From Branchiostoma floridae (lineage: Eukaryota; Chordata; Leptocardii; Amphioxiformes; Branchiostomatidae): a stretch of 64,000 bases of DNA. The translations under genes and the position numbers were made by a program. The stretch lies in assembly GCF_000003815.2 (NCBI RefSeq), contig NC_049993.1, forward strand, positions 3,179,371 through 3,243,370, given 5' to 3'. How positions within the stretch are numbered: the stretch's first letter is position 1; each line of letters begins with the position of its first letter. Below, one piece after another: positions 1 to 64,000 of the stretch. The notes below the pieces were generated by a model. That model saw nothing but the letters and a program-made list of their open reading frames with translations, was not told where the DNA came from and made no database searches.

Positions 1-380
1 AACAGTACATGCTTTTTTCAAGCATGTAACAACTGAAAACAACTACTTACCAAATCCTGCATGCACTATAGATTGAACAGGTAGAAAAAACAAGCAAATA
101 TTGCTGGCCTACTTACGAGTACAGTATGCAAGGGGGATAGCCAAAAAAAAAAAAGAATTAAAAAACAACACCCAACCACGTACACAAAATAAACAGCCAT
201 CTGCAGTAATAACACTAACCACCCGAACGGCAAATTTGCAAGGATCGATGTGCTGGTGACGTTCTATGAATCGAGAAAAATGATAGCATTATAACGTATT
301 ATGACGATTTGAGGCGGAGAGGGCAACAATATTCTAGGAATAATAACCAACTTTTGTTGTCCGAGCAAAGCCATTTTGTA

Positions 381-1830
381 GCTATACTACGTCAGAGTTC
401 GCGAAGGCACTTTAGGCATCCCCCCAGTCTGGATAAGGTTAATCATTTGCTTATTTGTATATATGCTCTTGTTATTGTTACATTAGGTGAAGCCTGTCAT
501 GGATAGCCTTATCTTGTGTAATACTGCCAAATATGCTGTTTTTGTTTGTAGAGCCTTTATGTAAAGAGAGGGGCGGGGGATGATAGAGCACCGATAGATA
601 GCACCATTTGTGGTATTCACAATGCCCAGATCCTAACTTAAAATACTATGGCATTGTATCAAAGCTTCATGTTTTGATGTCACACGTTTGCAGTAGTTTT
701 TTTTTATTGTCATGGATTTTTTGGTTGTTAGAAGTAGATAGCTCTTGTTCCCATGACAAGGTGATTCCCAGAAGTAGTTTTGCCCCCAGCAGCTTTCTTG
801 TGCCATTGTTTGTGGAGATAAAAGGGCATTAATTAACTGACATAATAAATACGTCGATAAGTGCGTATGTGCATTAAGTACTTATCGCGCTAATCAAAAT
901 TTGCTTTATAAACTAAATACCGCATATTTCACTCAATCTTAAATTTCACACATGGATTGTTCCATATCAACTTTAAGCAGAAATAGAGCATCCCAAATTA
1001 TCCAACTCCAAAATAGATTTTAAAATTTTGACCCCTCGTTTCTAGAATACACTGCTCTGGAACAACCCTTTGCAAAATGGACTCTTCCACATGGCTTGAT
1101 TTTCAATCTCTAGAGCGAAAGCTACCACTATACCAAGTTTCGGGTCATTTGGACTTCCTATTATGAGGCATGGACCCAAAATATACATTTAGAGTCTCAC
1201 CTCACCGGTCCCATAGCCTCGCCAACCGTAGGGTCAGCTGGGTCTAAACTATTTTCATAGTAATAATGTCGAAGTGATGTATTCCGAAGTTGTGAATAAA
1301 TTGATTTGGACAACTGTCCTTTGTGGCCTCACACCAGTTTTGTTTTAGTGCAAAGGCAAGGGAGCGAAATATACATTTTAGTAAAAAACGGGCACAAAAG
1401 AAAAAAAAAAAAACAAGGCCACTTTTACAGTATGAAAAAAAAAAACGTGTTGATAAATTTATGAATTTCTGAGTCATCATCATCATATCTTGCCGCTACA
1501 AGTCCCAATCCAACAGCGGGCCACCAATTTCTGAGTGAGGGCACATGTCCAACGCAAATCCGTACAAAATTTTCATCACGTTGTAATTATACCTAAGCAA
1601 AAGTGCCGTGAATATATGTTTTTGAAGTCCTCTTTGAAAAAAAATATCAAGAAATATCTGGGGGTATTTGACCACTCCACCCCTTGCCAATTTTTAATAT
1701 CATTTGCCTTGAAAATAATTAAAAAAAAATGATCCATTTTAAGGTTTGTCAGTAGAAGGAGAAGAATAAGAGACACGAAAATAAACAATATATTTCTCTT
1801 CATAGTATGGTATAGAGTGGAATATAAGTG
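381..1830. repeat. Duplicated noncoding block, copy A
   Basis: This stretch aligns in the same orientation with 2972-4260. Both copies start at a shared GTCAGAGTT and then have the same GATAAGGTTAATCATTTGC segment, the same GGGGCGGGGGATGATAGAGC segment and the same AATACGTCGATAAGTGCGTA segment. They continue in parallel to the polyA-rich part and the ATATATTTCTCT segment near 1790/4210, with scattered substitutions and indels. Copy B lies just upstream of the UGT first exon, so copy A is probably the upstream region of a neighbouring UGT paralogue beyond the left edge. Bases 1-380 show no gene, only a possible splice-donor-like CTTAC on the minus strand near 45-50. Confidence 0.8.
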
Positions 1831-1989
1831 AATAAGGGGATCTTAAGCTTATCATCTTTTTGTTCAAATATAGAAATTTCAACCATTTCACACAATCAAT
1901 TTAGAAATAAAGGGGTATAAAATTATAGTGATAGTTATAATCAACAAAGAGCAGGCGTCATAAGTTATCAGATTATAATTCAAACTTAC

Positions 1990-2869
1990 CTCAGAAAGTT
2001 GGACGCCAGTACGTACGGTCAATCCGCCAACCTGAACCATGCTGGGCATGGAGGGACTGGGAAAACCTAGCACAGTGTCGCTCTGATACAGCCACAAGTC
2101 CGTGCGTGACGTTACGCTCTGGATGGTTTCATTATCGCTAATATAATTACGGACCAGATCGTTATATACGTAACCGTAAATCCAGCTTTTCAAGATGGTT
2201 GAAAGACCAAAGAACCATGCATTCTCCACTCTTTGTAGAAAAGTCATTTGGTCAGTAAATGGCGATTCGACTGTCGGTATGTATGACAATGGTAGCGGTA
2301 CACCGGTAGCAATTTTGTCGAAAAATGTGCCACCGTCGGAACTGATTGCGACGTGGGGGATCCCGAGGTTTGCTGCCACTATAGTGCCACATCTTAAAAG
2401 GGGGTCAGAAATAACAACGCTGTATTGTGCTGTCTTCAATCGACCCAACAGGCCACTATCCTGCCTACCCCCCCCCTCCCAATAGATGCTCGCAGTGTTT
2501 CTTTGCGAATTCAGACGTTTCAGATATTATTTTTAGTTCTTCGTAGGCAGATACAGATTCTGCCATTCCAAGGATGTTGTGTTGGAATTCTCGAAGGCGT
2601 GCCCCGAAACCTTGGTCTTGAAATGTCTCAAACGTAAAGTCAGGCCTCTCTGTGCGTCGTTTCTCAACGATGTCATCTTCAATAACCACGGTGACAGCAT
2701 GGTCCCTCTCCACCAATGCCTGCCCGATTGACGCCTCTACCATCCAGTGGCTATTGAAACATGGCATTGGTACCAACAGAACCTTCTCTGCACTGCTCGG
2801 TTGGCTGAGCATGAAGCACAGGAGAACAAGAGGGATGATGGAAAAGTGACGCTTCAGTCTCCCGTCCAT
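1990..2869 (-). pseudogene. UDP-glucuronosyltransferase first coding exon, frameshifted
   Basis: UGTs transfer a sugar from a UDP-sugar to lipophilic acceptors in the ER lumen. Reading starts at the ATG ending at 2869. It opens with a signal peptide (about residues 1-27, core IIPLVLLCFML), then a UGT N-terminal beta-strand and helix (PMPCFNSHWMVEASIGQALV, followed by RDHAVTVVI) with His in the usual catalytic region. After HCEHLLGG the frame ends at a TAG beside nine C's (2468-2476). Homology resumes one frame over, with SDPLLRCGTIVAANLGIPHV typical of UGTs, and runs to a GTAAGT donor at 1989. One base gained or lost in the homopolymer explains this. It could be an assembly error or a real pseudogene. 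The C-terminal UDP-sugar-binding exons are not visible at 1-1989, so they lie off the window or are lost. Family call is firm, functionality uncertain. Confidence 0.8.
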
Positions 2870-2971
2870 GTTGTCACGTGCGGTACTGACCCACGAATGA
2901 TTGTATGTGAAGTGAGGGAGTGTATTGATACCCTGAGAAAGATTCCACTAAGCGTAACGGTACTCGACAAA

Positions 2972-4260
2972 CTACGTCAGAGTTGGCGCGAGCACTTTTA
3001 GCAATACCCCCAGTCTGGATAAGGTTAATCATTTGCTTATTTGTATATATGCTCTTGTTATTGCTTCATTAGGTGAAGCCTGTCATGGATAGCCTTATCT
3101 TGTGTAATGCTGCCAAATATGCTGTTTTTGTTTGTGGAGCCTTTATGTAAAGAGAGGGGCGGGGGATGATAGAGCACCGATAGATAGCACCATTTGTGGT
3201 ATTCACAATGCCCAGATCCTACCTCAAAATACTATGGTATTGTATCAAAGCTTCATGTTTTGATGTCTCACGTTTGCAGTAGTTATGTCATGGATTCTTT
3301 GGTTGTTAGAATTAGATAGCTCTTGTTCCCATGACAAAGTGGTTCCCAGAAGTAGTTTTGCCCCCAGCAGCTTTCTTGTGCCATTGTTGGTAGAGAAAAA
3401 AGGGCATTAATTAACTAACATAATAAATACGTCGATAAGTGCGTATGTGTATAAGTACTTATCGCGCTAATCAAAATTTGCTTTATAAACTAGATAGGGG
3501 ATAGGCCGACTTAGGAGTAAATACCGCATATTTCACTCCATCTTAAATTTCACACATGGATTGTTCCATATCAACTTTAAGCAGAAATAGAGCATCCCAA
3601 ATCATTCAACTCCAAAATAGATTTTAAATTTTTGACCCCTCGTTTCTAGAATATACTACTCCGAAACAACCCTTTGCAAAATGGACTCTTCCACATTGCT
3701 TGATTTTCTCTAGAGTCTAGAGCAAAAACAACTATTATATATAATACTAAGTTTCGGGTCATTTGGACTTCATATTATGGCAGCAAGGTCTCAACTGTTA
3801 ATTATGTCGAAGTGATGTATTCCAAACCTGTGACTGGAGTGAATTGATTTGGACACATGTCCTATGCAAACTCATACCAATTTTGTTTTAGTACAAGGGC
3901 AAGGGAGCCAAATATACATTTTTAGTAAAAAAAAATGGGGACAAAGGAAAAAAAAAGGCCACTGTTAGAGTATGAAAATAAACTTGTTGATACATTCCTG
4001 AGAGAACATGATTGTACAAGGCACATCTGTTCCAAATTTTATGTCATCACGTTGTAATACCTAGGCAAAAGTGCCGCAAATATATATTTTTGAAGTCCTC
4101 TTTGAAAAATATTCAACAAATGTTTGGGGTTATCGACCACTCTGACATAAATATTAGATTCCATTTTAAGGTTTGGCAGTGGAATGAGAAGAATAAAGAC
4201 AGGACAAAAACAATATATTTCTCTCCAAACTGTAGTATAGAGTGAAATATATTAAATAAG
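2972..4260. repeat. Duplicated noncoding block, copy B (upstream of UGT exon)
   Basis: Direct copy of 381-1830 (see there). It starts about 100 bp upstream of the UGT start codon and probably includes that gene's promoter and 5' region. Copy B is slightly shorter: it lacks some segments, for example around 1190-1250. Bases 4260-4570 are AT-rich, with nothing recognised. Confidence 0.8.
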
Positions 4261-4571
4261 GGGATTTCATTAATCTATTCCGTTCAAATATAGGCATTTC
4301 AACCATTTGACACAAGCAACTAACTGATAGAAATAAAGGGGCATAAAACCTATAGGGATAATTATCAGCATTTTCAATGAGAAAACGCTGTACTTACTAC
4401 CACTTCACTTTAGAGATATCTGTTTGGTATTATTACATACATTCACACTTTGTAGGTAGAGTACAATAGAAAATTTAGAAAAATTGCAATTCAATGCATG
4501 TTTTATTGGTCATCTTTGATCTATACTGATTACTGATCTGCCTTTAGATTGATCAAAGGTTATTTGTCGAG

Positions 4572-4582
4572 GCGCATGCGCA
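4572..4582. promoter_or_regulatory. NRF-1-like site in the phosphotransferase promoter
   Basis: GCGCATGCGCA is a perfect palindromic NRF-1 consensus, 75 bp before the start codon of the phosphotransferase gene. NRF-1 sites are typical of CpG-type housekeeping promoters. Promoter role is inferred from position; no TATA box is visible. Confidence 0.6.
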
Positions 4583-4619
4583 CATCGTTACTTGTCACGT
4601 TGTTTACAGTGACTGTCAT

Positions 4620-4658
4620 ATGTTGGCTGAGCTTCCGACGAACCATTATCTTCAATAA
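4620..4658 (+). other. 12-codon upstream ORF overlapping the main start
   Basis: An ATG at 4620 opens a 12-codon reading frame. Its TAA (4656-4658) overlaps the main ATG (4658-4660) by one base in the sequence TAATG. If the transcript starts upstream of 4620, translation of the main gene would depend on leaky scanning or reinitiation. The transcription start is unknown. Confidence 0.45.
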
Positions 4659-4753
4659 TGTTTCAGCCCATTTTGACCGAGGCCCAGCTAAGGGGACTAG
4701 ATGGATACAAATGTGTATCTGAAGGAGCGTCCGTCTTGGAACCTATCATGCAG
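4658..4753 (+). CDS. Phosphotransferase exon 1
   Basis: Residues 1-32, starting [11 protein letters not shown] and ending EPIMQ before a GTAACT donor at 4754 (phase 0). The upstream sequence contains an NRF-1 site and a short uORF. Confidence 0.88.
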
Positions 4754-7700
4754 GTAACTTTGATTTTTTCAAGGATTGAAGGGGAGGGGTAGATTAAAAG
4801 CTGCGTGTGCACAGCAAAGGCCACAGATGGTAAAACCCGGGCAATGGACAGCTTTACTTCGACATGTCTAGCAGGGGTACCATATTATGCACAACGATTT
4901 GTGTCATTACTTGAGGCCAGAAGCGAAAGAACCGTACTAAAAATTCTGGTCTTTTCATACTAAAGCTACGTCAGGGCTTCAATTTCTAAGCGGAATCTTG
5001 TCTCTGGCACTCTGCACTCGTTTTCCAGTGCTCAGGACTCCACTCAGTGCTTTAACACAGAAGGCTGGTTGAAAGGCTATACAGCACTGGTTATAGAATA
5101 TGCATTTAGAATTCGAAACCGCAAGAAGGATATCACAAATAGCGTACACTATATGCCCCCCCCCCCTCTGAAGTGTCTGAAAAAACTTCACATGGTGCAG
5201 TTCACACGCTTAGGCTACTCATGAGAGGCAGGTTTTTCCCAGAGAAAAACATAGATAAAAGAAATATAGTTCCACGACCACAAACCTTCGCCAAAAAAAG
5301 GTTTGTTATGTAAAATGATGTCATAAATGTGTTCATCATATTCGCCAAGATAATGTATTCTTTTACACGGGTCTGTATGTGGGTTAACAGCATATAAGTC
5401 GAGAAATTGTCAATGGATCTTTTTGACCTATAATAAGTGTGTAGCGGTTGTTCAAAGGCATTGCGGTCTGTTTTGTTTAGCATAAGTCAAAATGCAGCTG
5501 GAGGATTTTCACGATATTTGGTAGGTGTGTAGCTGTTGTAGAGAGGATTGTCAATGGTGAATTGATCTTTTTGACTTTTGGTAGGTGAGTAGCGGTCGTG
5601 CAAAGGCATGCCTAGTTCGAAAACGGTTTACCTAGCGTTTTACCACGGTACAGCAGCGAGCTTTGTATTTTTTAAAGTTTGGTTTGGACAGCAAGTCAAA
5701 TTGCAGCTGGAGGATTTTCACGATATTTTGTAGGTGTCTAGCGGTTGTAGAGAGGATTGTCAAGTGTGAGATTGGTTTAGCTAGCTTTTACCTATTGTAA
5801 AAACCTGGCGGCGAGTTGCGGTACTGAAACGATTTTTAGTGGTAGATAGGCCTTAGTGTAGGGAGCAAGTCGTATTGATTTGGCCCCCCTGGTGGCTTGC
5901 GATGAACCTTTTTGTTTATAACTTTGAGAAGGATAACTCCAGTGAGGCAGGCAGGTACTGTATGTGATGATTAACATGTCATATTTATTTACGCAAAGTA
6001 AGGTGTCATTCCTTAGATATTGGGTAGAATGTGTAATTTTCCATTCAAGCTATGAACTGATCTCTGTTCAGGGACAGTATCTGCCTCTGTTTCCGTAATA
6101 AGTTGGAAAGTAGGTCAGATAAACAACCAATGCCATGCAGGGTGTTTGGTTTATTTTTCAAGCTTCTGAATTAGGGGTCGTGTTTTTCAACTTAGCACGA
6201 TGTGAGGAAAGATGCACAAAAGCTAGAGTTCCACAAACACATATCTTTGTCAAATAAACAAGGGTTATTTTGAAGAGTGCCCGTTTACATTATGAATCCT
6301 TGATGTAATGATGGTCTTGTCCTATTGTAGATTTGAGTGGGTCATAAAGTTCTCTAATTTAACATCCACATGAGTGACTGAGTGACTGTCTGTAACCACA
6401 CAACTCGGGAAGCCTTGGATAGATCCTGGTGATATTTTGTAGGTGGGTATGTTTGTTTGGTAGGGGTCAGGAAATTCAATATTAAGTTAATAATGGCCCC
6501 TAGCGGCATTCTAAGGTACTGCAGTGGAACTTCAACTTTTTAATATAATTCCGGAGTTTAAATTAATGGGAATTCCATGCTTGTAGCGTCATGAAGCTTA
6601 GTGAAGGTGAAAATTATCAGACATGAATCATGCAGATTTAACATAATTTAGAAGAGGAGAGGTTAACCCTGGCTTGGGAGAGACGAACCTGGAGGCAACT
6701 CTCGATCTTCATGTCTACCTTGTCCCTCCAACGACCTGGAGGTCAAGGGACTAGGTAGGTAGGTAGGTAGAAAGAAAGAAACATGGCCGTCGTTGCATAG
6801 GTAAGATTTTCATATTTTGGACTTATGCATTTTTTTGAATATTGAATTAAGGACCTTTGTAATCCATAAATATCTATCTACAATAGGACAGGACCATCAT
6901 AACGCCAATGATTTATAAGGTCTGAAAAATAGGCATTCTTCATAATGAAAGTTTACTTGCAAGTTCATGCCCGAAGGCTTATTACAAGTACATGGTAGAA
7001 ACATAAGAAAGATACATGTGACAATGAACATTGATCAGCATAATTGTAAGAAGAAGATACTAGAATACTGTTGGCTATTTCTAAACAGGTTGGGTTTGAC
7101 TTCTTTTCTGGAAGTAGAGGTCAAACTAACCCTTGTTCAAAATAACCCTTGTTTATTTGGCGAAGATATGTGTTCGTGGAACTCTAGTTGCATCTTGTTT
7201 TATATGTTATTTGATAAAGTCACACAGACACTTATCATCTAGCGTTCGGTGACCTCATACATCCAAGAAATAATGAGAGTTTGTGTAAAGTTTATTTAAA
7301 TGACGGAATTATATAATTTCCTCATTGATTATGCAGATTAAGTCCTCATTTGCATAATATGTATATCTTTTAGCCATTCACGCACAATACGACTCTGACC
7401 ATAGGCGGTAGGCCATCGGGTTTTTGTTGAAATCAGTATTAGTTGGCTGTAATGGAATCCGACTCTGGTACTCAGTCCACGGAAAGATTCCCGAGAATCG
7501 TACACTTACACACTCGGTGTACTCGGTCCACGGAAAGATTCCCGAGAATCGTACACTTACACACACGGTGTACTCGGTCCACGGAAAGATTCCCGAGAAT
7601 CGTACACTTACACACACGGTGTACTCGGTCCACGGAAAGATTCCCGAGAATCGTACACTTACACACACGGTGTACTCGGTCCACGGAAAGATTCCCGAGA

Positions 7701-10700
7701 ATCGTACACTTACACACACGGTGTACTCGGTCCACGGAAAGATTCCCGAGAATCGTACACTTACACACACGGTGTACTCGGGCCACGGAAAGATTCCTGA
7801 GGATCGTACACTTAAACACACCTTATACTCGGTCCACGGAAAGATTCCCGAGAATCGTACACTTATACACACGGTGTACTCGGTCCACGGAAAGATTCTT
7901 GAGGATCGTACATTTACGCACACCTTGTACTCGGTCCACGGAAAGATTCCCGAGAATCGTACACTTACACACACGGTGTACTCGGTCCACGGAAAGATTC
8001 TTGAGGATCGTACACTTATGCACACCTGGTACTTGGTCCACGGAAAGATTCCTGAGAATCGTACACTTATACACACCTTGTACTCGGTCCACGGAAAGAT
8101 TCCCGAGAAGGTGTTACTTACTAGCCATGTAAGATTTCTGATAATAGATAAGATACGCAGCATTTTGTAAAGTCCAATCTCCGGGGAACAGCGTTACCAG
8201 CAGTACCATATCTGGCCGGTAGGGTCGCTGCTGCACAAGACGATACCGTCATTGCTAGCCAGACGCGAGACTCAGATTTCCCGCCAACGTTTCGGTGAAC
8301 CAAGTGCCCACTCTGTCACCGTGTAATAGTGTATGATTCTCGGGAATCTTTCAGTGGACTGGGTACACAGTGTATGTTAGTGTATGATTCTCGGAATTCT
8401 TTAAGTGTTGCCTGTTGAACAAACACATAATGTGTGTTAGTGTAATTGATTCTCGGGAATATTTCAGTGGACCGAGTACACTGAGTGTGTGATAGCCAGC
8501 GTATGATTCTTGGGAATCTCTGTTGAACGAGTACACACTATTTGAGTTCATAACTTTGGTACACGTACGACAAAGTGATACTGATTTAAACAAAAATTCG
8601 ATGGCCTACCGCCTATGGCCAAAGCAGCCACGTTAAAAACTATCCTCATGTGAAACCAGAACCACAATAGAACATTGGTTCTAACTCACTTTTCCTGCTG
8701 GTCACCTCTAGTGGTAACGCTCTTCCAGGGTAGCATTTCCTACCCACTTATTATTATGTAGTTTATGAAGTAACGTCAGAACATCACGCGTAGCGGAGTA
8801 AAGATGAGATCATTAGTGACGTTCTGCTGTGGACTCCAAAGCATGCTCATGCGGACAGAGGTAAACCACGTAAAACATATGTACATCAAATTTGCGTTGA
8901 TTCTGGCTGCTCGGCTGAAGATCTGCCCAAGGCTATGGAGGATAGGGAAGGATGGGGGAAGAGAGTCATGTCCATCCGTGCAACCAGCACGCCCGGATGA
9001 TGATGATGATGATGATGATGAGTGAAGTAAGCCCTCTTGGCGCTTCATCGGTCCGAACAGGGCTTTGGGAACGCGTTCGAGCCAACTGCGAAACTGTTCT
9101 ACACCCGTCGGCCTTTGCGCGACCTATCCCCGAAATCAAGAACGACGCAGAAGCACTGCGTACACAGTGCGTCTTTCAAGTTCAGCATGCTTGTTTATTA
9201 TTTGATTCAATGGACTGATTACACAATCCGGTAGTGTGTTGATTATTTACGTTACAAAGAAATAAACAGTGATTTCGACAAAAACTCGATGGCCTATCGC
9301 CCATGCTCTGGCGTCTCTTTAACCCTCATCCGACCGTATGGGGTCATTTTTGACCCCAGGCGTATATTTTGATCTGCCATAGCAACATTTTTCATCAGAG
9401 AAAAAATTCCTTCCATGAATTTGTTTGTATACATGTCTTACAACATCTACCAATTTTTCGCCGAGTTTTGCCCATTATTGTATAAGCTATACCTGAAAGT
9501 TTGTGTCTTGTTCGGTGGGGTCAAAAATGACCCCAGCCAATTATGAATCATTAATTACATAAATATCAAGATATTTCAATAAAATAACAGGCATTCCTCA
9601 TTATTGCTATTGCAGCAACAGGTTATAGTTGCTTAGATGAGTAAACACCGAATATTTTGAAAGAAATTTAGTATTTTAAGTGTAAAACACAGTTTTTCGA
9701 CATTCTGCATAAATTATGATAATACGCACTTATTACCTATGCTAATGAAAGTGAAAATGTTTCTAATTAATTAAAAAACAATATATGGACAGAATGTTCA
9801 GACGGAACCTACAAGAAAGATCTTTGCGGGAAAATAGACAATAGTTATTGTATGTATGTGTTTAGATGGCGGAATATGGTGCATAATTAAGTAATAAATT
9901 CGTTACTTTTCACAAATATTGTATTTTTTCTTGTTAAATAACATTATTATGCTATCAGCATGATTGCATCATCACAATTATTGTTTAGAAATTGATAAAA
10001 CAAAACATTGTTTAAGTAAGTTTAGTATGGTAGATTTTCAGAGCAAATTTGGGTTTTCCTCATTTTCTGCATAAATTATGATAATGAGTAATAACTACTG
10101 ACACCAAAACTTGTCAAAATATTTTTCATAGTTTAGTGAAACAGTAAATACATAGAAATGACAAAATAAGCCAGCAGAAATATGTCTATGAGCAAAACAA
10201 AATGGGGTCAAAAATGACCCCATACGGTCAGATTCGTCGTAAAAATGTAACGGTCGGATGAGGGTTAATTATAATGTCCATCGGCAAAATACTGAATCAG
10301 ATGTTCTTATTCTTCCAAAAATTACTGCAGTTGATGACTGCGAGCTTAATAGTATAGAAATATGTGTGTAAGAGAGGCTTGAAAAATTGAAAATTACTGG
10401 GTGGAAAGTATCCTCCCAGAGGAGGGTTCTGGGGTTACCCAGAATGCAATTTTGACCTTTGACCCCTGACTTCCGGTTGTTTGTCATGTGAGGTTGAAGG
10501 TGATTTCCAGTCTTGCCCAATTTTAGGGCTTTCTGCTCCGTGGCTGTGCAGTTTTAGGGCCCATTTTTTTTTAGTGTCGTCGATGAGGTAATGAACATTC
10601 CATTTACGTGTTCCTTTGGGGACAACGGTCATCCTATACGTTAGAGTTGGGTATTTTGTCTTCGAACAGCGTTACGTAAACATCAAGATATCTGCTCATT

Positions 10701-13700
10701 TCATGACGCTCCCGGACGGAATCTTCGCCTCGATTCCTGAAAATCGTGGGGACTTGAGGTTTTCAGTATGTTCAACATGTACTATGATGTCTTAGCTTGC
10801 GTTAGGTGCCGCGATAATCTCAAGTCCCCACATTTTGCTGAGAAATTTGAGATTTGGGGGAGAGGGGCTATGGCTTCGTTGTGTGAACGATATCCACACG
10901 GTTATTCACTGTCGGTGTGGATGTCTCCCTGGCGTGTGGCTTCTAGAAATTACTATTTTTTGTGATTTTCGGACACATGTTACACATTTTAGGTTATGTC
11001 TGGCCGGTTTTGTGACAGCTTAGCCATAGACAACACGGCCTTCCGTATTTTTGTGGTCTTTTTAACCCGGGCACATATAGGCGAACAACACGTAAAATTA
11101 TGATATCCCCTTGGTGAGACGTCCACGTCCACACAACCAGAAAACAGCTGTACAAATCTTTCCTTGAATAATATGCGCAAAACTATGTACATCGTATCGT
11201 TTCAACCTTTTTTTCTACTTTGGGTGGTGTGAAGACTTTAAGCAGTGTTGTGTAACAAGTTTCTGTTTTATGACAAATAAAGTGAAGACAAATTTCATAC
11301 AATGCCTTCAATTGTCTATTGTCGCAATACAATTAAGTGCACTTTTTCAAATTGAAATTTTCAAATTATGTAGGTTGTTTCCATACATTAATCCCCAACA
11401 ACAGTTGGAGACTGACAATTGTATGTGTATCAGTGGTTCTAGTTAAGATAGACATGTTGTATTTACTGAGGCTTTTACATCTCATGTTCTTCGTTTATTG
11501 GTATAACACAGTAGTATATTTAAAGCTATGTCACACAATGATATGTAGAGGTTGCAATCATTCAGTAGTAAATGGTAGAAGACATGTTGCCACCGTATTT
11601 CCTTCACACAAACGACGTACTAGCCTGGTTACCAAACCCCAGCCCGATCTCAAGTATCTATCGTGCAGGGGTCTGGCCAGATGGGATAGGAACTCTTCTC
11701 AATTTTGCACCTTATAGTGGGCAAAAAACCCCACCAATAGAACAACACAGGATCAGCAGGAGGTAATTACACCCCTGCCATGATTGGTTAAAGACCCCCA
11801 ACTGTACTTTTTGAATCCATAACGTAGCTGATTCGCTACTGTGATAGCCTGCTGACCAACTGTGGTGTGTTGTAGCTGGCTACCTGTGGTGAGAGTGGCC
11901 ATCAATCCTAGGTTCTCCTCCCACTGATCAACGGGCCTTCGAGAACCTTTCTACAGCCATGTTGCCAGACCCCAACACGAAAGATATATCTTGAGGTTGG
12001 GGTATGGAATCCAGGCTAACGACGTACATGTTGCATTTATAATAAAAGTAGGGAGTATGTTTTAGTCTATGTACTAGTACTATTAAAAGCCTACTATGTA
12101 TTTAGAGCAAAAGTAAGAGGCACCTACAAGATGCTGTTTGCAGGGTTCGATAAAATTCAAGTCTTAGATATACATGTATTGTGTCCCTGGAGGCATATAC
12201 TTCAGTGTCCTATGTTTTCTCTGTTGCTTCTTATTCTTGAGATTCTATGTAAATATTGTGATTGACGGTAACACAGTATATGTTTAACGGTTGTGCAACA
12301 GTATGATATGAACTGGTTGCTTTCAACTGTACATGTATTTGTATCACAATCACTGTACGGAAAGCTAAAGTAAAATGTTACACCTGTAATGCTGTATGTT
12401 GCAATGTACAAGAAATATATTTACAAGACAAACTCTCTATGTTTCAGTATACAAAACATACATACAGACTTGATCCACTTGCAACAGGAATGTTAATTTT
12501 TGTGCTGCAACATTGTCAGTTTGTACTGTTTCAAGAAGGCTATTTCTGTCAAAAGAAATCCATATTTTTCTGGCTACCTCAATGGGACAGTAATATTGAG
12601 CAAGTCACATTTTCCTGATATATATAATGTAAGCTATCAACACTAAATTGGCCCCTGTAGTTCCAAAAGAAGCCACTAGGGGACCAACACTTCACCAATT
12701 ACAAGATATACCTAATTTTCAAAAAGGATTGCCATAGCATGTCCAGAAGTTAAGATATCAAACCCGGAAGTCCTCCTTCAGTGCCGTAACAACTGCAATA
12801 TACATATGGGAATGGGAGCACATCACAAAAGTCCTACTGACTGTGCCAAATCAGCCAGTCTGGCATCCATACCCCTGAATACATGCCGGTGCTGGATTAT
12901 GGAGACTTCATATTGCTGCTCGGCTAGTAGCTCCCTCACTCCTGCATCAGCCACTTCTCATCTTGGACATCCATCTCCAGAAAGTGAAGACAGTGATGAT
13001 GATGATGAATATTGGAGGCAGCCACCATTGAACAGCGCGGCTCGACACGAGGAAGGAGATACCAAGACACTCTTGCAGCTGTAAGAGATGAAATGTTTGA
13101 GTCAATATGAGGCCTGTTCCAGTTAGATTGGACTTTGAACCGGACAATCATAAGGACAGAAATGCTATTAAAATCGATGCCTTGGTAAACCACTGGAAAG
13201 TTATTGGTTACATGCCTGTTGATATGATTCCGAAAGTTATAAAAGCAATGAAGAGAGAAGAAATTGAATCTGTTACATTACCATCCCCACCCAAGTTTGA
13301 ACTACACCCTGTACAGAATGGGTTTGGAAACAATGTGTATAATAGTGATTTGTCTTCTCTGTAAATTATAACAGGTAAGACATGTTGTATCACTTACTAC
13401 TATATCACTAGTATATACTACAGACAATAGAGTTATGTTGCATCATCTTCTAGGTTTCACTGTCTTGATTTTGCACAGTGAATATATTTACAGTTTCAAC
13501 TTCCTTTTATAACAAGGTATCACTGTCTTGGGTTTTCCAGTGTTGTATTATAGTTGCAACTTCCTTTACTAGGCTTTAGTTTAGGTATCACTGTCTTGAG
13601 TTTTCGACAGTGTTCAACACTGTTCATATAATATTTCAGTTGCAGCTTCCTTTACTAAGGCTTTAGTTTAGGTATCACTGTCTTGAGTTTTCCATACGGT

Positions 13701-16700
13701 GTACCGTGTATATACAGTATTACAGTTGCAAAATCTTACATTTTTCATACAGTGTATTAGACTGTCATATATACTACTGAAAGACTGCAATTACTACATA
13801 TTATTCTGTGGCATAATCTTTAAACATGTTACTGCTTCACAACTTACACTGTCTTCATCGCTGTAGTCCGAGTCATCAAGGCTGTCTGCAGTGGGTTGAT
13901 GGGGGTGTGATGCCTTCCCACTCCCATCCCCAAGATTTGCTTTAGAATTCACCGCCCTCGTCGAACCACTGTATCGAGGAATAAGATTGAATCCATGATA
14001 CAGAAATGAGAAAAGCCACACTTAAATAATAATCATGATTAGTCCTGTGGAACGCTAGAGCCGAGTAGAACAGTTTTTACCCCAAGCTTGACCCCAGGAT
14101 TCCAATCTGCAACCTATTGCACTGGTCCCGGGCAGCCAAACTCACAAAACCAAACACGCAACCGATTATGCCAAAAGGCTCAAAGCCATTTGGCATGGTC
14201 GGTTGGTGGTACTTGAACCGCACTGTTACACCTGGATGACGTACGAATGGGTTGGCATTTTTGCAGGAAAATTTTACATTACAGACTAATCTTAACTGAT
14301 GATAAGATCAGGACATTCCTGTAACGGTTCACTATTGTCCATATTATTACAAGCAGGAAAATTAGACTTGACAGTTGACTGATTTATCGGCCTTGCTAAA
14401 AATTAGCACAGCAGTGCACACACGACGCTGGATCTAAAACCGGGCCTCGAAATGCTTTTTTCTGCATACCTGCACTGGTGCAGGTAACACTGAAAATTAC
14501 CTGCACCAGACAAATTTAACCTGCACCACTCTGAATTTAGGAAGTATGGATCATACTAAAATTGTTCAGGAACCGTTGTTATTTTTTCTTTTATACCTTA
14601 TAGGTGGTAACATTCAATGCAGCAAATAACAATCCACATACACATACATCATATGACATTTATGTATAAAACCCAGTGCATGGATCAGTGCAGGTTAGGT
14701 GCAGGTAGACACCAGAAATACCTGCACAGCTCCAATTTTACCTGCACTAACCTGCATATGCAGGTGGTATTTCGAGCCCTGTAAACAGATTTGTAGCACA
14801 ATTTTGTCGCCCCTCCCAGATTTTCAATCCATGCAAAATTGAAACATATGTTCTAATATTGAAATTCTAGGTTGGTTTTGTTAAAAACGTCATGGTATTT
14901 GCGGTTCAAGTCTCCTCCGCACACAACAAGCTTTGCCCCCCTCCCCCCAACCAGGTGACTACTACCGTTGCATTCGCCCGATACGGCGACTGTTTGTAAT
15001 ACGGAGAAAATAGTTCACAAAGGATGACAGAGACACAAAATTGTGCAAGGATAGATGGCAGAGATTCATCTTGCCAACACAACTTCTGTCCACTCCAAGC
15101 AGCTTTGGTGCGGGGAATTTTGGGTGACCTGGCGCGCACGTGTGTTGTTTATCGGCAGCCCCGGAGTGTCGCTGTCAATTTGAGGCTAACTAGAGAAAAT
15201 CGGCAGCACCGCAGGTTTGCAGACACAATATCAACTTGTAAGCATTCCCATGTCAGAAATAGCGACTTATCGATACGGTACAACCTGACAAATTATGTTG
15301 CTGTTGTTGATATCCCTGTTTTCCGTCTACTTCAACAGTGTTGCGCTAGACGTAGACTCTTGGTGCTGTATACTTCCGGTTCATTCTGCTTCCGGTTCAA
15401 GGTGCTTGTGATCTGGTTTCACGTGGTTTTATTCCCAGTGTGCTTTACTCGTGCATGATATCAGTAAGATAAATTATGATTGACTGAACCTGTTTGTCTG
15501 CTACATCTACTATATGTACCTAGAAAGCGTCGGGTACAATGCTGAGTTAATCCGCTCTTTATGATTTTCCCTCGGCATTCCCGCTAAGGTTACTGTGATT
15601 GTGAATGTCAATGTCTCTATCCTTATCTGCCTCATGGAACCGTTAGCTATGTTCATTATATTATTGCGCTTACAGGACGAAAAGCCGGGAGCCACCGCTT
15701 TCCCATCCGTCTGTGGCGCTGACATAGTTTCGAATGAAATAGAACTTCCGGTTCAACGTATATATCTGGCGTAGACCGGAAACCGCAATGCATTGTAGAA
15801 TACGCCTGATCCCTCCTCTGGTATCCTCCATTTTCCTAAAAACGTAGCCTTTCTGGTTTTCAATGTACAATTCCTAGAATTTGTCATCTAAACCCAACGT
15901 AAAACTTCTATGAACTGATATAAAACCTAATATACTACTACAAACTTTGTTTTTTTTACTATATACATTTCATCATTTCATCATGGCGTAATCGGTATCG
16001 CGTTCGGCTCAGGCCCAGGTGATCCTGATTTCGAATCCCGCTGTGCCACCGATCTTGTGCCCTTGAGAAAGACACTTTACACGACTTTCCTCACTTGACT
16101 TGGTGTAAAGGTATATCTTGAGTATCTTGAGTCTGAATTGTCTTACAACGTTTCCTATTGGACATCTCAAATTGTCTTAATTCATAGTTGGAGTATAAAA
16201 GACCAGTTTCCTCCAGATCACTTCAGTGTCACTGACGAAGGCTAGTGGATTCTATCCGAAACGTCTGACCGTTTCAAAACCATATCCAGTTGCTTGAGTA
16301 ACTACTTTTTGGTGTAAAGAAATGATGTTTGTTGACAAATATCATTTTCTTTACTTTCCAATGGGTGCTTTTCTGAAAATACTATTGATTGATGATATTA
16401 TACTACTTTTGCATCAGAAAAAGACAAATGCACCAAAATGGGAAAGAAAGAAAATGATGTTTGTTGAATTGTTTTTGTAATAATTATTGACAAATATCAT
16501 TTTCTTTACTTTCCAATGGGTGCTTTTTGGTGCATTTGTGTTTTTCTGATGCACAAGTAGTATAATATCATCAATCAATAGTATTTTCAGAAAAACACTG
16601 CTGTTTGGCGAAGTTTGGGCACAATGATATTACATGGCACAATTCCCTGGCTAGTGATATTAATGATTTGCACGCATTGTATGAAGGGAAGGTAAAAAGA

Positions 16701-19700
16701 CACCACTTGGGGGGCATACATGTACGGGCATGACGCACCCGCTTACACGAGTAAGGGTAGAAGGGACCCCTTGCATTCAGAGTCTTTTTCGGAAGTCCTC
16801 CTAGGAGACGGATACTCCAAATTACAAAGCTGCATCTGCTGGAGCCGCCTCAAACGTGGCATCCAGTTCTGTCCCTGGGAGACTTAATAGTGCTCCAGTA
16901 GACGAGAGGGTGGAGAAGGAATTGCACACCCCTCCTTTACCATAAAAAAGTCACCTGCAGGTCAGGCAAACAGGTAAATGCCTCTCTGCCTGCTCATCTG
17001 TCGAATCAACAGGAGAATCCCAATACGTTTAATACATTACTAGTCTATTCCTGAAAATATCCCGTAAATCTTTGTCTACAGATCTTTTGGAACTGGCTGG
17101 TGAAACGATTTCCGCTCTGGGTGGCACCAAACCTCATAACGCTTTTTGGGCTGGTCATCAACGTAGTGACGTCACTGCTCCTTCTGTATCATTCTCCTAC
17201 AGCACGGGAAGAGGTGAGTTATACAGGTTTTAGTTATGTATGTTTCCCGGTATTGCACTAATTTATCTAAGCGATAATCACAGGTTCGGGGTAGCAAAAC
17301 CACAATTTTGTTCTACAGTGGATGACATATGATGGGCCTATGATGAGAATATGTGTGTCTATTTTTTATATGTTAATTTTGACGATGATTGCTATGAGCG
17401 TGTTGGTGTGGTCTTGTTCATAAAAGTTTTAATGCCCAGGCACTGTGGTATATACAGATAAGGTAATGTAGCTTGTTCTTTTTGCTAAAATTAACCTTTC
17501 GTCATGTACTCCCTACCTGTTAATAGATCAAGCCCTAGACTATGTCATTGACGAAAGCCATATCAGTCTGAAACGTGTATGCCATGTTGGAGAAGCCCAC
17601 TTTTTTTGCATGGGAACATAACCCCAGGGGCCACAACCCCAGGGAACACATCCACAGTGATACAAACACATGGAACAAAGCCCCAAGGGGACACAACTCC
17701 AGAGGACACAACCACAGGGGACACAAACCCATGGGATACAACCACAGGGGATAAAACCACAGAAGACACATCCCCCTAGGGCACAACCCCAGGGGACACA
17801 ACCCCAGGGGATACAACCACAGGGGACAAAACCTTAGGGAACACAACACCAGAGGACACAAAACCAGGGGACATAACCTCGGGGGACACAACGACAAAGG
17901 ACACAACTCCAGGGGACACAACCACCGGGAACACAACCCCAGGGGACACAGCCCTGGTGGACACATACGTTACAAAATTGATCTGATTAACATGTATGGT
18001 ATTTTTTCCCTGCCACATCATGACTGATTAATAGCACATTGGACTTCCTTGTATCGTATCGCATGTACAGGCCCCGGCGTGGGCGTATCTGGCATTCGCT
18101 ATTGGGATTTTCGTTTATCAAACTCTGGACGCCATCGATGGGAAACAGGCACGCCGAACGGGAAGCGGAACACCGCTTGGGTCCCTGTTTGACCACGGCT
18201 GTGACGCTATAACTAAAGGTAAGAATAAGCTCGTTCACTATTCGATTGCGCATGCACGGTGACATGGATGGCGGGTAATACGTCAACAAAACACTTCTGA
18301 ACATTGTTAACCCTCAAACACCCGAGAAAAGTCCATTTGGACCCCAGAAGTAACTTTTGACGCGCCACTTGAACATTTTCGATTTGAAACAAAATCCCTT
18401 CTGACACTTCCTCAGTCAACATCTGCTATACACTGGCCTAATTTTTTACGGAGATTGGCACAATATTGTGCAAATTACAATGGTAAGTCTGTGTTCAGTC
18501 CGTCTGAGGTCCAAATGGACCCAAACAGAAATTAAAGTACATTACAGGAAACAGGAAAAAAGAAAAACTTTGTGAAAATACTTGAACTAAATAAAAGGAA
18601 ACATCAACAAACATGGGTGGCTGTATCGTTAACCGTTTTGGCATTATCCGACATAAATGTTGGCACAGGCCTAAAAAGTATGTAAAAGAATCGACATATG
18701 CTAAGGGCACAATCCGCAGTACGTGCAAATACGTGCTGTCCATGTGCCAAAACGTGAGCAATATTTTGGTATCGGTAAGTGGTAAATACCGTCTCCGTAC
18801 GAACACGTAGGGAATTCGACGGATTTGGGAGCACGCAAACACGCCGTAGAAATTTAAGTGCATGCAGAACTTTCTCTACGATCGGGTTGCAGATTTGCCC
18901 TGTTGCGTTTTGCGTGTTCCGTGCTTGCATCGCGCTTTACTTGTTGACCTGTGAATGCCGATGCACAACGCACACTGTAACGAGGGAGCTGGTGCACCGC
19001 ACGCACAACGCACGTGGCAAGCAAATGGTTTCTGCAGTATATAAAGCCGAGTCGACGAAAGACTGCCAAACCGTCTTCAAGATGCGTAAGAAGACACAAA
19101 AATAGCCGTCAGTTGCATCTGTAGCAGCTTTGACCAGATCCGACCAAAAGAAAGATGAGAGGGAAAATGAGGAAGAGGAGAGGAGTAGGGAAGAAGCGTC
19201 AGAAGATGACGCCACTGAGTACAGTCGAGTCTGAGCACGAGGAGGGTGGTTGCTCAGAGAGAGTGTCCCATGAACAGGATGCGACAAAGGAGATCCATGG
19301 GCGAACCCAGCATGCCCTGCGTTGTTTTCCCTGCTTCCTCTCCCTTTCCCGTATCTAGGCAAGTAATTTCACGTCGTGCTCTTGTACTGCGACTTGTATT
19401 TGCAGCATCAGAGCCCGGAGTCTCTGCGGTGGAATGGGTTTCATCATGGTTTAGGCAGCAGCTAGGACTTCTGGAGGCAGCAGCTAGGACCTTGAAAGGT
19501 CGTCCAATACATACATCCCCGAAAAACTTACGTTCATCGCACTTGCAAGCACTTACACAATGTGAGTGAGTAAAGCTAGTGGCACAACCCGCCGTGCGTG
19601 CAATTTGTCCGTACGTTTTTTTTTTTGGAGGCCACGTCCGCCACGTATTTCTGAAAACGTGGGGAACGACAGGCAAGAGCAGGGAGGGAGTACGTCAACG

Positions 19701-22700
19701 CACGTTTCTCACACGGTTGTGCAATGTTTAAGTAAGTGGTCTGCACGCCACGCCTGACTGCGAGCGGTTGCGTTTATCGTTCGTCGCGCAAGTGGTAGGT
19801 GTGTTGCACGTACTTACAACGCACGGTCTCTCTGCGATTGCCACGTCAACGTATGCAGGCCCTACTTACACGTGCTGCTGAAGCGCGGAGTAAGCACGGA
19901 ACACCCAATCACCACGTGCGCAGCACGTACGTGCTGCGTGCGCCGTCCGTACAGCAATTGACTGTGAGGAAATTTTAATACACTCACGGAGTCAGTGCGT
20001 TGTGCGCTCATTGGCTGTACAGGTCAGGCGCGTCGCCCGTACTGGGACGTACGGGGGGCGAATCCGCAGCCCGATCGCAGAGAAAGTTCTGCATGCACTT
20101 AAATTTCTACGGCGTGTCTGCGTGCTCCCAAATCCGTCGAATTCCCCACGTGTTCGTACGGAGACGGTACTTACCACTTACGGATACCAAAATATTACCC
20201 ACGTTTTGGCACGTAGACAGCACGTATTTGCACGTACGGCGGGTTGTGCCCCTAGCTTTAGGAAACCGTACGTAAGCAGCACGTGTAAGCATGGCCTGCA
20301 TACGTTAACATGGCATTCGCACAGAAACCTTACGTTGTAAGCACGTCGTGCAACTCACCTACCACTTGCGCAACGAACGATGAACGGAACCGCTCGCAGC
20401 CAGGCGTGGCGTGCAGATCACGCAATTACACCTTGCGCAGCCGTGTGAGTGACGTGCGTGGACGTACTCCCTCCCTGCTCCTGCCTATCGTTTCCCACGT
20501 TTTCAGGAATACGTGGCGGACGTGGCCTCCACGAAAAGCGTACGGACAAATTGCACGTTCGGCGGGTTGTGCCCCTAGCTTTATAGGGCGTGTCCTCGGT
20601 CCTCGCCAGAAATATACTGGTTGTGGTGCAGCAAAAAAAAACCTCTCCCGTCTGATTAGGGTTAAATGATTACAATCAGATGTGCAGAGATCAGGTGTTA
20701 AAGGTCATTCAGTGTAAAATAAACAGCTGCTGCACGAACCGCGCACATGCATGAAGCTAGTGTGTTACGTCGAGTGGCGATTAAACAGACTATTGATATT
20801 TTATCCATGTGGCCGGAGTAGTCGCCGTTGTGATGTTGAGATGTTGTGATGTTGAGATGAAGGGACCTGTTCAATTTCTGCTACGCATTTGTATACTTCT
20901 TAAAGCTCTGTCATGAGTCATTGTTTGTGGTCCGTAATTGCCCCTGATATTTCATTGAATTTAATAAATGAAGTATGATATTCCTTAGATTGGTGCAGCA
21001 TATCATCAAATAATTGCTTTAACATTTAATCATGCATTAGCAATTCATAAAGATGAAATGTTTTCCAAATAAATCGAATATATATACATAACACTTACAT
21101 ATAGCGTCCCAGAGGCCCTTGCGAATATTCATAATTTGATCCGCGAAAACCCTCTGCCGTACGGCGATCCGTAAATTTCCTACCATCTTCCCACACCCGC
21201 GGTACAAAAACTATCCGGTTCTAGAGGCAAAGTTACCCATCAAAATAAAGGATATAAGTTTCTTATTCTTGTGATGTGTTTATTTTGCTTGTAAATTGTT
21301 TAACCCTATTCAGACCGGGCTTTTTTGGTCATCCCTGGACCGGGGGGGGGGTTTGAGGCCCTCCACTTCTAAGTCCTATAACTCTAAAACGACGTGCCGT
21401 AGGGCCACCAAATTTTTAGGACATCATTTCGACATAATATCTGACAAGTATGTGACGTTTGACGTTACGTTGACGTAAGATGACGTAATTATGACGTCAT
21501 CAATTTGATTACATTGGCCAAACCCATGAAAAATGGGTATTCTCAGAAAACTTCAAATTATGCTGCAAAAATGTAACAACAAGTGCAGATAACAGAATAA
21601 TAATGTTTATTACGACTTGCGTTGCCAAAAGCAACATCAATGACGTCAATATGACGTCATAAAATGACGTCATGCACATCTAAGATACGAGTTGGGCTCC
21701 GCCATATTATATCCACCACCTTGAATTTTTAAAAATACTTTTTTTGCAACAAATAATCACAAAGGGCAATGGAAATAGACTAAATTCATTCATTTAGATG
21801 GTTTTTGATGAAAAAATACCAGGTAGTTGCAAATTTTAAGGGATAATTAGCTTGTTTTTCTTGATCTGGCCTTTCCGTCCGCCATCTTGGATTTTGGGCT
21901 GATGACGTCATCAAATTAGCATAATTTATGCATATATAATTATGAAAGATATGCTGAATAATATAAGATTTTATTTATGTAACAAAATCACAGTAATATA
22001 GGAAATAAATTTGAAAAATACATTGTTAGAACCAAAAATAGTGATTTTTGGCAAAACTGCCTGTCAACAAACGGTTGCCATGGCAACAAGAAAAAATGGA
22101 AAATTTGTCAAACTTCGTGGAATTGTTGCCAACAATATTTTAGGAAAACTCACTAAATTTGGTGGTTCTAGCGTAAGCCGTTCTGGCGTTATAGGACATC
22201 GAAGTTAGCGCGGGCCTCAAAAGCCCCCCCCCCCCCCCCCCCCGGTCTGAATAGGGTTAAAATGCCAGAAATTCGCCGGTGTAAGCGGGGAGGTCGGGGC
22301 TTCGGATCGTGCTTCCACACTTCCGGCTGCAGGCGCCGGGAACCCCCACTTTACTGCGCTTGCGCTTCGCCGTCTTAGACCGCAGCAGAATGAATGTTGA
22401 AAGAGCACATTTCAAGCTTTAAAATGATGCCTGGAACATGAGGAAAAATTAATTTTTCGGGGGATAAAAGTCAACTTGAAAGGATTTGTCGATCTTTAAT
22501 GATAAAAATCACCGAACAAATTTTATTTTTTCTTGTTCCGGGTGCCAAAATGACGACAAAAAACAGGGCTACGTTTTGATGTAATCGGCATGATTATAGC
22601 ATGCACACCGGCGAAGCGCTGGGCTGTTTTCCCTGACGATCGCCCCGATTTGGCCGGGCGGCGGCGCCGCGTGATCCTGACGCGCCAAATTTTGGGCTGC

Positions 22701-25700
22701 GCGCCCCTCAGAAACGGAGGATATGTGAGTGAAGCGGCACAAGAAAACCTTTTTCGACGCTATGGATGAAGAATTTCAAGGTAAAATACTTGATACAACT
22801 TGTAGTGTTTGGGGGAGGGGGGCGTGTTGAAGAAAATGTGCTTTTGAACATTTTTTTTTCTCAAGTCAATATCCCAGCAAATTTCTATGCAGTGTTTCTT
22901 TATCCATGTTTTAATCATGAAACTTACATGTATGTAAAATGTTTCTTAGTAATTATTTCTTATTAATTTTTCTTAGTTTATTGCTTTCTTTAGTACATTG
23001 TACATATGGATCATTGCTTGGCCTGTTGTGTACCATTATTTTTTTTCACTTGTTGAACTTGAGGCACCATGGCCCGCTTAGGGGTCAGCCGGGGAACCTA
23101 TGCCCAATTTTAAGAAAATATCTAATTGTATTTTCAATGTCATTGTTACTGTTCGTGTGAATCATTTCTTGCCTCATTCCAAGTCTAAAATACCATTGTG
23201 TATTTTTTTCACTTGTTGAATTTGAAGCACCGTGGCCCCCGGTTAGGGGTCAGCCGGGGAACCTATGCCCGAATTTTTCAAACCACTAATGAAATTTTCA
23301 GTGTCAACGTGAAAAATTTGTGCAAACAGATTGTGTATTCTCTGTCAGATTGTGCCAAAGGATTTTTTGCTTGACTTTTCTGGTGTAGCAAAAATCATAA
23401 ATCTGTACTTACCTGCAATATTATACTCTTGTCTCTACTATCAGCCAGGTTCCTACCGACTGGGCGAGGTTGTCGCAGTTGGTACTGCGGTTCAGTCGCA
23501 GAAACAGTGACACTTACCTCCTTCTATCTTGTTGCAGGTATTTATCTACTTACCCCAACTTGCCTTTCTTTCTTTATTGAATTTTTTATTTCATTATTGG
23601 ATCATTCTGATTCTTTCGTCACAAGAAAGAAAGAAGTCATAAGAAAGAAATGTAGATGAACATCAGACATGGTACTGGAGTAGGTCGTCATCCCCTCAGA
23701 TGGAAGAACATTATCACCATGGTAGACATATGTTAATCATAAAACTCAAATAATTTTGTTTTCCAGGTGGAATGTAGATTGTACAAACTCCAAGATGTAG
23801 CTGATATTAGACCGGAGAGCGGAGCGGAGATATTGAATGGTAGTGGTGCAGCCAGTTCCATTAGCATTAAGTTTGTTACAGAATACTGTTGCTACCACAG
23901 AAAATGATAAGTAAGCCTGTTGTTTTTGTAAAAAAGTTGTTTACAAATGCATTATTAGTATTGATTAAATAAGGAGAAGTACATGTACAGTGTGTACCTG
24001 CACTACGGTACATCAAAGAAATCTATGTCGATTGTATGTATCCTGAAGATAGCCTTTGACCTTGGAAAATGTTGAACTTATCCTAATAAATTCAGTGTTT
24101 AAACAATGTCTACCTATTGATATTTTATCTCTTATTAGTACAAACATTTGTCATGTATATTTTATTATACAAGTGTAAAGTTGTACTGTTGATGCAGTGT
24201 AACATCATGACTCAACATGAAAATAATGCGACATATTCACACACTTACCTTTCACCATTTAAAAAGCATTTTACTCCTTTTGATTAGCTCTTTCAGAAAC
24301 AGTAAAAAACAGGCATTGTATTGTGTTTTTAAAATTTTGGTTGGAATATTCACTATTAGTAGGATTTAAAATGCAAAAATTTTTCCGAACACACCACGAT
24401 TTTTCATTGATCGCCCTGTAATATCGAAAAAGAACTGGACCTTCAAACTAACCAGATTTGTAGTACGTACTATGGAGACCGTGACAATGTAAAAGTTTTA
24501 AAGCAGAGGGTAAACGATCGCTGAGATATCGTTTTCGGAAAAGTGCGCCAAGATGCAGGGAAGTGACTTCCGGGTTCAGGGGTCACTACACAAATACCTG
24601 TGACGTCAGCCTGATTTGCAGAGCTACGGTCTGTGCGACTCGTGCGACCCGGGTTCGAGTCCAGGGGAAGGGTGATTTTCAATTGTTCTTTTTTCCTTTT
24701 TGACATCTTTTTAATATAAACAATAGTTTCAGCACATTCCAATAACTAGAAAAAAGCGTTTACACACGCAAACCTTGGCAAAATGTCAGCTTTTTTAAAG
24801 CACTTGTTTTTACACAGACACAGACACCGACACAGAATAAGTGACTAGCATCCTTATGTCACCCTGCCAGGATAGTGTTAGGACTTAAGCTATAATATAG
24901 AGAGACATCAGTTATATTACACACAATGAAACTACTTCATCAATTGTCCGTTTTCCTTTCCTCTAGTTTTTATGTGCATTGGAACATGCTGTGTAATGGA
25001 AACGGGAGAGAGTCCGGAGTTGATGCTTCTGTTATCCGTTTGTTTCTTCATCCCTTACTACATTTCCCTTTGGAGTTCCTGCCTGTCTGGGAAATTCACA
25101 TTTGGCTTGTAAGTAGTCATTTTTACCGCCATGAACGGAGGATATATATAGTTTACCCTGCGTTTGTTTGTGTGTGTGTGTCTGTGTGTAAACAAGATAA
25201 CTCAAGAAAGACTGAGTGAATGGTTTTATACTTGGTGTGTTGGTAGGGCGTGATGAATCTGGAAATGATTAGATTTTGGGCCCCTAGAGGCTTTCTTTGG
25301 TACTGCAGCGTAACTTCCAGGTTTGCTATCTCGTGTTCTAAACAAGCTATGGTCACGAGATAGCTCTTGTGCCGAGGAATAAGTGACATAATTTTAAATT
25401 CCCTAGCAACTATTTTTCGGATAACAGGGGCATTTTTGTCAAAAATTCCTGAAGACGAAAACTCAAAAAGGAAACAACGGATTTTTATGATTTTTGGTAA
25501 GTACACACCTTAGACAATGTTGTACAAAATGAAATGCTAATTATGCAAAATAGGATTACATCTACAAAATTAATGATATATTCTATCATAGCAGTTTTTC
25601 TATGTATGTCTTGTCCCGGACCTGATATGGTCTTGACTTTTGGCTGGTAGATAGCTTGCAGTGTCAGGGCAAAGTGGGACACCCCCCTAACATTTAATTT

Positions 25701-28700
25701 CGGAACTGCAGGGGCGTTTTTGTCAATACATTCCAAAGAGGATAACTGCAGAAAGGATTGATGGATTGGCATCATTTTAGGCATGTAGGTAGCTTGGGCA
25801 AAGGGTTCATAATGATATGCAAATTAGGACTTAATTTGCAATATTAATGAGAAAATTGTATAATTGTATAATTGTAATGTTAATTGTAATAGGTGGAATA
25901 TAAGCAGATACCAAATATGGTAATGGAGACTCATTTGCATTACGTATGTAAAAATTGCAAAACTGCTTTATGATTAATGATTGGAATTTCATAATTGTTA
26001 CATGTGTACGTTAGTCAATGACGAACAACACCATGCATAAATTATTTGTTAGTCAATTGCATGAAATTTACAAAAGCTCTAAATATTTCATGGAAGTATG
26101 AGGTCGCCAAATTCTAGACATCTTTAAACCACCTGAATATCCAGCTGACGTGTCTACGGTCGTTGTCGGGGCGATTCCTCGGGCTTTGGGCTATTAAAAT
26201 AGGCTGGCCAATGTTTGCAGGTCACTTTTAAAATACCTTACTCTGTCTTGAAATAGTTGAACTGTAATTTCCAACACCAGTAAGCAGTGGATTATAGGTT
26301 GCAGGAAGTCTATGGCGCTGAACAGAGACGGTGGGCGCCATAGACCTCCTGCAACCTATAATCAACTGCTTATTGAGTCACGTGTTCTATCTGGATAACG
26401 TGACGTCACGACTGCAGTGGATTGTTCATTCCTTGACAAAGACTGATGCTGTGCAGTCGAAAATTTGGATGAGTCCAATTCTTGTGTCGGAAATTACAGT
26501 TCAACTATTTCAAGAATGACTTTTACCAACACAGATGAACTTTAAAGTTACCTTACTCTGTATTCTGCTCACAGCATGGATTGTACTGAGGAGCAATTTG
26601 TCATCATGGGGCTACCTATCATTTCAGCAGTGTTTGGTCCTTCCATCTGGTCAACCAACGTACGTTATATGTTTTCCTTTCTTACAAATGTGTACTTGGC
26701 GTGCCGTGCCTTAGATGATGATTTTTATTTGTAGCAAAGCGTTTCAGTAATTTCCTTCACCGAGACGATTGTATTTTGGGTAGCGTTTGTATGTTTGTAT
26801 GCATTTATGTATGTATGTATGTATGTATGTATGTATGTATGTATGTAGAAGACCAGTATAACTCAAGAACGCCTGAATAGATTGTATTGATATTTGGTAT
26901 GTGGGTAGGTCTTGATGATACCTCGAAACGATTAGATTTTGCCCCCCCCCCCCCCCTAGCAGTCTGTTACGGTACTGCAGCGGAACTTCCTGGTTTGATA
27001 TCTTAAGTTCCGAACTTGCTGTGGCTATGATTTTTGAGTGGTAGACAGCTTTTGATGACGAGAGTAAGTGGTGTAGGTTTGGGCTCCCTAGTGGCTTGTT
27101 TTGGAACTGCCGGGCAGGTTTAGTATCAGAGTTGAAAAGAGAATAACTCAAGGAGGGGTTAACGGATTGCTATGAATGTTGGTATCTACATAGTGTAAGT
27201 GATGCTTCATATAAAGACATATTTATTAGGCAAATCGGTGTCTAATTTGCATAATTAATTAGATAATTTTGTAAACACGCTCATTTCCATTCTCGGACCA
27301 TAGCAACATGTAACATTTGTAACTGAGAAGGAGAGGAATATTGATATATACATATTATGCAAAATAAAGACCTAATTTGCATAATTAACAAGAAAATGCT
27401 ACAATTTCATTTTGGTAAATGACAGGAACTTCTTACTTGTAGCATTTGGAACTTATGTGAAGGTGAACATCGTTGAACATCAATTATGCAAATGAGATCC
27501 TCATTTGCATAAATTATCAAAAATGCGTTAAAAGCATTCTTTCTTAACATAGATTGTGTACGTCTGTTGTTTGGTGGAGGATATGATCAAGTAATATAAT
27601 TTATGAAAATGAGAACCTTATTTGCATAATTAATGAAACACAATTAACACAGCAGTTGTAAAGGCTAGGATCATTTGGCGAAGGTATGGGGTCGTGGAAC
27701 GGTGGAACTCTAGTTTCTTTTGAGACTCATTTGAGTTGACTTGGAATAAGAACCTATTTTGGGTAAATATGGTCTTTTAGAGACTTGTGGCTGTGTTAGA
27801 TTGGGGATCAGGAAGGAAGAAATATGCAAGATGATGCAAAAATGAATATCGTTTACCTAATCAACTACTGCAAATGTGGCTCAAAAGACGTCACTCTTAC
27901 CTTTAAGCTGATCATTGTATACCATCAGTTTATTTAACAGTTATATTCTTGAATTTGGGAAACAAGAGACTTATTTTTGATATGGATGTAATAGAAGAAT
28001 GGCATGTGTTTAAAAATACTAAACATACAAACATGAAAATGTTTGTTTTCTATCCATAGGTGCCTCTAATAGGCGTCTCATTCAGAGCAGCGGTGACTTT
28101 GATCTATGTGTTTTCGAACATACTGGTGGTGGTTTTAGGCCACTTAGCCATAATTTTAAAGGTATGATTTTCAAGTATATCTATTGTTTAGTAAGAGTTT
28201 TAGTTATTATAAGTATAACTCTCCTTTGAAAAGTCTTCCTAACATGGTTAAGACTTGGTCTTTATGCTTTACTCGGGTTGCCGTTTTATTCGACAAAAGA
28301 TATGCAGATTTGATTAAACGGCTGACTTCACCGAGCAAAACAATTGCAATCCGTTTCCTAAAATAAGCAGAGGCAAAAGGAGCAAATGTATACTGCAAAT
28401 TACTTCTAAAATTTCCAAGTCGGATTATTTTGTGTGTGTTTTGTTACAACTCGCATCAATAATGGGGTCATCCATATGATCGGTTGTACGGGTGCACGAA
28501 ACCAACATTTAAGCGGGCATTCAATCATGCGTAATTGCTAGGTGTTTTTTTTAACAAAAGCTACCTGTTCAAGAAAAAAAAATTGTGAGCAGTGCACAAC
28601 AAATGCAGTGAAAAATGATACACATTTTATTTGTGAATGTCCCATTTAGGCCAAGGTCACATTTTCACAAAGGGGCCCGGCCGGGAAGTTTTCGGTAACG

Positions 28701-30351
28701 TTAAGTATAATATAAAATACAATAACTACACAAAACGGACCAAAAAAAACAGCATGCATTGTGCATATTTATTGGCATAAAAACGCCACGAAAGATTATT
28801 TTCCTACTCAGATCATCGAATCAATCTATTATAGAATACATGCTTGGGGCATTTCATTTTCAACCGTCTACAAGGAAGAAGTCAAACCCCTTACAAGTTA
28901 AGTAGATTTAGTACCCTAGTCTGTATCGTATACACATTCCTAGAATTTAGTTAGAATCTACATGTACTTTAATGAACTTTTCTTATATTTTACATATGCA
29001 AATCGATCACATCCCATGCAAGTGTATTAAGTATTGCTGTTTCTCCCCACATAGAGTGACCCTTCTCCTGGCCTTGCCTTCCTGTTCCCTGTTACCCTGG
29101 CTTTTGTGGCCTACAAGATGTCCTCTGTGAGCCTGTACCAGACCCATCCCTGTCTGTTCCTGTCCATGGTCGGAATAACGGTTGCAAAAATCACCATCAA
29201 ACTTATAGTGAGTGATAACTAATAGTATTTCTATGCTAACTGTATTGTGAAGCTACATTTAGTAACGGTCAGATTCGTCCTAAAAATGCATAGGTCCAAT
29301 GGAGGTTAACAGAGTGGGCGTATGAGGGTTTGGATCCCAGACGTAAATTTGAAATATTTGAACATCTTTTATCTAGAAGAAAAATCAAATCCGAGATTTT
29401 GTCAGACAATATCTGCTATACCTTCTCTTAGTTTTGTTCGAGGATTGGTACAATGCTATTCGTATTATACAGTAAATTCTGTGTTCAATCCGTCTGCGGT
29501 CCAATTGGATTCCTCTAAATTTTCAGAGAATAGTAAACAGGTATTTCTAAGTCATCAAAGCAACTTTTATCTAATAGAGATATCTTTTTTTTTTATTCTT
29601 TCATTGTTAAGATCGCACAGATGACGAAAAGTAACATGACGATATTGGACTCGTCACTGATTGGCCCAGGTTTGCTGCTCCTAGACCAATGCCTCAACAG
29701 CTTCATCAATGAGTACATCCTTTTGTGGTTGAGTTTGGTAAGTAGAACCAATTCCACCTTACTGAATTGGCGTTTGTTGCGTTTTGTTCTAACATCTTTA
29801 AAACGAAAACTTTGTAACAATGCAACTGATATAAGTTACTGTTAATAACAATCTCTTAACTACACTTGACTTCATGAGCATATTCTACTATACTCTTACA
29901 TATAAGTCATGTATAAATAATCTTCTTAGTTTCTTAACTGTTCCAACATAGTCCCTTTCGTATTACAGAGTCGGTAATTCGGACTCAGTTAAATCCAATA
30001 CTATAGACATGTTTAGAACATGAGATATTAAAATGGAAGTCCCGCGGCAGTACTTAGAAAGTCGCCAGGGGACCATTATATCGAACTTGACATTTGATTT
30101 CCAGAGTCTTACCGACCTAACCATTTCACCTGGACACATCCAAGGCATCTCGAATGATGAAGCCTGCATTCTTTATCCTCAGCGGTGTGTGATTTCTTTC
30201 CACTTGTGATCTTTTTCAGGTGTACGTGACCCTTGACCTGGCTACTTACAGTTCCGTGTTGTGTATGCAAATCTGCGACCACCTTGACATCTACTGTTTT
30301 AGTATCACGAGCAAGCCGTCACTCAATGGACTGAAATTAAGGAAGCTGTAA
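4658..30351 (+). CDS. CEPT1/CHPT1-like: Choline/ethanolamine phosphotransferase (CHPT1/CEPT1 type), 9 exons
   Basis: Join 4658-4753, 17082-17213, 18071-18218, 24967-25108, 26575-26659, 28060-28161, 29055-29207, 29612-29737, 30220-30351. All junctions are GT-AG and phases agree, giving 371 aa (vertebrate relatives are about 400). The enzyme transfers phosphocholine or phosphoethanolamine from the CDP-alcohol to diacylglycerol in ER/Golgi membranes, the last Kennedy-pathway step. The CDP-alcohol phosphotransferase motif is complete: D96, D99-G100, A103-R104, G113, D117, D121. Other family landmarks are [10 protein letters not shown] at residues 42-51, MTKS at 290-293 and the [12 protein letters not shown] segment in exon 8. 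Hydrophobic segments recur through exons 2-9, as expected for a polytopic enzyme. The start is supported by a typical family N-terminus (LTEAQL...[12 protein letters not shown]). Choline versus ethanolamine preference cannot be read from the sequence. The introns are packed with mobile elements. Confidence 0.93.
5190..5980. repeat. Dispersed repeat fragments in intron 1
   Basis: Holds blocks shared with the larger dispersed family (see 41733-43160). It also has an internally repeated unit: GCAGCTGGAGGATTTTCACG occurs at 5493 and 5702, and TTGTAGAGAGGATTGTCAA at 5535 and 5746. No gene is visible. Confidence 0.6.
6226..7210. repeat. Dispersed repeat, fold-back copy
   Basis: The left part (6226-6345) reads as the reverse complement of blocks at 6870-6900 and 7130-7190. 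These include the TTTGTCAAATAAACAAGGG end and the ACAATAGGACAGGACCATCA segment, so this copy is an imperfect inverted repeat. Between the arms are the GATCCTGGTGATATTTTG and GGCCCCTAGCGGCATTC blocks of the family. A (GTAG)n microsatellite sits at 6748-6770. Confidence 0.6.
7471..8110. repeat. 51-bp minisatellite, about 12.5 copies
   Basis: The unit contains CCACGGAAAGATTCCCGAG, then AATCGTACACTTACACACAC and GGTGTACTCGG. Spacing is exactly 51 bp over 612 bp. Because 51 is divisible by three and the unit has few stops, long ORFs open on both strands through this array. They are artefacts of the repeat, not genes. Confidence 0.93.
8323..8570. repeat. Degenerate inverted copies of the 51-bp unit
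   Basis: TGTATGATTCTCGGGAATCT and close variants recur four times here. They are the reverse complement of the 7471-8110 unit, with more divergence and irregular spacing. Confidence 0.7.
8996..9021. repeat. (GAT)n microsatellite
   Basis: About eight GAT units. It produces aspartate or methionine runs in conceptual translations, which are not considered coding. Confidence 0.9.
9323..10264. mobile_element. TTAA-flanked (piggyBac-type) MITE, 942 bp
   Basis: Ends are CCCTCATCCGACCGT and its inverse, flanked by TTAA at 9319-9322 and 10265-10268. TTAA duplication with CCC termini is the hallmark of piggyBac superfamily elements. Just inside both ends is a small palindrome, GGGGTCATTTTTGACCCC. The AT-rich interior has no long ORF, so it is non-autonomous. 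Confidence 0.85.
10269..11611. other. Intron 1 sequence without recognised genes
   Basis: Unique-looking intron sequence. Short ORFs on both strands lack recognisable domains. A short inverted pair, GGGGACTTGAGG at 10749 and CTCAAGTCCCC at 10819, is present. Confidence 0.5.
11621..12018. mobile_element. TIR element with perfect 9-bp target duplication
   Basis: The termini start TAGCCTGG and remain similar as inverted repeats for about 60 bp; both include ACCCCA and GGGGTCTGGC blocks. The element is flanked by ACGACGTAC at 11612-11620 and 12019-12027. A 9-bp duplication is typical of Mutator-like elements, but the termini alone do not settle the superfamily. Length is 398 bp with no transposase. 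Confidence 0.85.
12019..13100. other. Intron 1 sequence, repeat debris
   Basis: AT-rich sequence. A reverse-oriented fragment of the dispersed family (CCACTAGGGG block near 12670) is followed by an acidic open stretch at 12960-13080 that may belong to the HIRAN-like remnant downstream. Confidence 0.45.
13107..13364 (+). pseudogene. HIRAN-like domain remnant
   Basis: The conceptual product has the pattern [18 protein letters not shown], then [10 protein letters not shown]. This matches the HIRAN core (EPDNxxDxNAIxV...GxVGYxP), a DNA-end-binding module also found in mobile-element proteins. Just upstream a different frame reads [11 protein letters not shown], so a frameshift or lost exon seems to separate a longer ancestral coding region. 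It lies in intron 1 of the phosphotransferase gene and is probably a transposon-associated relic. Confidence is moderate because only about 60 residues support it. Confidence 0.45.
14440..14781. mobile_element. hAT-like MITE
   Basis: The right end is ATTTCGAGCCCTG. The left end, CCGGGCCTCGAAAT, is its inverted near-match, and both ends continue into CCTGCA-rich inverted sequence (CTGCATACCTGCA / CCTGCATATGCAGG). The repeated TACCTGCAC motif occurs at least six times inside. No clean target duplication was seen. Confidence 0.6.
15984..16113 (+). mobile_element. tRNA-derived SINE
   Basis: An A-box-like TGGCGTAATCGG (15984-15995) and a B box GATTTCGAATCC (16026-16037) lie at tRNA spacing. They are followed by GTGCCCTTGAGAAAGACACT and a CGACTTTCCTCACTTG body segment, giving the tRNA-head-plus-conserved-body layout of SINEs. 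It is in intron 1 on the sense strand. Confidence 0.7.
16150..16310. repeat. Dispersed repeat shared with 60604-60810
   Basis: GATCACTTCAGTGTCACTGA, then CGAAGGCTAGTGGATTCTAT and GAAACGTCTGACCGTTTC, are nearly repeated at 60710-60773. Both copies have a TATAAAA-like segment about 25-40 bp before GATCACTTC. This may be a promoter-bearing piece of a dispersed element. Confidence 0.7.
16318..16592. repeat. Nested long inverted repeat
   Basis: The left arm, 16371-16470, is the reverse complement of 16489-16592 with few mismatches, for example ATACTATTGATTGATGATAT against ATATCATCAATCAATAGTAT. A third partial copy (16318-16372, ATCATTTTCTTTACTTTCCA) matches the inner part of the right arm. A transcript would form a ~100-bp hairpin. 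Confidence 0.85.
17082..17213 (+). CDS. Phosphotransferase exon 2
   Basis: Residues 33-76, after a TCTACAG acceptor and before a GTGAGT donor. It contains [18 protein letters not shown], the conserved stretch leading into the first membrane helix. Confidence 0.92.
17618..17966. repeat. 15-bp minisatellite in intron 2
   Basis: Imperfect units of ACAACCCCAGGGGAC. The period of 15 creates stop-free frames with PLGLC-type pentapeptides on the minus strand; these are not genes. Confidence 0.85.
18071..18218 (+). CDS. Phosphotransferase exon 3 (catalytic motif)
   Basis: Residues 77-125 plus one base (phase 1). It carries the full catalytic motif, [13 protein letters not shown] followed by GSLFDHGCD, with all four metal-binding/catalytic aspartates. 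The donor is GTAAGA at 18219. Confidence 0.95.
18311..20661. mobile_element. TTAA-flanked composite element with long internal inverted repeats, 2.35 kb
   Basis: Flanked by TTAA at 18307-18310 and 20662-20665, with CCCT...AGGG ends, a piggyBac-type signature; the terminal repeats are otherwise weak. Inside, 18707-18900 matches the reverse complement of about 20045-20245, and 19573-19900 matches the reverse complement of about 20262-20582. The right arm is therefore one block and the left arm is split by about 670 bp. The sequence is unusually rich in ACGT, CGTACG and CACGTACGTGC motifs. No convincing transposase was read. Confidence 0.6.
21304..22256. mobile_element. TTAA-flanked MITE family B, copy 1 (953 bp)
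   Basis: Ends CCCTATTCAGACCGG and its inverse, flanked by TTAA (21300-21303 and 22257-22260). The same element occurs at 49905-50795. The interior has many TGACGTCAT-type CRE palindromes and G- or C-homopolymers just inside both ends. No transposase ORF is present. Confidence 0.9.
22257..24600. other. Intron 3 sequence with a direct repeat pair
   Basis: Two direct copies of an approximately 90-bp unit (CACTTGTTGAA(C/T)TTGA, then GGGGTCAGCCGGGGAACCTA) lie at about 23045 and 23208. GC-rich sequence at 22260-22740 includes GGCGGCGGCGCC-like patches. No exon is needed here, because exons 3 and 4 join in phase. Confidence 0.5.
24610..24670 (+). repeat. tRNA-like sequence, possible SINE head
   Basis: Has a perfect B-box-like GGGTTCGAGTCC at 24651-24662, preceded by GCAGAGCTACGGTCTGTGCG. 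The acceptor ends do not pair convincingly, so it is a tRNA-derived relic rather than a tRNA gene. Confidence 0.4.
24967..25108 (+). CDS. Phosphotransferase exon 4
   Basis: Completes codon 126 and encodes residues 127-172. It reads [19 protein letters not shown], then a hydrophobic segment ending SGKFTFG. The acceptor is TTTCCTCTAG and the donor GTAAGT. This matches the family's helix after the catalytic motif. Confidence 0.9.
25170..25960. repeat. Dispersed repeat family copy in intron 4
   Basis: Shares GGCCCCTAGAGGCTTTC, GGTACTGCAGCGTAACTTCC and ATTATGCAAA/ATTTGCA blocks with 26745-27715 and 41733-43160. A short GT run is at 25172-25188. Confidence 0.7.
26247..26514. mobile_element. Fold-back element beside exon 5
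   Basis: Outer arms CTTGAAATAGTTGAACTGTA (26247 onward) and its inverse (ending 26514) enclose a second, near-perfect inverted pair, 26281-26317 and 26335-26372. TACCTTACTCTGT flanks it on both sides (near 26234 and 26549), suggesting target duplication. The right flank is only about 14 bp from the exon 5 acceptor. Confidence 0.75.
26575..26659 (+). CDS. Phosphotransferase exon 5
   Basis: Completes codon 173 and encodes residues 174-201 ([20 protein letters not shown]). It aligns with the family segment containing DVTE. The acceptor is GCTCACAG and the donor GTACGT. Confidence 0.88.
26745..27715. repeat. Dispersed repeat family copy in intron 5
   Basis: Contains a (GTAT)n run at 26805-26850, GTACTGCAGCGGAACTTCC, and several ATTATGCAAAT...ATTTGCATAATTAA pairs at 27230-27630. 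It ends with GGCGAAGGTATGGGGTCGTG and GGAACTCTAGTTT. Confidence 0.75.
28060..28161 (+). CDS. Phosphotransferase exon 6
   Basis: Residues 202-235, starting [18 protein letters not shown], mostly hydrophobic, between TCCATAG and GTATGA. Confidence 0.88.
29055..29207 (+). CDS. Phosphotransferase exon 7
   Basis: Residues 236-286 ([20 protein letters not shown], then [17 protein letters not shown]), matching the family SVLSP...HPCLYIL...AKIT segment. The donor is GTGAGT. Confidence 0.92.
29260..29560. repeat. Repeat related to the left part of 18311-20661
   Basis: ATATCTGCTATAC, TTCTGTGTTCAATCCGTCTG and a GGTCCAA segment parallel 18420-18520. CGGTCAGATTCGTCCTAAAAAT at the start parallels the inner right end of the 9323-10264 element. 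This is a degraded TTAA-type element. Confidence 0.55.
29612..29737 (+). CDS. Phosphotransferase exon 8
   Basis: Residues 287-328. AQMTKSNM and [11 protein letters not shown] precede [12 protein letters not shown]. These are among the most conserved C-terminal motifs in CEPT1/CHPT1. The donor is GTAAGT. Confidence 0.94.
30220..30351 (+). CDS. Phosphotransferase exon 9 (terminal)
   Basis: Residues 329-371 and the stop. [12 protein letters not shown] aligns with the family's final helix and tail. The TAA at 30349-30351 coincides with the first bases of a MITE (30349-30688). Confidence 0.9.
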   Translation: MYVTLDLATYSSVLCMQICDHLDIYCFSITSKPSLNGLKLRKL

Positions 30352-30688
30352 GGGTGGGTACCGGTAGAAATTCACGCATTTTGGGGCTTACCGGTCGAAG
30401 AAAATAACAAGAGTGAAGTAGAATAGAGACTAAATAGTAATTTCTACCAAATTTTACTGCCAATTCTACAGAGGCAGTTAGCCTTCTATGATTTCATAAC
30501 GACAGTGGGAGTCGAATACGCCACAAAACAGATTTCTTTGTAGCGAAATGGACCATTGTTTTAAGTATCGTTCATTCACAAGTTTTCGCACACTGAATGA
30601 GGATTAGGTTTAGGTCCGGACCTGGACCTACTCCTTTGGACCTAAACCGTACATGGACCTGATTTTTTTGTACCGGTACCCACCCCTG
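30349..30688. mobile_element. hAT-like MITE that appears to supply the stop codon
   Basis: The left end TAAGGGTGGGTACCGGTA is the inverse of a right end TACCGGTACCCACCCCT ending near 30687. A second right-end copy follows at 30701-30720. The flanks GGAAGCTG (30341-30348) and GTCAGCTG (30689-30696) match at 6 of 8 positions, consistent with an aged 8-bp hAT duplication. The relative at 43231-43644 has the same terminus and a perfect 8-bp duplication. Confidence 0.65.
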
Positions 30689-30720
30689 GTCAGCTGTCTA
30701 GGTACCGGTACCCACCCCTA

Positions 30721-31830
30721 TCTCACTGTTTCACGACTTGGCCTTGCAACATGTTGGTACAAAGGAATTTGACAACGAACTCGCCCAAGTAGCCCAATAG
30801 CCAATACAAATATCAATTTTATTATGTATAACTTCCATTTAGGTACTTAGTTACGTAGTTAAAACGTATTTCTAAGATAAAACATTGGTTAATTGTAACA
30901 TTGAAGTTACTAACAAGCCAATGAACCATAAAAATGAAATGAATTGCACCTGAGGAATTGCATCAAAACTGCTAGTTATTATACGTCAAATAAGTAAGAA
31001 TCATACTGATACAGGATTTGCTCGCATAGAGCAATTACAAAAAGTGTATCTGTATGGCATAGTAGGAGCCAGAATCCAGGTATATTAGAGATTATACTAT
31101 TACTCATATTATATCCGTAAAAGTTTAGAATCTATAGTACATAGGGTAATAATTATGTTAAAGTACTTTCGAAATATTTAAAGTTATAGTTTTTAGATCG
31201 AGTGCCATATTTTATTCCTAGAGCAATTTAAGCATGTCTGCATATTAGAGTGCATTCTATTTACTCGTTGGCTTGACTGTTTCGCACACACAGCTAGAGT
31301 CGCTGGCAGAAACAGAAGGAATGTACAATGTATAATGTAGGTCTACATTTTATATTACATACTATCAAACAAACGTATGTGTGTATAAGAATAATGTATG
31401 TGCGAGTGCGATTTTAGACAATTTCTTTGTAAACGATAACATCACTTTTTCTCATGAAAGATCGTTTTTGAAATCTTTTATTTGTCAAGTCAAGTCAAGG
31501 TTCATTTCACAACAATTAAGGTTAGGTAATATCAGTAATTGTATTAGGCAACTGTCTATGTATCAATACAGGAAATGTAGGTTCTAGGCTTTACACTATT
31601 AATAGAAAACATAGGTACAATATAAACCAAAGCGGCATATATGACTACTTATTGCTGGCATTAATCTACTGTACTAGTACACACTGCACGCTATACATGT
31701 GGTATTGGAAGGCACAGTAAAAGGCTATATGTCTAGTAAACATACATACATGCACAGTCACAGTCTTACTGAGTTGAAGCATTCTCAAAGTTCCGCTTCC
31801 AGTGCGATCTATCATTCATCATTACTGATA
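30721..31830. other. Downstream region of the phosphotransferase gene
   Basis: AT-rich and without recognisable genes. It presumably includes the 3' UTR, but no single polyadenylation signal stands out. Confidence 0.4.
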
Positions 31831-31840
31831 TGTTCTTATT

Positions 31841-32071
31841 TCATAGTCTAGACTCTGATTCAATAAAGATTTTTAGCGTAAGGTATGGACGTCCTCTTCT
31901 TCTGTTTGCTTCTGGGGACCAAAAGAACAGTTTACAGGCTGGTTCGCCATGTCGAGTAACATGTCCAGCAAGGCTTAACCGGCGTCGCCTGACTTCAGTT
32001 GAGATACGGAAAAGTCCCATACAGTTCTTTGTTTGTTGTGTGTTCCCATCAAAGTTTATTGTATACAACAC
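31841..32071 (-). pseudogene. LINE reverse-transcriptase C-terminal fragment
   Basis: RRRRLSLAGHVTRHGEPACK, then FFWSPEANRRRGRPYLTLK, is the signature of the region after the RT domain in several non-LTR retrotransposons (LAGHVxRH...RRRGRP). Only this piece survives. Confidence 0.75.
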
Positions 32072-32249
32072 GTGTCATTGATGCCTCCTAGCGAGTCGTA
32101 ACATATCAAGGCCAAGTGTCAAACGTACGACGCCCTGTTTGCAAGATTAAAACGTTGTATGTACAATATACGTCTAAATATATATATGTCTAAAATATGT
32201 CTAAATATATATGTCTAAAAAGAGGAAACGAAGAATAGATAAAAGAAGG

Positions 32250-32318
32250 TTCCAAGTGGGACGCGAACTGCGTCCTTCAGCTTGATAGTCGCATACTCTT
32301 CCACTAAGCTACTTGCAT
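32250..32318 (-). repeat. tRNA-like sequence / SINE head
   Basis: On the minus strand, TAGCTTAGTGGAAGAG resembles an A box and GTTCGCGTCC a degraded B box, with partial CAAGT/ACTTG acceptor pairing. The T-loop departs from the canonical TTCRA pattern, so this is probably a tRNA pseudogene or SINE head. Confidence 0.45.
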
Positions 32319-32884
32319 TACGTAGAGCCAATGTTTTCTATCTTATCAACTTTACCTGTGACGTATCCACAATAAACGACCTTCGATCAATCGAAAACCT
32401 GCATTTCAAAGCCTAAGGTTTGTTATCTGCGTTTTCATTGGATTCCGGTTTAAGCAAGCGTTTTGTGTCCTGCGCGCTGATACGCCCACCTGTGACGTGT
32501 CCCCAAGAAAGGCTGACGTTTGTGGCCAATCAAAAAGCTGGAAACGTGGATAGCATGTTACAGCCCCCAGTTTTTAGAAAAGGCCAATAAAAGCAATATG
32601 TTTTGCCCTTTCTTGAAAACATACTATTACTAGTAGAAGCAGAACACCCACCTCCGTACAGTATGGCTTTAATTACCAAGCTAAGATCGACTCAACTGAG
32701 TTCATCTACTATCATAATTACTGCTAGAACAATATTATGAATACTACCAATATGGATTCTAAACCAAAGTCAGTTGAGTTAAAAGCACGTAGAAGACAAC
32801 ATGTTACTTGTGTGTCGCTAGCCTGCTGCTGACCTCCCGACATGATGCCACTTGTCAGGTTTCTGGACAGCAAAAAACACGCCC

Positions 32885-33113
32885 TACACCAGTCATGGTA
32901 GCCTCCATAATAGGCTCTCTAGAGCCTTTTTTGGCTCATAATAAACTTTTGCTGGCCATTTCTTTTTGTACTGGGTCGCTGATTACTGCCGGCAGTCAGG
33001 AAAAGCCAGCAATCAGCGACCCAGTACAAAAAGAAATGGCCAGCAAAAGTGTATTATCAGCCAAAAAAAGGCCCAAGAGAGCCTGCTATATGGAGGCTAA
33101 GCCATGGTGTTTT
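32885..33113. repeat. Near-perfect ~105-bp-arm hairpin
   Basis: The left arm (32885 to about 32995) and right arm (about 33005-33113) are inverse copies, e.g. GTACTGGGTCGCTGAT at 32968 against ATCAGCGACCCAGTAC at 33011, with a loop of about 10 bases. A foldback MITE or a long hairpin RNA precursor would both fit. Confidence 0.88.
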
Positions 33114-34480
33114 CCAACTGAATCGAAGCTTGACACCCACATAGCAAATAGATTCGGTGATTTCAGACAAAGGCTTAAATAGACAAGCGTACAAGTAATA
33201 CATATGTTAGTAAGTAGTCTACGGAGATGAAAATCAAATTGGTGAAAGCAAACAATACCGAGTAAACAACGATATTGGTAATGTTAGAAGTCGATACACA
33301 TGGTTTAAAAACGTAATTATTTTGGTCAGCATTAAAATAATGAAGTGCTCCAAAGTCTACTAATTTTGCTTGAAAATAAATGCGATACTTATTGTTTAAA
33401 TTCGTACATGGCTATTTTGAAAATGGTTTCAGGAAGGTCCATCTATGTGCCAAATTTGATTTCTTCAAGGTAAATGTGTGCACAATGTTTTCTTTGAATT
33501 TGCGCAAGAGTTGCTACAATGAAAAATGAGAGCCTTAGAAAATTCAAGCTTGTCGATCCAACATGGCGGACAAATGACATCATTTTCTGACGTCATATAG
33601 AAGTCAGTGTCTTCGTCATTGGCAACAAAAGACTTGGCAGACGTAGATACCGATAGGATAACCTTTATAGTCATCGTTTTGAAATCTTTGAAATCTTTGA
33701 AATCTTTATTAACATACCACGTAGCAGACATTTAGTTATGTCTGAATTATGTTGGTATTAACATGTGCTCCTCCGGGGGAGAAATACACTATAAGTTAAG
33801 TACATCAATTTAAAAAGACAGCATAGTTCAAAATCTTAATTGCTAACAATACGATTTGTATCACGAATAAGGAACCATTGGTCTTAGACTACATATCACA
33901 ATCAAGACAGGTGTTCGGTTAATATGGAAAGACGTGCATAATATACACAGCACGAAAACAACTTTTTAAGCAAAGTTTCAGAGATACGTATAAAGCCCTT
34001 AAAGGCGGAGAAATATTTTAGCAGATTTTAAGATCTATTAAAGGCATCGGAAACATACATTTGGCATTTACGGAAGATTTCAGCGTTTGTAAATCTAACT
34101 TAATCTGTTGTGTTTCTTTACGTGAATTTTACATGTATTTTAGTGTGCCGAAAAGACAACTTAAATGTCTCGAAAATGTTTTCTGTCAAAACGGACAAAT
34201 ACCGTTTCTCTAGATCTGTTACAAAATACATGTTAACCGGCTAAGTCAAATGTAATAAAGCTTTGTCTGGTGTTAGACAAAACATTGCGTCATCTGTTTT
34301 ATACCAGTGGCAAGATTTAGTCAAAACTGAAAATTATTGCGCTTTCTGGTACAAAATGTTATGTTTATACCTCAGCAAATACAAATACAATACAATACAA
34401 AGTCAAATACAATAATCTTCTGTGTTTTTTTTAGCTATTCCGAAAGCATTTGACGTATTCAAACTTTCTGTGCGCAAGGT
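33114..34480. other. Intergenic, no gene seen
   Basis: AT-rich. A short GAAATCTTT triplication lies at 33680-33710. No ORF with a recognisable domain. Confidence 0.4.
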
Positions 34481-34489
34481 TTAATTCGA

Positions 34490-35870
34490 ACAGGGGAGAA
34501 CCTCTCACGGTTAGCTTATATGCGCTCTTTTACGTTTTATGAAATGTTGCGTATACCATGGTCAATATTGACCGAAGGATGCCATATATATAATTTATTT
34601 CGAACCGTCATTTACGCAAAGAAGGGAAGACCTCCCCCGTTAATATATTTGCCAAGACGTATATGAAATGTTGCGTATTTCTTTTGAACATACGACATGT
34701 TTAATCTTTGAATCCGCGCAGTTTAAGCGAACTAGGGGAGACCTCCCCCGTTTAGCTTATATGTTGCCAAAATGTATATGAAATGTTGCGTATTTCTTTT
34801 GAACATACGACATGTTTAATCTTTGAATCCGCGCAGTTAAAGCGAACTAGGGGAGACCTCCCCCGTTTAGCTTATATGCTGCCAAAACGTATATGAAATG
34901 TTGCGTATTTCTGTTGAACATACGACATGTTTAATCTTTGAATCCGCGCAGTTTAAGCGAACTAGGGGAGACCTCCCCCGTTTAGCTTATATGTTGTCAA
35001 AACGTATATGAAATGTTGCGTATTTCTGTAAAACATACAACAAGTTTAATCTTTGAATCCGCGCAGTTTAAGCGAACTAGGGGAGACCTCCCCCGTTTAG
35101 CTTATATGCTGCCAAAACGTATATGAAATGTTGCGTATTTCTGTTGAACATACGACATGTTTAATCTTTGAATCCGCGCAGTTTAAGCGAACTAGGGGAG
35201 ACCTCCCCCGTTTAGCTTATATGTTGCCAAGACGTATATGAGATGTTGCGTATTTCTGTAAAACATACAACAAGTTTAATCTTTGAATCCACGCAGTTTA
35301 AGCGAACTAGGGGAGACCTCCCCCATTTAGCTTATATGTTGCCAAAACGTATATGAAATGTTGCGTATTTCTTTTGAACATACGACATGTTTAATCTTTG
35401 AATCCGCGCAGTTTAAGCGAACTAGGGGAGACCTCCCCCGTTTAGCTTATATGCTGCCAAAACGTATATGAAATGTTGCGTATTTCTGTAAAACATAATA
35501 TCTAATACGCGCAGTTTAAGCGAACTTGAGGAGACCTCCCCCGTTTAGCTTATATGTTGTCAAGACGTATATGAAATGTTGCGTATTTCTGTAAACCATA
35601 CAACAAGTTTAATCTTTGAATCCGCGCAGTTTAAGCGAACTAGGGGAGACCTCCCCCGTTTAGCTTATATGCTGCCAAAACGTATATGAAATGTTGCGTA
35701 TTTCTGTTGAACATACGACATGTTTAATCTTTGAATCCGCGCAGTTTAAGCGAACTAGGGGAGACCTCCCCCGTTTAGCTTATATGTTGCCAAGACGTAT
35801 ATGAAATGTTGCGTATTTCTGTTGAACATACGAAATGTTTAATCTTTGAATCCGCGTAGCTTAAGCAAAC
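34490..35870. repeat. 115-bp satellite array
   Basis: Anchors GGGGAGACCTCCCCCGTTTA recur at 34736, 34851, 34966, 35081, 35196, 35311 and 35426, exactly 115 bp apart. A slightly shortened unit follows, then 115-bp spacing again. About 12 copies, more diverged at both edges. Each unit contains a GGGGAGACCTCCCC palindrome and ACGTATATGAAATGTTGCG. Confidence 0.95.
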
Positions 35871-37149
35871 TTGTTTTATCTATTAGCTAATACCGTCTCA
35901 AAGGTTTTATGAAACGTTGCCTTTTTCTGCTGAACATACGGCATGTTTGAAGCGCAGTTTATGCGAACAGGAGGAGACCCTTTCCTTTTTATTTTATACC
36001 GCATATATGTTCTGAAATTCCAGGGTCTAAATCAGAGTGAGGCCGCCTGTTTTCTTTGTGGCAAGTTGACCCTCGAACTAAGAGACGGTAGAAATCCCGA
36101 CTACTGCTATGAATATCTCCGCGACTCAACCTCTGCTTGAAGAATAAGGATGTAGTAGGTATACTTATCGCGTTTTGTGTAGTGAGTTGTGTTTTCTCTA
36201 TAAAACGGCAAGCAGTTCTTACTACAGGTAAATGTACGAAATATGTTTATTTCTTTATCTACAAGCAAGCGTCGAGAAAGAACAGTTTGTGCACACAGGC
36301 GGTGTCTTCTAGTGTTGCTCGTGTTTGTTTGGGTTTAATTTAAATATGGTGATATGCGTGGGCAGGCAAGATGTAAATTTATTCAGCGTTACTTCGTACT
36401 CGCCATGGGGCGCAACCCTCCGTCCGTCCAAGGAGGTTGAACTTCCTTGGTCCGTCTGTGACACAGCTGTGCCATGTGATAGGATGTATCCAATGGCAGA
36501 AAAGAGTGGGGGGTTCAAATTTACGGGTCATACGTACGACAAGGAGCGGTTATTTTCCGGGCGTTCATTTTTGAAGAGAAGTATTGAAGAAAGTTTGGGC
36601 CTGTTCTAGCCCGCAAGTTGTGGCCGCGACTCCGCTTTTACCGCCTAGGACCCCCGGTGACGGAATTTGACTCAAAGATACGAGGTGGCTATCATTCCGT
36701 AAAAGCTGTTGTTGGAAATCGACACAGAATGGAAATCACGGCCCTTGTACCATCCGGATTAATAGAAGCCGAGACTGCAAGCTGAACATGTTTCGCGTTC
36801 ACAGAATCCAGGACCATCCAACAACACGAGTCATATCGGCCACTACTCTAGATCTTACCGGATTCTTATTCCTGTGGTGACCAGATGGAACTGTACATGT
36901 GTGCTCTTTTTAACTTACGCCGAGACGCTTCACCCGACACTGGAAATGGGACTGTGGACTGCTGCACGGAATTGCGCAACCGTTGTGATTGTTTCAACTG
37001 CCGACTACATCAGATTAAAAGGCCACAAATACCTAGTAGGCAGTAGTTTTTTTTTACCCTTCCATGTAATATTTTCTCGTAATTCAATAAAATTTCAAAG
37101 TTTCATCCATTGTATTTTCTTGCTTTGAAATGTGCTAATGATTATTCTC

Positions 37150-38400
37150 CTAAAATGGCACTTATCCACACCTTATAATCAACTTAATGCACACGTATAT
37201 GAGACGTACAGAGGGAACTTTAAACATGTCTTAAGGGTGTTTTAGTACGTATTTATGACAACTTTAAGCTGCTAAAAATACACATATATATAGACACATT
37301 AAATCCTCTTAATTCACACGTATATGAGACGTAAAGAGGCTTTTGATCAAATAAACGTGAAGTTTAAACATGTCTTAAGGGCGTTTTAATAGGTATTTAT
37401 GGCGAATTTAAGCTACTGAAAAGGCACCTAAACACGTTATAATCCACTTAATGCACACGTATATGAGACGTAAATAGGCTTTAGATCAAATAAACGTGAA
37501 GTTTAAACATGTCTTAAGGGCGTTTTAATAAGTATTTATGTCAACTTTAAGCTGCTGAAAAGGCACCTAAACACACGTTATAATCCACTTAATGCACACG
37601 TATATGAGACGTAAACAGGCTTTAGATCAAATAAACGTGAAGTTTAAACATGTCTTAAGGGCGTTATAATAGGTATTTATGCCAAATTTAAGCTGCTTAA
37701 AAGGCACCTAAACACACATTATAATCCACTTAATGCACACGTATATGAGACGTAAATAGGCTTTAGATCAAATATACGTGAAGTTTAAACATGTCTTAAG
37801 GGCGTTTTAATAGATATTTATGGCAACTTTAAACTGCTGAAAAGGCACCTAAACACACGTTATAATCCTCTTAATGCACACGTATATGAGACGTAAAGAG
37901 GCTTTATATCAAATAAACGTGAAGTTTAAACATGTCTTAAGGGCGTTTTAATAAGTATTTATGGCAACTTTAAGCTGCTGAATAGGCACTAAAACACACG
38001 TTATAATCCACTTAATGCACACGTATATGAGACGTAAACAGGCTTTAGATCAAATATACGTGAAGTTTAAATATGTCTTAAGGGCGTTTTAATAGATATT
38101 TATGGCAACTTTAAACTGCTGAAAAGGCACCTAAACACACGTTATAATCCTCTTAATGCACACGTATATGAGACGTAAAGAGGCTTTAGATCAAATAAAC
38201 GTGAAGTTTAAACATGTCTTAAGGGCGTTTTGATAAGTATTTATGGCAACTTTAAGCTGCTGAATAGGCACTAAAACACACGTTATAATCCACTTAATGC
38301 AATTGTATATGAGACGTAAAGAGGCTTTAGATCAAATAAACGTGAACTTTAAACAAGTTTTAAGGGGGTTTTAAAAATCATTTACGACATCTTTAAGCTG
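37150..38400. repeat. 141-bp satellite array
   Basis: ACACGTATATGAGACGTAAA recurs at 37455, 37596, 37737, 37878, 38019 and 38160, with the 38301 copy altered: a 141-bp period and about nine copies. Copies partly alternate between CCTCTTAATG and CCACTTAATG, suggesting a 282-bp higher-order unit. The segment between the two satellites (35870-37150) has no recognisable gene. Confidence 0.93.
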
Positions 38401-38589
38401 CTGAAAGACAACGGGAAAACCGGAAAATAAGGACTAACACGGACCTACAGAAAGACCACTTAAAGGCAATATTTACGTACTCGTATAAGTGGTGTATAGA
38501 TCCGTAAAGAAGGAAAATACGTCAACATTACGCATGGTTTCAGCACGCTTAAATACCGTTTTTCGTGCCGTGATAATAGTCGATATAAC

Positions 38590-41500
38590 TTGTTCAAAAA
38601 ATGTGTTCAAAAGTCACTCGATTCGTTCAAAAGTCACTCAGGGATCAGGCCATACTTGTTAATCAGTTGGCACATGTACGGTATTGGCGAGTTTCTATAT
38701 CTATTGGTTCGTGCTGCTGGGCAATCTAACTTCTCACTGTTTCTGGTAGTGCGGCCAGTTATGTGAAATCTTTGCGGAGGTAGCCAGTCTCTGTACTCAG
38801 ATTTCAAGAGTGACTTAGCAAACTTAACACATAACAGTTCCCTTCTCTCAGATAGCCGTGACAGTCCTAGCCGTTGGAGTGCACGGTCGTATCCGACGTA
38901 GGAGTCACCAAGAATAATGCGGCACGTCCGTCTTTGGATCCGCTCAAGGCTTCGTTCCTGGGTTTTAGTGAGACCGGGGGACCAGGCAGGGGCTGCATAC
39001 TCCAGGATAGGTCTAATGTATCCTGTGTAGATGGTGGTGAGGTCACTGTCGGAGAAGTTGAACCTTTTGAGTCGTTTAAGGAAGTACAGCTTCTTAGCTG
39101 CTCTCCCCTCCATGTAGTACACTTGTTTGTCCCAGCGTAGGTTGTTTTGGACAAACACCCCGAGTAGTTTCAAGCTGGGCACTGCGGGCAGAGACACATC
39201 ACCTATTTGTAGCGATGGCAGCAATGGGGGATTCCGGCTAAAGTAGACATGCATGACCATACACTTACCACTATTCAAGAGCATATGGTTAGTTTTAGAC
39301 CAGGAGTTTAACTCATCCAGATCGCTTTGTAGAGTAGATGCCTGGTGTAGGGTTCTAGTTTCTAACATGTTCATGTCGTCAACATATTTCCACACAGAAC
39401 TGTTGGCGTCATTGCAGGCATCATCAATTAAGACGAGGAAAAGTATTGGTCCCAACAGAGTGCCTTGTGCAACTCCGCACGACAGATACTCCCATCCGGA
39501 CAGAGACCGTCGGTAGCGTACAACTTGCCGTCTGTTGGTGATAAAGTCACATATCCAGGGCACAAGTTCCGGTCTTAGGCCCTTATCTATCAGTTTTGTG
39601 ATCACTGTGTTATGGTGCAGCCTATCGAAGGCCTTTGAGAAGTCAGTGGCCAAGATTGAGCAAGTCGTAGATGGTTTGTCTGTAGCTTTGCATATACCGT
39701 CGACTAGGCTGACAATAGCATGTACAGTCGAGCGCCCTTTCAAGCTTCCAAACTGACGACTGTCAAAGTCAATGTCGTTCAAGATCCAATTCAGAGCGAA
39801 GTATTCAGCAATCTTGGAAAACTGAGATGTAAGGGAAATTGGTCTTAATTGGTCAAGTGTGGGTGGCTGAGATTTAGGAATGGGGACTACCACAGCTTCT
39901 TTCCACTGACTGGGCACGAGTCCTTCAGCGAAGGAGGTGTTGAGGATATGGCAAAAGGGATCGGCAAATTCACAAGCGAACTCCCGTAGTAGTTTCAGAG
40001 GTATACTATCAGGACCGGGTGCCCTGCTTGACTTGATTGCTAGGAGGCGCTTGTACACATCCCACACCTGGAGGGGAGGTAACTGTTTAGAGGCAGGTAG
40101 AAAGCTTGGTAGTGTGGTGAAGTCAAGCGGAGGGAGGGACTGTGATATTCCGGCAAACTTAGAATTGATGGCATTAGCTATAGCGGCGTTATCCTCAGTG
40201 TCAAGGCCCGGGACCTTGATCTCGGTCTCGCCCTTTCTAGCGTTGGCCATGTTCATCACTTCCTGGTGCCATTTACGCGGGTTGGCAGTTTTGAGGGAGG
40301 CGACTCTGTCCGTGAAGTGGTTCTTCTTGGCACGGGTTATAGCCCTGTGTGTCATGTTTCTGTACAGTTTCCAAACTTCAGGGCTCTGCTTGTGGAATGC
40401 TTTCTGCCTCAGGGCGATTAGACGTTTGACGTGGGGTGTGATCCATGGTTTGTCAGAACTGAGCGTCTTGATGGTTTTGATTGGGAAAAAGGTAGCAATG
40501 GCATCCTCGAGTGTTGCATGAAAGGCATTTGCCTTGGCGGTCGTGCCAGAAGCGTTGTACACCTCCGACCAGTCGTGGGTCGTGGCCCACCGGCCAAACT
40601 CAAAAAGATCTTGTTCACTCAGGTGTCTGATGTGTTTTACTGTAGGTTTGGTGGGAACATGGTCCTCCTTGGGGCTCCAGAGAACTGACAAGTGGTCACT
40701 CAGACCCACGGGAGGCAAGACTGTAGGGGGCTGATACTTGTTTTTCATATTCGTTACAATCAGATCCAGCATGGCGTTCCCTCTGGTGTTGTTTCGTACG
40801 ACTTGAGACATAACAGTACCTCTGCACAGTCCCGATATGTCGAGTCTATTGAAATCACCAAGAATGGCGATTCCACATTCGGGGTGTTTACTGCGGATCT
40901 TGTCAGAAACAGTCAACAGATGATCAATAAGGAGGTCTCCATTAGGTGAGCTAGGGGGGAAGTATACTCCACAGACAATGATTGCCGACAGGGGACGCGG
41001 TAGCCGCCGTGGTCTCGTCCAGACCCACACGCATTCAAGGCGTCCGGTACCTCGTATTCTGTCATATGCCTTGACATTATCTGTTGTTTGACATATACTG
41101 CCACACCACCTCCTCTCTTGTCTGTTCTGTGTGTTGAGAAGACATTAAAATCACTCACCGCAATGGCAGACTCGGGGTGGGAGTTTGATTCCCAAGTCTC
41201 AGACACAATAGCGATCTCTACTTTGTTGTAGGCCAGCGTCGCTTGGAATTCGTCTATTTTGTTTATTATAGATCTCGGGTTGCATAGGAACATTCGAGGG
41301 ATAGAAGCACGGACAGAAGACTTGGTTTGGGAGGCACAGTCGACGGGTACGTTACGTAATACTCTATCCCTCTTGAACACCGATGACGCACTGACTGATT
41401 TGCATCTGAATCGGTCAAGCAAAGAAGGGGGAGGGCGATGTCCCCCGATGGTAGGAATATTACGTGATACACTTCTACCTGCCTTCCTTCCCCGGGGTCT

Positions 41501-41600
41501 GCAACGCCGAAGCAGTCCGTTGGCGAGCAGGGACTTCTTGGCAAGAGAGTCAAGCGGGGCGATCACAGGACGCAGGCTCCGGAGTAATCCACTTGAGTAT
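38590..41600 (-). mobile_element. Nearly complete CR1-like LINE
   Basis: One element on the minus strand, with an endonuclease plus reverse-transcriptase ORF2, almost no 3' UTR, and two GAGTGACTTTTGAAC repeats right at the 3' end (about 38596-38640). CR1 elements typically end in short tandem repeats rather than polyA. The 5' end is placed near 41600 because coding similarity stops there. Confidence 0.85.
38634..41566 (-). pseudogene. LINE ORF2: endonuclease and reverse transcriptase, one frameshift
   Basis: The first part (41566 to about 41030) holds the start of the apurinic-type endonuclease (CNPRSIINKIDEF, SETWES, GGGVAVYVK). A single-base loss near 41035 shifts the frame. The second part (41030-38634) continues with WTRPRRLPRPLS, the endonuclease GDFN motif, then RT motif A (DFSKAFDRLHH), motif B (AQGTLLGPILF) and the YVDDM catalytic box. 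It closes with the CR1-type EYAAPAWSPGL...RIQRR tail and a stop at 38634-38636. Apart from the one shift it is intact, so insertion was probably recent. Confidence 0.9.
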
Positions 41601-41644
41601 CATCCCCATCAAATTTGGAGATCGTAACCCAAGAATTTCAAAAG

Positions 41645-41706
41645 ATCAAAAGAGCCCCCCCCCCCATGGTCCCAGTAATCCAGAAAAAGCTTGGTCTAGA
41701 TAGGGT
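41645..41706. repeat. Remnant terminus resembling a TTAA-type element
   Basis: A C-run, then GGTCTAGATAGGGTTAA, resembles the right end of the 21304-22256 family (C-run, GGTCTGAATAGGG, TTAA). No matching left end is nearby; the LINE may have inserted into it. Confidence 0.4.
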
Positions 41707-41732
41707 TAACTTTCAAGTTGGCCTGATGATTG

Positions 41733-43160
41733 TTACCTTTGCAAGAATGGCAAGGTTATATTTTAGGCTTTTACGTCTGTCTGTCTGTGTGTGAACAGCA
41801 TAACTCGAGAAGCCTCGGATGGATCCTGAAGATATTTGGTAGGTGAATAGGTGTTGGGAAAACAGAGGTCAAGTTAGATAATGGGATCCCTAGCGGCTTG
41901 CTAAGGTACTACAGCGGAACTTCCATTTTTGATATCTCGTGTTCTGGACATGCTGTGTTCGTGATTTTTTTGGGTGGTGGATAGCCCTTGGGGCAGAGAG
42001 CAAGTGCTGTGAGTTTGGGTCCCCTATGGCTTTTTGGAACTGCAGGCGACGGTTTCCTTTAAATTTTTGGACGAGAATAACTCAAGAACTTGTTGACGGA
42101 TCGTCGTAATTTTTGGTATGTGGATGGCCAAAGTGATGACTTACAAGATAAAACACTAATTATGCAAATCGACACCTAATTTGAATAATTAATGTGGAAA
42201 GTTTTTAAATCCACTGCATTCCATGATAGGACTTCCACACTTGCCACATATATAGCTGACAAAGAGAGAAATGTCAATACATATCAATTATGCAAATCAT
42301 GGCCTCATTTGCATACTTAATGGGAAAATATGAACGTGTTGACCGATCATCATGACTTTTGGTATGTAGATAGCCTTGGTGAAGACTTACATGATGGAAT
42401 TGTAATTATGCAAATCAACAGCTTATTTCCATAATTAATGAGGAAAGTTTATAAATCCACTGCAGTCCATGATATAACTTTCAAACTTGTCACATATGTA
42501 GCTGAAAAAGAGAGAAATGTCAACATATATTAAGTATGGAAATGTGACCTAATTTGCATAATAAATGGGGAACTATGAACCTGTTGATGGATATGCATGA
42601 TTTTTGGTATGTAGATAGCCTGAAGTGAAGACTTACATAATGAGATACTAATTATGCAAAGTAAAGGCTAATTTCTATAATAATTAGAATATTCTCTTTT
42701 AGCTGTTTCATCAATGTATCTCTTGTCCCCGACATGATATGGTCTTGACATTTGGGTGGTAGATGACTTTTAGCGCTATGACAAACATTTAATTATAGAT
42801 CTACGGGGGCGCTTTTGTCACGACATTCTAATGAGGATAACTGCAGAAATCAACGTCGAGTTTTCATCTTTTTAGGCAATTTGGTAGCTTATTCAAGGAT
42901 GTTCATAATAAAAATGAGTAATGATTAGATTTCGGGACCCCTAGCATGTTATTTGCATAATATATACAAAAGCTCTTGATATTTTATGGAGGTATGCGGT
43001 TGTCGAACTCTTGTTGATAAGAGTGTCTAAGTGTGCCTTTATCATGTAACATATAAAATAAAATGTAATGAGTAACATTTTTATGTCTACAGACATCATT
43101 CTACATAACAAACCTGGTTTATTTGGCAAAGGTGTGTGTTCCTTGAACTCTAGTTTGATA
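41733..43160. repeat. Longest copy of the dispersed repeat family
   Basis: Blocks in order: AACTCGAGAAGCCTCGGATG, CCCTAGCGGCTTGCTAAGG, ACTACAGCGGAACTTCC, then about three ~180-bp subunits with TTTTGGTATGTAGATAGCC and ATTATGCAAAT...ATTTGCATA pairs. It ends with GGCAAAGGTGTGTGTTCC and TTGAACTCTAGTTT. Partial copies occur at 5190, 6226, 25170, 26745 and 54637. No coding capacity was read. Confidence 0.75.
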
Positions 43161-43230
43161 TTCATTTTAGATACTATAGATATAATATAATATAGATAAA
43201 AGTGAAACCGTGAAGATGATAAGTCTAGGT

Positions 43231-43644
43231 TAGGGCTGGGTACCGGTACAGAAAATTCAGGTCCGGTTCAGGTCCAAAGGATCAGGTCCAGTTCCGGACC
43301 TGAACCTGGACCTGGTTCAGTATTCCAGTATGACTCATACCAATGGTCCATTTCACTACAAAGACTTACATTGGCGTTTTAAAATCCTACAACGCTAACT
43401 GCACCTGTACGGTTGGCTGTAAAACTTGATAGAAATTACTATAAACTCTACTGTACTTCACTCTTGTTATTTTCAGCCACCTGCAAGCGCCAAAACGTGT
43501 GAATGCCTGATAAAATAATCTGTTAATTTTCTAATCGGTCCAACATCCGGTCCACCGATTTTTTTTTCAGGTCCTGTTTTTCTGGACCGGTCCAATAAGA
43601 AAAACCGGTTTTGTACCGGTACGCTGTACCGATACTCAGCCCTA
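43231..43644. mobile_element. hAT-type MITE with 8-bp target duplication
   Basis: The termini TAGGGCTGGGTACCGGTAC and TAGGGCTGAGTATCGGTAC (inverted) are flanked by GTCTAGGT on both sides (43223-43230 and 43645-43652). The interior is rich in GGTCC/GGACC repeats. Related to 30349-30688. Confidence 0.85.
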
Positions 43645-45099
43645 GTCTAGGTCGCTTTGAATAGCAACATGTCGAGCAGTTTATATAATTAGCCGTTCTT
43701 CTTAATGACGCCAAAAGTTTTCTTAATATGCTTTTATCTCATTGTCATTTTGAATGGAGAAATCTTTTTTTAAGGAATAATAAAAATAAAAAGAAATCAC
43801 CGGAAAGTTCATTCTAAAGTAAAAGATTTGTTTTCTACAATATAGCATACATCATAATCCTTTATGATTAGAAGTACAGAAATTAATTTCATAATGTGAG
43901 AAATGATATATTAAGGAAACAAATCTCAAATAGAAAAAGATTATCAGAATTTTTTTCGTGATCCATTGACGTGCAATTTAAATTCTTGGCACTGCATAAT
44001 TCTCTCCCTTTACACTGGTGTATACAGCAGAGAAAACGTTTTGCATAGCAGAATTGATAAAGTTGTTTACATGAAAAAAACGTGTTGAAAATGATAATGT
44101 TAGAGCTATTAATCATCCCAAGCAATCATATTTGCAGCATGGAATTTACATTGTGATTCATGATATCAACATACTTCTAATGAGTCTGGTCTGACAGTAT
44201 AACAACACTCGGACTGACAGTCGGTCGTGTCTTTCCAGGCTGGGCTTATGCCGGTACAGTGGAAGCCAGTTAATTGCACACCTAATTTGCCAGCGAATTT
44301 CGTGCAATTATCCGACTTGTGCTATAATGCGAAGTTACCCAGTTATACCGCACCACCACGGGTCGAGGGGCCTAGAGGTGGCGAGGGAGGCAAAAATAAA
44401 TGACAACGAACATGTTTTGAGTTTGCTATCCTTCATTTCTCCATGCGATCTACTCTACGTACAAGAGAGGCCCTCTCAGAAACATGGTCATGGGATGAAC
44501 AGCGTTACAACGCGGGGTTCATTTCGTGGTACAGTAGCCCTGTAACTGTACTACGTACTAGTACCTGTACTACGTACGTACGTCATGTGCAGGTCTTCAC
44601 GAAACATCGTACTGTCATGAACTGTCATCGAAACTAAGTTACTGTACACGTTAGAATCGTGCTGTTTACATAAATGATTACTGGTCAGCCCAGAGCAGCG
44701 TCCTGTCTAACTCTAATACTGGGACAGGTTTTACTGCCAACACTATGGTATTAAAGTACACTGTACTGTACTACGTATCCAAAGGGTAGATACGGTTATA
44801 TCAGTGACACTGACTGTTGATGATCACGAAAGCACCGCACTGCCAAAAGCGACTGCTATGTCCGTCTGTAGGACCCGAATCGCTGTGTAGTTTCCAACTG
44901 GCTGCCAAGAACTTAGAACCACTGTAAAATATTTGCTCCTTAACGTAAAGTCTTTTTCCCGCGACCCTTAGGTTAACGCAATTACGGTAATTAGACAATG
45001 GACGGATAGAAAAAAATCATTGACTATGTCACAGCAAGTTTTCTGCCAAATCGTATAAATGCCGTAGTTGACGACTTTTAGTGGGCGTGTGTCTCTTCA

Positions 45100-45607
45100 A
45101 TGTGCCGACACGCCCGGGAACACTTCTTCCCTCCTTACATTTAAAAGTGCCCTGAAAACATATCTCATAAACCACCCTAGCCCCTTATAGAAGTATTTAT
45201 CCTATCTTTATTCATATTGCTATCATCATTTGATTTCATTGATCACACATTTCCTTTTTTGTATTTCTATAACATATGACTTAGTTAGTTATTCTCCTTG
45301 TTATTTATCTATTCACTGATCATACATCTTTTGTTATATTATTATGACATATGATTGTGTTAGTTCCTTATGCTTGTTATTTATTGATTTCACTGATTGT
45401 ACATCTTTTGTATTATTATAACATGTGCTAGTTCTTTCTTTGTTAATTATGATTTCATTGATCATAAATTTTGTATAAGCATAGAGGAGGAGGGTACAGA
45501 ATAAACCGTTAAGGTTTTTCCCTCCTCCTGCACCTGTTTTATATTTTATTCTCTTCTGTATCTATTATCATTTGTATGTGCAAACTGAATAAACAAACAA
45601 ACAAACC
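45100..45607 (+). pseudogene. LINE 3' end (RT C-terminus and 3' UTR)
   Basis: A frame reading SLLTFKSALKTYLINHP is the usual C-terminal end of CR1/L2-type RT proteins. After it comes an AT-rich tail with repeated TGATTTCATTGATCA-like units, ending in ATAAACAAACAAACAAAC. Confidence 0.65.
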
Positions 45608-46275
45608 GCCCACGACCTCCCACAATATCGCTTTATTTTGCTCCCAATACCAATTGCATACATTGTATGATCCCCTGATCCGTTTGTTTAACCAATGCCA
45701 ATAACCACATTTCTTCTCCGTCTTTGGCTTAAAATGGCGATCTATTAGAATCTTAGGATTACTTACATGGGGCTAGGTTTCCTTTTTGTGTTTTGGTAAA
45801 CACGCCCCGATAGAAGCACCTGTTTCATCCAAACAGAACGTTGAAAGGACGGAAACCTTCACGCCTACGTGAGTTTAACGTCAGCCGATGATTGTCTACA
45901 TTCAGTTGGATCATTCCTTCTACGTTGTGCTGGACGTCCAATTATCCGAACTGAGTCTTCCTTTTATCTGAAACTAAAAGAAAAATATGAACATATTTTT
46001 CTCATCATTCTTCGCTGCCTTTTGTGCTTTTGTCCTTGATTTAGAGATTTGGAAGCCACTGGAGTTTCGTATAATACTACGGAAAGTCTTAGCTTGGTCA
46101 TCATTCGGAAAGCAGTTCGCTCCGACGTTCATTATATACTATATACAGTCGCTTCTTGATCTGACATTCATTATACACTATATACAGTCGAAACACATAA
46201 ACACTTAAAGCAAATGTCCTGGTGGTTTACTCGTTGCAGTGTCAGCCGACAGAATCTTTGTACGTAGGCTTTGAA

Positions 46276-47215
46276 TCAGACAGCGCCAAGGACAGGTATG
46301 TTTTTGGGTGAAACACGCCTGTCCCTGGTGCTGAAAGCTATACACACATAAACATGACCTGTCCTTGGTGTTGAACACTATCCACACACAAACATGACCT
46401 GTCCCTGGTGTTAAACACTATCCACACACAAACATGCCCTGTCCCTGGTGCTGAACACTATCCACACACAGACGAGACCTGTCCCTGGTGTTGAACACCA
46501 TCCACACACAAACATGACCTGCCTCTGGTGCTGAACACTATCCACACACAAACATGACCTGTCCTTGGTACTGAACACTATCCACACACAGACGAGACCT
46601 GTCCCTGGTGTTGAACACTATCCACACACAAACATGACCTGCCTCTGGTGCTGAACACTATCCACACACAAACATAACCTGTCCCTGATACTGAACATTA
46701 TACACACACAAACATGACCTGTCCCTGGTGTTGAACACTATCCACACACAGATGAACACTAAACACACACAAACATGACCTGTCCCTGATACTGAACATT
46801 ATACACACACAAACATGACCTGTCCCTGATACTGAACATTATACACACACAAACATGACCTGTCCCTGATACTGAACATTATACACACACAAACATGACC
46901 CTGTCCCTGGTGTTGAACACTATCCAAACACAGATGAGACCTGTCCCTGGTGTTGAACACTAAACACACACAAACATGACCTGTCCCTGGTGTTGAACAC
47001 TATCCTCACACATACAAGACCTGTCTCTGGTGTTGAACACCATCCACACACAAACATGACCTGTTCCTGGTGTTGAACACTATCCACACACAAAGATGAC
47101 CTGTCTCTGGTGTTGAATACTATCCACACACAAACATGACCTGCCCTTGGTACTGAACACTATCCACAAATAAACAAGACCTGTCCCTGGTACTGAACAC
47201 TATCCCTACATAATC
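46276..47215. repeat. 40-bp minisatellite, about 23 copies
   Basis: The unit is GACCTGTCCCTGGTGTTGAA, then CACTATCCACACACAAACAT, with some variant and truncated units. Variants such as GCCTCTGGTGCTGAAC recur 120 bp apart, indicating three-unit higher-order duplication. Confidence 0.93.
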
Positions 47216-47220
47216 ATGAC

Positions 47221-49900
47221 ATGATTAAATTCTAATTATCGTTCAAAATCAGTTAAACAATGAAGCAGTTATGTGAGTCAGGAATGAACATCTGTGCGTT
47301 TTTTTTTTACTAATGCACCTGACGTAGGTTTATTGTTGGTACTGATGTAGCAGCCTGTTGCTTTTAACGGTTCCATCTCCTTCCTAACTGTTTCACCATA
47401 AATAACCATAAAAACACCAACTGTATTGTAACCGTTGTCTTTATTCTTAAGTTATAAAGCAGAAAAGGGCTTGAAAAAATCTTCCCATCAAATTATTACA
47501 ATTTCTGCAACGTCTGCTTTCTAAGTTTTGCACAATGGCTCACTATGATGCGTATCTTTTGCTTTTTCCAAGACCAGTCTTGCTCTTTTATAACTGTTCA
47601 ATGCCTGTCGTATTGTAATTATTTACATGGAAAAGCAGTTTAGGATACAAGGTAAAGTAATTTTATCTTGTCAAAGAGTACAAGGTGTGAAAGAAAGAAA
47701 CAAGACAACTTTACCATACTTTGCGTTAAAACATTGCTAAACCTTTCTTGCCACTTACATTTCGTAATTCAGGCAATATGTGTTTGGTTGGGTTTTGAGG
47801 TTCCAAATACAATCATATCAACACGACCTAAAGAAAATGTGTTAATAAATACAATTGATGTGCTGATACAGTTGTATCGAAGAAAGAAAAAAGTTCACCA
47901 TTGCAAAAGTACACTATTAAATCTTCATTGGACAACAGGTCCTAATGTGCGTACAGCCACATCTTGCAGCGTGTTTCCATCTGCAGAACTATAATAAACA
48001 CGTACAACAATCTTCTTCATATAATTCCATTCTCTCTTCCTATAAAACATAGAATCAGGCCATAGCAAGTAGATTTATGGATGACTTCATCTGCAAACCT
48101 CAAAGTTAATATGAGAGGGCAAAAAAGGTCGTCTACAAATGTAGTAAGCTTTTCATCGTCATATTAACCATCTCATGATCAAGGGTAACGTTTTTTTTCT
48201 TCTCAAAATTAGGCGAAATGTGATGAGCGCGCTGATGTCATCCAAAAATTACTTTCTGTAACCTTAGTATATCAAGCTTTTTCATAGAATGTCTTTTTAG
48301 ACGTCATTCTTGGTAAATCATTCAAGAATTCCTGTGTCTAAATACAACAGATTTAAAGAAAGATATGTTAAGATTCATAAAAGTTTTTTTTTCTTCTTTT
48401 TATTAGAGGAGACAAAGATTTTTCTTACGGCACTTAGGTGCATGTAAAAAAGAAAGAAATAGGTTTTGTATAATCTTATACAATTCATTTCTCTCTACGG
48501 TATACGGCCTACACTACAAACTAACATCCATCCTTCATTCTACTTACATTACAAGGCTTGCATCATATAATTTGATAATAACACGTTTAGCCCCACCAGA
48601 TCTTAAGAATATTGTTGTTATTCTACTTTGTATAGTTATTAGAAACTTCCATCCCTCTTTGTAATCGAAAGTCGACTATCAGACAGTTATTGTATTAATT
48701 GTTGTGTCAGTAAAGCTTCAATAATCAGTTCCCTTTGTCACTAAAAGTGCCCTATTGGCAGCAGAACTGATTATATTGTCTAGATTAAATTGTTGCAAGT
48801 CTGACTATACATGAAAACTTTGTAAACATTTTTTTTCTGTTATTCTAGCACGGTTCCTTGGCAATATACTTTTTTGACAACAACGGTTCACCCAAACTTT
48901 TCCAATACCACTTTACCAAATAAAAGGTTTACTGACGAAGAGAGAAAAATGCTACTCTGAAAATCAAGAAGGTAACCCTAATATTATAGAAAAAGTAGAT
49001 AAATCCGTCTTCATCTGACCCTAACGAAGAAGTTTCTGTCAAACCAAACCGAAGTAACTCTATATCTTAGTAGTTTACTACATTCGTAACTGGTGTATGT
49101 ACATAAAGTTATGATGTGCCTTTAGGTATTTTTTGTGATTATCACTTACACCTAACTATATTTGCCACACACAATCATATAGACATATGCATGTCTGGTA
49201 TTGGATGTCTGGTGTAAGAATTGAAACTAATAACGGCTTAGTCTGCTATTGGTGGTCTAAACCAATTGTTGACGCCATGTTATTCTGAGGTGACACTGAA
49301 AGAATGCACTCCAGGCAATAGATACTGTAAGCATGGGAGAACTGCCTGCCTTCTGTTGTTTTGGTTCATCGAAAACAGATTATCAGAACTATAAATTGAG
49401 ACATATAACATTTTACATCCACAGACACGATCCACTAGGCGTCGTTAGTGACATACAAATGGTTTGTTTTTCCTCTCCGATTTTTCAGGGCTTTCTGCAA
49501 CATAGAACATATTCCAATATTATAATAGCTGCAATTGATGGCAAATTAAAATCCAATTTAAAGTCAAAACAATAATTATGGTTTTGTTTTCATTCAAACT
49601 TTTTATTCAACATAAACATCCGTACAGTGACTAGCAATTACAAAACCGAGATCAACACTCGTTAATAGGTCGTTAATACAACATTCCAATCGTTGCGCCT
49701 ATGTCAAACAAATAAGAATAAGGTCATGTTGGTTTTATTACATCCCAAAACTGATACAGGCATGTAAATGTGTAAATGAATAGAAAAATTGTGTCACAGA
49801 AATGTCGTCATTGTAAGATCTAAGTGGTCGGAAAGGTAAAACAGATGGCACATACCACGATATTGTATACCGAACAAGGGTTCTTCATTTCTGCTCTTTT
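47221..49900. other. Intergenic, no gene recognised
   Basis: AT-rich sequence with only short ORFs lacking domains. No repeat stands out. Confidence 0.4.
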
Positions 49901-49904
49901 TTAA

Positions 49905-50795
49905 CCCTATTCAGACCGGGCTTTTTTGGTCATCCCTGTCACGGGGGGGGGGGGGGGCTTTTGAGGCCCTCCACTTCTAAGTCCTCTAACTCTTGAACGA
50001 CGTGCCGTAGGGCCACCAAATTTTCAGGACGTGATATCGACATAATATCTGATGATTATTTGACGTTTGACGTTACTTTGACGTAAGATGACGTAATTAT
50101 GATGTCATCAATTTGATTATATTGGCCGGAGCCATGAAAAAAGGGTATTCTCAGACAACTTCGAGTTATACTACAAAAATGTAACAACTAGTGCAGATAA
50201 TAGAACAATAATGTTTATTACGACCTGTATTGCCAATAGAAACATCGATGACGTCATATTATATCCACTACGTTGAATTTTTTAAACTACTTTTTTGCAA
50301 CAAATAATCACAAAGGGCAATGGAAAAAGACTGAATTCATTCATTTAGATGGTTTTTGATGAAAAAATACCAGGTAGTTACAAATTTCAAGGGATAATTA
50401 GCTTGTTATTCTTGATCTGGCCATACGGACGGCCATCTTGGATTTTGGGCTGATGACGTCATCAAATTAGCATAATTTATGCATATATAATTATGAAAGA
50501 TATGCTAAATAATATAAGATCTTATTTATGTAACAAAATAGCAGTAATATAGCAAATAAAAGTGAAAAATACATTGTTAGAACTAAAAATAGTGATTTTG
50601 GGCAAAACTGCCTGTCAGCAAACGGTTGCCATGGCAACACGAAAAAATGGAGAATTTTTCAAACTTCGCAGAATTGTTTCCAACAATATTTTAGGAAAAC
50701 TCACCAAATTTGGTGGCTTTAGCGTAAGGCGTTCTTGCGTTATTGGACATCGAAGTTGGCGCGGACCTCAAACCCCCCCCCCGGTCTGAATAGGG
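49905..50795. mobile_element. TTAA-flanked MITE family B, copy 2 (891 bp)
   Basis: Same ends (CCCTATTCAGACCGG and its inverse), TTAA flanks (49901-49904, 50796-50799) and interior as 21304-22256, in the same orientation, with an internal deletion relative to copy 1. Two copies in one window support mobility. Confidence 0.9.
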
Positions 50796-50799
50796 TTAA

Positions 50800-52440
50800 A
50801 TCCCTCAAAATCCTTCTTGCCCTCTAAATATTTTTCCCAATTAGGAGCCATTTTTTTTAAATCTTAAGGGACAACTAGGACCTAAAAATCTTTCCTGTTT
50901 TGGTCAAAATGTGTTCAGTTCTGCAGTTTAGTTGGTCTAGAGACAGGTTTAAAGTGTTGGGTGCTATGGTTTGAATCAATAGGTACCAAGGGTCAAATAT
51001 GAGGTTTCTTTCCTGAGAACAATACATTTTCGAAGATTGAGCCTAACAACCATCCGTTTTATTTGAGACTTATCAACTTGACCCAAGTGACTTTCTAAAC
51101 AGAGAAGTATCTATAAATTTGAAATATGGATAAGTACTTTTATGAAGCCTTATTACATCATATTCAACATGATTTCATATGAGCCGCCGTAACTTTGACG
51201 TCTGTCCTATAGGGATGAATAGGGAATATGTATAAGATTACGATGTGGAGAAGTTATTGTTTGTTTTAGGCATGGTTTTTTTACTATAATTTTTTCGTCT
51301 CTTTCGCCAACGAAACTTATTGTTGCCATCAGTAAAAAAAAGGCATATTCACCTAATAATTACTAGTATGCCCCGAGGGTTATGCCCGTGACTATTAAAC
51401 ACACGCATCTACCATATTACTATCGTACCCCCAAAAAGCAGCAATTTTGTGTTGGTCATGAAATAAAATCGTGATTGAGTCATGTTTCCTTTCTTAGCCT
51501 TTTAAAATCATGCCCGTTGTGTGTACTTTAAGGTCGTGCCCTCATGTGACCTCGTGTTAAAGTTCAAAGTTCAGGTCGTCTGATCAATCTTGATACATTA
51601 TCTGGCTGAGCTGTTTGCTCAGTGCATTAATTCCGCATGGGCCACTGCTGGTCATTGGGCTATGCTCATTGCAGCAGCATCTCTTCTTTTTAAGTCATAA
51701 ACATTATAAGGTAGATCAACTACATCACTCAATAGGCGAAGCAGAGGTTACGAAGGCAATTCGGCAAAATCCCCTACCACATTTAGCCGAAATGATTGGA
51801 CGATTAAACCGGGAAGGACGATGCTTTTAAGATATAACATCAAGACAAACAGAAAAAGAAAACATTTCTAGCTGTTAACGACAATATAGTTCAAGATGCC
51901 AGTACAACCGTCGATAGTCACAAACTATTGTCAACAGATAAGTCTTTTTTGCGCAGTGCTTAAAAGCCTATTGCCAAAGTTTAACTATTTGCAAAGACAG
52001 TAATATCGTAGAATAATAACCATATCGCCATAAATAATCAGTCTGGGAAACATGTACATTTTTACTACACACGAAATCAACTTAAATATAATTTGCATGA
52101 TATTCAAACTCACCAAGTGTGTATTTCTACACTCTGGTATTATGATATTGTAGTTAAGCAGAACCCAGACATTCCTTGTAGGTCACTTTATACTGAAAAT
52201 AGTGTCCTTCTACACGTTATCCTACAGCCAGGCCAATAGAGAAGGTCCAATTCCGTATTGTTTATGACACCGTAACACATTGGTGTTCATAAAACATTGG
52301 TGTTATTTCCTTTCTACACAAACAAATTTAAAATCAGCTGCGTTACAAATATTTTCCCTACAAATTTGGCTTTAAAATGATATATGCAATCTTTTTATGT
52401 ACAAAAATTACGAATTTAAATTTTGAATGCCTTCTTTGGA
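50800..52440. other. Region downstream of the receptor-caspase gene
   Basis: No coding signal recognised on either strand. Confidence 0.4.
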
Positions 52441-52451
52441 TTTTTAAAAAA

Positions 52452-52457
52452 TTTATT
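52452..52457 (-). terminator. Candidate polyadenylation signal
   Basis: AATAAA on the minus strand, about 210 bp downstream of the receptor-caspase stop codon. It is a plausible, unproven 3' end. Confidence 0.5.
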
Positions 52458-52667
52458 TACAAGTGTTGAGACACACCTTACCTTACCTTGAGACAAACGC
52501 AGACAATATGCCCCGATTATTTTACTATGAGGACTATGTAGAATAGGGGCATATTGTTCTGACAAACAGTTATTGATTAGTACCTGAAGTATCCTGCAAC
52601 ACAATAACGAAGTAAAATTTGTTAAACCAAAGCCATGTCTTGTTTTTGGTGCCCACATTTTAGCGGA

Positions 52668-53278
52668 TCATTCTACGTTAAAGATGACTTCTTTTCGTAA
52701 AGTGCTATGGTTTGACGAAATCCAGCCAAACTTGTCGTCATTGATGTCGTTCATTTTGTCGCACACCATGGCCATGATGGTGGACAGACTGTGCATTGGG
52801 CCTAAAACTTTCAGCATTTGTGCCAAATGGAGCACATAAGGAGCCCCGTCCTTGCCACGCTTAGTCACATAGCCAGGAACAGTGGCAAGTCCAAGGAAGA
52901 AATCGGCATCGTGGCAGATGACGTTTAAAGGGACATCTTCACCAGGTGTGGCATCAAGGTCACCTTCAATACTTTCTTTTCCTTGGATTTTCTTTCCCTG
53001 ACTAGCCTGAATGAAGAACAGCTTTGGTTTGCCTTTCAGAGAGGGGCATTTGTTAGCATTGAATAGTTTCATGAGATCACAGATATCTAGGCCTACGTCA
53101 TCGGACGAGAAGACCTTTCCCGTGGTGCCGTGCGACATGATGCAGCAAGCGAAACAGTCGTAGTTGGAGTGGTCGGCCTTTGCCTGATCCTTTATAGTTG
53201 CCACCATCTTGGAGTGGTCAAGGTCACTGAATGTCATTGCAGTGAAACTAAGGCTTTCGAAGGCTTCTCGAAGACGAC
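52668..53278 (-). CDS. Receptor-caspase exon 5 (caspase large and small subunits)
   Basis: Residues 381-583 and a TGA. It contains CCIMSHGTTGKVFSSD (catalytic His), KPKLFFIQASQGKK (nucleophile position now Ser), an acidic linker (GDLDATPGED) where caspases are cleaved, and the small-subunit ADFFLGLATV and TLRKEVIF motifs. The acceptor is TTTCATACAG. Confidence 0.92.
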
Positions 53279-56200
53279 CTGTATGAAATGTATACACAGA
53301 CAGAAAACTAAGTTTTTGTTGTGTGTATACATGTATTATATAGAAAAAAATCAATGAATTCATCCATCGTTCCATCTATAGTTTGATTTCATATCCTTAC
53401 CTGTATCTCCTTCAGCCCCTCCACGGTCGGCCATGTCCTCAAAGTGGATGTTGTTAATGATGACGGCAATTCCACATGGTTTGCGGCTGAAGCTGTATGT
53501 GCTCATGTTCTTGGTTGTAAAGTGGGTGATCTGGTCTTTCAATCGTGCGACCTCTCCCTTTTCAGATTCTACCTGGTTCTTTAGATGGATATTTTCCTCT
53601 TCAACCCTTTGACAGAGGTCGAAAGCGATTCTTTCAGCTTCTTTTTGACGTGTGAGTTCTGCCATTATGCGATTGTTATAAAGCTGAAATTGTTTTTTGC
53701 TTATCAGCCTCCCTTCCCGAAAGTTAATGTTATATAAGACGAACGACCAGATCGCTAAAACTAAAGTCACGACAACTACCAGAACGATCCAAAACACATT
53801 TTCTATCCCCAGGGAATTTTCGCCGTCGGAGGTATGTAAGCCGGTGGTGTCATTAGAGGTTGAGTCTGTGAAGAAGCGACAATAATTATTACACATAAAA
53901 TTTTCATTTCGTCAAAGTTTATGTCTTACAGCGCCTTTAAAATATACCATATTGTTAAGAAAGCGACGTTGCACCACCCTACAAGCAGATCTTGCTGTGG
54001 AATAAGATAGTATCATAAGCTGGCGAAGGAGTTTAGCTGGCAAAAGATTTTCATTGGAGGTAGGCTCTTGGACTCGATATGGCGAAACGCGAAGCGCGAC
54101 CATCACCATATAGAGGCGAAACGCGCGGCGCATATCGCCACTTGGTGGCTAAAAGCGAGTTCTCGATTTTCTCCCCCTGGAAGCGGCAGCGCGAAGAGCA
54201 ATACAAATCATGTGCTAAACATCGCGTTTTGCGCCGTCACCGGGCGAAATGCGACAACTCGATTTTCTCCCCCATGATGCGGTAACGCGAAACGTTATAC
54301 AAAACACGCATTGACAACCAGTTACGATTTTCTTTTTACGAAACACGTAACGCTATTGGTTACTGTTTGCCCTTCTGTTACATGTTTAGCTTATAGGGCT
54401 TATAGTGATAATTGTAATCAGCAATCGTTAGTTTGTAAATGACCGTTTATATACATGTACTGTAGTAACGATGTGTTTAGTTTTGCTGCCACAGGACCCG
54501 GTTACGGGGCTGGGAATCATCACAAGACAAATCGCAACAACTTGCAAATGTGTGGTGCGATATAATCAAGTACGCAAAAATGAGACTACAAGACTGTGTT
54601 CTTGCATACATTTATTAAAATAGATACAGAATTTACAACTAGAGTTCCACGAACACATACCTTTGCCAAATAAACCAGGTTTGTTATGTAGAATGATGTC
54701 TGTAGATAAATGCGTTACTCATTTCATTTTCTTTATAATTATATGCTTGGAGTTGGTTGATAAAATTTTGGCATTGATTATGCAAATTAGATCCCAAGTT
54801 ACAATTGATTGATATCAAATTGTATCAAGCATTACTTGTGTTTACATTCATATAGCCCGTGGAGCTGCTTGATCAGCTATCGGCTCCGTGTGTTTTGTTT
54901 TACAGTATCCCTGCATAGAGCCCTAAACACCGATTTGTTGATGGTGACGTGAACCAAGTGTTTACATTCATATAGCCCGTGGAGCTGCTTGATCAGCTAT
55001 CGACTCCGTGTGTTTGTTGTTTACAGTATCCCTGTATAGAGCCCTAAACACCGATTTGTTGATGGTGACGTGAACCAAGTGTTTACATTCATATAGCCCG
55101 TGGAGCTGCTTGATCAGCTATCGGCTCCGTGTGTTTTGTTTTACAGTACCCCTGCATAGAGCCCTAAACACCGATTTGTTGATGGTGACGTGAACCAAGT
55201 GTTTACATTCATATAGCCCGTGGAGCTGCTTGATCAGCTATCGGCTCCGTGTGTTTGTTGTTTACAGTATCTCTGTTCGTTCGTTCGTCCCATAGCCTTT
55301 TAATCAGCCGTATCTCTGTATAGAGCCCTAAACGCCGATTTGTTGATGTTGACGTGAACCAAGTGTTTACATTCATAGTGCGCAGAGCGCTTCTTGTTCA
55401 GCTATCGGCTCTGTGCTTGTTGTTTACAATATCTCCGTATAACGTGAACCAAATATTTACATTCATAGTTCGCATTTGTTGAAGGTGCTAGTTCAGCCCG
55501 TCCCCGTTTGTTTTTCTTCTACGAGAGAAGCTTCTCCATGGATTAAAAAAAAAATCATGAAGGTGACGAGAACTAAGTGTTTGCATTCATTAGTGCGTAG
55601 AGCCCGTTTCGTGGAGCTGGAGGGCTGTACGAGCAACCTCCATGGAGGTGCTCTGTGGAGCTCCTCCATGGAGGTTGCTCGTGCAGCCCCTATTGCCCCA
55701 AGTGGCGATATTTTTTTTTTTTTTATGCGCCGCGCGTTACGCTTCTATATGGTGATGGTCGCGCTTCGCGTTTCGCCATATCGAGTCCAATGGCCTACCT
55801 GATTGGCCACAGCTAAGCCAATAAAACTCCTCTGCCGGGTAACTCTTTTCAAAGCTTGTGATACTATCATATGCCACAGCAAGACCTGCTTGGAAATTGA
55901 AGTTGCACCATGTCGGGTAAAAGAAGTAAAATTTTACTGACAACAGTAGAGCATTTGTCAGAATATATGTATGACTATGTAGACAGATGGCGGCCCATAT
56001 GAGCTAGATGACTGATACTGTCGCCATAAAACATGATAATGACAAAAAAGTTGTTTAGTTTTATATATGTTTATTATTGTCTAAAAATTCTTTGGTCATA
56101 TGATAAGTAGTTTAGGTTTGGATCTCAAAAGCCTGTTTGAAAAATGCACATTTTGCTGGGGTCAGTTTTCATCCCACTGGACCATGCATAAACTTTCTAC

Positions 56201-58168
56201 GATAACTTAATCAACAATAAGCCAAACTGAGTAAAAAAACGTAGGAGAAGCTATAAGACATATATACAATCAAACTCAAGGGAGGAATTTTGTTTTCGAC
56301 AAGAAATGTCACAATGGCACACATTGACATACGTATGGGGTCAAATTAAACTAAATACGGTGGTTTGAGGGTTAAAGCTTCGCTGCAGTACGACAACGTT
56401 TCACTAGGAGGTTAATTTCTGTACTTAACCTTCCTTTTTGCTACCCCTACCCACCTACTAAAATATAGATCACAACCACCCACATTACTTCGAAAGTAAG
56501 GTTGTTCACAAACAAACGCACTAAAGTAAGGTTGTTCACAAACAAACGCACTAACATAAACAGCCCGCTCCAGCATCGTAGGAAAAAGCGAGGTCAGTTA
56601 TTGTCAAACATGGCCTTTCTTTTTACAAACGGTACATACCTACCAAATATCATAAAGATGCATCAAAAACTTATGTTGTCCACAGCCAAACCCAGTTATA
56701 TACTCAGTTCGTTGCAGCACAGTAAGAAAAAGCCAGATCAACCATTTTCGAACACGGCTCCTCTTTTCAACAAACGCTAAACGCCTACGTAATTGATATC
56801 CATCAACGACATTTCGAGTTATCTTGTTTACAGCCAAACTCACATGTTTACGTATAAAGCCAGCTACGGCATACTAGGTAAAAGCCATGGTTGTCCAGTA
56901 AGACAGAGGACGCCAAAAGAAGCAAAAAAATGATAGAAACTGTTCTGATTCTAGGTAAATGACTGGTGAAAAGATGACTTACCTGTAATGGTGGTATTAC
57001 CAGCACAAGTGCCGCACACGTTGTCCCTCCTGTGATGTCCTCTGTGGACAACGCATTCCCCTTTGGATGCACAGTCTGTGTGGGGCCTGCACACAGACGT
57101 GCTGGAGATCTCGTCTGAAAAGGTTCCAGACCTACAGCGCATGCATCTGGTGTCCGTCTGATGAGTACCTTTAGTGTAAATGTGACGAAAGAAGAGGAGG
57201 GAGGTGCACTTAGATATGGCAAGCTGAGCAACGCAATGTCAGTATATAAAATGTAGGATGATATAATGGTAATGGTAAAAAAAATACAAGAAAACATCGT
57301 TACAAAGATAATTTATACATTATAAAACTAAACATTTTGATCTGCGTATAATGTGACGTTCACCCTACCTTTTTCTGTGACACCCTGGCCTTTGGGGCAT
57401 TTTGTGTGCTGTAAGCAAATGGCCGACATGTGTGTCTTGAAGTACCCATTGTCACATTCACACTGCCTGTTTTGCACGGCTGTACACGGTAGGGTTTCAT
57501 GTTCATGTCCATATAGGGTTTCGTATTCATGTCCATATAGGGTTTCGTATTCATGTCCATATAGGGTTTCATGTTCATTTCCATTGTTCATCAGGTTACA
57601 CTGGCGGCAGCTGTGACAGCGGTACCAATGGTTGTACTCTTCCGTGTACTGTTCCCTGGGACAGGGCTGACACAATGTGGGGGTCTGCCCCGTACAAGGA
57701 CGGCTCATGTACTCGCCGGGCGTACACCAATTACATTTTACATATTCTCCTGAAGTAGGGTCCTTATACCGCCACTTGGGGGGCGAGTTTAACGCATTGG
57801 CTCTGGATGCAAGGAAAATAATCTGACGAAAAAAGGAAACCACATTCAAATATTAATATCTGTATGACTACAAAGTAAGGAAGAAATTCTGAAATAAAGG
57901 TATTAAATTTACTAAGAAAAATTAAAGATGAAAAATGATCCTATAATTTATGCAAAGCTATAAACATAGACATTAATGCAAGCTAAGTCTTCTAGGGAAG
58001 GTTTCCTGCTTAAACGTAAAAGGTGGAATGCATATTACTAACAAAATTTACTCCAACCCCTTATCCCCCTGGGAAAACACCACACCTGTCCAATGGGTAA
58101 ATATAAATACTAAAGTACAAGTATTGTCCTACCGTGACATACACGAAAGTATAGCTGTGCAGAGACAT
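52668..58168 (-). CDS. TNF-receptor / transmembrane / pseudo-caspase fusion protein, 5 exons
   Basis: Minus-strand join 58168-58133, 57822-57369, 57168-56983, 53865-53401, 53278-52668. All junctions are GT-AG with phases 0,1,1,1, giving 583 aa. Order: signal peptide (about 1-22), three TNFR cysteine-rich domains (about 42-218), stalk with NTT and NDT glycosylation sites, one TM helix (249-270), coiled coil (about 290-340), caspase-8-like domain (about 350-583). The domain keeps H430-G431, R373 and R521 (S1-pocket positions) and ADFFLGLATV, but reads QASQG at 471-475 where active caspases have QACxG, so the nucleophile is Ser473. No death domain, DED or CARD is visible. Expected role, inferred: a cell-surface receptor whose cytosolic tail binds or titrates initiator caspases, like cFLIP. 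Alternative: an ATG at 53896, in frame before exon 4, could start a separate membrane-anchored caspase. Confidence 0.85.
53401..53865 (-). CDS. Receptor-caspase exon 4 (TM, coiled coil, caspase start)
   Basis: Residues 226-380: a Ser/Thr-rich stalk, then VFWIVLVVVVTLVLAIWSFV as the membrane helix. A charged heptad-like segment (QRVEEENIHLKNQVESEKGE) follows, then KPCGIAVIINNIHFEDMADR, the first strand of the caspase fold. The acceptor is CTTCTTCACAG and the donor GTAAGG. Confidence 0.9.
54838..55460. repeat. 120-bp tandem repeat inside the element
   Basis: GTGTTTACATTCATATAGCC starts units at 54838, 54958, 55079 and 55199. A fifth, longer unit and degraded ones follow to about 55620. Units are more than 95% alike by eye. 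Confidence 0.9.
55636..55692. repeat. Short hairpin built from two CCTCCATGGAGG palindromes
   Basis: CGAGCAACCTCCATGGAGG and its inverse are separated by a few bases. Each arm holds its own CCTCCATGGAGG palindrome, so alternative cruciforms are possible. Confidence 0.85.
55900..56980. other. Intron sequence with dispersed repeat debris
   Basis: A TGAGGGTTAA end near 56369 and an upstream GGGGTCA motif recall the TTAA elements. AAGTAAGGTTGTTCACAAAC is directly repeated at 56498 and 56525. No exon is required here by splice phase. Confidence 0.45.
56983..57168 (-). CDS. Receptor-caspase exon 3 (third TNFR cysteine-rich domain)
   Basis: Residues 164-225: THQTDTRCMRCRSGTFSD, followed by CRPHTDC and DNVCGTC, the classic TNFR pattern DTxCxxCxxGTFS...C..HT.C. 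Acceptor CACTAAAG, donor GTAAGT, phase 1 at both ends. Confidence 0.92.
57369..57822 (-). CDS. Receptor-caspase exon 2 (TNFR cysteine-rich domains 1-2)
   Basis: Residues 13-163. It has the end of the signal peptide (IIFLASRANA), CRD1 (CTPGEYMSRPCTGQTPTLCQ, then PC) and CRD2 (REQYTEEYNHWYRCHSCRQC). CRD2 is interrupted by an 8-residue repeat before PCTAVQNRQCEC. It ends CPKGQGVTEK. The acceptor is TTTTTTCGTCAG and the donor GTAGGG. Confidence 0.9.
57491..57578 (-). repeat. 24-bp coding minisatellite within CRD2
   Basis: Three full 24-bp units (57491-57514, 57515-57538, 57539-57562) and a partial fourth. Translated, they give repeated ETLYGHEY-type octapeptides between two CRD2 cysteines, so the array stays in frame and adds about 24 residues to one loop. 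Confidence 0.92.
58133..58168 (-). CDS. Receptor-caspase exon 1 (start and signal peptide)
   Basis: ATG at 58168 encodes MSLHSYTFVYVT and ends at a GTAGGA donor in phase 0, matching the phase of exon 2. Joined to IIFLASRANA it makes a convincing signal peptide. An in-frame TGA lies 12 bases upstream, supporting this start. The donor is not a strong consensus, so this exon is less certain than the rest. Confidence 0.7.
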
Positions 58169-58579
58169 CTTGAGAAGTCAGTCTTCAAGAAAACCGCTCT
58201 GCTTCTTCTTAACTGCTCAAATTTGGCTGATTCAAATTTCAATATGGCGTCCCTCCTGCAACGATACCACAATGGAGGAAGTCTGCGCCTCGATCGACTG
58301 ACGTCATGGGGCACCCCCATCGTCAGCGCATATGTTTTATTCAACAGTCAACACCTGCAAGGATTAGCCCACCTTCTAGCGTCAAGAACTCCGTGACCAG
58401 TGAAGTTTCTGTCATCTAGAAAGTAACAAGCTGTCGTGCCTCATCCTAACACTTGAAATGCTTACACTTTAAATAACCCCTCAGCATCTCGTCACAGATC
58501 CCATTTTTTTATTAACACTGTTGGTCTATTCTTCTTATCCTTCTTCGTTACCCTCTAACTACCCACTAGAGCATCGCTA

Positions 58580-58800
58580 AGGGGGTGGGGGTGGCGTGGG
58601 TGGCGTGCGGATTACGACAAGCAAGCCAAAACGGCCTTAAAGGCCTCGACTGTCGGGGCCTTGGTAACAACCTGTTCCACTCAACTACTGTGCGTGGAAA
58701 ACAGGAAAATTTGAAACAGTCCCTTTTGGTTGTGATTAACTGATATTTAAACATGTGGCTTCCTCTGGTTCTGCGTTGGGCTGGTTTAAGGTGCTGGGTA
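58580..58800 (-). pseudogene. LINE reverse-transcriptase C-terminal fragment
   Basis: RRTRGSHMFKYQLITTKRDC, then FKFSCFPRTVVEWNRLLP, matches the C-terminal end of CR1/L2-type RT proteins (usually ...SFFPRTVxxWNxLP). A 3' tail was not defined. Confidence 0.75.
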
Positions 58801-58999
58801 GGGGTATGTTTATGACACCATTCACAATTTTGTAAAAAGTACATCTCTCCGGCCTTCTGTCAGCGAGGATATTCACAAAAACACAGCGCCTGGCTTTCAT
58901 CCATCTTGTGTTGTGCTCACCTTCATGTTATTTTTTCACTTCACACACCTTCATTGTCTACTACTTATGAACAGCTTTACTGGCAAATAACGTGTCAAA

Positions 59000-60600
59000 A
59001 TCTATCAACAAAAAAAGAGGACGGGCGTTATTACACACAAGATCGTGAGGTAGACTATTGAGAGTTCTGCTTACTGATGGAACTAAAATGGCAGCAGGTG
59101 TGTTGTGGTCGGGTTTACATTACTGTTGCTTTGCAGGGATTACGACGGGGTGTAGTATTTCAGTGGCATTTGTAGCCGTAGGCTACATTAGCTCAAGCAA
59201 ATCTAGTTTAAGCAAATGTAGCTCTACAACCATTGCCTGCGGCTATGTGTGACTATTTTTGCTCCGTCGACATTTGAGCTTATTTACATCAAAACCAGCT
59301 TTTGTTTATTATAATAACGTAAATGGTAGGCCCGTCAAGAATCCACTGAAAGTTTCCCGTTGCCTTTTTCACCTGCGTATAGCTTAGAGCGAATGAACGA
59401 CACTGACATGCCTGATTGTTAAGAGAGAGTTGTTTGTAATTGTTGCACAAACTGGATGAAAATAACAGTTTTGCTATTATTAATAGGCAAGGGATATTGG
59501 TTAAACAGCACTACAGTTGTGTATATTAGCATCACATTATTAGCAGCATCACATTATTAGCATTTTCTTGCTATCATACAGAGTGGCATAAATAATTAAA
59601 ACTTCCTATCTGGATCATGTATAATTTCCTTGAACTTTGATCATGGTGTAAAAACTATCGACATCGTTGAAAAAACTGGGATTTGCACATGACTTGGTTC
59701 ATTAATCATTGTCATGGATTGCTTTAGATGTAGAAGTAGAAGTTTCCATAAATGAAAGGTGTATTCAGGCAGAAGGGAATAATGGTTTCCTTCGCTTTAC
59801 TGGTTTATGTGTTGCACAAAATCAGTAACACATGTACAAAGACAAACTCAAACAACCATACAGACGGACGCTTTTGCGTCTGTCTTACAACAATGGATAA
59901 CTGGACATTTTTTGTCACGACCCAAAATTTCTATGGTGATTAACGTACATAAATAATGAAGAGGCAATTTGACATAAAGCTCTTCAAGTAAGAGTGTAAG
60001 AAGACCATTCCTAGACATATGTCTATTGTATTTGTTTACTATTCTATAGCCCCCAGGCAGTTGCAACGCTGACGTCATGGGGAATCCCCACCCTCTTGCC
60101 CTGGTTGGTTATGTAGATACGACGGGGTCAAAGGTCATGTTTGTGACTATTCTGGATACGAATTGCTAATATCTGTTTTCCAGAGCGAAATATGAGCAAC
60201 AATTGTACAAGAAAATAGAATAGGACATATTTGAAAACTTTTTAATATGCATTCATTTTCCAAGTGTCGTTAGAAATGTGGAATGCTTGCCAACACGACG
60301 TTAGCTGACAAAATACGGCTGTAGTTCTAGGCAATATCGCTGGGCTATGCTTCTGATCCATGACAGCAAATGTTTCATGACCATTACAGTTCCTGTAATG
60401 CATGCAAAGTGAGACTTTTGATCCATAAGCTATAAGAAATAAGGTTCTACTCTCCCAACAGGCAGAGTATAACTTCGTAGTCCGTATTAGGATCATTTGG
60501 TAATGATAATCTTTAGCAAAATCACAAGGAAAATGTTGACATACGTGTATTTTCGTGATATTTCTTTAAACCCTTGATGTGGGAACATTTGTTCTTTGCA
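59000..60600. other. Upstream region of the receptor-caspase gene, no gene seen
   Basis: AT-rich with short uninformative ORFs. AGCATCACATTATTAGC is tandemly duplicated at about 59528-59563. Confidence 0.4.
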
Positions 60601-60603
60601 GCC

Positions 60604-60810
60604 TGACGTTAAGATTGTCTTACCTTTGTCTCCTATTGGAAAAACCAAAATTGTCTTCAGCTCTTTTTCATATTAATTTAAAGTAAGGGTATAAAACCCG
60701 TTTCTAACAGGGATCACTTCAGTGTCACTGACGAAAGATGGTGGATGCTATCTGAAACGTCTGACCGTTTCTGAAATCTTTTTTAGTTGGTTGAGCAACT
60801 GTTTTTGGCG
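60604..60810. repeat. Dispersed repeat shared with 16150-16310
   Basis: GATCACTTCAGTGTCACTGA and GAAACGTCTGACCGTTTC match the intron 1 copy. The upstream TATAAAA-like segment and a CCTATTGGA block are conserved in the same order. Confidence 0.7.
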
Positions 60811-61189
60811 TATCTTTTTATCTGGATGTCTGACCTTTATACGTGACAGGTAATTTTTGTGGTGTTGTTTTTATAAACTTCAGCCTAAGAACGTTACATT
60901 GTACTAAAACGCATCAAGACACTGGTCTTTTCAACATATTCTTAGCATACAGATATAGATCGTTCATATCCATTTTGGTTACGTGACGACATAAATGCGA
61001 CAGTAACCCTCTAATCCCCCCCCCCCCCCGAAAACTTTATTGGAATGCCAGTGTTACGTCACCTCTGGGTGACACGTTATTCACAGTCCTTGCGTCACAA
61101 CTCGTTAACCAATCAACGTGAAGACACTGAACTTGGGCCAATTAAGACTCCGAAACAACAAATTATGTAAATGACGGACTTCGGTCTTT

Positions 61190-61385
61190 AGTCTTTGGCA
61201 TGGCCTCGTGGGTAGTCTGAGAGAGAATCGAGTCAGGGGTTTTGAGAAAGCGAAGTCTTGGTCTCGAGCTAGCAGTCTCTAAGTGGCTGGCTGAATTTCA
61301 CGCAATTCTACAAATATAAGTGCGTCGAATTGGTGTGTCGGTAACTGTCAACGTCTCAAGCAACTGTTTTTCGGTAAGTTATCTT
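61190..61385 (+). promoter_or_regulatory. Possible promoter and noncoding first exon
   Basis: A relatively GC-balanced segment ends in CAACTGTTTTTCG followed by GTAAGT at about 61374. It could be a 5' UTR exon of a plus-strand gene, but no coding exon follows in this window. CAAGCAACTGTTTTT also echoes the 60790 repeat, so it may instead be repeat-derived. Confidence 0.25.
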
Positions 61386-61639
61386 GTAAGAGTTCCTTAT
61401 CTGTTCAGCAGCACTGTACGTGTGCAACTACTAATTAAATTCGGGTTCAAACACTAATTTTTTTTTCGGTCCTTCTAGCTAACGTGTGGTCATCCTTGTT
61501 ATGTAGGTAGATATATTGATGCAGTCATTGCATCTTTGTGTCTTGTAGGCATACTGATGCGCTGATTGTATTTTTGTGCCTTGTTAATGTAATGTTGCTT
61601 CGACTGTACTTTGCAACTGTGGAAGAATGAATCCTCAGA

Positions 61640-61990
61640 GTATTGTCATCCGGTTGTAAAATGAGGGTACAGGAGCTAAAACAATGTCGGATTTTTTTTT
61701 TCAAAACATGGCCCCAAATCGCAAAATTTAGCGATTTGTTGTTGTGTATGCCAAAAATTGAAATTGGATCCATGTGCGCCTATGTTGAGGACACTCCTAT
61801 ACCAAATTTAAGGTACTATAGTTGTAAAAAGAGGTTACAGGAGCCAAAAATGTTCTTTTTTGTACACAAAATAGCAAAAAACTCTCAAAAGTTTTATTTT
61901 GTTGCACCGTATGCCAAAATTGTCATTGAATCCATATGATCAAGACACCTCTGTACCAAATTTCAGGTCATTCGGCTGTAACACTAGGGT
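61640..61990. repeat. Imperfect ~165-bp tandem repeat
   Basis: GGTACAGGAGC/GGTTACAGGAGCC/GGTACAGGTGGCC, GCCAAAATTG-type blocks and TACCAAATTT(A/C)AGGT recur about three times with heavy divergence. Confidence 0.55.
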
Positions 61991-63117
61991 ACAGGTGGCC
62001 AAAATATACATAGAAATTGTCAAAAGCGTCAATGAAATAATTTTAAAGGCAGATATAGAAAAGAAACATTCAGGTCATTCGGTCCAGGAATGACGGAGAT
62101 AACGCGCTTTGAAGACTTGAAAGGAGAAGAAGAAGAAGGAATACAAATACAATATATTTCACAATACCTGTGGTATGGCTGAAATATAATGAACCAAAGT
62201 CCAAGCAGGTTGAAAAGTTCAACCTCCTTGGTTCAAGTTAACCAGGGCGAAGGATTTTGGCCACACCCTGAGCAAACCTCGTTGAACTGCTAGTATGAGC
62301 GAGACCAACGCGTAACGTGTCACAGGGAACATATCCCTCAACAAAGCTAAATGCACATTTTCACAGTAGTTTTAATGTAGAGCATTTTCATTCCGTACGA
62401 CATAGTAGATATACGCACTGATTAAGTGAAGTACTTCCTATACGTTAGACATCTCTATTCTGCTGAGACACGCTTTTTATGGCCCACCAGGGCAACTCAT
62501 TTCAATATTATAATGACATTGATGTGACCAAAGGTGCGATTCGAAGGTCGTACATATGCAGATTGGTGATAATGACTGTAATGTCCCCGCCCTCTGGCCC
62601 TCCCGCTATTTGCATTTGTCTGCGTTGTTTTTAAACCCCGTGAGCTGTCTCCATTGTTCAGACCCGATGAAAATCAAAAACTACAAGCAGACACAACAGT
62701 AGAAACCAGTTACTAGTATTTGGGGAGCCCTTTTTCAGCAAAATCGCCCGGTTTTGACGATCATGGGGTGTAAGCCCGAATTGACCTCATTGAAACTACG
62801 GCAACCTATCCTAAATACCAGATCCTAGATTTTAAAACTTTCCACCGTATGGGTATATATATTTTTCCCAGTAAGTTTTTTTTTTCCGAAGGGATTGGTT
62901 TTACTGAGTAATCCAGAGCTGTATTCTATGTAGTTTTCTTCAGCATGGCTGGTGTTGGGTAGTCATATTTCTCAGCCCGTTATGTCGAGTCAGTTCAAAT
63001 AGAGGAGGAGTTTCCCAGCCAGATATTGTTTTCGCAGCTCTCTAAATTCGCTGCGACCAAGTACAGATGGGCGGGGCTGCAAAAAGTTACGCCGTCAGCA
63101 AAGCCTGTGAATCAAAG
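61991..63117. other. No gene recognised
   Basis: A short inverted pair, AACCAAAGTCCAAGCAGGTT with AACCTCCTTGGTT, is at 62192-62236. The rest shows nothing. Confidence 0.4.
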
Positions 63118-63119
63118 TA

Positions 63120-63586
63120 CAGTCAAACCTGCCCACTTCTTCTTGTTTTTGTCCTAGGATTTGGGGCACACACTCACCTGGCCATTACGACCGGCTTTTC
63201 TCGGTCCCGAAAATTTTCCTCATTGACGTAAGCATTGAGCGACATCTTCACAGCGACCACCTGGTCAACGCGACGGCGACCGCAAAAAAAATTGGACCGC
63301 ACAGGACGAAATCCCTGTCCACGACCGCGTCATTTTCAACCTTGAGGTGTCATCGATTTCCGATGTTATTTAACACAATTTTTTTTACGAATCTAACCAG
63401 TTTGTGTCGGATTTTGACTGTCATTACGATGTTATGTTCAGATTAAAGATGACGGCGGATGCACGTGCGTGTGCTTGCTATTTGCCATTAAACACAACGG
63501 AAACCATAAATACTATGCATCCGTCATGTCCAAATGGACCGCTTTTTCCCGGTCCATCGGGTGGTCGACGTGGGTAGGTTTGACTG
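63120..63586. mobile_element. Tc1/mariner-type MITE, 467 bp
   Basis: CAGTCAAACCTGCCCAC at the left and GTGGGTAGGTTTGACTG at the right form terminal inverted repeats flanked by TA (63118-63119, 63587-63588). A TA duplication with CAGT ends is typical of Tc1/mariner. CCGGTCCATC/GGTCC motifs recur inside. Confidence 0.82.
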
Positions 63587-63639
63587 TATCAGCAAACACT
63601 TGACGTTACATTTTTCTTTTCTTCGCTCTTTTCAACGTT

Positions 63640-64000
63640 GGCTAGGTTCTCTTGTGCCGGGAAAGGGAGTTGGCCGAGGAAGGGAGTATGCTGTGAAAGG
63701 GACTTTGCCGTGATAGCGATTTTGCCCCGTCCTGAAGACTGCGCTCAGTCGGCATCTTGGTAATTGGTAAAGGAAAATGGATTAGGTGGCCCGCTAAATC
63801 TGGCCAACGTTAAAAAGTGCGAGCCCCCCCCCCCCCCCCCCTCCAAAAAAACCAGCCCCGGTTTGAAGACCCGCAACGGAGTCTTGGGATCAAATAAAAC
63901 CATGGTCCTTCGAGGCCCTTTAAAATATCCCCTCAAAAAAAGAACGGGGAACGCCCATTGAAAATTCTTGCAACCCCCTGGCTGGTCCTTTTTCACGGTT
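63640..64000. other. Homopolymer-rich right edge
   Basis: A long C-run (about 63826-63841) is followed by sequence with many doubled or tripled bases (AAAAAAA, GGGG, CCCC runs). No gene. It may be low-quality assembly. Confidence 0.4.

What the first reader, a model, noticed from the sequence alone, without database searches (positions are those of the whole stretch)
52668..58168. TNF receptor fused to a membrane-anchored caspase domain
One minus-strand model of five phase-matched exons joins a signal peptide, three TNFR cysteine-rich domains, a TM helix, a coiled coil and a whole caspase-8-like domain. Known death receptors recruit caspases through DD and DED adaptors; here the caspase fold sits on the receptor itself and no adaptor domain is visible. 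Cysteine spacing, TM position and phase 1 at all three domain-linking junctions argue against a chance join. I do not recall a described vertebrate protein of this layout.
Basis: partly seen in the sequence, partly recalled or inferred. Interest (0 to 1): 0.93.

Follow-up and report, generated by a model that had tools for sequence, protein, structure and literature searches.

The report
Amphioxus TNF receptor with inactive-looking caspase
A lancelet gene encodes a cell-surface TNF-type receptor fused to a caspase, a layout already published in 2008, but this copy has lost the cysteine that a caspase cuts with, so it may be a built-in brake or helper for its two intact sister receptors.

Summary
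Five minus-strand GT-AG exons (58168-52668) give a 583-residue frame: leader, TNFR cysteine-rich repeats, one hydrophobic segment, a likely coiled coil and a caspase-8-like domain. Junction phases are 0,1,1,1. The genome holds at least two more genes of this layout on the same chromosome, 82 kb and 12.4 Mb away, with the same phases wherever read. A chance join is not credible.

The claimed novelty does not hold. Amphioxus TNFR-caspase proteins were described, with cDNA support, in 2008 (PMC2575513).

The motif reads QASQG: the catalytic Cys is Ser473 (AGT, 53003-53001). The other aligned active-site residues are kept. All 16 other homologous exons that I read have Cys, including both sister receptors. 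The domain is still constrained (terminal-branch omega 0.295; omega = 1 rejected, 2dlnL 12.6).

My best reading is a ligand-clustered pseudocaspase receptor that pairs with its active sisters and tunes them, as c-FLIP-L does for caspase-8. Unresolved: one base makes the difference, no reads or second assembly were available, and the 2008 paper says all its TNFR-caspases carry QACXG. The Ser could be an allele or an assembly error.

The parts
58133..58168 (-). exon 1: start codon and first half of signal peptide (12 codons)
   Evidence: GT donor, phase 0; matching exon MSIQRYTFVYAT in paralogue A; exon 1 of paralogue B not found
57369..57822 (-). exon 2: rest of signal peptide and TNFR cysteine-rich repeats, ending in phase 1
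   Evidence: Pfam TNFR_c6; pieces 61-78% identical in two paralogues
57490..57584 (-). 24-bp x 4.0 in-frame tandem repeat (8-residue units of the HEYETLYG type) lengthening a loop in the TNFR part; single unit or less in both paralogues
   Evidence: TRF, protein alignment
56983..57168 (-). exon 3: last TNFR repeats, phase 1 at both ends
53982..55892 (.). within intron 3: two nested inverted-repeat elements (arms 53982-54033/55841-55892 and 54058-54134/55724-55800) with a 120-bp tandem array 54838-55276
   Evidence: arms repeated elsewhere in the genome
53401..53865 (-). exon 4: stalk, transmembrane segment, likely coiled coil and first part of the caspase domain with the conserved pocket Arg (MADRGG)
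52668..53278 (-). exon 5: rest of caspase domain (large and small subunit parts), stop codon
   Evidence: Peptidase_C14; caspase-8 E 1.5e-32 for the domain
53001..53003 (-). codon AGT, Ser473, at the place of the catalytic Cys (QASQG for QACQG)
   Evidence: TGT/TGC in 16 of 16 other homologous exons read
52452..52457 (-). AATAAA, possible poly(A) signal about 210 bases past the stop
   Evidence: motif only

Best explanation
It is a real amphioxus TNFR-caspase receptor gene, one of at least three in this genome, in which the caspase domain has become a pseudoenzyme. Inferred mechanism: a TNF-family ligand clusters the receptor's cysteine-rich ectodomain, and the transmembrane segment and coiled coil bring the attached caspase domains together on the inside of the membrane. 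In the two sister receptors (QACQG) this proximity would switch on caspase activity directly, with no adaptor. In this copy Ser473 cannot do the cutting chemistry, but the domain sequence, the pocket arginines and the catalytic His are kept, so it would work as a pairing partner. In mixed clusters it would inhibit or allosterically support the active sisters according to dose, as c-FLIP-L does for caspase-8. Shown here: gene structure, domains, paralogues, Ser in place of Cys in this assembly, purifying selection. Inferred: expression of this copy, membrane topology, ligand, heterodimer, direction of the effect.
For: Intact five-exon frame and domains. Two sister genes of the same plan with QACQG. 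Catalytic codon AGT against TGT/TGC in 16 of 16 other homologous exons read (these are 16 of the 93 other caspase-domain places, many of which are exon pieces that I did not read). Active-site residues other than Cys aligned to caspase-8. Purifying selection on the window's terminal branch: caspase exon omega 0.295, omega = 1 rejected (2dlnL 12.60); TNFR part 0.45 (2dlnL 5.67); cytosolic exon 4 0.32 (2dlnL 6.18). No significant relaxation (2dlnL 0.25-0.40). No excess of odd changes in the caspase exon: 6, against 1 to 9 in the six close rows. Published: TNFR-caspase cDNAs in amphioxus (PMC2575513), the same paper's note that chemically induced dimerization of a caspase domain leads to apoptosis, and ratio-dependent c-FLIP-L/caspase-8 pairing (PMC7864959 passages).
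Against: The Ser rests on one base in one assembly; no reads, alleles or second species could be checked. PMC2575513 states that all its TNFR- and LRR-caspase proteins carry QACXG, so if this locus was among them, Cys alleles exist. The omega values are averages over the whole branch and do not date the loss of Cys, which may be very recent. The window branch is longer than its sisters'. No expression evidence for this copy was available, and no interaction was tested.
Confidence: 0.5

Rival explanations
1. The Ser is an assembly error or a minor allele. The gene is then an ordinary third member of the published TNFR-caspase family, an active receptor-protease.
For: One transversion TGT to AGT separates it from its close relatives. 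The rest of the domain shows no excess of unusual changes and no significant relaxation. PMC2575513 reports QACXG in all its TNFR-caspases.
Against: The rest of the frame shows no stop, frameshift or broken splice site, as a poor stretch of assembly might. No second, Cys-bearing copy of this locus is among the 53 matches: the next best match to the caspase exon is 82% identical. The 2008 set may not include this locus.
Confidence: 0.33
2. Recent loss of function: the gene is a decoy receptor or a gene on its way to decay, and the caspase domain does nothing.
For: Loss of the key residue, an expanded minisatellite in the TNFR exon, nested inverted-repeat elements in intron 3, and a somewhat longer terminal branch than its sisters (0.30-0.32 against 0.19-0.23).
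Against: 583 codons open with all splice sites intact. Omega on the terminal branch is below 1 in caspase, TNFR and exon 4 parts. The repeat is in frame.
Confidence: 0.14
3. Two separate transcripts: a TNFR-only receptor (exons 1-3) and a membrane caspase starting at the in-frame ATG (53896) just upstream of exon 4.
For: The caspase frame is open upstream of the exon 4 acceptor and holds an ATG there (ORF 53360-53911). Both paralogues also show an in-frame ATG shortly before exon 4. Intron 3 is 3.1 kb.
Against: Two paralogues keep the same exon order, strand and phase, with intron 3 of only about 0.6 kb by my exon places. cDNA of the fused form is published for the family. Exon 3 has no stop and a GTAAGT donor.
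Confidence: 0.03

Closest known systems
Amphioxus TNFR-caspase, JGI Brafl1_82667 and kin (PMC2575513, 2008)
   Same: Extracellular TNFR domain, predicted transmembrane protein, intracellular caspase; three genomic regions reported there, three genes found here; cDNA validated the architecture.
   Different: Paper says all carry QACXG; this copy has QASQG. Which of their scaffolds corresponds to this locus could not be mapped (the session allows no look-ups in supplements).
c-FLIP-L (CFLAR)
   Same: Pseudocaspase domain proposed to pair with the caspase-8 catalytic domain (PMC7864959).
   Different: c-FLIP is soluble and uses DEDs (recalled); here the pseudocaspase is part of a receptor, with Ser in place of Cys and the pocket arginines kept.
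Death receptor 6 (TNFRSF21) and other TNFRSF death receptors
   Same: TNFRSF21 is the best solved match for the cysteine-rich ectodomain; type I membrane layout.
   Different: No death domain found; the effector domain itself replaces the DD-FADD-caspase chain.
Caspase-8
   Same: Best solved match for the cytosolic domain, E 1.5e-32.
   Different: No DED prodomain found, membrane-bound by prediction, catalytic Cys absent in this copy.

Membership tests
TNFR-caspase receptors of amphioxus | TNFR cysteine-rich repeats and a caspase domain in one chain | tested here: met
   Pfam on the spliced frame; shared layout in paralogues A and B. The joining itself is a gene model, not a transcript
TNFR-caspase receptors of amphioxus | transmembrane segment between the two | tested here: met
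   mean hydropathy 2.89 at residues 251-269; no dedicated topology program run
TNFR-caspase receptors of amphioxus | QACXG active-site motif, as stated in PMC2575513 | tested here: not met
   QASQG
TNFR-caspase receptors of amphioxus | transcript joining the two parts | not testable with these tools
active caspases (MEROPS C14A, name recalled) | catalytic Cys-His pair | tested here: not met
   His kept (SHG), Cys is Ser473
active caspases (MEROPS C14A, name recalled) | substrate-pocket Arg, Gln, Arg (roles recalled) | tested here: met
   aligned to caspase-8 chains
death receptors (TNFRSF with DD) | cytosolic death domain | tested here: not met
   no death-fold family at E up to 1; among the 150 death-domain places scored (of 588 candidates) the nearest on this chromosome is about 0.8 Mb away
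c-FLIP-like pseudocaspases | heterodimer with an active caspase | not testable with these tools
   inference from homology only

The most novel reading that the evidence does not exclude
Amphioxus has a complete regulatory pair at the cell surface: adaptor-free receptor-proteases (TNFR-caspase) and a dedicated receptor-pseudoprotease from the same family that sets their threshold within mixed ligand-bound clusters, a membrane-bound parallel to the caspase-8/c-FLIP switch.
Probability: 0.3. Interest if true: 0.75.

Novelty: new variant of a known kind. Interest (0 to 1): 0.42.

Why it matters
The TNFR-caspase layout collapses the vertebrate chain receptor-adaptor-caspase into one molecule and has been in print for amphioxus since 2008. 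A naturally dead member beside sisters that keep the active-site Cys, with the domain under purifying selection, would show that regulation of a protease by a pseudoprotease also arose inside a receptor family without adaptors. It gives a simple system in which dose-dependent tuning of death signalling could be tested.

Tried and rejected
Chance join of neighbouring genes: rejected because two further loci keep exon order, strand and phases and the chance expectation is about 0.02. Two exon scripts placed boundaries one base wrong (exon 3; exon 4 of the paralogues); both were corrected. The tree of 16 caspase exons does not settle which sister is nearest, and support for the three-gene group is only 86/69. 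The relaxation test was therefore run on three topologies. The omega = 1 test was run on one topology only, the best-scoring of the three, and the TNFR and exon 4 tests on a three-row star. Row C14c was left out of the tree because part of it is masked; the omega tests on the caspase exon used 7 of 17 rows (the close ones). Only 17 caspase exons, the window's included, were read at the active site, out of 94 places. Literature: searches gave no report of a catalytically dead TNFR-caspase, judging from listings and from passages in four papers plus one section. Only open-licence papers are held and the session allows no look-ups in supplements, so this is weak evidence of absence. No structure prediction or fold search was run: loci from the genome search are not named among the sequences allowed for it, and the homology is already clear by sequence.

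Full report
OBSERVATION. The window lies at C15:3179371-3243370 of a 513-Mb assembly in 431 contigs. Size and gene content fit Branchiostoma floridae, but this identification is recalled, not tested. Joined, they give 1752 bases, 583 codons and a stop, with GT-AG borders throughout and phases 0,1,1,1. Pfam names TNFR_c6 (four stretches) and Peptidase_C14 and no death-fold domain. The ectodomain matches solved TNFRSF21 best (3.7e-30), and the cytosolic domain matches caspase-8 best (1.5e-32). The leader and the transmembrane segment are judged by sequence and hydropathy only.

NOT CHANCE. Searches of the whole genome with the two halves of the protein find two more genes of the same plan. Paralogue B lies on the same chromosome and strand, with its caspase exon at C15:3149744-3150349. 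Paralogue A lies at C15:15652618-15655682. Both have TNFR exons, an exon with transmembrane segment, coiled coil and caspase start, and a last exon with the rest of the caspase. Their phases equal those of the window gene where both sides could be read; exon 1 of B was not found, and part of an intron of B was not read. Other close caspase exons (C14:1.64-1.66 Mb, C13:3.48 Mb, C6:2.2 Mb) have a related coiled-coil exon but, by eye, no transmembrane segment in the stretches read. Death domains lie near two of the C14 exons (C14:1650323 and 1664502). The likely history is that a coiled-coil caspase gene acquired TNFR exons through phase-1 introns; this is inference.

PRIOR ART. PMC2575513 (2008; passages, section 9; first author Zhang by recall) describes 'TNFR-caspase' hybrid genes in amphioxus, model Brafl1_82667. 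It is a predicted transmembrane protein whose architecture was validated by cDNA, and the transcripts come from three genomic regions. The authors propose a shortcut from inflammatory-type signals to cell death and state that all their TNFR- and LRR-caspase proteins keep the active-site motif QACXG. A 2011 study of the amphioxus caspase family (PMC3196919, passages only) speaks of at least 45 caspase genes.

WHAT IS DIFFERENT HERE. The active-site pentapeptide is QASQG. The codon at 53003-53001 is AGT, where the two sister receptors and 14 other homologous exons have TGT or TGC (16 of 16). One search lists 94 caspase-domain places in all; I read the active site in 17, the window's included. 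The catalytic His (SHG) and the Arg, Gln and Arg of the substrate pocket (roles recalled) align with caspase-8. One of the aligned caspase-8 chains, 2k7z, itself reads QAAQG, and PMC7864959 calls C360A caspase-8 catalytically inactive (passages).

IS IT DECAYING? The window's terminal branch is 0.283-0.295 over three topologies, not different from the rest (2dlnL 0.25 to 0.40). Omega = 1 on that branch is rejected (2dlnL 12.60, one topology). On the three-row star the window branch gives 0.45 for the TNFR part (177 codons, 2dlnL 5.67 against 1) and 0.32 for the cytosolic part of exon 4 (94 codons, 2dlnL 6.18). With all three branches free the values for window, A and B are 0.47, 0.62 and 0.28 (TNFR) and 0.31, 1.26 and 0.46 (exon 4), so sister A, not the window gene, looks loosest there. 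The window's caspase branch is longer than its sisters' (0.30-0.32 against 0.19-0.23). Changes at columns invariant in the other six rows number 6 for the window, against 9, 7, 3, 3, 2 and 1 for the others. So the gene looks maintained, and the loss of Cys stands alone. These averages cannot say how recent that loss is.

OTHER FEATURES. Exon 2 carries a 24-bp tandem repeat, 4.0 copies (57490-57584), read in frame as units of the HEYETLYG type in a loop where the sisters have one unit or less. Intron 3 holds two nested inverted-repeat elements. The arms of both occur elsewhere in the genome (40 of 229 candidates scored). The outer arm forms seven close inverted pairs there, and the inner arm six pairs with about 1.3 to 6.7 kb between the arms.

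MECHANISM. Best reading: the ligand-clustered receptor brings caspase domains together. The two sisters would be self-activating membrane caspases. This copy would be a pairing partner without its own cutting power, comparable in action to c-FLIP-L, whose pseudocaspase domain stabilises or inhibits caspase-8 according to ratio (PMC7864959 passages). The main doubt is whether Ser473 is fixed. The 2008 statement that all have QACXG speaks against this if the locus was in that set. I put the pseudoenzyme reading at 0.5, allele or assembly error at 0.33, decoy or decay at 0.14, and separate transcripts at 0.03.

VERDICT. Real gene model and credible fusion; layout already published. The new point is a member with Ser in place of the catalytic Cys, worth a resequencing check.

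Noticed in passing
window 53982-55892: Nested inverted-repeat elements in intron 3: outer arms (52 nt, 83%) like a short palindromic element found at many places in the genome, inner arms (77 nt, 95%) of an element about 1.7 kb long, with a 120-bp tandem array inside.
   Followed up: partly
window 57490-57584: 24-bp minisatellite, four copies, in frame inside a TNFR exon; single unit or less in both paralogues.
   Followed up: partly
window 38634-41599: Reverse transcriptase match (RVT_1) in an 836-aa open frame at 38634-41144, with another long open frame just upstream that has no Pfam match; a non-LTR-like retroelement by appearance.
   Followed up: no
window 1888-2947: Two overlapping minus-strand frames match the N-terminal half of UDP-glucuronosyltransferase.
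   Followed up: no
window 7378-8193: Long tandem repeat open on both strands (units like [17 protein letters not shown]), probably a satellite rather than a gene.
   Followed up: no
L031 1501-2201 (C14:1649856-1650556): A coiled-coil/caspase-start exon followed within about 200 bases by a death-domain exon, so the related C14 genes may combine the domains in another order.
   Followed up: no
L022 (C8:3009917-3010501): A caspase exon whose open frame runs on into a several-hundred-residue proline-rich repeat tail.
   Followed up: no
C14:13357843-13379132 (L045, L048-L057, L059-L061): Cluster of TNFR exons 39-66% identical to the window ectodomain with no match (caspase) nearby; possible kin of the TNFR donor.
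   Followed up: no
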